Shown: positions 1 through 37,418 of the stretch, in pieces
Layout: each line of letters opens with the position of its first letter
Numbering within the stretch: the first letter of the stretch is position 1
Virus record (IMG/VR): IMGVR_UViG_3300045806_000118
Coordinates: 1-37,418 of that record
Length of the DNA stretch: 37,418 nucleotides
Reading direction: 5' to 3' (one strand)
Source of the DNA: a virus
Position numbers and translations under genes: made by a program
Notes under the pieces: generated by a model
What the model was told of the DNA's origin: nothing
The model's database searches: none
What the model saw: only the letters and a program-made list of their open reading frames with translations

Positions 1-1
1 C

Positions 2-256
2 GCCCGTGCCGCCTATGCCGCCGATGCCGCCGCCCATGCCGCCTCTGCCGCCCATGCCGCCTCTGCCGCCGATGCCGCCGATGCCGCCGATGCCGCCCGT
101 GCCGCCTATGCCGCCTATGCCGCCGCCTCTGCCGCCCATGCCGCCGATGCCGCCCATGCCGCCTATGCCGCCTATGCCGCCTCTGCCGCCGATGCCGCCG
201 ATGCCGCCCGTGCCGCCCATGCCGCCGATGCCGCCTATGCCGCCGATGCCGCCTAC
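2..256 (+). repeat. 9-bp GCCGCCNNN coding tandem repeat
   Basis: Roughly 28 degenerate 9-bp units of the form GCC-GCC-NNN, with NNN mostly TAT, GAT, CAT, TCT or CGT, encode the Ala-Ala-X tract. Such arrays can change length by slippage, so the unit number may vary between relatives or be misassembled. Confidence 0.9.
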
Positions 257-322
257 ACAAAAATGGCGGATAAGCTGGTCGAACTTATTGCCGCAGCACC
301 TATCGGGGAGGCGGGGAAATGA
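2..322 (+). CDS. C-terminal part of an Ala-Ala-X tripeptide-repeat phage protein (5' end outside window)
   Basis: The protein runs in from the left edge, reading from base 2 in the frame that ends at TGA 320-322. About 28 consecutive Ala-Ala-X triplets (X = Tyr, Asp, His, Ser or Arg) are followed by an ordinary tail, KMADKLVELIAAAPIGEAGK. Small phage accessory proteins with long AAX tracts and this kind of tail are known, but no function can be assigned. The tract is predicted to be helical. The stop codon overlaps the ATG of the next gene as ATGA, which supports both the frame and membership of the downstream operon. The other frames read as Met-Pro-Pro or Gly-rich repeats and are shadows. 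Confidence 0.7.
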   Translation, partial: ARAAYAADAAAHAASAAHAASAADAADAADAARAAYAAYAAASAAHAADAAHAAYAAYAASAADAADAARAAHAADAAYAADAAYTKMADKLVELIAAAPIGEAGK

Positions 323-480
323 GCGACGGACACGAGCACTGTGCTAATTGTCAACACTTCCGCAAAGGATACCGCCTGCAAGGACTTAAAGTTCCTGATT
401 TCTGTAATTGGCACTTCCATTCACCGAGTCACGATGACCCTGCGTGCGATGAGTTCAAAGCAAAGGAACAGGCACGATGA
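319..480 (+). CDS. Small Cys/His-rich phage protein (53 aa)
   Basis: A 53-residue protein starting MSDGHEHCANCQHFRKG. A CxxC pair (C8, C11) is followed by C29 and C43 and several histidines, which suggests a small zinc-binding fold; metal binding is inferred. The start overlaps the previous stop as ATGA, and the stop (478-480) overlaps the next start (477), so translation is probably coupled. Function unknown. It is short, but its place in the ATGA chain makes it convincing. Confidence 0.7.
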   Translation: MSDGHEHCANCQHFRKGYRLQGLKVPDFCNWHFHSPSHDDPACDEFKAKEQAR

Positions 481-929
481 CCCGGTCAGGATACAGCGAA
501 GACTGCGGCGGATGGGATTTGATCCGGTGGCGCGGCCAAGTCGCCAGCGCAATCCGTGGCAAGCGTGGTCAGGCATTTTTGCGCGAGATGCTTGATGCAC
601 TGGACGCGATGCCAGTAAAGCAACTGATCGCGAATGATTTGGTTATTGTTGCCCCTGCCCCTGCTTCTGCACAGCCTGAAATGGCGAGCGTCAATGTCTG
701 TGCCATTGGCAGCGTAGGCGTGAAGCGTGGCGTCGATATGACGAATATCGATATCCATGATTCCGACCGCATCGCCCAAGAATTTGGCATTGCGCACCAG
801 CTTGTTCAAGAAATCGAGTTCGAAAATGACGAAGGCGATTGGGGCGAAACACCAGAAGCGCGGTGGCTCCGCATGCGCGCGTGGGTATCGGAGCAAATCA
901 TCGAACCACAAAAGGAACCCGCACGATGA
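477..929 (+). CDS. Hypothetical phage accessory protein (150 aa)
   Basis: 150 residues beginning MTRSGYSEDCGGWDLIRWRG. The N-terminal half carries a basic stretch (RGQVASAIRGKRGQAFLREM) followed by LDALDAMPVKQLIAND, a pattern seen in small hypothetical proteins of alphaproteobacterial prophages. The C-terminal half is acidic, with a likely helix near ETPEARWLRMRAWVSEQI. No enzymatic motif is visible. Start and stop both lie in ATGA overlaps with neighbours. Function unknown; the gene itself is well supported by its length and coupling. Confidence 0.75.
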   Translation: MTRSGYSEDCGGWDLIRWRGQVASAIRGKRGQAFLREMLDALDAMPVKQLIANDLVIVAPAPASAQPEMASVNVCAIGSVGVKRGVDMTNIDIHDSDRIAQEFGIAHQLVQEIEFENDEGDWGETPEARWLRMRAWVSEQIIEPQKEPAR

Positions 930-1182
930 GCGAGCGCGCGGATTTGCGGATGCCTTGGCGCGCTGTGGAATATTTTGTGCTGAATTGCGACGGTGATCGG
1001 GTTGCAACTGCCGACACAAAGGGCGAGGCGGCGTTCATCACCCTCGCCTCCACCACCATGACGCGCTGGTGGAGGCACTGCGGGCAATGGTTGACCGCTG
1101 GGAGCCGGACACAAGCGGCAAGGATCGCGACATGTGGGAAACAGCCCGCGCGCTGCTGGCGAAGATCGGAGAACAGCCATGA
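926..1182 (+). pseudogene. Frameshifted hypothetical phage gene
   Basis: The gene opens with ATG 926 (MSERADLRMPWRAVEYFVLN) and reads well to about base 1057 (KGEAAFITLASTT). The coding signal then moves to the -1 frame, HDALVEALRAMVDRWEPDTS through ARALLAKIGEQP, ending at TGA 1180-1182. Adding one base near 1057 (ACC ACC C AT GAC) would restore one protein of about 85 residues. The downstream frame's stop forms the usual ATGA overlap with the gene at 1179, while the uncorrected frame runs on to 1228 as nonsense. A heptamer A AAG GGC (1018-1024) of slippery type is present, but the peptide it would give (GRGGVHHPRLHHH) looks non-coding, so a real indel or a sequencing error is more likely than programmed slippage. 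Confidence 0.65.
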
Positions 1183-1430
1183 CCGGCTCTGCCGAGAAAA
1201 CCACGATCCGAATGCGTCGATGCCCTGACCGAACGCTGTGGGGCTATGTCTTTACGGATGAAGATCACGCTCGAAAATGGCTGCGCAGTTATGGGGCGCT
1301 GTCGTTAGATTTCGCTTTTGAACGTGTGGTTGTTGGCCCGCTCAAACCATGCAGATCATGCAAAGGTCATGGCTATTCGCAAACGGTCAGCAGAGTTGAA
1401 AACGTGACATTGGCGGAGTTGCTAACATGA
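1179..1430 (+). CDS. Hypothetical phage protein with CxxC pair (83 aa)
   Basis: 83 residues starting MTGSAEKTTIRMRRCPDRTL. A mixed alpha/beta body (WGYVFTDEDHARKWLRSYG) is followed by KPCRSCKGHGYSQT, a CxxCxGxG half of a DnaJ-type zinc finger. The ATG at 1179 is preferred over the in-frame ATG at 1134 because it makes the ATGA overlap with the upstream reading frame. The stop overlaps the next start at 1427. Function unknown. Confidence 0.7.
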   Translation: MTGSAEKTTIRMRRCPDRTLWGYVFTDEDHARKWLRSYGALSLDFAFERVVVGPLKPCRSCKGHGYSQTVSRVENVTLAELLT

Positions 1431-1900
1431 CCGACAATTCGCAGGCCGCGCACAAACCACATTTCGGCCGTGAAGAAGGCGAGCAGTGCTGGCGTAATGG
1501 ATGCACTGGGATAATCTGCGTTGCCGCATCTGAAAACTGTTCATGCCATATCAACCCGCCATGTGGGAGTTGCACAGAAGATCGCAACTACTGCCCAGTG
1601 TGCGATTGGCACGGGAAAGATGATCGCGGAACCATCAATGATATGGCCGTCACATATGGACCGGGAACACACGGTATTTTGGGCGATGCGCCAATTCTGG
1701 TCTGGAAGCCGCGCCCTCTTGACCCGCGTAAATTGGACTATCGCAATCTGTCACACACGCATTTTTCGATGATTAAAGAGGGTGTTTATCCGCCCGAAAT
1801 GACGCGCGCAGAAGTCGAAGAAAAAGTGCGCGGGACTTTTGGTGGCCAGTTCAGACACTTTGGCAATGGGAAGTTTAGCTATGTCGCATACACAGACTAA
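1427..1900 (+). CDS. Cys-rich zinc-finger-like phage protein (157 aa)
   Basis: 157 residues. The N-terminal 65 hold many cysteines: CWRNGCTG, C31, ENCSCHINPPCGSC and YCPVCDW. These read as two or three small zinc-binding knuckles. This Cys pattern, with CSCHINPPCxxC and NYCPxC, recurs in hypothetical proteins of temperate phages. The C-terminal half contains a Pro-rich segment (PILVWKPRPLDPRK) and a predicted helix EMTRAEVEEKV. No catalytic motif is recognised. It starts in an ATGA overlap and ends 20 bases inside the next gene. A nucleic-acid-binding role is possible but inferred only from the cysteines. Confidence 0.75.
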   Translation: MTDNSQAAHKPHFGREEGEQCWRNGCTGIICVAASENCSCHINPPCGSCTEDRNYCPVCDWHGKDDRGTINDMAVTYGPGTHGILGDAPILVWKPRPLDPRKLDYRNLSHTHFSMIKEGVYPPEMTRAEVEEKVRGTFGGQFRHFGNGKFSYVAYTD

Positions 1901-2252
1901 ACAGGCCGCGCACGAGGCGGCGTATCGAAAAGCCGTGGATGCATCACGCGGGGCCGGAACCTTTGCCGAAGAACGCCGCACTTTTGGCAGAACTTACCAT
2001 GCCGAAATGATGGAGTATGAGCACCCGGCCATCGAAGCCCAAGCACGCGAGGCGGCGTTGCGGGAGGCGGCAAACAGGGCGCTGCTCTCCGTTTCTGCAA
2101 TTCGATCAGTCTGCGACATGCACGGCGCTGTTTCGTGCAGCCTCCAAAACCAAGGCAAAGACTGCCTATGCCAAGAACGCGAGGAACAGGCCGAATATAT
2201 CAATCAGAAAATCCTCGCCCTCATCCAGAAGGAGCCGACCAATGCCGGATGA
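1881..2252 (+). CDS. Hypothetical helical phage protein (123 aa)
   Basis: 123 residues beginning MSHTQTKQAAHEAAYRKAVD. Ala/Glu-rich helices fill residues 5-70 (EAQAREAALREAANRALLSV). A Cys-containing segment (VCDMHGAVSCSLQNQGKDCLC) and a final helix EEQAEYINQKILALIQKE follow. The start at 1881 is preferred over the upstream in-frame ATGs at 1839 and 1866, which would bury more of the preceding gene; this start overlaps it by 20 bases. The last 11 bases overlap the next gene. Function unknown. Confidence 0.65.
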   Translation: MSHTQTKQAAHEAAYRKAVDASRGAGTFAEERRTFGRTYHAEMMEYEHPAIEAQAREAALREAANRALLSVSAIRSVCDMHGAVSCSLQNQGKDCLCQEREEQAEYINQKILALIQKEPTNAG

Positions 2253-2952
2253 ACCTCAAGAGACTGAACGAGAAGACGCCTATGGCCGCGTCGGCGTGCC
2301 ACAACAATGCATGGCATGCGACGGGGTGGGAAAAACAGATGACGACACATGCGGCACATGCGGCGGTGAAGGATTCGTCTGCTGGTGGAGTGCGGTCAGC
2401 AACCAAGAAAAGGAACATGCACATTCCTTCATGCGAGACCTTGAACGCCTGCCTTACCAATGGCGCGGCATGAAACCAGAAGTGGTTTGCGCCGGTAGCC
2501 CCGCACAGGTTCTTTTCTGCGTTCGAGATGCCCAAAAAGATATTGTGGCAACGCTCGCCGAAATTGACCGTTTGCGGGCGCTGCTACGTGCCGACGAACC
2601 CAACGATGAGTCGGCCTTTGAACGCGGTAAAGCGTGGCAGGCGAGCGTTGATGCCGCCGAGATCATCAAACGAGAAGCATCCGCCTTCGCAGCCGGTGCC
2701 GAGGCGATGAGGGAGGCGGCTGCGGACGCAATGGAGTGCTCTTGCTCACGGGACTGGAATGCTGGTCAACGATGCACAGCCACGGGCTGCGGAATGTTGG
2801 GCGGTCTGTGTTCTCGAATTGCGCGAGATAAAATCCGCGCCCTCCCGCTGCCGACGATGGAGGGGGGAAAGTTATGTGAGGATTGTCCGCCCATTGGCTA
2901 CCCAACTGATAAGACGCGTTGCTGCGACTGCCCACGAAAGGAACGGACATGA
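2242..2952 (+). CDS. Phage protein with DnaJ-type zinc-finger and Cys clusters (236 aa)
   Basis: 236 residues starting MPDEPQETEREDAYGRVG. Near residues 23-43 lies CMACDGVGKTDDDTCGTCGG, two CxxCxGxG repeats like the DnaJ central zinc finger. Predicted helices occupy the middle (DAQKDIVATLAEIDRLRALL; FAAGAEAMREAAADAMECSC). Two more Cys groups end the protein (CTATGCGMLGGLC; CEDCPP then CCDCP). It does not have a J domain, so it is not a chaperone in itself. The true start is 2242, overlapping the previous gene by 11 bases; the open frame upstream is a shadow. The stop overlaps the next start as ATGA at 2949. Function unknown. Confidence 0.7.
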   Translation: MPDEPQETEREDAYGRVGVPQQCMACDGVGKTDDDTCGTCGGEGFVCWWSAVSNQEKEHAHSFMRDLERLPYQWRGMKPEVVCAGSPAQVLFCVRDAQKDIVATLAEIDRLRALLRADEPNDESAFERGKAWQASVDAAEIIKREASAFAAGAEAMREAAADAMECSCSRDWNAGQRCTATGCGMLGGLCSRIARDKIRALPLPTMEGGKLCEDCPPIGYPTDKTRCCDCPRKERT

Positions 2953-3234
2953 CGCAGCACGAATATGAAGAAAAATGCAAAGCAGCATTTATTGCCGACG
3001 GTGGCGACTCGCGCCATTTTGGAATTATTTACTCAATATATGAGCACCACTCTGAAAATACCAATTGGTCACAGTGGTGGATAAGCGGGGGGTAGTGATT
3101 TCACTACACCTATAGGCCAAAAGCATTTTGCACCTTGGATACGGCTAGACCGAGGCGCTGACGTTTGTTCTCTTACTGCGCGCGGAAAGTTGTTGTTCTC
3201 CAATTTTGATTTATTCGACAAGGAACGGACATGA
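2949..3234 (+). pseudogene. Small phage gene broken by a +1 frameshift in a G6 run
   Basis: ATG 2949 (ATGA overlap with the previous gene) gives MTQHEYEEKCKAAFIADGGD through NWSQWWISGG and stops early at TAG 3093-3095. One base over, the sequence continues cleanly as SDFTTPIGQKHFAPWIRLDR through SNFDLFDKERT and ends at TGA 3232-3234, which forms the standard ATGA overlap with the gene at 3231. Removing one G from the run 3087-3092 would join the halves into about 94 residues. The ending KERT also matches the KERT ending of the gene before. Either the run gained a base, or it was miscalled, or slippage on G6 yields both forms. Function unknown. Confidence 0.65.
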
Positions 3235-3461
3235 GCGAGATTGACCGCATTCTCTCCTTATCGGAGCACACCTGCGCCAGCGAAATGCGAGGCGAATGGC
3301 AGCCGATCAACAGCTTGCCTCATGATGGCACCATTATCCGCGCAAAAACGGCTGATGGTCGCGAAATGGATTGGCCTTCTGCCCTACTCGCTATGGCGAT
3401 GGGCAAACACACACCGACGCATCTGCGTTTCCCCGCAACGCATTGGAAACCAACACCATGA
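3231..3461 (+). CDS. DUF551-like small phage protein (76 aa)
   Basis: 76 residues. The pattern GEWQPINSLPHDGTIIRAKT, ending with THLRFPATHWKPTP, matches the W-x-P-I...DG...THW.P layout of the DUF551 family, small proteins common in phage accessory regions with no known function. The start at 3231 overlaps the restored stop of the broken gene upstream and the stop overlaps the next start (3458). Family assignment is by motif only. Confidence 0.65.
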   Translation: MSEIDRILSLSEHTCASEMRGEWQPINSLPHDGTIIRAKTADGREMDWPSALLAMAMGKHTPTHLRFPATHWKPTP

Positions 3462-3865
3462 CCGACCAAACACAATCCGCCGTTGAGGCGATGGCGCGGG
3501 CGATTGACGAAATTGCCGACGCACGAGGCGAATGTCCTGGCGATTCCGCGCGATTAAACAACCCTGACGAATGCTCCCAAGCCGCCCTCACCGCCTTCCT
3601 CGCCCACATCACCGCATCCGGCTGGCAGATCGTGCCGGTGGCGGCGATTGGTGAACGGGATGACGAAATCACCCACCTCCGCGCCACCCTGGCCGAGCGG
3701 GACGCCGAGATTGCGGCGTGTGAAATCGAGTGCCTCCGAATGCAGCGCCAGACAATCCTCGCCGCATTCCGCGTCAACATGATGCGCCTCATCCCCGGTT
3801 ATTCGCATGAGGCGTTCGACCAGCACATCGCGGAAATTTTGGCACAAGCACCGGAGGCCACATGA
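3458..3865 (+). CDS. Hypothetical phage protein with central coiled coil (135 aa)
   Basis: 135 residues starting MTDQTQSAVEAMARAIDEIA. An N-terminal helix, a middle segment (ECSQAALTAFLAHITASGWQ IVP) and a heptad-rich stretch from about residue 66 (ERDDEITHLRATLAERDAEI) form the body; the last 40 residues are mixed. The architecture is common in phage accessory genes of unknown function. The start at 3458 is chosen for its ATGA overlap and because the upstream extension is antisense-like. The stop overlaps the next start at 3862. Confidence 0.7.
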   Translation: MTDQTQSAVEAMARAIDEIADARGECPGDSARLNNPDECSQAALTAFLAHITASGWQIVPVAAIGERDDEITHLRATLAERDAEIAACEIECLRMQRQTILAAFRVNMMRLIPGYSHEAFDQHIAEILAQAPEAT

Positions 3866-4059
3866 GCGAGATCACGTTGCAGGCCGGACAGGTGTGGGTG
3901 CCGACGAAAGGGCTAATAGGACGCAAAATCACATGGGTCCAAAATCCACACATTGAGTGGCACAACAACCGACGATCCGATGTCCGAACCGGCCAAACAG
4001 TGGATTTCCGCGCCTGGATCACGCGCACAGGCGCTGTGCTGCGGAGTGAAGCGGAATGA
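3862..4059 (+). CDS. Small beta-rich hypothetical phage protein (65 aa)
   Basis: 65 residues: MSEITLQAGQVWVPTKGLIG, then RKITWVQNPHIEW, ending in RAWITRTGAVLRSEAE. Alternating hydrophobic residues suggest a small beta barrel (SH3- or KOW-like), which is an inference. Start and stop lie in ATGA overlaps (3862 and 4056). Function unknown. Confidence 0.65.
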   Translation: MSEITLQAGQVWVPTKGLIGRKITWVQNPHIEWHNNRRSDVRTGQTVDFRAWITRTGAVLRSEAE

Positions 4060-4244
4060 CCGAGGAAGTCACGATCTCAAAAGCCGAGTTGGTTTCAGAT
4101 GTTGCGCAGCAAGCATTTCAGATTGCGGATTATCGCTTGCGACACAACGCCCGATACCGTGACTGGTCGGAAGAAAGGCGATTGGCCTATCGGCTTGAGC
4201 GAGTTTTCGACGCGGTTATGGCGGCGCGGGAAGGCGAGCGATGA
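4056..4244 (+). CDS. Small helical hypothetical phage protein (62 aa)
   Basis: 62 residues, charged and helical: MTEEVTISKAELVSDVAQQA then FQIADYRLRHNARYRDWSEE, ending FDAVMAAREGER. No motif is recognised. It starts and ends in ATGA overlaps (4056, 4241) within the accessory operon. Confidence 0.65.
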   Translation: MTEEVTISKAELVSDVAQQAFQIADYRLRHNARYRDWSEERRLAYRLERVFDAVMAAREGER

Positions 4245-4469
4245 TCTGCCCGCAGTGCAAAACCATACCAGCTTGATTTTGCCTCTCCGCTGAATCAATC
4301 TGCCACTCGGCACGGTGGAGGTGATCATGCGAGCGGCGAAGTGGGCAGGCGTGGCGTTGTGTGCGATGGCGCCTATCACTACTTTCTCATCAAGGGAAAA
4401 GGCCAGATCCGATGCCTTGTGCGCAACCAACGCCATTGCGACACATGGAATTGGGTGCGCGTGCCCTAA
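4241..4469 (+). pseudogene. Last gene of the plus-strand accessory operon, frameshifted at an A4 run
   Basis: ATG 4241 (ATGA overlap) gives MICPQCKTIPA and then a stop at 4274-4276. In the +1 frame the sequence continues YQLDFASPLNQSATRHGGGD, then YHYFLIKGKGQIRCLVRNQR and ends TWNWVRVP at TAA 4467-4469. Removing one A from the run 4259-4262 would give one protein of about 75 residues opening MICPQCKPYQ, with an N-terminal CxxC. The end overlaps the stop codon of the convergent terminase gene by four bases, leaving no room for a terminator. Function unknown. Miscalled base or true inactivation cannot be told apart here. Confidence 0.6.
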
Positions 4470-6532
4470 TAAGGCCGCGCCTCAAATAGCGGGCACCCGG
4501 CATCTGCCGCGCCGACGTTGAGGCCACGTTCTTCGCAGAACCCATCCTTAAACGCAGAGCATCGCCCGCATGAGCCGGGCGAGGTAGCATCAATCATCTG
4601 CACGACGCCCGATGGCAAGCCGGGCATTTTGAGCTCAACAGCGCGATCGCGATCAGCTTGGCCACGCGCCGAGCCTTCTTCTTTCGGATTTGGCAAGATC
4701 ATGATTCCCGTGCCGTGGCTGCGCGACCAAGCCACGTCGCAGAGCATGTTTGCGAAGCTGAAATGCGGGTCCAGGCCGACTTTGAGCACCTTGGAGCGCA
4801 TCTTGCGCGTGTCAGGGTCCGTCTCGACCACCAAAGCGGTTTTGGTGAAGTGGTCAAACACCCAGTCGCGGCAGATCGGGATGCGCTTGGTGATACCGTC
4901 CTCGATGACGTCCTGCTCAAGCAGATTGGGATCGGGAAAGAGACAGCCCACGTCGCGGATGCGATAAAGCGCGGTTTGCATGGCGGCATACTGGTGGACC
5001 GTCACCTGAAAGCGCGAGCGGTCCTCCTCGCTGGTCTTCTTGTCGCTTTTCGTGATGACGTCGCCCCACACGAGCATGTCGCCCGTATCGGCATACCGAT
5101 GGACCATAAAGGCCCGGCGCGGGAAGCGGTTCACGAACCGGCGGGCATCGTTGATGTTCGGCAGTTGCTCGACCACACAGACCTCGATGCCATACTGATC
5201 CATCATCTCAGCGCAGCGCTCGAACGGGTTGTCGTTGAAAACCGCCTCGACATGCACCACGGCTTGCCGACCATCGGGCAGCCGCTTCTTGATGATCACG
5301 GCATTGAAGCCGCCCATCTGGTCGATGCCCATGTAATAGCCGCGCCCCGACGTCTCCCACACGAGGCCGCGCCGCACACCCTCAGCAGCAGCCGCAAGGC
5401 ACATGGGCAGCGTGACGGGCAGCTGATTGGCGTCGATGTATGGCCGGGCCAGGACGCGATTGTAGAAGGATTTCTTCTGATCGCCGGTCTTAGATCGTGC
5501 CCATTGCTCATACATGGCGCGCGGGGTGATGCGCGGGCTGATGGTGCGAGGCAGCATGAACGAACGGATCTTCGATTGGTTGCCGGGCGACTGCGAGATA
5601 TAGCGCCCCTGCTGCGCGTCCCTGATCCATGTCGAGCAATGCGGACATGTCCACACGTAGTCATCCGCCGGCGGCATTTCATCACAACCAGGCGGCACCG
5701 GCACCTGCCCGGTGTTGTAGGCAATGGACTTGTCGGGAAAGATGCCCGCCGGGTCAGATAGGTCAGAATACTCGCCACACGCCTCGCAGACCGTGTGCCA
5801 GACCTCTTGAGAGCCCAGCAGATACCAATGGTTGATATCCAGCTCGGGCATGTTGGCTGTGCTCAGCAGCAGCTTGAACCGGATGGTTGAGTCGCCCACG
5901 CGGGCCATCACCTTGTCGATCTGGGCGAGGCTCATTTCCTGCACCTCGTCGAGACTGACAACGTCCATAGGCCGCGATTCCGTCGATACCCGGCCCGACG
6001 TCCACAAGAACATGAGCAGGCTTTCGGCGAATTGGCGGGTCAGCACGTTGCCCTCGCCTATCTTGATGGTATCGCCGCCCACGTCAGTGCGGTGCGTGAG
6101 CTCGCGGTAGAGCGGCGGCGAGCTGCGCAGGATGGGCATAAACCGATGCTCGGATTTGAACCCCGCCGTGGCCTGATCGGGCAGGAACATGCCGATGTTC
6201 ACCGGCCCCCACTTCTTGGCCATGTAAAGGTCAGCCAGCACCTCCCACACAGTCAGGCCCAGTTGCGTTGCCTTCTGCACCACCAGCGCCCAATCCTGCG
6301 CTTCCTCCCGCGTGGTGGGGATCGCCTCATAAAGCGGGATCAGCGCGGGCCGGTCTTTCAGAGACCACGGCTTGCGGTCGACCTTGAGGCCAGCGGCAGC
6401 CAGCTCCTCACACCATTGCAAGAACGAGGTTTCCGCCTTGATCGAGCCCGTGTGCTTGTAGCCAGCCCGCGCCGAAGCCATCGCCACTTGGCGCTGCAGG
6501 TTTTCCACGGCGTAGCGCGCGCGATCAGCCAA
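4466..6532 (-). CDS. terL: Terminase large subunit, GpA family (688 aa)
   Basis: This is the ATP-driven DNA packaging motor and nuclease. Visible landmarks: a deviant Walker A typical of the GpA group (QKATQLGLT, K87-T94), Walker B VVSLDEVQEM (D195, E196), a motif III-like LLLSTANMPE, and an internal zinc ribbon with C249/C252 and C296/C299. A nuclease-domain segment RGYYMGIDQMGG carries D404. Length fits the lambda/P2-like GpA family. The C-terminus adds a Cys cluster, CGRC-x7-C-x13-C, before FEARPY. The start at 6532 overlaps the small subunit by 8 bases. The stop overlaps the convergent plus-strand operon by 4 bases. No portal gene follows, so the head genes must lie outside the window. 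Confidence 0.92.
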   Translation of the reverse strand: MADRARYAVENLQRQVAMASARAGYKHTGSIKAETSFLQWCEELAAAGLKVDRKPWSLKDRPALIPLYEAIPTTREEAQDWALVVQKATQLGLTVWEVLADLYMAKKWGPVNIGMFLPDQATAGFKSEHRFMPILRSSPPLYRELTHRTDVGGDTIKIGEGNVLTRQFAESLLMFLWTSGRVSTESRPMDVVSLDEVQEMSLAQIDKVMARVGDSTIRFKLLLSTANMPELDINHWYLLGSQEVWHTVCEACGEYSDLSDPAGIFPDKSIAYNTGQVPVPPGCDEMPPADDYVWTCPHCSTWIRDAQQGRYISQSPGNQSKIRSFMLPRTISPRITPRAMYEQWARSKTGDQKKSFYNRVLARPYIDANQLPVTLPMCLAAAAEGVRRGLVWETSGRGYYMGIDQMGGFNAVIIKKRLPDGRQAVVHVEAVFNDNPFERCAEMMDQYGIEVCVVEQLPNINDARRFVNRFPRRAFMVHRYADTGDMLVWGDVITKSDKKTSEEDRSRFQVTVHQYAAMQTALYRIRDVGCLFPDPNLLEQDVIEDGITKRIPICRDWVFDHFTKTALVVETDPDTRKMRSKVLKVGLDPHFSFANMLCDVAWSRSHGTGIMILPNPKEEGSARGQADRDRAVELKMPGLPSGVVQMIDATSPGSCGRCSAFKDGFCEERGLNVGAADAGCPLFEARPY

Positions 6533-7133
6533 AGTTGAAAGATGCCATTATGGCGTTCATGCGCATGTGGATGCGCTCGGCACACTCAGGGCTCTCCTTG
6601 GCAATCTCGTCGATGATCGCCGCATGCAGCGTGTCGACCTGCTGGATGTCACGGATGGCCGATTGCAGCTTGATGGCAGTCTCCATGCACCGACGCAGGC
6701 TCTCGCCGCCGGTGACGAGCAGCTTGGCGTTCTTCACCGTGCCATCTTCCTTGCGCGCGTGCGCGATCACCTGTTCGGCGATGTCGATGCACTGGCGCAG
6801 ATGCACCACAAGGTCAGTCCCACCACGCGGCCCGGTGATATCCTCCGGGCGCACAATCTTGGGCAGCCGCCGGCCGATGTCGCTGGCCACAGATGCCGCA
6901 GGATCATCGCCGCGCGCATCCGACGCCTTCGCTACCACCTCAGTGATGACAGCCGAGGCAAGGCCAGATTTCAGCGGCTTGTCGATCATGCGGTAGAGCG
7001 TGGCCACGGGCGCCCTGCCCTCAAACCGCTTGATGATTGCCGACTTGTCCAGGCCATCCGGACCCAGTGCAGACACGGCCGCCAGAACAGCCGCCTCGAC
7101 CTCAGCGCGCAGCGCCTTGCGATCACCGCTCAT
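6525..7133 (-). CDS. Probable terminase small subunit (202 aa)
   Basis: 202 residues starting MSGDRKALRAEVEAAVLAAV. A helix-turn-helix-like segment lies near residues 28-52 (GLDKSAIIKRFEGRAPVATL, then YRMIDK). After a linker (PAASVASDIGRRLPKIVRPE) comes a long helical C-terminal half (VVHLRQCIDIAEQVIAHARK; LHAAIIDEIAKESPECAERI) suited to oligomerisation. It lies directly upstream of the large terminase and overlaps it by 8 bases. The family role is to recognise the packaging site and recruit the motor. The ATG at 7133 is preferred to the one at 7157 because it does not run into the gene upstream. Assignment rests on HTH, size and position. Confidence 0.65.
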   Translation of the reverse strand: MSGDRKALRAEVEAAVLAAVSALGPDGLDKSAIIKRFEGRAPVATLYRMIDKPLKSGLASAVITEVVAKASDARGDDPAASVASDIGRRLPKIVRPEDITGPRGGTDLVVHLRQCIDIAEQVIAHARKEDGTVKNAKLLVTGGESLRRCMETAIKLQSAIRDIQQVDTLHAAIIDEIAKESPECAERIHMRMNAIMASFNFG

Positions 7134-7135
7134 GA

Positions 7136-7432
7136 TTAATCCAGCACAGTGCGGCAATGGGCATCTTGCTGGATGTACTGATCAATCGCGTGACGCGCAA
7201 GCAAGGGACAATCCTCAAGCGCGTGATACAACACCGTCTGGTCAACCTCGAGCGCCTGATTGCCAGTCTCCAAACGGGCTACGCAAAACCATTCCCCTGT
7301 AGGAAACTGCACCGGCATGCTGATAAGCCAGCCCATGCGCGGCAGAAGCCGGGCATACCCACGCATCACCTCAGCGATGAACGCCCGTGTGCGAGGCTCC
7401 AAATGGTCAGAGCCAGATGACTCTTGCGACAT
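7136..7432 (-). CDS. Hypothetical phage protein (98 aa)
   Basis: 98 residues starting MSQESSGSDHLEPRTRAFIA. There is a likely helix (EVMRGYARLLPRMGW), a beta-like section (LISMPVQFPTGEWFCVARLE) and a helical end (VLYHALEDCPLLARHAIDQY). No motif is recognised. It sits between the HNH nuclease and the terminase small subunit with spacers of 2-4 bases, so it is part of the packaging operon. The start at 7432 is chosen over 7468 because the longer form overlaps the HNH gene. Confidence 0.6.
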   Translation of the reverse strand: MSQESSGSDHLEPRTRAFIAEVMRGYARLLPRMGWLISMPVQFPTGEWFCVARLETGNQALEVDQTVLYHALEDCPLLARHAIDQYIQQDAHCRTVLD

Positions 7433-7436
7433 CGTA

Positions 7437-7856
7437 TCACTCCATTCCCGACGAGATGGGATTCTCACGCATTCTCACATCACGAATGAGAATTCTCAGT
7501 TTCTCACTTTCAGAATGAGAAAGCCGCCCGATGGCCACGAGCGCATCCAGATGCACCGGCCAAATCTCAGAGCCCCGCGTCGAGTTGCAGCGGCCACACG
7601 CCACCGCGAGATTGTCGATTTCCCATTCACCACCCAGCGATTGCGGCAGGATATGCTCGAGCGTGGCGATGGAGCTGGCCGACCTTCCGAAGCGCTTGCC
7701 GCAGTAGCAGCACCGATGATTTTGAGCCTCAGACAAGGCATAGCGGACGCGAGCGCGGAAACGCTGGGGAATTCCACCACCCAGATCAGGCTGGTCTTCG
7801 CCGGTGTGAATACGCCATGCCGCTTCGATCTCCAGGGCCTTCTGATCAGGGCTCAT
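7437..7856 (-). CDS. HNH endonuclease beside the terminase (139 aa)
   Basis: 139 residues. The HNH/zinc core is complete: RCCYCGKRFG (C49, C52), TLEHILPQSLGG (E67, H68), DNLAVACGRCNSTRG (N82, C87, C90, N91). HNH proteins next to terminases are common in phages with cohesive ends and can be needed for genome processing; a packaging-associated nicking role is inferred from position. ATG 7856 is chosen over 7877 because it overlaps the previous stop as ATGA (7856-7853). Glu replaces the more usual Asp before the first catalytic His. Confidence 0.85.
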   Translation of the reverse strand: MSPDQKALEIEAAWRIHTGEDQPDLGGGIPQRFRARVRYALSEAQNHRCCYCGKRFGRSASSIATLEHILPQSLGGEWEIDNLAVACGRCNSTRGSEIWPVHLDALVAIGRLSHSESEKLRILIRDVRMRENPISSGME

Positions 7857-8131
7857 TGAGACGCCGCCGACGAGCACAGCATCTGCCTGCGGGCCTTACG
7901 CGCCGCACGCGAGGCGATCACTGCTTGGCGCACCATTTTGGGAAGGCAATGGGTGCAACCCAGAGAATTCCCGTCACGCATGTCACACCCACGGACCACG
8001 GCGCGATGGCCGCATTCGCACTCACAAAGCCACATCGCATATTGACGGGCAGGCTTAGCGGGTGGTGGCGCACGCTCAATCACCAGCCACTTGCCGAATT
8101 TTCGCCCCGGCATATCGGCAATGAGACTCAT
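7853..8131 (-). CDS. Zinc-ribbon phage protein, AP2/HNH-associated type (92 aa)
   Basis: 92 residues starting MSLIADMPGRKFGKWLVIER. The KFGKWLVIER motif is followed by MWLCECECGHRAVVRGCDMR and DGNSLGCTHC. This layout (F-G-x-L/W-x-V, CxCxCG, V-x-G, GxSxxCxxC) is that of small phage zinc-ribbon proteins found with HNH nucleases and AP2-like DNA-binding domains. A DNA-binding role is likely but not shown. The start overlaps the previous stop (8128) and the stop overlaps the HNH start, both as ATGA. Confidence 0.7.
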   Translation of the reverse strand: MSLIADMPGRKFGKWLVIERAPPPAKPARQYAMWLCECECGHRAVVRGCDMRDGNSLGCTHCLPKMVRQAVIASRAARKARRQMLCSSAASQ

Positions 8132-8673
8132 GCCGCACCACCCCGGCGGGCGGCAGCAATGAAGCCCGCGATATCGGGCAGCCAAGCGCCATAACGCTCG
8201 ACCACCTCGTTGAATTCCTCAATATCGTGGCCAACGATATCCCAGACTGGATTACCCTCGTCGTCGAATACCGGCTCACCGTCCTTATCGACCTTGTGCG
8301 CGGCGTGGCAGAGCTCGTGGTAGACCAGCGCCTCCCGCTGGATCATGGAGGCCTGCTGCCAGAATGTGGCGTCGAGAACCATGATGAAGTCAGGCAGTTC
8401 GCCGCCGCAGGCTTTGATCAGCAACCATTCCGCGAATGGGCCGAGTGTGCCTTGGAATTTCGGCAGGCTCATCGTCCCGAGGATGATTTTCTGGGCCTTC
8501 AACTTCTGATCGCGGCGCATAACGAACAGGATCGTGGCATCGCCATGCCGAAGCGGCTCAAACCGCGGCAGTTCTTTCACCAGCCGCCCGGCGATTGTCC
8601 GTGGATCAGCTTCACCATCCTCTGGGAAAGCGAAGGCCTCATCCATCATCTCGCCGATCAGCACACCGCTCAT
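8128..8673 (-). CDS. Putative phage metallopeptidase (181 aa)
   Basis: 181 residues with a clear zincin motif, ALVYHELCHAAH (H119, E120, H123), and a downstream acidic helix HDIEEFNEVVERYG that may give the third ligand. Proteins of this size and layout (FAEWLLIKACGGELPDFIMV, then FWQQASMIQREALVYHELCH) belong to the putative phage metallopeptidase family; substrate unknown. Genes on both sides overlap it by ATGA. In this packaging-side operon it could process a virion or host protein, but that is speculation. Confidence 0.8.
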   Translation of the reverse strand: MSGVLIGEMMDEAFAFPEDGEADPRTIAGRLVKELPRFEPLRHGDATILFVMRRDQKLKAQKIILGTMSLPKFQGTLGPFAEWLLIKACGGELPDFIMVLDATFWQQASMIQREALVYHELCHAAHKVDKDGEPVFDDEGNPVWDIVGHDIEEFNEVVERYGAWLPDIAGFIAAARRGGAA

Positions 8674-8960
8674 TGTGCGTCACCCGGCGGCTCGGCGACC
8701 TCATCGCCAAACATGATTGCGAATTGTGAAGGAGAATTCGGCCCTTGCTTTGGGTTGGGAGCACAGCGGAACGTGCGCAGATCGCCGGCGATGCGCTGCT
8801 TGGCGGTTGGGCGAATGCCGCAGCCACAGATGTCATCAACAGCGCGATCCGTGGCCACGCCGCAGGTCGAGCATACCCACGACTTGTCACCTTTCACGAT
8901 GCGGCCGAGGCAGTGTCGACACACATGCGGCGCGAAGGTCCATTGCTGCATGGACTTCAT
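8670..8960 (-). CDS. Zinc-ribbon hypothetical phage protein (96 aa)
   Basis: 96 residues starting MKSMQQWTFAPHVCRHCLGR. Four-Cys ribbon: HVCRHCLGRI, then WVCSTCGVATD, with extra ICGCG. The C-terminal half is basic then acidic. It starts inside the end of the upstream gene (8957-8960) and its stop overlaps the metallopeptidase start (8673). Function unknown; nucleic-acid binding is plausible. Confidence 0.65.
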   Translation of the reverse strand: MKSMQQWTFAPHVCRHCLGRIVKGDKSWVCSTCGVATDRAVDDICGCGIRPTAKQRIAGDLRTFRCAPNPKQGPNSPSQFAIMFGDEVAEPPGDAQ

Positions 8961-9634
8961 GCGGCGATCCGCATCTCAGCGCCAGAATGCCACCACGCGA
9001 ATAGAACCCCCTGCCCGGCTGGGCTGAAATCGACGCGGCGGCGGGGTTGGCACGGAGTTGAGCGGTGTGTGAGGCGGCGCGGCGGCGTGGCAACGCCCAG
9101 TTCCATCTGCCCGACCGCATCGCCCCATTGCACCCGGCAGCGGCCAAATGCGAGCGCACCGCGCGCGCTGTTGGTTTTCGCCGTCTGGATCATCGCCTCG
9201 GCAGCCGTGGTGACATGCGGGCGGACAACAACACGCACGCCCTTCCCTTGCCCGACAGCAAAGCGCGCGCAAAATAGCCGATCCGAGAGAGCCGGGCGCG
9301 TGCCCTTGGCATTGCGACCGACGATCGCCTCACGCTGGCGATTATAGCAGGAGACGCAGAACGTCGCGCTTATCAGCCGCGAGGCCGGTTGCAGGCAGCG
9401 GCAGCAAATAACGCTCCAAACATCCGCCGCCGTGTCGACCGCGCGGATGGTGCGACCAGCTGAGGTCGCGCCGACCGCGCACCCGCGACATGCGGAACGC
9501 GCTTCCCAGGGTTCGGGAGCCTTTGCGCCATTCGCAGACTCCCACAGCCGCGCACAACCTGGCTTAGACAGGGTCATAGCGCGGCGCTCACAGCGCATCA
9601 TCTCGATAGGATTAGGATATTGCATGCTTTGCAT
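8957..9634 (-). CDS. Cys-rich basic phage protein (225 aa)
   Basis: About 225 residues. The N-terminus MQSMQYPNPIEMMRCERRAM, then TLSKPGCARLW, resembles a conserved phage hypothetical family that opens with Y-P-N-P-I and an MRCERRA motif. Two Cys pairs follow: ACRGCAVG and CCRCLQ...FCVSCYNRQRE. The rest is Arg-rich. It is the first gene of the packaging-side operon, downstream of the lysis cassette hairpin. The start at 9634 is chosen (alternative 9625) because the longer frame to 9736 would read through the perfect inverted repeat. Probably a nucleic-acid-binding protein; role unknown. Confidence 0.6.
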   Translation of the reverse strand: MQSMQYPNPIEMMRCERRAMTLSKPGCARLWESANGAKAPEPWEARSACRGCAVGATSAGRTIRAVDTAADVWSVICCRCLQPASRLISATFCVSCYNRQREAIVGRNAKGTRPALSDRLFCARFAVGQGKGVRVVVRPHVTTAAEAMIQTAKTNSARGALAFGRCRVQWGDAVGQMELGVATPPRRLTHRSTPCQPRRRVDFSPAGQGVLFAWWHSGAEMRIAA

Positions 9635-9700
9635 AGGAAATCCGCCGATGTTCCTTTCCGGCAGGATAAACGCACGGGCATACGCGCCGCAAGACGACAA

Positions 9701-9736
9701 ATGCGACACACCACAAGTGATTGTGGTGTGTCGCAT
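9701..9736. terminator. Perfect 16-bp inverted repeat with GTGA loop, probable leftward terminator
   Basis: ATGCGACACACCACAA (9701-9716), loop GTGA, then its exact reverse complement (9721-9736). It begins 11 bases after the outer-spanin stop codon and before the next leftward gene. The leftward side is followed by TTTGTCGTCTTG, only moderately T-rich, so this is either an intrinsic terminator for the lysis cassette or a binding or RNA-processing site. Confidence 0.6.
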
Positions 9737-9747
9737 GTCAGAGACCC

Positions 9748-10011
9748 CTATTTCGTGGCTTGCAGTTTGCGGATGGCGTCTAGGCGCGTCTCATCGCATG
9801 TGATGGTATCGTCCTGATCCAGCAAAAACCCCGCAATTTGCTGGTCTGAGGCCTGATCAGGCAAAGCCGGGCGGGCACAAGCAGCGGTCAGTTCAGCCGG
9901 GATATCACGGTAGACCAGCACTGGCGTTGGCACCGAGACGGCGGGCGCGCAACTCACCAAGAGCAGCGCCAGCAGCAGGAAGCACGGCACACGCAGGATT
10001 GACGGGAACAT
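9748..10011 (-). CDS. Outer-membrane spanin lipoprotein, Rz1-like (87 aa)
   Basis: 87 residues starting MFPSILRVPCFLLLALLLVS followed by Cys21: a lipoprotein signal with lipobox LVSC. The mature part is short, with Pro residues (APAVSVPTPVLVYRDIPAEL) and two further Cys. The gene starts within the 3' part of the inner-spanin-like gene in another frame (shared bases 9905-10011), the classical overlapped Rz/Rz1 layout. In the last step of lysis the o-spanin lipoprotein and the inner spanin connect the two membranes and fuse them. Confidence 0.82.
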   Translation of the reverse strand: MFPSILRVPCFLLLALLLVSCAPAVSVPTPVLVYRDIPAELTAACARPALPDQASDQQIAGFLLDQDDTITCDETRLDAIRKLQATK

Positions 10012-10447
10012 GAGAAATCCTTTCCTGTTTGAATTGAGCAGTTTTTTGCAGCAGTGCGACCTCTTGCGCATGAGCGGCCTGGATTTGTTTGAGTGCTGCA
10101 GCGGCTTCACGGTCCTTTGCGGCCGCCACCTCAGCCGTAGCCAGCTTCGCCGCATCTTCCACCGCCTTGTTGGCTGCCATCTGAGCCGTGGCCAGGGCCA
10201 GATTGACCTCATGCCCGGCATAGATGCGTGCGCCACCCACCACGAGCAGCACAACACCCACCACGCGGACGAATGCGCCGACCGGGCCGGAGAGGAGCGC
10301 GCCGAGCGGCCCGGCAAGGACGCTGATCATCGGCGCGGTGTAGCTGGCGATCAGCATTGCAGCGCCCGCAAGGAAAATTGCCCATGAGATCAGATCAGCA
10401 AAGAAGTCAGCCATCGGCCCAAGCAGGCCGAGCACAAGATCAGTCAT
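9905..10447 (-). CDS. Inner-membrane spanin-like protein with holin-like hydrophobic segments (180 aa)
   Basis: 180 residues. Hydrophobic segments occupy about residues 16-52 (WAIFLAGAAMLIASYTAPMI; VLAGPLGALL) and 59-77 (FVRVVGVVLLVVGGARIYAG). An Ala-rich coiled coil follows from about 82 to 143 (AANKAVEDAAKLATAEVAAA; ALKQIQAAHAQEVALLQ) and a Cys-containing tail ends it. The coiled coil and the overlapping lipoprotein gene mark it as the Rz-like partner. Ordinary inner spanins have a single N-terminal membrane anchor; this one has two or three hydrophobic stretches, so it may combine holin and spanin features. The start overlaps the stop of the holin-like gene (10447-10444). Confidence 0.72.
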   Translation of the reverse strand: MTDLVLGLLGPMADFFADLISWAIFLAGAAMLIASYTAPMISVLAGPLGALLSGPVGAFVRVVGVVLLVVGGARIYAGHEVNLALATAQMAANKAVEDAAKLATAEVAAAKDREAAAALKQIQAAHAQEVALLQKTAQFKQERISHVPVNPACAVLPAAGAALGELRARRLGANASAGLP

Positions 10448-10722
10448 CGGCGTGGTGGCTCCGTATTGGCCTTGATGGCAACACCGGCACCGCCGCCGGC
10501 AAGCACTGCAGCAGCACCCGAACCAAACGCAACCGGGTCGAATGCTGCATGATGGGCAATGATGTGAAACGCTGTAAGGCCGATATAGGCGAGGCTCATT
10601 TTGAACCAGAGGATGCGGCCGAGATCGAGCGTTTGGTTATCGGCGCCCGTGAAAACCTGCAGCACGGAACCCTTGAAGCCAGCCTTGGGCGGCGTGGCAT
10701 CCGATGCGGCTGTATCGCTCAT
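10444..10722 (-). CDS. Holin-like small membrane protein (92 aa)
   Basis: 92 residues. A hydrophilic N-terminus is followed by two membrane segments: ILWFKMSLAYIGLTAFHIIA and PVAFGSGAAAVLAGGGAGVA, then IKANTEPPRR. The second segment (FDPVAFGSGAAAVLAGGGAG) matches a recurrent family of small phage membrane proteins next to endolysins. Position between endolysin and spanins supports a holin role. Start and stop overlap the neighbours as ATGA. Confidence 0.65.
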   Translation of the reverse strand: MSDTAASDATPPKAGFKGSVLQVFTGADNQTLDLGRILWFKMSLAYIGLTAFHIIAHHAAFDPVAFGSGAAAVLAGGGAGVAIKANTEPPRR

Positions 10723-11534
10723 GGATGGACCCCCAGCAGGGCAAGCGTGCTAGGACCGGCAATCCCGTCGACCGTGAGATTGCACAGTTGCTGGAAGCGC
10801 ATCACCGCGAGATAGGTGGCGCGGCCGAACTGCCCATCGACCTGCAAATCATTGCCGTGCCCGTCGAGTGCGTCTTGCAGCTTGCGCACCATGTCACCAG
10901 TCGAGCCCTGGCGCAGCGGTGGCGGCGGCGCATCGCCCCAGGTGGCATAGTCTGTGTAGGCCTGTTGCAGACGGCTTGCGTAGTTGTTGCGGGCCTCGAG
11001 CGGGCCGTTATAGCGCAGTGCGAACGTGGTCCAATCACGCTCAGCCAGCGCACCATCCATCCGGTTTGCCTTGACGAACGCGACGAAGGCATCCAGCTGG
11101 GCGCGCTCGCTCTCGCAAATCGCGGCCACATAATCCTTGGCATCGCCAAACCCGCAATCGTGGCAATTCTCGCCAAGAATTTGGAATAAACCCCAGCTCG
11201 TCGAACGCAGCGCCGCGTCGAAATCCAGTGCTACCGCCTGGTCGAGCCGCAGATATTCCGCCGCACCATCGCGATACAGCGACCAGTCAGGCGACGAGAC
11301 GCTGATGTTGGGATAGGCGCGATCGTATTGGTGCTGCGTCTCATTCCCGAAATGCAGCGCTTCAAACAGGATGCGCGGGCGACCGGAACCGTCGCTCAAA
11401 AAACCGCTGGTGGTGCCGACCTCGACGATGCGCACGGCATGGATTGCCGCTTCATCACAACCCAGCGCTTGGGCAGCAGCAGTATAGTCGGATGGCACCA
11501 GCGGTGTTGCGGCGCCAGAAAAGTCGATTTGCAT
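10719..11534 (-). CDS. Endolysin: N-acetylmuramidase with peptidoglycan-binding domain (271 aa)
   Basis: Residues about 1-195 match the phage N-acetylmuramidase family: RILFEALHFGN (catalytic-Glu region), then STSWGLFQILGENCHDCGF and ALRYNGPLEARNNYASRLQQ. Residues about 200-270 form a peptidoglycan-binding domain (LRQGSTGDMVRKLQDALDGH ... VDGQFGRATYLAVMRFQQ ... VDGIAGPSTLALLG). The enzyme cuts glycan strands at lysis. No signal peptide is visible, so release through a holin is expected. ATG 11534 is chosen over a GTG three codons earlier. First gene of the lysis cassette. Confidence 0.88.
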   Translation of the reverse strand: MQIDFSGAATPLVPSDYTAAAQALGCDEAAIHAVRIVEVGTTSGFLSDGSGRPRILFEALHFGNETQHQYDRAYPNISVSSPDWSLYRDGAAEYLRLDQAVALDFDAALRSTSWGLFQILGENCHDCGFGDAKDYVAAICESERAQLDAFVAFVKANRMDGALAERDWTTFALRYNGPLEARNNYASRLQQAYTDYATWGDAPPPPLRQGSTGDMVRKLQDALDGHGNDLQVDGQFGRATYLAVMRFQQLCNLTVDGIAGPSTLALLGVHP

Positions 11535-11612
11535 AAGCCTCACCCTGAGTTGACAGGGAAAGGCTCACGTCACGACACGCCATAGGCGACACGATGACCG
11601 GAATTTCAGATC

Positions 11613-11630
11613 GTGTGGACTTTGCCGGCC
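11613..11630 (-). repeat. Iteron copy downstream of repA
   Basis: GTGTGGACTTTGCCGGCC, the inverted orientation of the origin iteron with one change (TTTGCC for TTTACC). It lies just 3' of repA. A weaker copy, GTAAAGTCCACAC, is inside the repA coding sequence at 11710-11722. Confidence 0.7.
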
Positions 11631-11633
11631 TTG

Positions 11634-12560
11634 TCAGCCGAGGCCGAGACGCTTGGCTTCGGCCTTGGGCACCGCCGGCGGCGATGGCAACAGCATGATG
11701 CCCGTGTCAGTAAAGTCCACACTTGCCTCCGGATAGACCGCGAGGGCGATTTTCAGCGCCTCAATGAAGACCGGCTTGAAGTGGCTGATCTTTTTGACCG
11801 AGCCGCCAAACTGGGTTTGCAAAGCGCGCCAGGTGATAGGCGTCGGGCGGCCAAGCGAATGCAGGCGATAGGCCAGCCAGATATAGACGTCGATTGCCAC
11901 CGAGCGGTTGCCGATGGCGCGGATTGCCTCTTCGCGGATCGGAACAGGATGCTCTTGCAGCGACCGCCAGAATGCGTCGTCGAGCCGAACGCGATCTTGC
12001 CACAGACTGGGCTGGCGTGTGTCGCCTATGCCCGTGAGGGAAATCGCACCACGCACAAATGCGCCGTTTTCACGGATTTGCGCGTCTCCAGCATCGGTGA
12101 AAAACGTCAGGCGGCATGAGGAAATCCGCCAGGCCTGCTCGGTGACGAGCTTATAGGTTCGTCCACCAATGCCGATGCCCATCCGATCCATCCAGGCGCG
12201 CATGGACGCGCCGAGCTCGACTTCCGGCGAACTGGTGCGGATCGCCTGCGTTTGGAGGTAGAGCAGGATAAGCCGGGCCAGCGTACCGTAAGGCACGCCG
12301 ATCAGATCTCCGCTCTCAGAACGACCGCTCTCGATCAGCAGCGTGGTGGAAAGCCCCTTGCGCCGCCACACGGGCTCGCTGATGGCCTTATGCGGCAAAT
12401 TGCTCATGGCAAACCCGGCATGGGTGATGCCAAGGCGCATCTCCTCCTCACTCATCACCGCAGCCGCCGCATTGACGGCCAGCTTGTCAGCCGCCGTGTC
12501 CTGCATGGCACGAGCGGTAACAACGCCATGACGCTCAATGAGGTGGTGGAGTGTTCCCAT
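11634..12560 (-). CDS. repA: Plasmid replication initiator RepA (308 aa)
   Basis: The protein resembles the plasmid-encoded RepA family of alphaproteobacterial plasmids. The diagnostic stretch LIGVPYGTLARLILLYLQTQ, then AIRTSSPEVELGASMRAWMD and GRTYKLVTEQ, fits that family, as does a C-terminal region DVYIWLAYRLHSLGRPTPIT with WRALQTQFGG (second winged-helix type). RepA binds origin iterons and starts plasmid replication. The start is set at ATG 12560 because the longer frame (to 12662) would translate an iteron. Iterons lie on both sides of the gene, so autoregulation is likely. Its presence inside a phage genome is the main evidence for a plasmid prophage. Confidence 0.85.
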   Translation of the reverse strand: MGTLHHLIERHGVVTARAMQDTAADKLAVNAAAAVMSEEEMRLGITHAGFAMSNLPHKAISEPVWRRKGLSTTLLIESGRSESGDLIGVPYGTLARLILLYLQTQAIRTSSPEVELGASMRAWMDRMGIGIGGRTYKLVTEQAWRISSCRLTFFTDAGDAQIRENGAFVRGAISLTGIGDTRQPSLWQDRVRLDDAFWRSLQEHPVPIREEAIRAIGNRSVAIDVYIWLAYRLHSLGRPTPITWRALQTQFGGSVKKISHFKPVFIEALKIALAVYPEASVDFTDTGIMLLPSPPAVPKAEAKRLGLG

Positions 12561-12871
12561 ATCCAACCCTATGCGCAGATTTTCCGGCGTTGCAACGTGG
12601 ACTTTACCGGCCCTGGCCGCTGGCGCCGATTTTCGGCCGGCGATGCAGCGCGCTTGATCCAATGTGGACTTTACCGGCTCTAACCTATTGGAAGGATATT
12701 AGATTCTTCTATTAGTATGTGCCGCTAGAGTCCACGGGATAACCCCGATTTGGCCGGTAGAGTCCACACACGGGCCGGTGAAGTCCACGGGATAAGATGC
12801 TGTTTTTGAAACATTGGCGATTTCAACACCCGTCCGAGCGGCAAAGTGGGGGCCGGTAAAGTCCACACCCA
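12561..12871. other. Putative plasmid replication origin (gene-free, iteron-bearing)
   Basis: About 310 bases with no convincing gene, between the repA start and the small gene ending at 12872. It holds six strong iteron copies, in two inverted and four direct orientations, around an A+T-rich stretch (about 12680-12720) that could be the unwinding element. Two direct copies extend to AGTCCACGGGATAA (12729-12742 and 12782-12795). No exact DnaA box (TTATCCACA) was spotted by eye. The repA promoter must also lie here, so RepA binding would couple initiation and autorepression. Confidence 0.75.
12597..12870. repeat. Iteron array, consensus GGCCGGTARAGTCCAC
   Basis: Inverted copies: GTGGACTTTACCGGCC at 12597-12612 and TGTGGACTTTACCGGC at 12663-12678. 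Direct copies: GCCGCTAGAGTCCACGGG at 12721-12738, GGCCGGTAGAGTCCACACA at 12752-12770, GGCCGGTGAAGTCCACGGG at 12773-12791, GGCCGGTAAAGTCCACACC at 12851-12869. Spacing is irregular (20-80 bases). These are the expected RepA-binding sites. Confidence 0.85.
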
Positions 12872-13120
12872 TTATGCATCACTGAGACCGCCTAGACGAC
12901 CCGACTCCATCGACAAACCGGGCGACTCGAATGCCCGACCGATAGTGACGCGGCCTTCCAAAAACTGATGCGCCGTAATAGTCGCTATTTCGATTTCACC
13001 GTGGCACTCGACTTTTAAGTTCAGCGTCAATCCGACACAGGGATAGAGGTGAGTGATACGCTCAACTAGCTTTCCACATCGCGCGCAAATCACTTTCGAA
13101 ACATCAAACGCCTTAAACAT
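12872..13120 (-). CDS. Small hypothetical protein with CxxC and beta body (82 aa)
   Basis: 82 residues starting MFKAFDVSKVICARCGKLVE. One CxxC pair plus C30 and C40 could bind a metal. The rest is beta-like (LTLNLKVECHGEIEIATITA). ATG 13120 has a clear GGAG seven bases upstream and overlaps the end of the MT-A70 gene by 8 bases, so it belongs to that operon. Its 3' end abuts the iteron array. Function unknown. Confidence 0.65.
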   Translation of the reverse strand: MFKAFDVSKVICARCGKLVERITHLYPCVGLTLNLKVECHGEIEIATITAHQFLEGRVTIGRAFESPGLSMESGRLGGLSDA

Positions 13121-13685
13121 CAAATTTCTCCGTTTCGTTGCCCCAGGCCGACCAGCCCGGCGCAGATTGGCGGGCAAACAGTTCAAGCCGCGGTCCTGGC
13201 CATAACCGCTCACAGGCCGAGCGCATCGCCTCCGGCTTGCGCGAATGCTCCCGCACCGGTGCTACGATCAGGTTGCGCACGTCACGCACCATCTGGCGCG
13301 GCTTGCCAATGGTACCCAGCAGAAAGAATTCAGCGGCCGAGCGAAAGCAGTAGCCAGTGCCGAATGCCCATTTCTCGCCCGTGCTGGATTGCTTGGCCCA
13401 GGCCCCGGCAGACTTGAATGTGAAGCCCCACGCCGCCATCGTCTCGAGCGCATGAGGCAGCATCGGTGCCGTATCCCACATCACCAGCGCACAATCTGGT
13501 GCTGCAAGGTGGCCAACGGGCAGCGCCTTGATGGCGGGCAGGTCCATGCAATCATAATGCGCGGCTGGGTTCTTCACCTCACCGGCCGCGCTGTAATTTC
13601 GAAAATACCAGGGCGGGTCCGCCAGGATCACCCCGTAGTGCATCGGCATCAGATCACCGAACGGCCATGCGCTACCGGCTGACAT
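13113..13685 (-). CDS. MT-A70 family DNA adenine-N6 methyltransferase (190 aa)
   Basis: Catalytic motif DPPW at residues 23-26 (YGVILADPPWYFRN) with typical MT-A70 context: DCALVMWDTAPMLPHALETM, then AWGFTFKSAGAWAKQ, then FLLGTIGKPRQMVRDVRNLI and REHSRKPEAMRSACERLWPG PRLELFARQ. These enzymes transfer methyl from S-adenosylmethionine to adenine N6. In phages they are thought to modify phage DNA against host restriction or to mimic host methylation. No cognate endonuclease is adjacent. The 5' end overlaps a small membrane-peptide gene; the 3' end overlaps the gene ending at 12872. Confidence 0.88.
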   Translation of the reverse strand: MSAGSAWPFGDLMPMHYGVILADPPWYFRNYSAAGEVKNPAAHYDCMDLPAIKALPVGHLAAPDCALVMWDTAPMLPHALETMAAWGFTFKSAGAWAKQSSTGEKWAFGTGYCFRSAAEFFLLGTIGKPRQMVRDVRNLIVAPVREHSRKPEAMRSACERLWPGPRLELFARQSAPGWSAWGNETEKFDV

Positions 13686-13785
13686 ACGCGAGCACCAACA
13701 GGATCGGCAACCACCAGCAGAAACGCCACCAGCCGCGGCGCAAGCGTGGAATATCGCGGATCTCCCGGCCGATCTGGTGGTTCAT
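13672..13785 (-). CDS. 37-residue Trp-rich single-pass membrane peptide
   Basis: The peptide reads MNHQIGREIRDIPRLRRGWW followed by RFCWWLPILLVLAYVSR. A basic N-terminus precedes one hydrophobic segment rich in Trp, consistent with an inner-membrane peptide. ATG 13785 overlaps the preceding stop (13782-13784) as ATGA, and the 3' end overlaps the methyltransferase start by 14 bases, which argues that it is a real gene. Function unknown. Confidence 0.55.
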   Translation of the reverse strand: MNHQIGREIRDIPRLRRGWWRFCWWLPILLVLAYVSR

Positions 13786-14120
13786 GAAGCATCTCCGCAT
13801 CGCAAAAATTTGTGATATTGGGCGACCGTCATCCGCTCAGGCTGTGAGCGCCGAGGTTGATCCGCCTTGGACTTTGGTGGCGCCGCCGGCTGCACCGGTG
13901 CCGGCGATGTGGCGAGCAGCTGTTGCAGATACCAAAGCGGCACCACCGCCACCTCGATTACCTCCCACCCCTGCCCTGCCAGCGCTGGCCATGCCCTGCC
14001 CGTCACACTGCCGGCGGCATGTTGCGCAGAAGCGCGGTTCCGCCGGACGAGATCAATGTCGATCTTTGCGCCCTTGAGAACCGCGCTAAAAGCGGTGGTA
14101 TATTCAGGCGAAGCGGGCAT
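13782..14120 (-). CDS. Hypothetical phage protein (112 aa)
   Basis: 112 residues starting MPASPEYTTAFSAVLKGAKI. Mixed N-terminal half, a hydrophobic helix (WEVIEVAVVPLWYLQQLLAT), a Pro/Ala-rich linker (SPAPVQPAAPPKSKADQPRR) and a short C-terminal segment (MTVAQYHKFLRCGD). No known domain is recognised. Overlaps the upstream MarR-like gene by 17 bases and the downstream peptide gene by ATGA. Confidence 0.6.
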   Translation of the reverse strand: MPASPEYTTAFSAVLKGAKIDIDLVRRNRASAQHAAGSVTGRAWPALAGQGWEVIEVAVVPLWYLQQLLATSPAPVQPAAPPKSKADQPRRSQPERMTVAQYHKFLRCGDAS

Positions 14121-14484
14121 CGCCGGGCCGCAGGGTCTGGATCAATTTGTGATAGGTCTGCAGGCCGAGCGGCGTTGCACGGAGGGTGACAATACGGCGA
14201 TCCTCGGACTCGCGGGCGCGAGTGAGGAGGCCTGCAGCATCCATTCGGTCGACAGGTTGCGTAAGGGAGGCACCCTTTGCACCCAGTTCATGCCCTACCA
14301 CATTCTGCGTCTTCATGGCACCAGCGCTGCAAACCGCCGACAGGATCGAAAGATCCAGTAGGGTCAGATTGGTTTCATGACAAAATTTGAGCAGGCGGGC
14401 GCACTGATCCGACACACTCACAACGGGCTCAGACTGTTCGGGCACCAGCATCTGCAAATGACCACTCATATCGTCCATAGCCAT
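14104..14484 (-). CDS. MarR-like winged-helix regulator (126 aa)
   Basis: 126 residues. From about residue 39 the sequence follows a MarR-type winged helix: TLLDLSILSAVCSAGAMKTQ, then ELGAKGASLTQPVDRMDAAG LLTR and the wing ARESEDRRIVTLRATPLGLQ. The DRR-x-V-x-L-x-x-T-x-x-G signature is characteristic. Such proteins are dimeric DNA-binding regulators; the target here is unknown. ATG 14484 is the likely start (alternatives at 14478 and 14469). The upstream gene ends 3 bases away. Confidence 0.7.
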   Translation of the reverse strand: MAMDDMSGHLQMLVPEQSEPVVSVSDQCARLLKFCHETNLTLLDLSILSAVCSAGAMKTQNVVGHELGAKGASLTQPVDRMDAAGLLTRARESEDRRIVTLRATPLGLQTYHKLIQTLRPGDARFA

Positions 14485-14486
14485 TG

Positions 14487-14714
14487 CTATTGCCCCCCGA
14501 CCAGATTTTCAGCGCGGCCGAATTTGACGCTGTTAGCCACAGGCTGGGCGGCCGGGGCACCGACAGGCGCAAAATTGGCGACCAGCCGCCGTGCCTCAGC
14601 GATCGTGTCATCCTTGAACGATTGCGGCACATTACCGCCAACCGTTGCGACGACAAGCAGTTTGGCAATGCACTGCACCAGCAGCGCGGTATCGGGTTGG
14701 TCTGTCAGATTCAT
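14487..14714 (-). CDS. Small hypothetical phage protein (75 aa)
   Basis: 75 residues: MNLTDQPDTALLVQCIAKLL, then VVATVGGNVPQSFKDDTIAE, ending NLVGGQ. Helical and Ala/Val-rich, no motif recognised. ATG 14714 is preceded by AGGA about 7 bases upstream. It lies just after an intrinsic terminator and leads into the MarR-like gene, so a promoter near 14715-14735 is possible though none is obvious. Confidence 0.6.
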   Translation of the reverse strand: MNLTDQPDTALLVQCIAKLLVVATVGGNVPQSFKDDTIAEARRLVANFAPVGAPAAQPVANSVKFGRAENLVGGQ

Positions 14715-14730
14715 GATGGCGTCCTAGCTC

Positions 14731-14767
14731 GGTAAAAAGAAAGCTAGGCAGCAAGCGCGCTGCCTAG
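14731..14767 (-). terminator. Intrinsic terminator (leftward) after the DUF2303 gene
   Basis: A perfect 9-bp stem, CTAGGCAGC (14744-14752) and GCTGCCTAG (14759-14767), with a 6-base loop. On the minus strand it is followed by CTTTCTTTTTACC (14731-14743). It lies 14 bases beyond the stop codon of the DUF2303 gene. Confidence 0.75.
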
Positions 14768-14781
14768 TTGTTTAGGTCGGG

Positions 14782-15786
14782 TTAAGCCTCGGGCGAGCCG
14801 ATCAGCAATGGCACACCCGTGTTTTCGCGCACACGAGCCAATGCCTCACTGATTGCCTCGTCACCCACTTGCTCAGTGCGGAACATCTCGTAGTGCCAGC
14901 GGATAGTGCCGCCAGACACGCGGAAGCGCAGGCGCACCGGAATACGCCACGGCTCGCCACGCTCGAAAACGCGAATGCCGATCATGAACAAATTCGGCAC
15001 TTTGAGCGGCAGCCCCTGCTTGTCGACATTCTCAGCCTGATACTCAATCGTCATCTCGCCCGTGGAGAGGTTCTGTGCGTTTTTCACAGACTCCCGCGAA
15101 TGCACGGCGAACTCCCGGCTCAGGGCCATCAGCTTTGCCGCATCGGCATAATGGGCACCAAGCGAGGCACTGATTTGGCCCAGCACGGTCCCGTTCAATT
15201 CATCGGGCGTTGGCGGGTTGATGACGTCCAAAATCCGGTCTTCGAGGAATTCGGCAAAATCGCCTTGCGACATCGGCTTGCCGTTTTGTGCGTTCCAGGC
15301 TTTCCACTCTTTCGAAAATGGAAAGCGATAGATCGCGCGGTGCCCCATGTAACGCGCCTCACCCCGGCGGAAAGACATAAGGCTATCCCCAACCTTTGGA
15401 TCATCGGCTGGAAATTCCGGATCTTCCACGCAAGCAACAAAGCGCGGCTGGTGGTAATCGTAGACCGCCAAAATCGAGGCCGAGCCAAATGTCGTATCGG
15501 CAAAAATGACGGTATCGGCGTCCTTGAAGCGCTGAACGTGCTCAATGAAACTGGACAAATCGGTGATGTTGGCACAGCCCCTCACCCGCACCGGATGCGT
15601 CCGGTATTCGTCGAGCAGTGGCTTGAGGGATTGCACCTCCTGCCCCTTACCATTGCTGCGCACCAACACCTCAATGATATCATTGGGGTTTTCAGGGTGG
15701 TTCAGCGCCAGGACATGATGGCCGGGTGCATTGGTGCTGAGATATTCGGCCAGACTGACGATGTCAGCGGGATTATGGTCTGCCAT
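14782..15786 (-). CDS. DUF2303 family phage protein (334 aa)
   Basis: 334 residues starting MADHNPADIVSLAEYLSTNA. The family pattern is clear: LKPLLDEYRTHPVRVRG, then TDLSSFIEHVQRFKDADTVI FAD, and RFPFSKEWKAWNAQNGKPMS QGDFAEFLEDRI. DUF2303 proteins are widespread in temperate phages of Proteobacteria, usually in early regions near recombination and SSB genes; their activity is unknown. ATG 15786 is used rather than the longer frame to 15828. It is followed by an intrinsic terminator, so it ends its transcription unit. Confidence 0.85.
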   Translation of the reverse strand: MADHNPADIVSLAEYLSTNAPGHHVLALNHPENPNDIIEVLVRSNGKGQEVQSLKPLLDEYRTHPVRVRGCANITDLSSFIEHVQRFKDADTVIFADTTFGSASILAVYDYHQPRFVACVEDPEFPADDPKVGDSLMSFRRGEARYMGHRAIYRFPFSKEWKAWNAQNGKPMSQGDFAEFLEDRILDVINPPTPDELNGTVLGQISASLGAHYADAAKLMALSREFAVHSRESVKNAQNLSTGEMTIEYQAENVDKQGLPLKVPNLFMIGIRVFERGEPWRIPVRLRFRVSGGTIRWHYEMFRTEQVGDEAISEALARVRENTGVPLLIGSPEA

Positions 15787-15823
15787 GTGGACTCTCGCGA
15801 GATAGGGTGGAAGGGAGCTAGCT

Positions 15824-15851
15824 CGCACGGGAGATCAAGCGGTCCCGTGCG
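15824..15851. repeat. 9-bp inverted repeat in the DUF2303 leader
   Basis: CGCACGGGA (15824-15832) and TCCCGTGCG (15843-15851) with a 10-base loop, in the 70-base gap between two leftward genes. Leftward it is followed by GAGCTAGCTCCC, not a T-tract, so it may be a regulatory hairpin or binding site rather than a terminator. Confidence 0.55.
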
Positions 15852-15856
15852 CGGTA

Positions 15857-16255
15857 TCAGGCAGTGCGCGGGACGCCGCCGGGCGAGCGAATGTCGCGGA
15901 ATGGCAGATCGTGCTGCTTGGGGTTTCGGCTGGTCAGGTTGTTGTTTGGCGTGGCCCAGAACACGGTCTTTTCGCGCTCCACCTTGGGCATGGTGGATTT
16001 GACCTCACCACGGACTTCGACAATACCGCCATCTAGCCTGAATTTGAGGGCGAGCGTGATGGAGCCGGTGGGCTTACCGCCAACCTCGCGCTCCGAGTCT
16101 TGCAGGGCGGCCACAACATCCTGCATGGCCTGCGTCAAATCCGAATGCAGATTGCCGCCTTCCAGGCGCTGGACGAGGATAGAAAACGTGCGGTTTTCCT
16201 CGCGATCCGGCTCAACAGTAACCTCGCTCATGGAGGTGGGATTGGGTTCAGCCAA
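15857..16255 (-). CDS. Hypothetical phage protein preceding DUF2303 (132 aa)
   Basis: 132 residues. A TTG start at 16255 is supported by AGGAG eight bases upstream, giving MAEPNPTSMSEVTVEPDREE; the ATG at 16231 has no such site. A helix (LHSDLTQAMQDVVAALQDSE) is followed by beta strands (PTGSITLALKFRLDGGIVEV RGEVKSTMPK) and a tail containing HDLPFRDI. Proteins of this layout are typically found next to DUF2303 in phage early regions. Function unknown. Confidence 0.65.
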   Translation of the reverse strand: MAEPNPTSMSEVTVEPDREENRTFSILVQRLEGGNLHSDLTQAMQDVVAALQDSEREVGGKPTGSITLALKFRLDGGIVEVRGEVKSTMPKVEREKTVFWATPNNNLTSRNPKQHDLPFRDIRSPGGVPRTA

Positions 16256-16288
16256 GGGTTAGACTCCTAAAGGGTTGGACGGGAGAGC

Positions 16289-16321
16289 GGTGGCGAGCCA
16301 CCAACCGCGCTAGTTAGCGCG
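16289..16321. repeat. Two tandem palindromes at a gene end
   Basis: GGTGGC-GA-GCCACC (16289-16302) is followed by CGCGCTA-GT-TAGCGCG (16306-16321), the latter covering the stop codon of the gene ending at 16310. They may form a leftward RNA hairpin or be protein-binding sites. No T-tract follows. Confidence 0.5.
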
Positions 16322-16615
16322 CGGGTTAGATACCGAGCCGCCGCGCGTGGCAGCGTCGATAAATTCTGATCGGCAGGAGGTTGCGAGCACCCAGCCCTGC
16401 ACACCATTGCCGAGCGGGGCCGTGCGATTGGACAACAGCACCTCAACAGCGCTCTCACTCACGCGGCGGTGCAACTCACTGGTGATGGCCGATTGATGCG
16501 CCAGCGCAGCCGTGAGGCAGTCCTTGATGTAGGGATCGGCGCAGCGCGCCAGCGCGGCCTCAATGTGCCGCGTTGCCGTGAGAGACCGCATCGCGAGGAA
16601 AGAGTCTTTGGCCAT
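16310..16615 (-). CDS. Hypothetical phage early protein (101 aa)
   Basis: 101 residues starting MAKDSFLAMRSLTATRHIEA. Helical N-terminal two thirds (ALARCADPYIKDCLTAALAH; SELHRRVSESAVEVLL), then a small beta-like end. AAGGACGCAAA before ATG 16615 is a good ribosome-binding site. The upstream gap carries several operator-like TTCCTA sites, so it is probably the first gene of a repressor-controlled unit with the next two leftward genes. Function unknown. Confidence 0.65.
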   Translation of the reverse strand: MAKDSFLAMRSLTATRHIEAALARCADPYIKDCLTAALAHQSAITSELHRRVSESAVEVLLSNRTAPLGNGVQGWVLATSCRSEFIDAATRGGSVSNPRAN

Positions 16616-16632
16616 TTTGCGTCCTTTCGGTT

Positions 16633-16692
16633 TTTCCTAATAGGATGCAAAATTCCTACTCCGTCAATATCGTTTTCTATTAAATTCCTATC
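16633..16692. promoter_or_regulatory. Operator-like TTCCTA cluster upstream of the 16615 gene
   Basis: TTTCCTAAT (16633-16641), running into TAGGA as the palindrome TCCTA-A-TAGGA (16635-16645), ATTCCTACT (16652-16660) and ATTCCTATC (16684-16692). The same motif sits in the immunity region at 22321-22363. The 108-base gap is otherwise A+T-rich and should contain a leftward promoter. Confidence 0.55.
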
Positions 16693-16723
16693 CAGATATA
16701 GAAATATCTTGAATTATCGTGTT

Positions 16724-16984
16724 TTATGAGGGATTTAGTGTCGTGCCTGCCTCAGTCTCTGTCGGGCTGCGACGGCTGGCGATATAGGATAGGACATCCT
16801 CGCGAGCGTAATATGCCCGCCGACTCCCCATGCGGTGCCACGCCGGGCCTGATCCATCTTTACGCATGCGCTGGATGGTGCGCGGGGAGAGTCCCGTCAT
16901 GGCCGCAACGTCGGCAGTTGTCAGGCGCTCGCTGGACATTGTGATTGGCGGGTTGAGCGGAGTGATACGAGACATTCGAACCAT
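16724..16984 (-). CDS. MerR/excisionase-like helix-turn-helix protein (86 aa)
   Basis: About 86 residues. The core, RLTTADVAAMTGLSPRTIQR then MRKDGSGPAWHRMGSRRAYY AREDVLSYIAS, is the winged helix-turn-helix of small MerR/AlpA-type proteins. These act as excisionases or transcription regulators. No integrase is visible, so regulation is the likelier role here. The start is uncertain: 16984, 16975 and 16939 are all possible and none has a strong ribosome-binding site. Confidence 0.7.
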   Translation of the reverse strand: MVRMSRITPLNPPITMSSERLTTADVAAMTGLSPRTIQRMRKDGSGPAWHRMGSRRAYYAREDVLSYIASRRSPTETEAGTTLNPS

Positions 16985-16988
16985 GTTA

Positions 16989-17027
16989 CTGCCAGTGCGT
17001 TACTCTGGCAGCGTCATGTCACGACAT
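16989..17027. promoter_or_regulatory. Two palindromes in front of the HTH gene
   Basis: CTGCCAG (16989-16995) and CTGGCAG (17005-17011) form a 7-bp inverted repeat, and ATGTC-AC-GACAT (17016-17027) is a second palindrome. Both lie in the 63-base gap between ssb and the HTH gene. Autoregulatory binding by the HTH protein is a reasonable guess. Confidence 0.45.
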
Positions 17028-17047
17028 TAGAGCCGCATGCAGGCCCG

Positions 17048-17527
17048 TCAAAACGGGATATCGTCATCCATCCCAGCGCCCCAGTCCCCTCCCCCGCTTG
17101 GAGCGCCAGCAGCCGCCCCACTGCGCGGCGCAGACCGGCCCACAGCCGGTGCCGAGCGCTGGGCTTGCTCGCCATCATTGCGACCGCCCACCAGCGTGAG
17201 CTGGCCCCGAAACGGGCGCAGCACGATTTCCGTGGCCTCGCGCTCGCCGCCTTCCTTATCGGTATATTTCCGCGTCTCCAAAGCCCCCTCGACGTAAGCC
17301 TCGGAGCCTTTGCGCAGATACTGCTCAGCGATTTTGCCAAGCGGCTCGTTGAAGATCACAACCCGGTGCCATTGAGTGCGCTCTTTGCGCTCGCCGGAGC
17401 TTTTGTCATTCCATGTTTCCGATGTGGCCATTGAGAACGTGACCACGACATTGCCGTTTTGCATGGTGCGGGATTCGGGATCGCGGCCAAGGCGTCCCAG
17501 GATGATAACTTTGTTGACGCCGGGCAT
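17048..17527 (-). CDS. ssb: Single-stranded DNA-binding protein (159 aa)
   Basis: Classical bacterial SSB: MPGVNKVIILGRLGRDPESR, then NVVVTFSMATSETWNDKSSG ERKERTQWHRVVIFNEPLGK and QYLRKGSEAYVEGALETRKY. The OB fold covers residues 1-110, followed by a Gly/Ala/Pro linker and the acidic tip DDDIPF that recruits partner proteins. Within the early operon it would coat single strands made in replication and in RecE/RecT recombination. ATG 17527 is chosen because the family starts there. Confidence 0.95.
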   Translation of the reverse strand: MPGVNKVIILGRLGRDPESRTMQNGNVVVTFSMATSETWNDKSSGERKERTQWHRVVIFNEPLGKIAEQYLRKGSEAYVEGALETRKYTDKEGGEREATEIVLRPFRGQLTLVGGRNDGEQAQRSAPAVGRSAPRSGAAAGAPSGGGDWGAGMDDDIPF

Positions 17528-17579
17528 AATGCAGACTTTCGGTTGAGTTGGGCATCGTTCGCGAGAGGTAGAAGGCGCT

Positions 17580-18512
17580 CTACGGAGAGCGGGACGCAAC
17601 GTGCGCGGCAGCACCAGCGCGCGTGTCCGACCACGCGGCCACGCTATCCGACTCGCCCGCTAGCGTGCTAGCTACCTCGCGCCGCTGGCCGGTATCTGTC
17701 GAGGTAGCGGGCGTGGAAGGGAGTATGCTTGCACTCTGCTCACCTACCTCGCTGCGCTCCTCGGCAGATTGCGCGCCACCCCGCAACCGCGCTTGCACGG
17801 CAGGACCGTCGCCCGCTTGCCGGTATGCCTCCATAAGTTGCTCACGCGATGGCCGAGCGGCTGGCACAGGCCGGGCAGGGGCGCCGTTCGGTGATGGGAA
17901 GCCCTTTGCCAGTTCGGCGAGCTGTTCGCCGACACGCGCACGCTCGGCTTCGACCAGGCGCAAATCCTCCTCAGATGGCGGTGCCGGAGCTTTGGTCCGG
18001 ACAGGCTCTTTCGCCGCCGCCTGGAGCCCTCGGTATTGACGCTGCAGGGCCTCCGCTTGAGGGCGCAAAAACGTGTCGATTTCAGCATCGCCGGGGAACC
18101 ACGAATGGGTGCGGGAAAACGCAGCACGGGTTTCCTTGGTCCACACGCCGGCGCACAGATCACCCGATGTCTCGAGAACCGTCTGTACCCGCATGGCAAC
18201 GTCGTATGGCGTGGGAACCTTCGCACAGCTTTGCGCCACACGCAGCACCCAGGCTGCGATCTGATCGCGTAAGGGTGGCGCGCACAACGCCGCCATCTGG
18301 CGGCACAAAGCCTCAGCCTCTTGCCGCGCCTCGCGGCCCAACCCTTCAAACGCCACATCGCCCTTGGTCGCGTAGTGGTCGAGTGCCCAGTCGAGAATGC
18401 CGGGCAGGGCAGGGGCCGGAGGCATGCTTACCAGCGGTGGTAACTTGCTGAATTGGCCCGCCGGGTGCGGAGCGGCGGCATGGCCAATCGTGGCCAATGG
18501 CTGATTTGTCAT
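17580..18512 (-). CDS. Hypothetical early-operon protein between DUF1376 and ssb (310 aa)
   Basis: 310 residues starting MTNQPLATIGHAAAPHPAGQ. A helical core at about residues 40-170 (LDWALDHYATKGDVAFEGLG; LRDQIAAWVLRVAQSCAKVP; VWTKETRAAFSRTHSWFPGD) is followed by a second helical part (SEEDLRLVEAERARVGEQLA) and a long low-complexity C-terminus of about 100 residues rich in Ala, Ser and Thr. No known motif is seen. It overlaps the DUF1376 gene by ATGA (18512-18509) and precedes ssb by 52 bases, so a part in phage replication is likely. Confidence 0.65.
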   Translation of the reverse strand: MTNQPLATIGHAAAPHPAGQFSKLPPLVSMPPAPALPGILDWALDHYATKGDVAFEGLGREARQEAEALCRQMAALCAPPLRDQIAAWVLRVAQSCAKVPTPYDVAMRVQTVLETSGDLCAGVWTKETRAAFSRTHSWFPGDAEIDTFLRPQAEALQRQYRGLQAAAKEPVRTKAPAPPSEEDLRLVEAERARVGEQLAELAKGFPSPNGAPARPVPAARPSREQLMEAYRQAGDGPAVQARLRGGAQSAEERSEVGEQSASILPSTPATSTDTGQRREVASTLAGESDSVAAWSDTRAGAAAHVASRSP

Positions 18513-19489
18513 AGCGAGGCGTACTCCCCATCAAACGTGAACGGATCGTCAGGAACATTTGGGAATCCCCCTGACATTTCGGCCAAAAGTTCAGCATTGC
18601 TTTTAGCGAGGCGGTTATTGCCGCGCGTTGGCCGGTAACTCCCCTCCATCAATTTGGTAAAAATTGATTGTCGGGTGATGAAATCAAAATCGGCAGTCCA
18701 ACCATCACGGCTTGTGATGCCGCGAAGGAAATCGCTAGCCCGAATTTGGTCCATCGCAGATTTCCAGCCATCCATGCCGCCGCAGTCACGCAAACGGGCC
18801 AGCAGAAGGCGCCTGCGACTATCAGAGAGTTTTGCTACCTGGGGTAGTCCGCAGGATACCGCCATAGCATTCCAGCAGGATACCGCCTCCTGACAGTCAT
18901 CGTTCACTTTCAACCTCGTGATTGAGGCCGTTGGTAGCAGATCAAGGCACCCGTCACCGCTAGGTGACACGAGAGCCGAAGGCTCCCTTATGTTTTTCTT
19001 ATCTGGTTCTGGTTCTGGTTCTCCCCCTATCAACAGATCGACATCTCTTTGATTTGCTGAATGGGTATCGTGTTTTTTCAATGTCTTAGCAGGTTTCGTC
19101 TCTGTGGACGAAATTGCGTTCGTCTGGGGCTGTTTGCAGGGAGACGCCATAGCCTTTGCAGACCGTGCAGCACGGGCAATTTCAGCCGCCGCAGCGCGTT
19201 TCTCACTGACCTCATTACGATGGGCAATCTCTGCATCCATGCGCTTTTGGTGCCACCGTCCATCTGCCAATAGCGTGAAAAATGGCATCACTTGCTTGCG
19301 AATATCGCGTCGCCAAATTTCAAGAGGACATGATGCCAATCGCGCGAGCATCACATCATCATCGGGCAATGTCCCAGAACGCCAGCACGACATAAGCAAA
19401 AGCAGGTATGCTCCGTGCCCCCGATAATCGAGGTGGCGTGTGTCAGAGAGGTAGTCACCCACGTAGAGTGGCATCCACTGATAGCTCAT
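18509..19489 (-). CDS. DUF1376 (YdaU-type) replication-associated protein (326 aa)
   Basis: The N-terminus is a canonical DUF1376 domain: MSYQWMPLYVGDYLSDTRHL, then YRGHGAYLLLLMSCWRSGTL PDDDVMLARLASCPLEIW. A charged linker follows, including a short GEPEPEPDKK run from a GGTTCT microrepeat. The C-terminal half (LSDSRRRLLLARLRDCGGMD; FLRGITSRDGWTADFDFITR) is like the DnaT/helicase-loader-type end of many phage replication proteins. DUF1376 proteins sit at the initiator position in lambdoid and other phages. ATG 19489 overlaps the previous stop as ATGA. Confidence 0.8.
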   Translation of the reverse strand: MSYQWMPLYVGDYLSDTRHLDYRGHGAYLLLLMSCWRSGTLPDDDVMLARLASCPLEIWRRDIRKQVMPFFTLLADGRWHQKRMDAEIAHRNEVSEKRAAAAEIARAARSAKAMASPCKQPQTNAISSTETKPAKTLKKHDTHSANQRDVDLLIGGEPEPEPDKKNIREPSALVSPSGDGCLDLLPTASITRLKVNDDCQEAVSCWNAMAVSCGLPQVAKLSDSRRRLLLARLRDCGGMDGWKSAMDQIRASDFLRGITSRDGWTADFDFITRQSIFTKLMEGSYRPTRGNNRLAKSNAELLAEMSGGFPNVPDDPFTFDGEYASL

Positions 19490-20016
19490 GACCGTTTCCA
19501 ATCAGGCAATAGTCGGGCACCTTTGGCCCGGTTGCACGTCACACAGGCCGTCGCGAGGTTAGATAGACGGTAAGACCCGCCCCGCTGCAGCGGGACTATG
19601 TGATCGCACTCCAGCGGCGAATTTCGGTCGCCACAATAAACGCATGCATATCCATCCCTTCGAAAAACGAATGTCCGCAGGTTGTCCCAATTAGAAGGAG
19701 GAGCAGGGCGATGATATTGCATCTCGGGTGGATCATCAGGTATCTGCACTAAATTTCGGGCAAACCACAAACTATCAGCAATATAGAACAAAGTTTCAAG
19801 TTTTGCCCGAAACAGAATGCGAAATGCGTCTGATGTAATACCACAACATTTTCCAAGAACGGCATCATCATCAGGCATCCCGCGACGTTGATTCCCAGCT
19901 AATAGAAGGCAGATATACGCGCCTTTTTCTTCAAGCGATAAATTTGACACCGCAAACGTAAAGTCAGGAATATCTATCCTAACCTCTAGCGCTGATGAAA
20001 ATAGCGTCGTGCTCAT
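19486..20016 (-). CDS. DUF1376-like domain fused to an HNH endonuclease (176 aa)
   Basis: Residues 15-95 resemble a DUF1376 fold (IPDFTFAVSNLSLEEKGAYI CLLLAGNQRRGMPDDDAVLG). Residues 108-170 are a complete HNH module: FVFRRDGYACVYCGDRN (C125, C128), LECDHIVPLQRGGS (D138, H139), LSNLATACVTCNRAKGARLL (N153, C158, C161, N162). It lies directly upstream of a full DUF1376 gene and overlaps it by ATGA (19489-19486). The pairing suggests a duplicated DUF1376 domain that gained a nuclease, or a small HNH gene that captured an upstream domain. Role unknown, possibly DNA nicking in replication. Confidence 0.75.
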   Translation of the reverse strand: MSTTLFSSALEVRIDIPDFTFAVSNLSLEEKGAYICLLLAGNQRRGMPDDDAVLGKCCGITSDAFRILFRAKLETLFYIADSLWFARNLVQIPDDPPEMQYHRPAPPSNWDNLRTFVFRRDGYACVYCGDRNSPLECDHIVPLQRGGSYRLSNLATACVTCNRAKGARLLPDWKRS

Positions 20017-20369
20017 TGGAATCCTTTCCAACGCCCGGCGGCCACGCTGAGCGCCCATAATAGTGCGCAGCAGGGCAGGGGCTCAAAGTTTTGGGACGCC
20101 CACCACGCGCGTTCATCACCGCGCATGTGGAGGGCAGAGTGATGGATGACGCACAGCGGCAGCACCCAGCAGTCAGAGGCTTTCAGGCCGCGCGCCTTGG
20201 GCTCAGGGCCGCATGTCAGGTGGTGAGCTTGGGCATCACGGTTTGGGCATCCGGCGATGGCGCAGGGCAGGGAGGCCACCCAGCGCAAATGCTGTTCCGA
20301 CCGAATGCGGCCCGGCTTCTTGTCCTGGCGCCGTGAGCGGGTTTTGGAGAGCAGCAAGCCGTCGCTCAT
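20013..20369 (-). CDS. DUF968/Ref-like HNH recombination nuclease (118 aa)
   Basis: 118 residues. The diagnostic core is LRWVASLPCAIAGCPNRDAQ AHHLTCGPEPKARGLKASDC WVLPLCVIHHSALH: two Cys, an AHH motif, and a C-x2-HH motif. This is the layout of DUF968-type phage proteins, related to P1 Ref and treated as HNH nucleases in recombination. Basic N-terminus (KTRSRRQDKKPGRIRSEQ). Overlaps both neighbours by ATGA. Confidence 0.72.
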   Translation of the reverse strand: MSDGLLLSKTRSRRQDKKPGRIRSEQHLRWVASLPCAIAGCPNRDAQAHHLTCGPEPKARGLKASDCWVLPLCVIHHSALHMRGDERAWWASQNFEPLPCCALLWALSVAAGRWKGFQ

Positions 20370-21292
20370 GCGAGGCTCCCGAACAGCGGCGCATCAGCCG
20401 TAATTCGATTTTTGGCCATCTCTGCATAGGCTGGATTAAGCTCAATCAGCACTGCGTTGCGCAGGAGCCGATCTGCCACAAGCCCCGTAGTGCCAGCACC
20501 GCCAAACGGATCAAGAACGGTGCCACCAACCGGACAACCAGCCTTGATGCAGGGCTCAACTAACGCAGGAGGAAACGTCGCAAAATGGGCATCAGGAAAA
20601 GGTGTAGTTGATATCGTCCACACATCCCGTTTGTTGCGCCCAATAGATTTTGATTGGGTTCCTACCCGGCCAGTCGTGCGTTGTTGTTGGGCATTCTTAC
20701 CATGTGCATTGACGCCGCCAAACGTGCGCGAGCCATCATCCCAGCCTGGAACGCTTTCAGCCTCACGAATCGAATCAGCGTCGTAAAAATAGGTCGCAGA
20801 TTTGGCGAGCAAAAAAACATGCTCATGGCTGCTTGTTGGCCGATCCTGGCAACTTTCTGGCATCGGGTTGGGTTTGTGCCAGATGATATCCTTTCGCAGC
20901 CACCAACCGTCAGCTTGCAGTGCTAGTGCCGCACGGGCAGGAACCATCATTAGGTCTTTGGGCTTCAACCCCGTGGGCACGGTCATGCCAACAGAATTCC
21001 CAACGTCGCGATGCTTAGTATCTGCAACCTGATAGGTGCGATTCGCGGCGTATGAATCTCCCAAATTCAGCCACAGTGTCCCATCCGAACGCATCACGCG
21101 CCGCACCTCGCGGAACACAGCCACCATTTCGGCGATATAATCATCCAACGATGCTTCGAGGCCAATCTGACCAGCAACACCGTAATCTCGCAGCCCGAAG
21201 TAGGGGGGTGAGGTGACACAGCAATGCACGCTCTCATCCGGCAGCGTGGCCAGGATCGCACGGCAATCGCCGGTGATGACTTGCACGCTCAT
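20366..21292 (-). CDS. DNA methyltransferase, TSPPY type (308 aa)
   Basis: Motif IV TSPPY at residues 27-31 (VHCCVTSPPYFGLRDYG) and motif I DPFGGAGTTG at 261-270 (VGGTVLDPFGGAGTTGLVAD), in the IV-before-I order of class beta amino-methyltransferases. The middle includes MRSDGTLWLNLGDSYAANRT, LQADGWWLRKDIIWHKPNPM and HEHVFLLAKSATYFYDADSI. TSPPY more often accompanies cytosine-N4 than adenine-N6 methylation, but sequence alone does not settle this. No cognate nuclease is adjacent, so it is probably an orphan enzyme protecting phage DNA. ATG 21292 is preferred to the GTG two codons upstream because of its ATGA overlap. Confidence 0.9.
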   Translation of the reverse strand: MSVQVITGDCRAILATLPDESVHCCVTSPPYFGLRDYGVAGQIGLEASLDDYIAEMVAVFREVRRVMRSDGTLWLNLGDSYAANRTYQVADTKHRDVGNSVGMTVPTGLKPKDLMMVPARAALALQADGWWLRKDIIWHKPNPMPESCQDRPTSSHEHVFLLAKSATYFYDADSIREAESVPGWDDGSRTFGGVNAHGKNAQQQRTTGRVGTQSKSIGRNKRDVWTISTTPFPDAHFATFPPALVEPCIKAGCPVGGTVLDPFGGAGTTGLVADRLLRNAVLIELNPAYAEMAKNRITADAPLFGSLA

Positions 21293-21495
21293 GCGCACAC
21301 GCGCGAAAAAAGATCGTTGGGCTCTGGCACAGTCACAAAGCCGAGTGCAGCAGCCCGCTCTGCTCGATCACCACTGGTGCCGCCTGGATGCCAGCCGGGC
21401 ACGCATTCGTCACCAACAGCCGCGTTGCAGCCAGGGCAGGGCACGCAAAGCGCCGCATGCCGAAAGGCCTTTGAGCCAATCCATGCCACGCTCAC
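21289..21495 (-). CDS. Small zinc-finger phage protein (68 aa)
   Basis: 68 residues: MSVAWIGSKAFRHAALCVPC, then PGCNAAVGDECVPGWHPGGT SGDRAERAAALGF. The CPGC-x4-GxxC-x-PG-x-H arrangement is that of small phage zinc fingers found near RusA and methyltransferase genes. Probably nucleic-acid binding. ATGA overlaps at both ends. Confidence 0.65.
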   Translation of the reverse strand: MSVAWIGSKAFRHAALCVPCPGCNAAVGDECVPGWHPGGTSGDRAERAAALGFVTVPEPNDLFSRVCA

Positions 21496-21953
21496 GGCTG
21501 GCTCAGCCGCTCAATGCGCACGACGGTCTTCTGCTCAGATCGGGTTGTCGCTTTGACGCTCTGAACGTCGAGATCAATGCAAGCCGGGTTATCATCAAGG
21601 ATGAAGCCCAGGCCGCACGGATGCGGAAAGCGCCACCGGACCTTACCGTGAGACGCCTTGCTGGCCACCTTGATCGGCTCGCCGCACCAGATAAGGCAAT
21701 CAATCAGCTCCTTCATGCCGCCGATCAAACCATCCTTGTCTGGAGTGCCGCATGAATGCCGCCAGATCGTCACCCGCGCACGCTCCCAGGGTTTGGCCGG
21801 AATCTGGCGCAACGCGACCAACTTGATTTCGCCCATCAGCCGCAGCTGGTAGCGGTGGATGTCCTGAAAATGCATCCGCCGGGTCTGGTTGAGCGTCTTG
21901 GTGATGAGCGGGATCTGAAATTCGATCACCTCGGGTGCATTGACGCCGATCAT
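21492..21953 (-). CDS. rusA: RusA-like Holliday-junction resolvase (153 aa)
   Basis: 153 residues. The pattern SCGTPDKDGLIGGMKELIDC LI (D72, D74, K81, D85), followed after an insert by GFILDDNPACIDLD (D120, D121), matches the catalytic Asp/Lys arrangement of RusA: D-x-D-x3-(K) then I-x-DD. RusA proteins cut four-way junctions as dimers and commonly occur in phage early operons. The insert between the two motifs (about residues 90-115) is longer than usual and Cys/His-containing. ATG 21953 overlaps the upstream stop. Confidence 0.75.
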   Translation of the reverse strand: MIGVNAPEVIEFQIPLITKTLNQTRRMHFQDIHRYQLRLMGEIKLVALRQIPAKPWERARVTIWRHSCGTPDKDGLIGGMKELIDCLIWCGEPIKVASKASHGKVRWRFPHPCGLGFILDDNPACIDLDVQSVKATTRSEQKTVVRIERLSQP

Positions 21954-22315
21954 GCGGAGATCTCCGCACTCTGCAGGCGCCGCAAAGCCTCATGCGTTCG
22001 GTCAGCCAGACTCTGCGCACGCTCAGCCTGAGCCATCAGCTTTTTCTCACGCTGGGCGCGGGTTTGTGCCAATTGCCGCCGAGCGCGTGGGGCAGGGGGC
22101 ACCTTGAGCATGATCTGGCGCTGTTCTTCGCTCGCGCGTTCGTAGCGCTCCATCCACCCCATCACATCGGCCAGCGTGGACGCTCGAAGGGTGCGACCGC
22201 CTCGAACATCCTTCACCAACGACGGATCGCCGACAGAGAGGTAGCCGCATGCGCTGGGTGTGACCGCCCAATGGCGCGAAAGGAAGGATTCGAGGATGGA
22301 GCGGAATTCATTCAT
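21950..22315 (-). CDS. Cro-like HTH regulator, first gene of the leftward early operon (121 aa)
   Basis: 121 residues. The N-terminal 60 residues, MNEFRSILESFLSRHWAVTP SACGYLSVGDPSLVKDVRGG RTLRASTLADVMGWMERYE, look like a helix-turn-helix of the kind found divergently from CI-like repressors in alphaproteobacterial prophages. A charged helical C-terminus follows (RARRQLAQTRAQREKKLMAQ). Its position, divergent from the repressor across a 128-base operator region, fits a Cro-type role. The start lies immediately beside operator-like sites. Confidence 0.65.
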   Translation of the reverse strand: MNEFRSILESFLSRHWAVTPSACGYLSVGDPSLVKDVRGGRTLRASTLADVMGWMERYERASEEQRQIMLKVPPAPRARRQLAQTRAQREKKLMAQAERAQSLADRTHEALRRLQSAEISA

Positions 22316-22443
22316 CCTACTTTCCTATCTTATGCATTATCCTAGATCAATACATTTCCTAATTTCTTCCGAAAACAACAATGTAGCTTTCGACTATAAT
22401 GTAATATATAAACTTCCCCATAGTTCAACGGGAGTAAGGTTGT
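22316..22443. promoter_or_regulatory. Divergent CI/Cro-type control region with three phased operators
   Basis: A+T-rich. TTTCCTATC (22321-22329), TATCCTAGA (22338-22346) and TTTCCTAAT (22355-22363) have their CCTA cores exactly 17 bases apart, so they lie at a constant spacing. TATAAT at 22395-22400 is a likely -10 box for the repressor; no strong -35 is visible. GGGAGTAAGG (22430-22439) is its ribosome-binding site. Leftward transcription would start among the operators. Confidence 0.7.
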
Positions 22444-23139
22444 ATGGCAAAAACTAGCAAGGCTAACGTGGAGATATTTGTCACTGATCCAATACGGAAA
22501 ATGATCATCGCAGAAGCGCGAAATAAAGGATTCACGTTCAAAAATATGAGTGATGCCATTGGTCGAAATGAATCATATGTGCAGCAATTTTTGTTTCGTG
22601 GCTCTCCGCGCAAACTCGCGCCAAACGACCTTGAAAACATTGCAAAAATGTTGGATTTACCCAAAGATCTTGTGCAAGCCAACTCTGATAAATCATTGGA
22701 AATTAATAGGGGGCTCGTATCATCGACGCATCGTGCTTATAATCGCAGATCACAGCAAACGCAGAGCGATTTAACGTCAACATTGGAAACTAGCATTCCC
22801 GTTTTCTCAGATGATAGCGATATAGATTTGACGCAGACCAAAGAATACATAGATCGACCTGATTGCACCAAATTATCAGCTTCTGCTTTTGCTTTGTGGG
22901 TGACGCAGTCTCAGCATCCCAGGCTCCGGTGCGGTGATCTGCTCTATGTCGGCACGCGACCTCCCGCACGCCCTGGAGATATGGTTGTCGTGCTGGATGG
23001 TGCAAAAATCCACGGAATCGGCGAGATGATTTCATCAATGGGGGATGCGGTGGAAATTGAACTCCAGCCCGACCGGCGGATTACCGCATCACGCACAACG
23101 ATGAAAATCCTAAAGGTGGCATCGGTGAAATTGGCCTAA
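22444..23139 (+). CDS. CI-like phage repressor with S24/LexA-type C-terminal domain (231 aa)
   Basis: The N-terminal DNA-binding part is near residues 30-78 (FTFKNMSDAIGRNESYVQQF, then LENIAKMLDLPKDLV). After a polar linker (80-140) comes an S24 fold: ALWVTQSQHPRLRCGDLLYV (Ser156 at the catalytic position), then ARPGDMVVVLDGAKIHGIGE. In LexA the Lys lies about 14 residues after the GD of the second strand; here that place is G191/I192, with K188 four residues earlier. The linker shows no Ala-Gly or Cys-Gly cleavage site. The fold is probably kept for dimerisation while self-cleavage may be lost. It reads rightward, away from the Cro-like gene. Confidence 0.82.
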   Translation: MAKTSKANVEIFVTDPIRKMIIAEARNKGFTFKNMSDAIGRNESYVQQFLFRGSPRKLAPNDLENIAKMLDLPKDLVQANSDKSLEINRGLVSSTHRAYNRRSQQTQSDLTSTLETSIPVFSDDSDIDLTQTKEYIDRPDCTKLSASAFALWVTQSQHPRLRCGDLLYVGTRPPARPGDMVVVLDGAKIHGIGEMISSMGDAVEIELQPDRRITASRTTMKILKVASVKLA

Positions 23140-23206
23140 TCCTATTTATGCGATCTAGGAAATTAGGATTGCAATTCAAAATCTGATTTCCTATTGTCCT
23201 CCTATC
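23137..23206. promoter_or_regulatory. Second operator cluster, upstream of the recombination module
   Basis: AATCCTATT (23138-23146), CTAGGAAAT (23155-23163, reverse), TTAGGATTG (23163-23171, reverse), TTTCCTATT (23187-23195) and CTCCTATCG (23199-23207) lie in the 96-base gap between the repressor and the RecE-like gene. The motif is shared with 22321-22363, so the repressor or Cro-like protein probably controls this rightward promoter too. Confidence 0.55.
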
Positions 23207-23235
23207 GGCCACCGTTGGCCGGTAGGAGCAACCGT

Positions 23236-24060
23236 ATGCATTTTCACGAAATTCAACCCCAGCGTACACCGGGAATTTACAGCGGAATTCCCGAAGAAAA
23301 ATATCATGGCGGCCCTGAAATCTCGATTTCCGGTCTGAAAATGTTCGCTGAACCCGGTGGCCCGGCGCGCTACCGATACGGCAAGCGCGATGAGACGCGC
23401 GCGCTCAGGCTGGGCTCATTGTTGCACTGCGCGCTGCTCGAACCCAACGATCTGGACAAGCGTTATTGCGTTGTGAATTTGGAGCGCTTTGACCCTCGTT
23501 CATCCGCCTACAAGGATGCTGAGGCGGCAGCGCTCGGACGCGAGTTGGTCAAGCGGGCCGACTACGACAATGCCAAACGGTTTGCCGATCAGGTGCTGAA
23601 AACCCCGCTGATTGCGGAGTTGTTCAGCAAAAATCTTGAGGTGGAAAATTCGGTCTATTGGACCGACCCAGTCACCGGCCTCGCCTGTCGTGGCAGAGTT
23701 GATGCCATGCGCCGAGATCACCGCATCCTGATCGACATCAAGAGCACTGAGAGCGCCAATCCCAGCGATTTCGCCAGGACATGCGCGAATTATCGCTATC
23801 ACTGGCAGGACGCCTACTACCGTGACGGCATTCTGGAATCCGGCGCATTCAAGCCCGAGGCATTCCTGTTCATCGCAATCGAAAAAACTGAACCCTATGT
23901 CCACGGCATCTATGAGCTCGAAGAACGTGCGCTCGACCTCGCGCGGTCAGAAATTCGCCTGCATCTCGACCATTTTGCTCAGTGCAAAGAGCGTGACCAG
24001 TGGCCCGGCCTGCCGGGTGATCTGGTGACGCTCCCTCTCCCGTCCTACCTCTTTAACTGA
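23236..24060 (+). CDS. RecE-like PD-(D/E)XK exonuclease (274 aa)
   Basis: 274 residues. N-terminal signature: ISISGLKMFAEPGGPARYRY and LRLGSLLHCALLEPNDLDKR (H64). Nuclease core: GLACRGRVDAMRRDHRILID IKST (D156, D167, K169), then YRYHWQDAYYRDG (Q191 and Tyr) as in the RecB/RecE motif. This is the C-terminal exonuclease domain of RecE (DUF3799 type) without the long N-terminal part of E. coli RecE. It should resect double-stranded ends 5'-3' and feed the annealase encoded next. GGAGCAACCGT before ATG 23236 is a good ribosome-binding site and decides the start. Confidence 0.85.
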   Translation: MHFHEIQPQRTPGIYSGIPEEKYHGGPEISISGLKMFAEPGGPARYRYGKRDETRALRLGSLLHCALLEPNDLDKRYCVVNLERFDPRSSAYKDAEAAALGRELVKRADYDNAKRFADQVLKTPLIAELFSKNLEVENSVYWTDPVTGLACRGRVDAMRRDHRILIDIKSTESANPSDFARTCANYRYHWQDAYYRDGILESGAFKPEAFLFIAIEKTEPYVHGIYELEERALDLARSEIRLHLDHFAQCKERDQWPGLPGDLVTLPLPSYLFN

Positions 24061-24071
24061 AAGCCCCATAC

Positions 24072-25061
24072 ATGAGTGAAATCCAATCGGCCGAGCAAAG
24101 CTCTGCCAACAGCTTCTTGAATGGCCACCGTGCGGCCAGCAACCCGCAGCCCAGCCCAGCCCTGACACGCCGAAACGGCATTTCATCTGCCGTTGCCCCC
24201 GAGGCGAACATGCCACAAATCGGCGTCGGGTTCGGCAACGTGCGATCGTTCGAATTCACGATGCGCGTGGCGCGTGCGCTGAGCTCATCCACGATGGTGC
24301 CGACCGCCTATCGCCAGCAGATTCCCGGCAAGGGCAAGGACCGCCACGCGCTGGTCGACAATCCCAATGGTTTGCCGAACTGTATGGTTGCAATCAACAT
24401 GGCCGACCGGCTCAAAGCCGATCCATTGATGGTGATGCAGAACCTCTACGTCATTGAGGGACGACCCAGCTGGAGCGCGCAATTCGTGATCGCGCTGGCG
24501 AACAACTCCAGCCTGTTTAAGACGCCAATTCAATTCGACGTGTCCGATCACGGCGAAATCGAATGCCAATATGAAGAAAGCGCTTGGGTTGATGGCGCAT
24601 CGGTGACGCGCATCCATAAGGTGACGGTGCGCGATCTGCGCTGCGTTGCATGGGCTCTCGACCAGCAGGGCAACCGCGTCGAATCCGACACGGTGACGAT
24701 GCGCATGGCGGTCGAGGAGGGCTGGTATGGCAAGAAAGGGTCGAAGTGGAAGACGATGCCGGGCCAAATGATCCGGTATCGCGCGGCGTCGTTTTTCTGC
24801 CGCATTCACAGCCCGCATTTGATGATGGGCCTGCCGACCAGCGACGAAGTGTATGACACGCTCGAGGCCGAGCAGACCACAGACGGGACGTGGGAAACTG
24901 CTAGCGAGGTAAAGGCCGATATCGAAGTGCAGCAGGAATCTCAGCCGACCGAGGAAGCCACTATTGAGGCTGAGGTTGAACAGCAGCAGGAAAAATCCGA
25001 GCCTGATAGCGAAATAACCGCAGTGAAGCCATCCGATGACGGCTTTGGCGACATGGACTAG
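24072..25061 (+). CDS. recT: RecT-family single-strand annealing protein (329 aa)
   Basis: The central region matches RecT: NPNGLPNCMVAINMADRLKA DPLMVMQNLYVIEGRPSWSA QFVIALANNS, then EGWYGKKGSKWKTMPGQMIR YRAASFFCRIHSPHLMMGLP. The first 60 residues and the acidic Glu/Gln-rich last 70 are low complexity, probably flexible. RecT anneals complementary strands after resection. It follows the RecE-like gene by 11 bases, the standard pairing. Confidence 0.87.
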   Translation: MSEIQSAEQSSANSFLNGHRAASNPQPSPALTRRNGISSAVAPEANMPQIGVGFGNVRSFEFTMRVARALSSSTMVPTAYRQQIPGKGKDRHALVDNPNGLPNCMVAINMADRLKADPLMVMQNLYVIEGRPSWSAQFVIALANNSSLFKTPIQFDVSDHGEIECQYEESAWVDGASVTRIHKVTVRDLRCVAWALDQQGNRVESDTVTMRMAVEEGWYGKKGSKWKTMPGQMIRYRAASFFCRIHSPHLMMGLPTSDEVYDTLEAEQTTDGTWETASEVKADIEVQQESQPTEEATIEAEVEQQQEKSEPDSEITAVKPSDDGFGDMD

Positions 25062-25133
25062 CGCGCGACCTAGCTAGCTCGCCACCAACCACCATAGCGA
25101 GGCTCCGCCCTCGCATCATGAAAGTCCCGCCGT

Positions 25134-26885
25134 ATGAAAATCACCTCTTTGACCTGCGTGAACTGGCTTTGCCACCGCGATGTCAGTTTCAAATTCCAAC
25201 CGATGACGATCCTCGCCGGCCCGAACGGAAGCGGCAAATCCGCAGCACTGGATGGGATCGCGTTCGCGCTGCAAAGCCAAATCGCCCGCGTGGCCACCAA
25301 AGGCGAGCGTGACCAACTGATCACCGATGGTGCCGATACGGGCAACGTGCGGATTGACACGGACTGGGGATTCATCGACCGCGACATCCAGGGCCGGAAA
25401 GGGATCACGAAAGTCAGCATTGCCGTGCCGGAAGGTATTGAGACAGCGGCAATGCCCTATCTGCTGAACGCCAAGATGTTTGCCAATCATTTTCCAGCAG
25501 AACGGCTTGATGGATTCTTGCGGTTTATGGCGGTGACAAAAACTGGCAACCAATTGCGCACCATTTTGGATGGTCGCAAGCACCCGAAAGAACTGCTCGA
25601 CCGGCTGAAACCATTCGAGAGCATCAGCCAGTGGTGTGTCGAGGCGCAGGCATTTGCGGCTGAGGAGCGCGGCGCTTGGAAAGCGCTCACCGGCGGTGCA
25701 TATGGCGCGAAAAAGGCAGAGACTTGGACTGCACCAGTCGCTGGCGTGGCTGATCAGGCGCAAATAGAAGATGCTGAGAAAAATGTTGCCCGCCTCAAAG
25801 CCCTGATTGCAGCCGAGCAGGAAAAGCTGGGTGCAGCAAAGGCGCATGAGGCGACGAGCGGCCAGCGTGCCAGCCTTGAGAGCAAAGCAAAAATGCTCGA
25901 AGTCGCCACAACCTTTCTCAGCGACAAGCGGGCTGAACTTGCGGCGGCAGATGCTGCTCTCACCACGGCGCTTGCACATGAGGCCGACGTTCGCAATCGG
26001 TTGAGCGATGCGGTGCCGATGGATTGCCCGCATTGCCACACCATGCTGGTCTTGAAGCGGGATTTGGCCGGGCACGAACTGGCCATTCATATGCCGGTGG
26101 AGAATGCAGCAACGAATGCTGACATCCATGCCGCTCACCGAGCAGCCGAAACAGCCCGGGAGGCCCATGCATCTGCGAAGGCGGCTGTTTTGACTGCTCA
26201 GGCCGAGGTAGATGCTGCCCAGGCCGCATCTGCAGCCCTCGCTGCCATGTCGCCAATGACTGATGGCGGCAACCCGGTGCCGATCCGCGACATTGAGATC
26301 CAGATTGGGATCTACTTGCACGATCTGGAATCGTCGGAGGCATGGCTGACTGATATGCAGGCCATCAAGCGGTCCAATGACGAGGCCGAGGACCGCACTG
26401 CGCGTGCGCTCAAAGCCCATCAAGGCGTGATGGCTGCAATCGCCCTGGCAACCGATCTGGCCCCGGATGGGTTGCAAAAGACATGGTGTGCCGAAGCCCT
26501 GGCCAAGATCAACAAGACGCTGCGCGACATGGCCACCGCCACCGGCTGGCGTCAGGTCCATATCGGCCCGAGCATGGAGATCACCAGCGAAAACCGCCCC
26601 TATGCGCTGCACAGCGAGAGCGAAAAATGGCGCACCAATGCGATGATTGCCAGCGCAATTGCCATCCACACCGGCCTGCGTTTCGTCCTGCTCGACGAAT
26701 TCGACATCCTGCAGCCGAGCGCGCGCAAGGGTGCGATGGGCTGGTGCCGGTCGCTGGTGTCTGGCGAGGCACCACAGCTGGACAGCGTCATCATCGCCGG
26801 GACATTCAAAGAAGCACCGCAAGTGCCGAAAGACATCGGCATGCATTGGCTGGGTGAACCCGCCGCCGAACGCGCGGCCGCTTGA
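25134..26885 (+). CDS. Rad50/SbcC-like ATPase with zinc-hook motif (583 aa)
   Basis: Starts MKITSLTCVNWLCHRDVSFK with Walker A GPNGSGKS at 29-36. Coiled-coil arms (about 205-290 and 325-440) flank a CPHC zinc hook at 298-301. The signature-like helix LHSESEKWRTNAMIASAIA (492-510) and Walker B RFVLLDEFDI (D521, E522) complete the ABC head. It is much shorter than SbcC (about 1000 aa), so the arms are short. No SbcD/Mre11 nuclease is seen; the RecE-like protein could be its nuclease partner. Its stop shares one base with the helicase start (TGATG). The gap before it (25062-25133) holds CTAG palindromes. Confidence 0.85.
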   Translation: MKITSLTCVNWLCHRDVSFKFQPMTILAGPNGSGKSAALDGIAFALQSQIARVATKGERDQLITDGADTGNVRIDTDWGFIDRDIQGRKGITKVSIAVPEGIETAAMPYLLNAKMFANHFPAERLDGFLRFMAVTKTGNQLRTILDGRKHPKELLDRLKPFESISQWCVEAQAFAAEERGAWKALTGGAYGAKKAETWTAPVAGVADQAQIEDAEKNVARLKALIAAEQEKLGAAKAHEATSGQRASLESKAKMLEVATTFLSDKRAELAAADAALTTALAHEADVRNRLSDAVPMDCPHCHTMLVLKRDLAGHELAIHMPVENAATNADIHAAHRAAETAREAHASAKAAVLTAQAEVDAAQAASAALAAMSPMTDGGNPVPIRDIEIQIGIYLHDLESSEAWLTDMQAIKRSNDEAEDRTARALKAHQGVMAAIALATDLAPDGLQKTWCAEALAKINKTLRDMATATGWRQVHIGPSMEITSENRPYALHSESEKWRTNAMIASAIAIHTGLRFVLLDEFDILQPSARKGAMGWCRSLVSGEAPQLDSVIIAGTFKEAPQVPKDIGMHWLGEPAAERAAA

Positions 26886-28204
26886 TGAAGATGGTTCTCA
26901 CCGATGGGCAGGCACAAGCCCATCGGGAAATCATGCATGCCTATGAGCCGGGAAAATGGCATTTGCTCCTTGGCTCAGCCGGCACTGGGAAGACCACGCT
27001 GCTGCAGGAGACCATGCGATCTATGCAGCAGCGCGGCCTCACCGTGGCAGCATCCGCACCCACGCATAAAGCCGTGAAGGTTATTGAGCGGAAAATGCGC
27101 GAGGCTGGCTTGGAGATGCCGGTCTCAACCTGCCACAAGCTCCTTTCACTTGAGCCCAACAAGACACAGCCGGGCGAGGGGTTGCAGTTCCGCCGCCGGC
27201 GCGGCGCAACACCCGTCGACGTAGACGTAGTGGCAATCGACGAAGCCTCGATGCTGGGTGCCGATGTGATGCGCCACGCTCGCTCACAGCTCGCCAACAA
27301 ATTTGTGCTGCTGATCGGAGACCAGGCGCAATTGCCGCCGGTCAACGAAGAGGAGAGTCAGGCATTCCAAATCAGAGGGCGCAGCGAACTCACCGAGATC
27401 ATGCGCCAAGCTGCTGACAATCCCATCATCAAGGCCGCTACCATCGTCCGCCACTCACAAGGCGGGGCCGTAGATTGGACATGGTGCCGTGAAAACCGAT
27501 CCGACCGCGCCGGGGTGTTTGTGCCAGAAGCGCACCGCGTTGACGCATGGCTTAAAAAAGCCTTCACGCATCCTGAATTTGAGGCTGACCCCGATAGTTT
27601 TCGCTACCTCGCTTGGACCAATCGCAAGGTGGCCAGCATCAATGCCAAGGTTCGGCGCTGGCGCTACGGCATGGCGGCCGATGAAGCGCCGTTCGTCATC
27701 GGCGAGAAGGCGCTGGTGCGCGCACCGATCATCCATGATGATGCGATCGTCGCACAGACGGGCGAAGAAATTGCTGTGCTCGCGATTGAGCAGGCAAACT
27801 TCTATCACGCGCTGAAAGACCACGGACCATGCCCGTCCTGGCTCGCCGAGGTACCAAGCTGGTTGATCACCGGCAAACGCGACAACGGCGAAATCATCAG
27901 AATCCATATGATCCGCAACCGCTCGGCCTATGAGGCCGCACGCAATCGGATCTTGGCCGAGGCCATTGATGATCGCGACAGATGGGGCGAGCGGCGTGAT
28001 TTTGATAGCGCCTTGGCTGACCTCCAGCCGATCTATGCCATGACGGTGCATGCCAGTCAGGGCTCGACATTTGGCACGGTGTTTGTGGATGTGCGCGACA
28101 TCAAAGGCAGGATGGACGACAATTTGCTCGAGATGCAGCAACTGCTCTATGTCGCGCTCACGCGCCCCAGCACGGGCGCGGTGCTGATCGGGGCGCCTAC
28201 CTGA
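26885..28204 (+). CDS. RecD/Dda-like SF1 helicase (439 aa)
   Basis: SF1B helicase motifs in order: Walker A LLLGSAGTGKTTLL (30-37), motif Ia ASAPTHKAVKV, motif II DVVAIDEASMLGA (119-122), motif III GDQAQLPPVN, motif IV near FRYLAWTNRKVASINA, motif V MTVHASQGSTFGTVFVD and motif VI LLYVALTRP. Size and the THKA and ALTR motifs fit phage Dda/RecD2-type helicases. Role: 5'-3' unwinding in phage replication or recombination. ATG 26885 is used; a TTG one codon earlier is less likely. The last 58 bases are overlapped on the opposite strand by an HNH gene. Confidence 0.9.
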   Translation: MKMVLTDGQAQAHREIMHAYEPGKWHLLLGSAGTGKTTLLQETMRSMQQRGLTVAASAPTHKAVKVIERKMREAGLEMPVSTCHKLLSLEPNKTQPGEGLQFRRRRGATPVDVDVVAIDEASMLGADVMRHARSQLANKFVLLIGDQAQLPPVNEEESQAFQIRGRSELTEIMRQAADNPIIKAATIVRHSQGGAVDWTWCRENRSDRAGVFVPEAHRVDAWLKKAFTHPEFEADPDSFRYLAWTNRKVASINAKVRRWRYGMAADEAPFVIGEKALVRAPIIHDDAIVAQTGEEIAVLAIEQANFYHALKDHGPCPSWLAEVPSWLITGKRDNGEIIRIHMIRNRSAYEAARNRILAEAIDDRDRWGERRDFDSALADLQPIYAMTVHASQGSTFGTVFVDVRDIKGRMDDNLLEMQQLLYVALTRPSTGAVLIGAPT

Positions 28205-28608
28205 AACAGATCACCGGTGGCCATCTGTGCCCGCCGGGTGGCGTGAGCATTGCGCCGATGGTGCAGGGCGTCGTGGCGCAGGTGGCAGCGCTGGCACCAT
28301 GCCCGTAGATTGGAGCGCTGATTGTGCTCTGGATGATGATCGACATGGCCGACCGTTAGGATGATGCGGATAATTCGATGCACAATTCCGTCAGGCCCGA
28401 CATGCACAAGAGGATTTTGGATTTCTCCATTTTTGGAAATGGCGGGCGGCGCGACGGCATGAAATGCACCAGATGCATCGCGCCATCCCCAAGCACAATG
28501 ACGAACCCCACAAGCCTCACAACACCATCGCGCATCAACCTTGACCGCATGGCTGATTGCAGGCCAATTATGCGGATACCGATGGCGCTCGCTCGGTCGG
28601 ATTGGCAT
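28147..28608 (-). CDS. HNH-like nuclease, antisense to the helicase 3' end (153 aa)
   Basis: 153 residues starting MPIRPSERHRYPHNWPAISH. Zinc/HNH features: ARWCCEACGVRH (CxxC), then ILTVGHVDHHPEHNQRSNLR AWCQRCHLRHDALHH, that is a His-rich catalytic segment, an N-L-R and a CxxCH. This is the HNH pattern of small phage nucleases with DHxPxNN-like cores. ATG 28608 has AAGGGG upstream; the longer frame would need a TTG. The 3' end overlaps the helicase gene tail-to-tail by 58 bases. Confidence 0.7.
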   Translation of the reverse strand: MPIRPSERHRYPHNWPAISHAVKVDARWCCEACGVRHCAWGWRDASGAFHAVAPPAISKNGEIQNPLVHVGPDGIVHRIIRIILTVGHVDHHPEHNQRSNLRAWCQRCHLRHDALHHRRNAHATRRAQMATGDLFQVGAPISTAPVLGRVSAT

Positions 28609-28684
28609 ACTCAAAGCCCCTTGAGATTGTTCCAATTTACATAAGATATATTATACGATAATCTTATTCAACGAAAAACCCCTA

Positions 28685-28996
28685 TTACAACAACAATTTA
28701 AGGTCTTCCAGAGCGCTCGCAACCATCAGCCAGTTGCAATCAAGATCACCCAATGCTTCGGCGCAGGCCACGGCAAATGCGAGCTTCCCAGCAATGCCCG
28801 GTAGATCCGTGGCGCGTGTTTCCAGAGCCCTTTTTTCAGCAGCACTCAAACTGCTCATAGCCACCACGACGGCATCATATGCACCAACCCATTCCGGATT
28901 ATCTGCAGTAGGTGCGAGGCCTTCTAAACGATCATTGGCATACGCAACGTTATGCAATGCAGTTGCAAGGATGCAATGAATTTTCATATTTTGCAT
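28685..28996 (-). CDS. Hypothetical helical protein under an operator-like promoter (103 aa)
   Basis: 103 residues starting MQNMKIHCILATALHNVAYA. Helical: VGAYDAVVVAMSSLSAAEKR; GIAGKLAFAVACAEALGDLD. No motif recognised. The AGGAAACC before ATG 28996 serves as ribosome-binding site and is also part of an operator-like inverted repeat, so repressor binding would overlap translation signals. Probably co-transcribed with the HNH gene 76 bases downstream; that spacer (28609-28684) is A+T-rich and holds nothing else I recognise. Confidence 0.6.
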   Translation of the reverse strand: MQNMKIHCILATALHNVAYANDRLEGLAPTADNPEWVGAYDAVVVAMSSLSAAEKRALETRATDLPGIAGKLAFAVACAEALGDLDCNWLMVASALEDLKLLL

Positions 28997-29001
28997 GCCG
29001 G

Positions 29002-29029
29002 TTTCCTATCGTTTGGTTGTGATAGGAAG
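29002..29029. promoter_or_regulatory. Operator-like inverted repeat TTTCCTATC/GATAGGAAG
   Basis: TTTCCTATC (29002-29010) and GATAGGAAG (29021-29029) form an inverted repeat with a 10-base spacer; the core centres are 17 bases apart, the same step as at 22321-22363. It lies between the divergent 103-aa gene and parA and could control both. Confidence 0.6.
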
Positions 29030-29119
29030 ATACGATTAGTCGCATATATTGCAACAGTTTATGATGCGGATCAAAACTAAATGACAAATAACCAAAATTT
29101 TGAAATTTCCATTATCTAA

Positions 29120-29175
29120 CTAGCTAGGTCTCGGTTTAGTGCGCTATAACGCGCTCAAACAAGCTAGGAATCTCG
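29120..29175. promoter_or_regulatory. Direct repeats upstream of parA, candidate centromere/operator
   Basis: AGCTAGG-TCTCG (29122-29133) and AGCTAGG-AA-TCTCG (29162-29175) repeat at a 40-base step, with GCGC-TATAAC-GCGC between them. Repeats in front of parA are the normal place for a type Ib plasmid centromere and for autoregulation by the small RHH partner. The rest of the gap (29030-29119) is A+T-rich and should hold the parA promoter. Confidence 0.5.
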
Positions 29176-29178
29176 CTA

Positions 29179-29841
29179 ATGCCTAATCCGATAATCGTCG
29201 TCGGGAACGAGAAAGGTGGGTGTGGAAAGACCACTATATCGGTGCATTTGGCTGTGGCCGCCGCGCGCGATGGCTTTGATGTGCTCCTCGTCGATGGCGA
29301 TCCAGGCCAACAATCGACGGCTCGATGGGCTGCGATGCGCGCTCAAATGCACCCCGATGCGCCGGCAATCAAATGCGTGACCGTCACCGGCCGCGACATC
29401 CGCGCCCAGATGCGCGACCTCGCCGGGCGCTACCAGCTCGTCATCTTGGATACCGGCGCTGAGGATAGCCAAGAGCTGCGTGCGGCCATCTCGATCGCAA
29501 CCGTGCTGGTGGTGCCCGTGCAACCCGAGAGCTTGGATCTGTGGACGCTGCCCACGATGGAGCGGCTATTCACCAACACCCAATCGTTCAATCCACAGCT
29601 TAAAGCCGTGATCGCCATCAACCGCGCACCATACCAGACCGTCGACAGTGTGGCGGGTGACGTGCGCGGCTTCATGGCGGCCAATGTGCCGGGGTTGCCG
29701 ACCGCCAGCATGGCTACGCTGACAGGCCGCACAGCCTATGGCCGGGCCATCTCGGAAGGGTTGAGCGTGGTCGAAATGTCGAAGAGAGACATCCGCGCCT
29801 GCAATGAAATCGAACGTCTATGGAAGGAAGTCAGCGAATGA
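29179..29841 (+). CDS. parA: ParA-type partition ATPase (220 aa)
   Basis: Deviant Walker A NEKGGCGKTT (K12, K17), motif 2 VLLVDGDPGQQSTARWAA, Walker B YQLVILDTGAEDS, and VVVPVQPESLDLW. The length of 220 residues without an N-terminal HTH fits the small (type Ib) plasmid ParA group, whose partner is a small RHH protein, as found here directly downstream. ParA would move plasmid copies along the nucleoid. The D-T-G-A in Walker B is slightly unusual (D-T-P/A more common). Confidence 0.88.
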   Translation: MPNPIIVVGNEKGGCGKTTISVHLAVAAARDGFDVLLVDGDPGQQSTARWAAMRAQMHPDAPAIKCVTVTGRDIRAQMRDLAGRYQLVILDTGAEDSQELRAAISIATVLVVPVQPESLDLWTLPTMERLFTNTQSFNPQLKAVIAINRAPYQTVDSVAGDVRGFMAANVPGLPTASMATLTGRTAYGRAISEGLSVVEMSKRDIRACNEIERLWKEVSE

Positions 29842-30137
29842 ACCAGCCCACCCGCAAGCCAAAATTTGGTGGTGCCATCCCGCTCCGGCCCACCGAGAAT
29901 GATACCGCCACACAATTTGTGATCGCAGCGCCGGGAAAAAACACTTACCCGTGGCAGGAAACGCAAGTGCGTGCCGATTTGACAGTGCAGCTCAACACGA
30001 GAGTTCCCGAAGATCTGGCGCTGATGATTGAGTGGATCAGCTACAACACCAAAGAATCCAAACGCGAATTCACCGAGCGCGCCCTGCGCGCCTTGGTGGC
30101 CGAAACCTTTGCCAAGCTGAATTTGCCCCTCAGTTAG
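29838..30137 (+). CDS. Small ribbon-helix-helix partition partner (ParB/ParG-like, 99 aa)
   Basis: 99 residues with a flexible basic N-terminus (MNQPTRKPKFGGAIPLRPTE) and a C-terminal RHH: TVQLNTRVPEDLALMIEWIS YNTKESKREFTERALRALVA. The start overlaps the ParA stop as ATGA (29838-29841). An RHH protein coupled to a small ParA is the expected centromere-binding adaptor; its N-terminal tail would stimulate ParA. It overlaps the convergent gene at its 3' end by 8 bases. Confidence 0.78.
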   Translation: MNQPTRKPKFGGAIPLRPTENDTATQFVIAAPGKNTYPWQETQVRADLTVQLNTRVPEDLALMIEWISYNTKESKREFTERALRALVAETFAKLNLPLS

Positions 30138-30582
30138 CTCGAGCTGGTGCAAGGGCCTGTTTCAGCACGTCATGCAGAGTATCAAAACGGCTTTCCAGCA
30201 CGGCAATTTTGGCAAATTGCATTCCAAGAGCATCAAACTTGCTTTCCAGTTTGGTGCTATCCTGGCGTAGTCGCAATTCCATACTCGAAAGCTCATCTTT
30301 GCGTACAGCCTCGCGGCTAAGACGGGTGACGTCATCATCAATTTTTTGCAATTTGCTCTCGGTCACGCGCACGAGATCGGCATTGCGATTCTCGCTCTCG
30401 CGGCGCACCTCATCAATCCGACCGTGAACGGCAATCAGTCGGGTCTCGCTCTCTTTTTGCAGGGTGGAACGCACCGCATCAATGCGCCAAAAACAGAATG
30501 TGACCGCACCGCAAAGAGCCACGATCAGCGCCACGACGGCACCAACGACTTGAGCAATGTTGGCCGCAGATGTCATGTCCAT
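30130..30582 (-). CDS. Membrane-anchored coiled-coil protein (150 aa)
   Basis: One N-terminal membrane segment (QVVGAVVALIVALCGAVTFC FW) is followed by about 110 residues of coiled coil (RLIAVHGRIDEVRRESENRN; LQKIDDDVTRLSREAV; LESKFDALGMQFAKIAVLES RFDTLHDVLKQ). Small proteins of this kind occur at the ends of phage tail or lysis modules and may be superinfection-exclusion or inner-membrane proteins; nothing confirms this. GAGG six bases before ATG 30582 decides the start over 30594. Confidence 0.6.
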   Translation of the reverse strand: MDMTSAANIAQVVGAVVALIVALCGAVTFCFWRIDAVRSTLQKESETRLIAVHGRIDEVRRESENRNADLVRVTESKLQKIDDDVTRLSREAVRKDELSSMELRLRQDSTKLESKFDALGMQFAKIAVLESRFDTLHDVLKQALAPARAN

Positions 30583-30613
30583 AATCAACCTCATTCAGCA
30601 GATATCAATCGAA

Positions 30614-31108
30614 TCACAGCGAGACCGTGGAGGCTTGCACCCACATGGCATCAAATGAGGCCTGGGTGATGCTCAGCGCCGAGCAGACGGCGGCAAGGGC
30701 TGGGCTGGTGTAGGCCACGTCCGCTCCGCCGTTCCACGCGATCTGCACGCCTTTGGACTGAGACGCGATGACGGTGTCGGCGTCGTCAAGCATGGTCTTT
30801 CCCACATTGGTCGGGCTCGCCTGCGCGAATAGAACCTCTTGAATTTTCCAAGATGGGACCGACGGGATTGCGGCAGCCTGCTGGGCCATAGTGAGTGGCG
30901 GCGGAGGCACCGGCGCAACGTAGGGGTTTACCGTGACCGCGTTGGCTGCAATCGCCGCCTCAAGAGCAGCCCATTGGAGCGGGGTCGCAGTCGGATGGAC
31001 ATGATACGGCAACACACCAAACGTGCCGACATAACCGTCAGTCTCTGGTGTGGCGCTTGATGCGGTGACGACTGCGGCAAAGCCCATCTGGGCAAAGGTC
31101 TCGGGCAT
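30614..31108 (-). CDS. Tail-fibre-associated protein (164 aa)
   Basis: 164 residues starting MPETFAQMGFAAVVTASSAT. A Pro-rich linker (VNPYVAPVPPPPLTMAQQAA) separates a beta-like N-terminal part from a helical C-terminal part (VCSALSITQASFDAMWVQAS). Its start codon directly abuts the stop of the tail-fibre gene, the usual place for fibre assembly or auxiliary proteins. Specific function unknown. Confidence 0.6.
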   Translation of the reverse strand: MPETFAQMGFAAVVTASSATPETDGYVGTFGVLPYHVHPTATPLQWAALEAAIAANAVTVNPYVAPVPPPPLTMAQQAAAIPSVPSWKIQEVLFAQASPTNVGKTMLDDADTVIASQSKGVQIAWNGGADVAYTSPALAAVCSALSITQASFDAMWVQASTVSL

Positions 31109-32170
31109 TTATGCGATCCTCCAACAAAATCCGCCAGCGCAGCTGACGGTTCCTGTAAAAATAACGGTCCCACCAGCTGAGACGCCCGCAGAGCCAAAAG
31201 CTGCAGCCGTGTTCGTGAGGTCGATAAAGAACCATGCCCAAGTTCCGCCCGCCGGGAGAGTGATTGACCCAGCAGGCATACTCAAAGCCAAGAACTGGCC
31301 AACACCAGCGCTGCCTGTTGGCTTTGGTCCATAAGCTGCAGCCGCCTGCGACAGTTGCAGAGCATGGGAGGCGGCAGTGGCAGGCGCCACATTGATCGGG
31401 CCAGCCGTGGAGCCAATCAGGTTGAATGAACTACCAACGACCAAACCGAAATATTTTGCACCAGCGACAATCTCCCCCCCTGACAGGGCTATGCCATCCT
31501 GCAGGACCGACAACACTCCTAACGAACTGAGATTAATTGTCACTGCGCCAGTGTTGGTGCTCGTGGCAGTGAAGGCAACCAACGTCGACGGATATGCACT
31601 CACACCCGCAAGTGTTCCAGTGATGGCATTGCCTGTTCCACCCACCGCAGTTGCAGAGATGATACCGGCAAAGACACCGCCGAGAATATCAATCAACGAA
31701 TACCACTTGGAGATGCCATCCGACGAACTGAACAATGTCTCGCCCGCAGACATGGCGTAGCTGGAAGTCGAGTTGATAGCGAATTTATCCGTTCCAGCGG
31801 CAAGCAGGGTCACAGTGTTTGCGGATGCATCAATGCGCACAAACTCATAAGCAGTGCGGAAACCAGCGCCCAGCGCGTTCGCCGCCGGCAATGATACCGT
31901 GATATTGCCGCCCGCAGCATTGATTAAAATCAAGCCAGCCTCAGCCGTCGTCAGCGTGCCAGAGGCCGTGATAGTGGTGACGGAGCCAGGTGCCTCATTG
32001 GCCAATGAGGTAGCAAGGGCCGCGGTCTGACCCAGCAGATAGTTTGTGCGGTTGGCTAGTTGCAGCAATGGCGCATTTGAGAGACCGCCAATACCGCCTT
32101 GCACCAAGTCGGTTGTTTCGATCTGATAAATACCCGCCGGATAGGTCGAGGTTTCTGGTTGGCTGGCCAT
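31109..32170 (-). CDS. Tail fibre protein (353 aa)
   Basis: 353 residues, Gly/Ala/Thr/Ser-rich and beta-like. N-terminal segment PAGIYQIETTDLVQGGIGGL SNAPLLQLANRTNYLL is a common fibre attachment pattern (PxGIYQ-I-E...GG-GG-NxPLxxLANRTxYL). The middle has repeated hydrophobic/Thr patterns. The C-terminus ends in a compact beta domain with two Cys (VSCAGGFCWRIA). Probably the receptor-binding fibre that sets host range. Confidence 0.78.
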   Translation of the reverse strand: MASQPETSTYPAGIYQIETTDLVQGGIGGLSNAPLLQLANRTNYLLGQTAALATSLANEAPGSVTTITASGTLTTAEAGLILINAAGGNITVSLPAANALGAGFRTAYEFVRIDASANTVTLLAAGTDKFAINSTSSYAMSAGETLFSSSDGISKWYSLIDILGGVFAGIISATAVGGTGNAITGTLAGVSAYPSTLVAFTATSTNTGAVTINLSSLGVLSVLQDGIALSGGEIVAGAKYFGLVVGSSFNLIGSTAGPINVAPATAASHALQLSQAAAAYGPKPTGSAGVGQFLALSMPAGSITLPAGGTWAWFFIDLTNTAAAFGSAGVSAGGTVIFTGTVSCAGGFCWRIA

Positions 32171-32179
32171 AATCGGTCC

Positions 32180-32626
32180 TTAGAACTGGAGCGTCCACAC
32201 GCCTGAAAGGCTGAAGTCGGTGTCTTTCGCGAACGCCGCCGAGCGCACCTTGCGGGCGAATAGCGTCCCGGCCGCTGTCAGCAACCCAAATTCGAAGATC
32301 GCGGTGCCATTGGCCTGCGTTGACCCCAGTGAGAACGCGAATGCCACCTGCCCCGCCGCAGGATAGGTGACGCTATCGACGGCTTTGAGGAAGGGGCCGG
32401 TCAAAGCCGTGTTGGAGAGCGCGGCGGCGGCCCCGTTGGTGCCAAAGCCAATCTGAGTGATGCTGTTGCTGGTGACTGTGCCGCCCACGAGAGACGCGAG
32501 CACGCCTGATGCGCCGCCGACGATCAGGTTGCGCTCACGCACCTCCTCAATCAGTCGCCCACGACGGAAGATATTCAGTTCAAAATGGCCAGTTGGCCAC
32601 GTCATCAGATCATCCCGCAGCTGCAC
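32180..32626 (-). CDS. Phage tail protein between fibre and P2-like tail gene (148 aa)
   Basis: 148 residues. GTG 32626 is chosen because AAGGAG lies 7 bases upstream; an in-frame ATG at 32605 lacks one. The body, FELNIFRRGRLIEEVRERNL IVGGASGVLASLVGG, then ITQIGFGTNGAAAALSNTAL and IFEFGLLTAAGTLFARKVRS, is a beta-rich pattern seen in small tail proteins located just before fibres. Virion component likely; exact role unknown. Confidence 0.65.
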   Translation of the reverse strand: MQLRDDLMTWPTGHFELNIFRRGRLIEEVRERNLIVGGASGVLASLVGGTVTSNSITQIGFGTNGAAAALSNTALTGPFLKAVDSVTYPAAGQVAFAFSLGSTQANGTAIFEFGLLTAAGTLFARKVRSAAFAKDTDFSLSGVWTLQF

Positions 32627-32668
32627 CGCGCATCTCCTTTGCTCGGACTACAGGATGGCATCACGACG

Positions 32669-33790
32669 CTATGGCGGACCCTCCAGTGAGCCCGCCACCG
32701 ATCCGCCGCTTGCGTAGTAAATAGCGGCCGAATAGGTGCGCTGACCGTTATACGTGGTGGTATAGGATGCCGTCAGGGTCGATGAGTCGCTGGTTGGATT
32801 GGCAGCATCAACGATGCCCGTCATCGTCACTGGTATGGTCCCGATCGCGTCGGCATATGCGTTGGCGGCATCCGATAGAGCCGCCGTCACTGCAATTGGC
32901 TGGGTGGCGAGAACCTCGGAGCTTCCGCTATAGGTATCCGATAGCTGGCCGCCACTGAGCGAAAGCGCTCTTAAATGCGTGCCGGCCGCGCGTAGCCGCT
33001 CAATCAGAGAGGCGACGGTGTTTCCGAAGCTGCTGATATCCAGGCCATTGAGCAAATCGTAGCCGACATTGATATCAAACAGGCCGTACAGCGGATGCCC
33101 GGTCGCATTGTATTCCGACGTCCCGTTATACGTGATCGCCCCATTGTAGGCCGGCGTGGGATTGGAATACTCAACCACATCGGTGACTGTCACAGCCGTG
33201 CCGGTATAGGCCTCAATCGCGATCTCAATGGCCAGGTTATTGCTTTTCGGCCGCAGCACCTCAGCCTGGATTCGCGGAGCATACTGGGCATCCAGTTCGC
33301 CCGCCAATCGCGGCACGCCATAATAGCCGCCCAGATAGTCCAGCCATTCCCCGTCGGCCGTGGTCAGAGACATCTCGAGCGGCAGAGCTTGGATCTGTGT
33401 TGCAGCCGCCTGCAGCTCGACGGACGCACCCTCAAAAAACATCCACAACAGCGACGTATAGCCGTAGAGGTGATCGCCATTGGACAGAGCGATATTGCCG
33501 CTCGTGTCCAGCAGCACCATCGCCGATAGATTGGCCATGCTGTTGCTGACATAGACCACCGAATAGCCCGGCTGGCGGCCGATCCAGGCGGCAAGGCTGG
33601 CTACCGTGTAATCCAACAAGTCGACAGAGAATCCCTGCCCTGGCCCACCGGTCACGCTGGTGGTCAGCACACCATCGCGGATCACCCATGTCATGCCGCC
33701 GGCATATTGCATGCGCAGGGCAAGGCTCTGGTGCGGGTCAGTGTCAAAGACCTTGTTCAGCGCGCGCAGGAGCCGCCGGGTGACGCGCAT
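32669..33790 (-). CDS. Baseplate/tail protein, P2 gpI-like position (373 aa)
   Basis: 373 residues. It follows baseplate J by a TGATG junction (33790), the position of gpI-type proteins. ATQIQALPLEMSLTTADGEW LDYLGGYYGVPRLAGELDAQ YAPRIQAEVLRPKSN resembles the helical body of such baseplate proteins. N- and C-terminal parts are extra and beta-rich, with NG-rich motifs (YNGAITYNGTSEYNATG; YTTTYNGQRTYSAAIYYASG). It may link baseplate and fibres. Family assignment by position and composition. Confidence 0.6.
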   Translation of the reverse strand: MRVTRRLLRALNKVFDTDPHQSLALRMQYAGGMTWVIRDGVLTTSVTGGPGQGFSVDLLDYTVASLAAWIGRQPGYSVVYVSNSMANLSAMVLLDTSGNIALSNGDHLYGYTSLLWMFFEGASVELQAAATQIQALPLEMSLTTADGEWLDYLGGYYGVPRLAGELDAQYAPRIQAEVLRPKSNNLAIEIAIEAYTGTAVTVTDVVEYSNPTPAYNGAITYNGTSEYNATGHPLYGLFDINVGYDLLNGLDISSFGNTVASLIERLRAAGTHLRALSLSGGQLSDTYSGSSEVLATQPIAVTAALSDAANAYADAIGTIPVTMTGIVDAANPTSDSSTLTASYTTTYNGQRTYSAAIYYASGGSVAGSLEGPP

Positions 33791-35202
33791 CAGTGTGTCG
33801 TGAATGCAGTTGGGGTGGACGTAGCCGCATAAGCCCCGGTGCCGCTGACAGAGAGCGTGTGCGCGCCAGCAGCCGGTGCCGTGATGACGAACGAATAGGT
33901 GCCCGACGCCGTGCCCACACTGCCCGCGGTGACGATGATCGACGCACCCGTAACAGACACGGCCGCAGCGCCATCAAGCGAATATGTCAGACCGGTGGGT
34001 GCGCCATTGGCGAATGTGCCGCTGATCGTCGAGGCGCTGCCCGCCACCAGCGAAGATAGGGCCGGCGCGGAAATCATCACGCCCACCGCCACGAGACTGA
34101 TCGCCCCAGGCACCAGCTTCTGACTTATGAGCGGCGCAACATCGCTCATCGGCGCCGTGGGCACAAAATTGGTCACGCCGGTTTGCGCCATCGCCAGCGC
34201 ATAGAGTGTGGCGACCTCGCATGGCTGATTGACGTCTAGGCCCAAGATATAATTCGACAATGCAGCCGACACTTGCGCCAGAACGGTGCTTGAGACTGCA
34301 CCGCTTGCAATCGTCACATAAGCGCTGATCGCCACCGCCACTTCGGTAGCGATGAAGATGTTGCATGGGATTCCAGCCGCCTTATAGCCGGGAATCTTAT
34401 TGCCGTTCGCATCGACATAGCCGGAGATGACGAGGAGAGCCTTTTGCAGCAGCGCGTTTGACGTGCTGCCCACCCCATTATGGATATAGGCGTTCACCAG
34501 CGCGATAGGCTGCGTCTGGTCGCGCTCATAGGGCTCATCAACCCAGGCGCAGGCCACGCGCTCAATGACGTTGCCATTGGCATCGGTCAGCGCAACCGTC
34601 GTCAGACCATACTTGATGGCATCGACCGTCCCGCGCTGGATGGATCGGATGAAGCCGTTGAAGCGCACCTCTTGCGCTTCCGGAGTCTCGGCATCAATGC
34701 CGTTGGCAAAAGCCGCCAGTGACGCGGCAGAGATGAAGCCTTGAGGGGCTGGTGAAAGCGTGAAGGCCACACCGGCCGCAATGTTGCCCTCGGCACCGGG
34801 CTGTGCGGCAATCGCGGGCACGTCGATATATGAAGCACCAATGGCCGCAGTGACATCGGCTGATCCGGTATAGGTGATGCCGCCCAATTCCGGCGTGAGC
34901 ACCGTGCCGGCCCCCACAACCGTGACACTGGTTTGCGGCGTGAGAAGCACGCGCACGGTGCCGGTGGCTGTTGTTTGGGCCAGTGGCGGGAAATTGAAGC
35001 TGTTGTAGACCGAGACAGGAATTGCCTCTCGCAGCCCGGTAAAGGCCTGCATGTAAAGCTGCTCAATTTCACCGGCGACTGCCTCGAGCATCGTGCGCAC
35101 GATTGAGCCGACATAAAAATCAGTGATCGCAGTCTGCACACCCTTCATGACGTTGATCATGGAAGCGGCGATGGAGGTAAAGTTTTTGAGCTGAAAGGCC
35201 AC
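33790..35202 (-). CDS. Baseplate J-like protein with C-terminal Ig-like domain (470 aa)
   Basis: GTG 35202 is the likely start (VAFQLKNFTSIAASMINVMK), one base after the stop of the previous gene. Residues about 1-380 follow the baseplate J family: YVGSIVRTMLEAVAGEIEQL YMQAFTGLREAIPVSVYNSF, NIAAGVAFTLSPAPQGFISA, GIDAETPEAQEVRFNGFIRS and VACAWVDEPYERDQTQPIAL. The last 85 residues (ISAPALSSLVAGSASTISGT FANG ... TYSFVITAPAAGAHTLSVSG) look like a bacterial Ig-like domain, often on virion surfaces. Part of the contractile-tail baseplate wedge. Confidence 0.82.
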   Translation of the reverse strand: MAFQLKNFTSIAASMINVMKGVQTAITDFYVGSIVRTMLEAVAGEIEQLYMQAFTGLREAIPVSVYNSFNFPPLAQTTATGTVRVLLTPQTSVTVVGAGTVLTPELGGITYTGSADVTAAIGASYIDVPAIAAQPGAEGNIAAGVAFTLSPAPQGFISAASLAAFANGIDAETPEAQEVRFNGFIRSIQRGTVDAIKYGLTTVALTDANGNVIERVACAWVDEPYERDQTQPIALVNAYIHNGVGSTSNALLQKALLVISGYVDANGNKIPGYKAAGIPCNIFIATEVAVAISAYVTIASGAVSSTVLAQVSAALSNYILGLDVNQPCEVATLYALAMAQTGVTNFVPTAPMSDVAPLISQKLVPGAISLVAVGVMISAPALSSLVAGSASTISGTFANGAPTGLTYSLDGAAAVSVTGASIIVTAGSVGTASGTYSFVITAPAAGAHTLSVSGTGAYAATSTPTAFTTH

Positions 35203-35203
35203 G

Positions 35204-35827
35204 TTACACTGCCTTTGTGATAGTGATCGGCTTGCCGACGATGGTTTCCGCGGTAATGACGACTTGCAGTTCATCGCCCGTCACCGTTGCCGTGGCGCTG
35301 GTCACTTGGTTGATGCGCGGATCGGCCTCGATGGCTGTTTTGGCATACCGACCGCCGAACAGCGCCGTCGTGGCGGTGTTTTCGGTGCCGATCAGCGAAG
35401 CGTCCTGGCAGCCATAATCGCTGTGAAACACGAGCTCGCCCGGTCGGGTTTCAAGTCTATGATCCAGCGCCGCGACGAGGTTGGCCGGGCCTGAAATCGT
35501 CGCAAAATCACCTTGCGCCGCAGTCAGCAACCCGTTGGGAAGCGCTAGATCGGTGCAATAGACATCATTGGCATTGGTCTCTTGTTGAGGCGGCGTGCCG
35601 GATGAGGGCACAAGCAAAGTGCCGCCCGCCAGGATCACCCCATTGCCAGCTTCCGCCGGATCATCCGTGAGGTAGGGCCAGACAAGATCATTGATCGCGA
35701 CCAGCACAGGCCACGCTGTTCCATCGCCGAGTTCACGCAGCGCAATCCGCGGCAGCGTGTCATCGACATTGGTTTGCACCAGCCGATAGCCGTACAGCAC
35801 CTGATCGAATTGCGTGGTGCCGCTCAT
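35204..35827 (-). CDS. Baseplate wedge protein, gp25/W-like, with LysM-like N-terminus (207 aa)
   Basis: Residues 1-80 resemble a LysM-like module (LPRIALRELGDGTAWPVLVA INDLVWPYLTDD ... GGTLLVPSSG). Residues 105-205 look like a gp25-type wedge: ATISGPANLVAALDHRLETR PGELVFHSDYGC, then KTAIEADPRINQVTSATATV TGDELQVVITAETIVG. The gene lies directly upstream of baseplate J, as gp25/W normally does. The fusion of the two modules is read from motifs only. Confidence 0.65.
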   Translation of the reverse strand: MSGTTQFDQVLYGYRLVQTNVDDTLPRIALRELGDGTAWPVLVAINDLVWPYLTDDPAEAGNGVILAGGTLLVPSSGTPPQQETNANDVYCTDLALPNGLLTAAQGDFATISGPANLVAALDHRLETRPGELVFHSDYGCQDASLIGTENTATTALFGGRYAKTAIEADPRINQVTSATATVTGDELQVVITAETIVGKPITITKAV

Positions 35828-36945
35828 GGCGTCACCAGCCCGGCATTGACCGCCGCCAAATTGGTTTGGATGGCCGTAAGCGACATTGGAGCCAGCACCG
35901 GGTCTGATGTTGCCATCACTTGCAGCGATTGTGTGGCTGGGCTGCTCAGCACAATGCCGGTGCCGGTAGAGGTTGGAGCAACCGCAGCGAATGTGTTGGA
36001 ATTCGCAAATGGGCTGATCGGCGAACCGCCCGACGTCGACGAGCAGTTTGAAGCGCCGTAGATGCCCATGTAATTCTGGTAGATTTTTTGTGTGCCAATC
36101 TTCTGCAGGCCGCAGAAAATGTTCGAGAAGGCCGAGCCCAGCGCGGCGATATCGCCGCGGACGACATCTGGCAGCGAAAGCACTGCATTGACCGTGCGCG
36201 CAATCGCCGTGCCAGCTTGAGAGATCAGGCTGGCCACATGCAGCACCGAGGCGACCACGGATTGCCCGGCCTGGATTGCCGCCGTCACCTGCCCGTAAAC
36301 AGCATTGGCGCTGCCAATGAACGATACCAGCGGAGCGGCGAAATTGGCATTGATGTAGCCGGTAATACGGGCCGCAATGCTCGTGATCGTGCTCACCGAG
36401 GCCGTGAGAGAGGCCAGGATTTTGCTGGTCAGATCCGATGATGTGCTCGAACTGGCACCGGCGGGGGATTGCTGGCCCAGCACCAGCAGCGAGATCTGAA
36501 ACTGCATGAGCAATGGACGAGATTTTGAGCGGCGCAGCGCAAATGACATCGGCGCGACGATATCAATGGTGCTGTTGAGGCTGTCAGCCAGCACCAGAGC
36601 GATATTTGAGGGATCTTGCCCAGCAAGGCGGGCTTGTTTGCGCTGGTTGTGCCACCCGTCATAGACCAGCGTGCGCAGCTGCAAGAAACGCGCCTCGCCA
36701 TCGCCACCGAAACCGCCAGATCGCCAACCGGTGGTGCCAGCCATGTTGATCTGCGCAATTCCCTCGCCGAAATCGTCGGCCCAGGCCCCCCCGAGCGTCT
36801 GCATCACTGCCAAGCGCGAAGGGTCAGACCGGGTCATTTCCTCCGGTCGGATTGCCAAATCCAACGCAACGCTCGGCACGCCGGATTTCTCCAGCACGAA
36901 CGAAATGGGCCGCACATCGGCTTTCTGAGAGGTTGCAGGCAACAT
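35824..36945 (-). CDS. Baseplate hub/tail-adaptor-like protein (373 aa)
   Basis: 373 residues starting MLPATSQKADVRPISFVLEK. The N-terminal third (LDLAIRPEEMTRSDPSRLAV MQTLGGAWADDFGEGIAQIN MAGTTGWR, then FLQLRTLVYDGWHNQRKQAR) resembles the N-terminal domain of tail proteins that contact the tube end. A long Ala/Ser-rich helical region follows (LTSKILASLTASVSTITSIA; GSANAVYGQVTAAIQAGQSV). Overlaps the next gene by ATGA (35827-35824). Virion baseplate role inferred from position. Confidence 0.6.
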   Translation of the reverse strand: MLPATSQKADVRPISFVLEKSGVPSVALDLAIRPEEMTRSDPSRLAVMQTLGGAWADDFGEGIAQINMAGTTGWRSGGFGGDGEARFLQLRTLVYDGWHNQRKQARLAGQDPSNIALVLADSLNSTIDIVAPMSFALRRSKSRPLLMQFQISLLVLGQQSPAGASSSTSSDLTSKILASLTASVSTITSIAARITGYINANFAAPLVSFIGSANAVYGQVTAAIQAGQSVVASVLHVASLISQAGTAIARTVNAVLSLPDVVRGDIAALGSAFSNIFCGLQKIGTQKIYQNYMGIYGASNCSSTSGGSPISPFANSNTFAAVAPTSTGTGIVLSSPATQSLQVMATSDPVLAPMSLTAIQTNLAAVNAGLVTP

Positions 36946-36977
36946 GCCGCCACCCTGCCATCACGACAAAACCGCGC

Positions 36978-37418
36978 TTAAACCGTATGAGCTGCATGGA
37001 AATTCCCATTAACGGTCAGATTGCCCGAGGCCGTCACCGGGCCGTTGAGCGTAATGGTCGATGCTGTCACCACAGCATTGCCAGTAGCCGTGATATTGGC
37101 ATTTCCGGTGGCAGTGACGTTGACGTTCCCGCCGGCGGCCACATCGACCTCGCCCGATGCCTGCACTGTTACTTTGCCGGTTGGATCAAACGTCATGGTG
37201 GCTTTCGTTGTGCCGCCAACGGCGAGGCCAAGCGTTATCGTTGGGTTGGATGCTGTGTTGCGGGCGATTTTCCAAAGCCCGTCGACATCCTTGCCGGTCA
37301 AATCCTCATGGCCCGGCGTACCGATCCGAAAGAATGAGCCGGATGGGTGGTAGAGCTCATAATTGCCGGAAAGATCAGCTGACACATAGACATCGCCGGG
37401 AAACCGCGTGATCGAGCG
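36978..37418 (-). CDS. Baseplate assembly protein V / spike (C-terminal part, cut by right edge)
   Basis: At least 146 residues; the frame is open to the right edge. Features: GNYELYHPSGSFFRIGTPGH EDL, then VQASGEVDVAAGGNVNVTAT GNANITATGNAVVTASTITL NGPVTASGNLTVNGNFHAAH TV. The repeated GxVxVxATGxxxIxA pattern is the triple beta-helix of gpV/gp45-type spikes that puncture the outer membrane. First gene visible of the baseplate operon; the tail tube and tape-measure genes should follow beyond the window. Confidence 0.78.
   Translation of the reverse strand, partial: RSITRFPGDVYVSADLSGNYELYHPSGSFFRIGTPGHEDLTGKDVDGLWKIARNTASNPTITLGLAVGGTTKATMTFDPTGKVTVQASGEVDVAAGGNVNVTATGNANITATGNAVVTASTITLNGPVTASGNLTVNGNFHAAHTV

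What the first reader, a model, noticed from the sequence alone, without database searches (positions are those of the whole stretch)
23236..28204. Four-gene recombination module: RecE-like, RecT, short Rad50-like ATPase, RecD/Dda-like helicase
RecE/RecT pairs are common; here they are followed directly by a 583-residue Rad50/SbcC-like ATPase with a CPHC zinc hook but no SbcD/Mre11, then an SF1B helicase coupled by TGATG. The ATPase may work with the RecE-like nuclease instead of Mre11, making a compact end-processing machine. It might also help the plasmid form avoid host nucleases such as RecBCD/AddAB.
Basis: partly seen in the sequence, partly recalled or inferred. Interest (0 to 1): 0.6.

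Follow-up and report, generated by a model that had tools for sequence, protein, structure and literature searches.

The report
Mre11-less Rad50-like ATPase beside RecE–RecT
A phage carries a RecE–RecT DNA-recombination pair with a short Rad50-like ATPase directly behind it; relatives of that ATPase sit behind an exonuclease–annealing pair in over a hundred other phages and never with Rad50's usual nuclease partner Mre11, so it looks like an independent DNA-end-handling accessory rather than half of a nuclease.

Summary
The four genes are real, intact and in one + strand array: RecE-family exonuclease, RecT, a 583-aa Rad50-like ATPase with a CPHC hook, and a Dda-like SF1B helicase overlapping it by TGATG. 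The survey supports part of the interpretation. No Mre11/SbcD domain occurs in the window or in 76 phage records carrying this ATPase family (T4 gp47 control detected). Where a locus holds at least 4 kb upstream, 145 of 153 show nuclease–annealing protein–ATPase, always in that order. Anchored on RecT instead, 66 of 79 loci have the ATPase downstream (11 of the other 13 end within 3 kb). But the nuclease is not constant: RecE occurs with it only twice (window, L120), otherwise a Cas4-like PDDEXK_1 or a YqaJ nuclease, and ATPases 99.5% identical sit beside unrelated nucleases whose genes were swapped with RecT as a cassette. That argues against a dedicated ATPase–RecE complex. The helicase is not part of the module. 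New: 139 of 149 aligned relatives have Arg where the Walker-B catalytic Glu belongs; the window is one of three keeping Glu. Most likely an ATP-gated end-binding/tethering accessory of exonuclease–annealing modules. Nothing tests the RecBCD-evasion idea. The record is a fragment.

The parts
23236..24060 (+). RecE-family (DUF3799, PD-(D/E)XK) exonuclease, 274 aa
   Evidence: PDB 3h4r E 5e-25 with the H, E, D, D-x-K positions retained in the printed alignment
24072..25061 (+). RecT-family single-strand annealing protein, 329 aa
   Evidence: PF03837 2.5e-5 (just over cut-off), phrog_561 1.8e-71
25134..26885 (+). short Rad50-like ABC ATPase, 583 aa, CPHC hook at residues 298-301, Walker-B Glu retained (LLDEFD)
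   Evidence: AlphaFold model; closest solved folds Rad50 (Z 21.5) and Lamassu LmuB
26885..28204 (+). Dda-like SF1B DNA helicase, 439 aa, start overlapping the ATPase stop (TGATG)
   Evidence: PF13604, PF13538, phrog_325 1.1e-83, PDB 9kwf 6e-40, Dda 3upu 1e-14
23138..23193 (.). inverted repeats in the leader before the RecE gene; possible operator of the upstream repressor-like gene (inferred)
   Evidence: arms 23156-23166/23183-23193 and 23138-23147/23161-23170
22444..23139 (+). possible phage repressor directly upstream (weak S24 match)
   Evidence: Peptidase_S24 E 0.097, below cut-off

Best explanation
The ATPase is a stand-alone, Mre11-less Rad50-like protein that serves a phage exonuclease-annealing (RecE-RecT type) recombination module. 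Shown: the gene order, the absence of an Mre11 domain in the records searched, the hook and ATP-binding motifs, and indifference to which nuclease family is next door. Inferred: two molecules engage heads on ATP around a DNA end or duplex, pair or tether through the hook (or another apex contact in relatives without CxxC), and so hold ends near the exonuclease and annealing protein for resection, strand annealing and concatemer formation or circularisation. Most relatives have Arg in place of the Walker-B Glu and are predicted to hydrolyse ATP slowly or not at all, so there it would be a binding switch rather than a motor; the window copy keeps Glu and could turn over. The helicase coupled behind it is a phage-specific addition that probably exposes single strands for RecT or restarts forks.
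For: 145 of 153 loci with at least 4 kb upstream: nuclease then annealing protein then ATPase, always in that order. Independent anchor on RecT: ATPase downstream in 66 of 79 loci; 11 of the remaining 13 end within 3 kb, 2 lack it. No PF00149 in 76 ATPase-carrying records; T4 gp47 rings at 1.9e-9. Nuclease class changes at least 10 times on the ATPase tree, no more clustered than shuffled labels; L084/L087 ATPases 99.5% identical with YqaJ versus PDDEXK_1, and DNA alignment shows a cassette swap of nuclease plus most of RecT. Fold: Rad50 head Z 21.5; Foldseek top hit Lamassu LmuB. Walker-B +1 residue: Arg 139, Ala 4, Glu 3, Ser, Gly, His 1 each, of 149.
Against: No biochemistry. Position in an operon does not prove joint action. 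A host SbcD could supply an Mre11. 40 of 153 unique sequences (a few of them partial) lack any CxxC, so a zinc hook cannot be essential in all. The window ATPase is divergent (at most about 33% identical to any relative found) and keeps Glu, so family behaviour may not transfer. Sampling is rich in Pseudomonas phages and only the best 80 hits per scan were kept.
Confidence: 0.5

Rival explanations
1. The ATPase forms a true complex with the neighbouring PDDEXK nuclease, replacing Mre11, as LmuB is thought to pair with a nuclease-bearing LmuA in Lamassu.
For: A PDDEXK nuclease is upstream in nearly every locus; top Foldseek hit is Lamassu LmuB in complex; the Lamassu review reports a small Rad50-like protein with a zinc hook and Walker-B Glu-to-Gln paired with effector domains that include PD-(D/E)XK (PMC10586767).
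Against: Near-identical ATPases sit beside nucleases of different families, and the window's RecE pairing is one of two, apparently acquired separately on the tree.
Confidence: 0.2
2. The ATPase is a counter-defence factor: it caps phage DNA ends or competes with or poisons host SbcCD (or shields from RecBCD), doing work like lambda Gam or TelN.
For: Most members lack the catalytic Glu, so they could be stable ATP-bound clamps on ends; no own Mre11; phages do inhibit host Mre11-Rad50 (TelN, Gam; PMC12624138).
Against: Does not explain fixed order and linkage to exonuclease-annealing genes; no sequence evidence of SbcD binding; window copy keeps Glu.
Confidence: 0.2
3. It uses the host's SbcD as nuclease partner, giving a hybrid SbcCD aimed at phage DNA.
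For: Rad50-type head fold; hosts of these phages generally encode metallophosphoesterases including SbcD (PF00149 rings in all 14 control genomes, although that domain is broader than SbcD).
Against: Coiled-coil arms are short and the family is very divergent from SbcC; nothing shows the SbcD-binding surface is kept.
Confidence: 0.06
4. Mere neighbourhood: the genes are early phage genes that travel together without joint function.
For: Phage genomes are modular, and RecE-type nuclease-RecT pairs occur without this ATPase.
Against: 145 of 145 scorable loci share one order across divergent phages, and the ATPase stays when nuclease and RecT are swapped.
Confidence: 0.04

Closest known systems
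RecE-RecT (Rac prophage) exonuclease-annealing pair
   Same: The first two genes are members: RecE nuclease domain at 5e-25, RecT family, adjacent
   Different: Short stand-alone RecE domain; Rad50-like ATPase and helicase follow
SbcCD / Mre11-Rad50 and T4 gp46-gp47
   Same: Rad50-type head, CxxC hook, short form like T4 gp46 (560 aa)
   Different: No Mre11 in 76 records; T4 gp46 keeps Walker-B Glu (LILDEVFD) whereas 146 of 149 relatives here do not; annealing cassette directly upstream
Lamassu LmuB (with LmuA, LmuC)
   Same: Top Foldseek hit; short coiled coils; hook; Walker-B Glu commonly replaced; nuclease nearby
   Different: No LmuA-type neighbour; phage recombination neighbours instead; replacement is Arg, not Gln; weak HMM match (window 1e-7, L001 2e-11)
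PHROG 1499 short ATPases (phages ZRG1, PHB04)
   Same: Short Rad50-like ATPase next to a RecE-type or other PDDEXK nuclease; Walker-B Glu also replaced (Gly)
   Different: 435-440 aa, no CxxC, different family and gene order
Dda / RecD2 SF1B helicases
   Same: Helicase core and C-terminal domains; Dda-like family
   Different: Coupled to the ATPase gene only in the window; in PHB04 it lies about 4.5 kb after the RecE gene

Membership tests
RecE-RecT system | RecE-type PD-(D/E)XK nuclease with active-site residues | tested here: met
   DUF3799, phrog_412, alignment to 3h4r
RecE-RecT system | adjacent RecT-family annealing protein | tested here: met
   11-base gap; PF03837, phrog_561
Mre11-Rad50 / SbcCD | Rad50-type ABC head with Walker A, signature, Walker B including Glu | tested here: met
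   window sequence and model; fold Z 21.5 to Rad50
Mre11-Rad50 / SbcCD | CxxC zinc hook at the coiled-coil apex | tested here: met
   C298/C301 between the two arms in the window model; CxxC in 113 of 153 relatives; zinc binding itself not tested
Mre11-Rad50 / SbcCD | Mre11/SbcD partner encoded with it | tested here: not met
   none in window or in 76 ATPase-carrying records; T4 control positive
Lamassu | LmuB-type SMC-like ATPase | tested here: inconclusive
   fold similar, PADLOC LmuB model only 1e-7 over the head
Lamassu | LmuA effector next door | tested here: not met
   RecE-like neighbour matches no PADLOC model at E 1
Dda-like SF1B helicase | AAA_30 core plus UvrD_C_2 with Dda similarity | tested here: met
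Recurrent four-gene module as proposed | helicase conserved with the other three genes | tested here: not met
   phrog_325 full-length only in window and PHB04 among 36 records; no hit in any surveyed neighbourhood

The most novel reading that the evidence does not exclude
A widespread class of phage Rad50-like proteins has left Mre11, lost its hydrolytic Glu (mostly to Arg) and become a universal, nuclease-agnostic DNA-end clamp for exonuclease-annealing recombination, under which different nuclease-annealing cassettes are exchanged.
Probability: 0.4. Interest if true: 0.75.

Novelty: new variant of a known kind. Interest (0 to 1): 0.52.

Why it matters
Rad50 is normally understood through Mre11. 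A large, natural set of Mre11-less Rad50-like proteins tied to two-gene recombination modules lets the DNA-holding role of Rad50 be studied apart from nuclease activity. Near-identical ATPases with different nucleases are a ready natural experiment, and such an accessory might improve RecT- or Red-based genome engineering.

Tried and rejected
Single-protein scans of viral contigs with the window ATPase or helicase found no close relative; an alignment-based scan did. An Mre11 hidden in the related 94-kb phage PHB04: two PF00149 hits, one at the gene annotated NinI-like phosphatase, the other a 427-aa protein with a sub-threshold match in its middle (residues 177-272), not N-terminal as in SbcD; so not taken as SbcD, though not excluded. 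Tight association of the ATPase with one nuclease family: rejected. Conserved helicase: rejected. Promoter and terminator scans gave no more than chance. Papers: Firmicutes phage recT neighbourhoods with SMC or AAA ATPases are mentioned (PMC8093625); I found no description of this Mre11-less family, but the 2002 classification of annealing proteins by Iyer and colleagues is not held, and subscription journals are missing.

Full report
Observation. The four ORFs are present, intact and on the + strand. The RecE-like gene starts best at ATG 23236 and ends at 24060; RecT follows after 11 bases (24072-25061); the ATPase after 72 bases (25134-26885); the helicase overlaps the ATPase stop as TGATG (26885-28204). 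Families: DUF3799/exonuclease VIII, with the RecE crystal structure 3h4r at 5e-25; RecT (PF03837 only just over its cut-off, phrog_561 1.8e-71); AAA_23/SbcC-like; Dda-like SF1B helicase. The record is probably a fragment: no portal, major capsid or sheath gene turned up among the larger ORFs scanned, the right end runs off near baseplate and virion genes, and TerL is 59% identical to that of the 94-kb Bordetella phage PHB04.

Anatomy of the ATPase. Walker A GPNGSGKS, signature region HSESEKWR, Walker B LLDEFD, C298-P-H-C301. The AlphaFold model (57 aligned relatives, mean pLDDT 87, pTM 0.67) is an ABC head with two helical arms (208-291 and 325-442) meeting at an apex that holds the CPHC. Closest solved folds are Rad50 heads (Z 21.5, rmsd 5.2, 299 residues aligned, 14% identity); Foldseek's first hit is Lamassu LmuB bound to DNA. 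Length is like T4 gp46 (560 aa), so shortness alone says nothing about Mre11.

Neighbourhood survey. Relatives were collected from phage genomes (neighbourhoods read), viral contigs (420 relatives, best 80 kept) and bacterial genomes. Of 153 loci with at least 4 kb upstream of the ATPase, 151 have a recognised nuclease, 146 a recognised annealing protein and 145 both; all 145 have the order nuclease, annealing protein, ATPase (some misses come from my position filter). This set pools ATPase-anchored and RecT-anchored loci. Searching with the window RecT alone gave 79 loci, 66 with the ATPase downstream; of the other 13, 11 end within 3 kb and 2 (L111, L112) lack it. RecT relatives without the ATPase do exist in sequenced phages.

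Mre11. PF00149 was searched in whole records: 37 and 44. Of these 76 carry this ATPase family (37 and 39); none has a match. T4 gp47 was detected at 1.9e-9. Most records are of unknown completeness, and the host's SbcD cannot be excluded as a partner.

Which partner is constant. The nuclease is not. PDDEXK_1 (Cas4-like) dominates, YqaJ is next (32 of 164 loci), RecE/DUF3799 occurs in the window and L120 only. On a tree of 86 ATPases the nuclease label changes at least 10 times, as scattered as shuffled labels. ATPases of L084 and L087 are 99.5% identical but have YqaJ and PDDEXK_1 nucleases; their DNA is 98% identical from the end of RecT through the ATPase and similar again upstream of the nuclease, with the nuclease and most of RecT replaced. 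Nuclease and RecT types swap together (YqaJ with one RecT type, PDDEXK_1 mostly with another), as expected of matched pairs, while the ATPase stays. Conversely 1,611 phage records hold a RecE relative, against 18 with the ATPase, and the DUF3799-type nuclease-RecT loci L111-L116 and similar show no ATPase in the DNA held.

Catalytic residue. Of 149 aligned unique relatives the residue after the Walker-B Asp is Arg in 139, Ala in 4, Glu in 3, Ser, Gly and His in 1 each. Glu occurs in the window and in the sister pair L129/L159. The Walker-B Asp, a second Asp three residues on and a later Arg are invariant in all 149. Loss of this Glu typically stops or slows hydrolysis in ABC ATPases (established knowledge); in Lamassu LmuB it is commonly Gln (PMC10586767). 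T4 gp46, which does have an Mre11 partner, keeps Glu; the PHROG 1499 short ATPases of ZRG1 and PHB04 have Gly (my reading of the motif). A CxxC is present in 113 of 153.

Helicase. Dda-like phrog_325 is found at full strength only in the window and PHB04 among 36 records. PHB04 has RecE, a PHROG 1499 ATPase, a 187-aa protein, a phrog_3657 protein and, about 4.5 kb after the RecE gene, a Dda-like helicase: a similar kit from different parts.

Conclusion. The genes and the missing Mre11 are confirmed, linkage to an exonuclease-annealing pair is strong, but RecE is not the specific partner and the helicase is an add-on. I favour a nuclease-agnostic ATP-gated end clamp (0.5); a direct nuclease partner or a counter-defence role each remain at about 0.2.

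Noticed in passing
L007:3697-4791; L191:35756-36877 (phages PY223 and PHB04): PHROG 3657 (unknown function) sits in the annealing-protein slot between a PDDEXK nuclease and the ATPase in PY223, and after RecE and the ATPase in PHB04: a candidate unrecognised annealing protein.
   Followed up: partly
L003:4831-5991 and many other loci: An RdgC domain fused to an FtsK gamma domain lies between RecT and the ATPase; 119 of 164 loci have an RdgC and/or FtsK-gamma match adjacent. The window lacks it.
   Followed up: partly
L107:2428-3735; L191:33789-35111: A second short Rad50-like family (PHROG 1499, relatives in 361 phage records) next to PDDEXK/RecE-type nucleases, without CxxC and with Gly at the Walker-B Glu position.
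   Followed up: partly
L006:8477-11056 (Burkholderia phage Magia): A diversity-generating retroelement (reverse transcriptase, Avd, lectin-fold target) lies just downstream of the ATPase gene.
   Followed up: no
window 23138-23193: Nested inverted repeats between a possible repressor gene and the RecE gene, a possible operator.
   Followed up: no
window 25065-25082: Near-palindrome GCGACCTAGCTAGCTCGC in the RecT-ATPase gap.
   Followed up: no
window 29179-29841: ParA-like partition ATPase (phrog_164), compatible with a plasmid-like prophage.
   Followed up: no
window 28147-28635 (-), 19486-20058 (-), 20013-20369 (-): Three HNH endonuclease genes near the module and replication genes.
   Followed up: no
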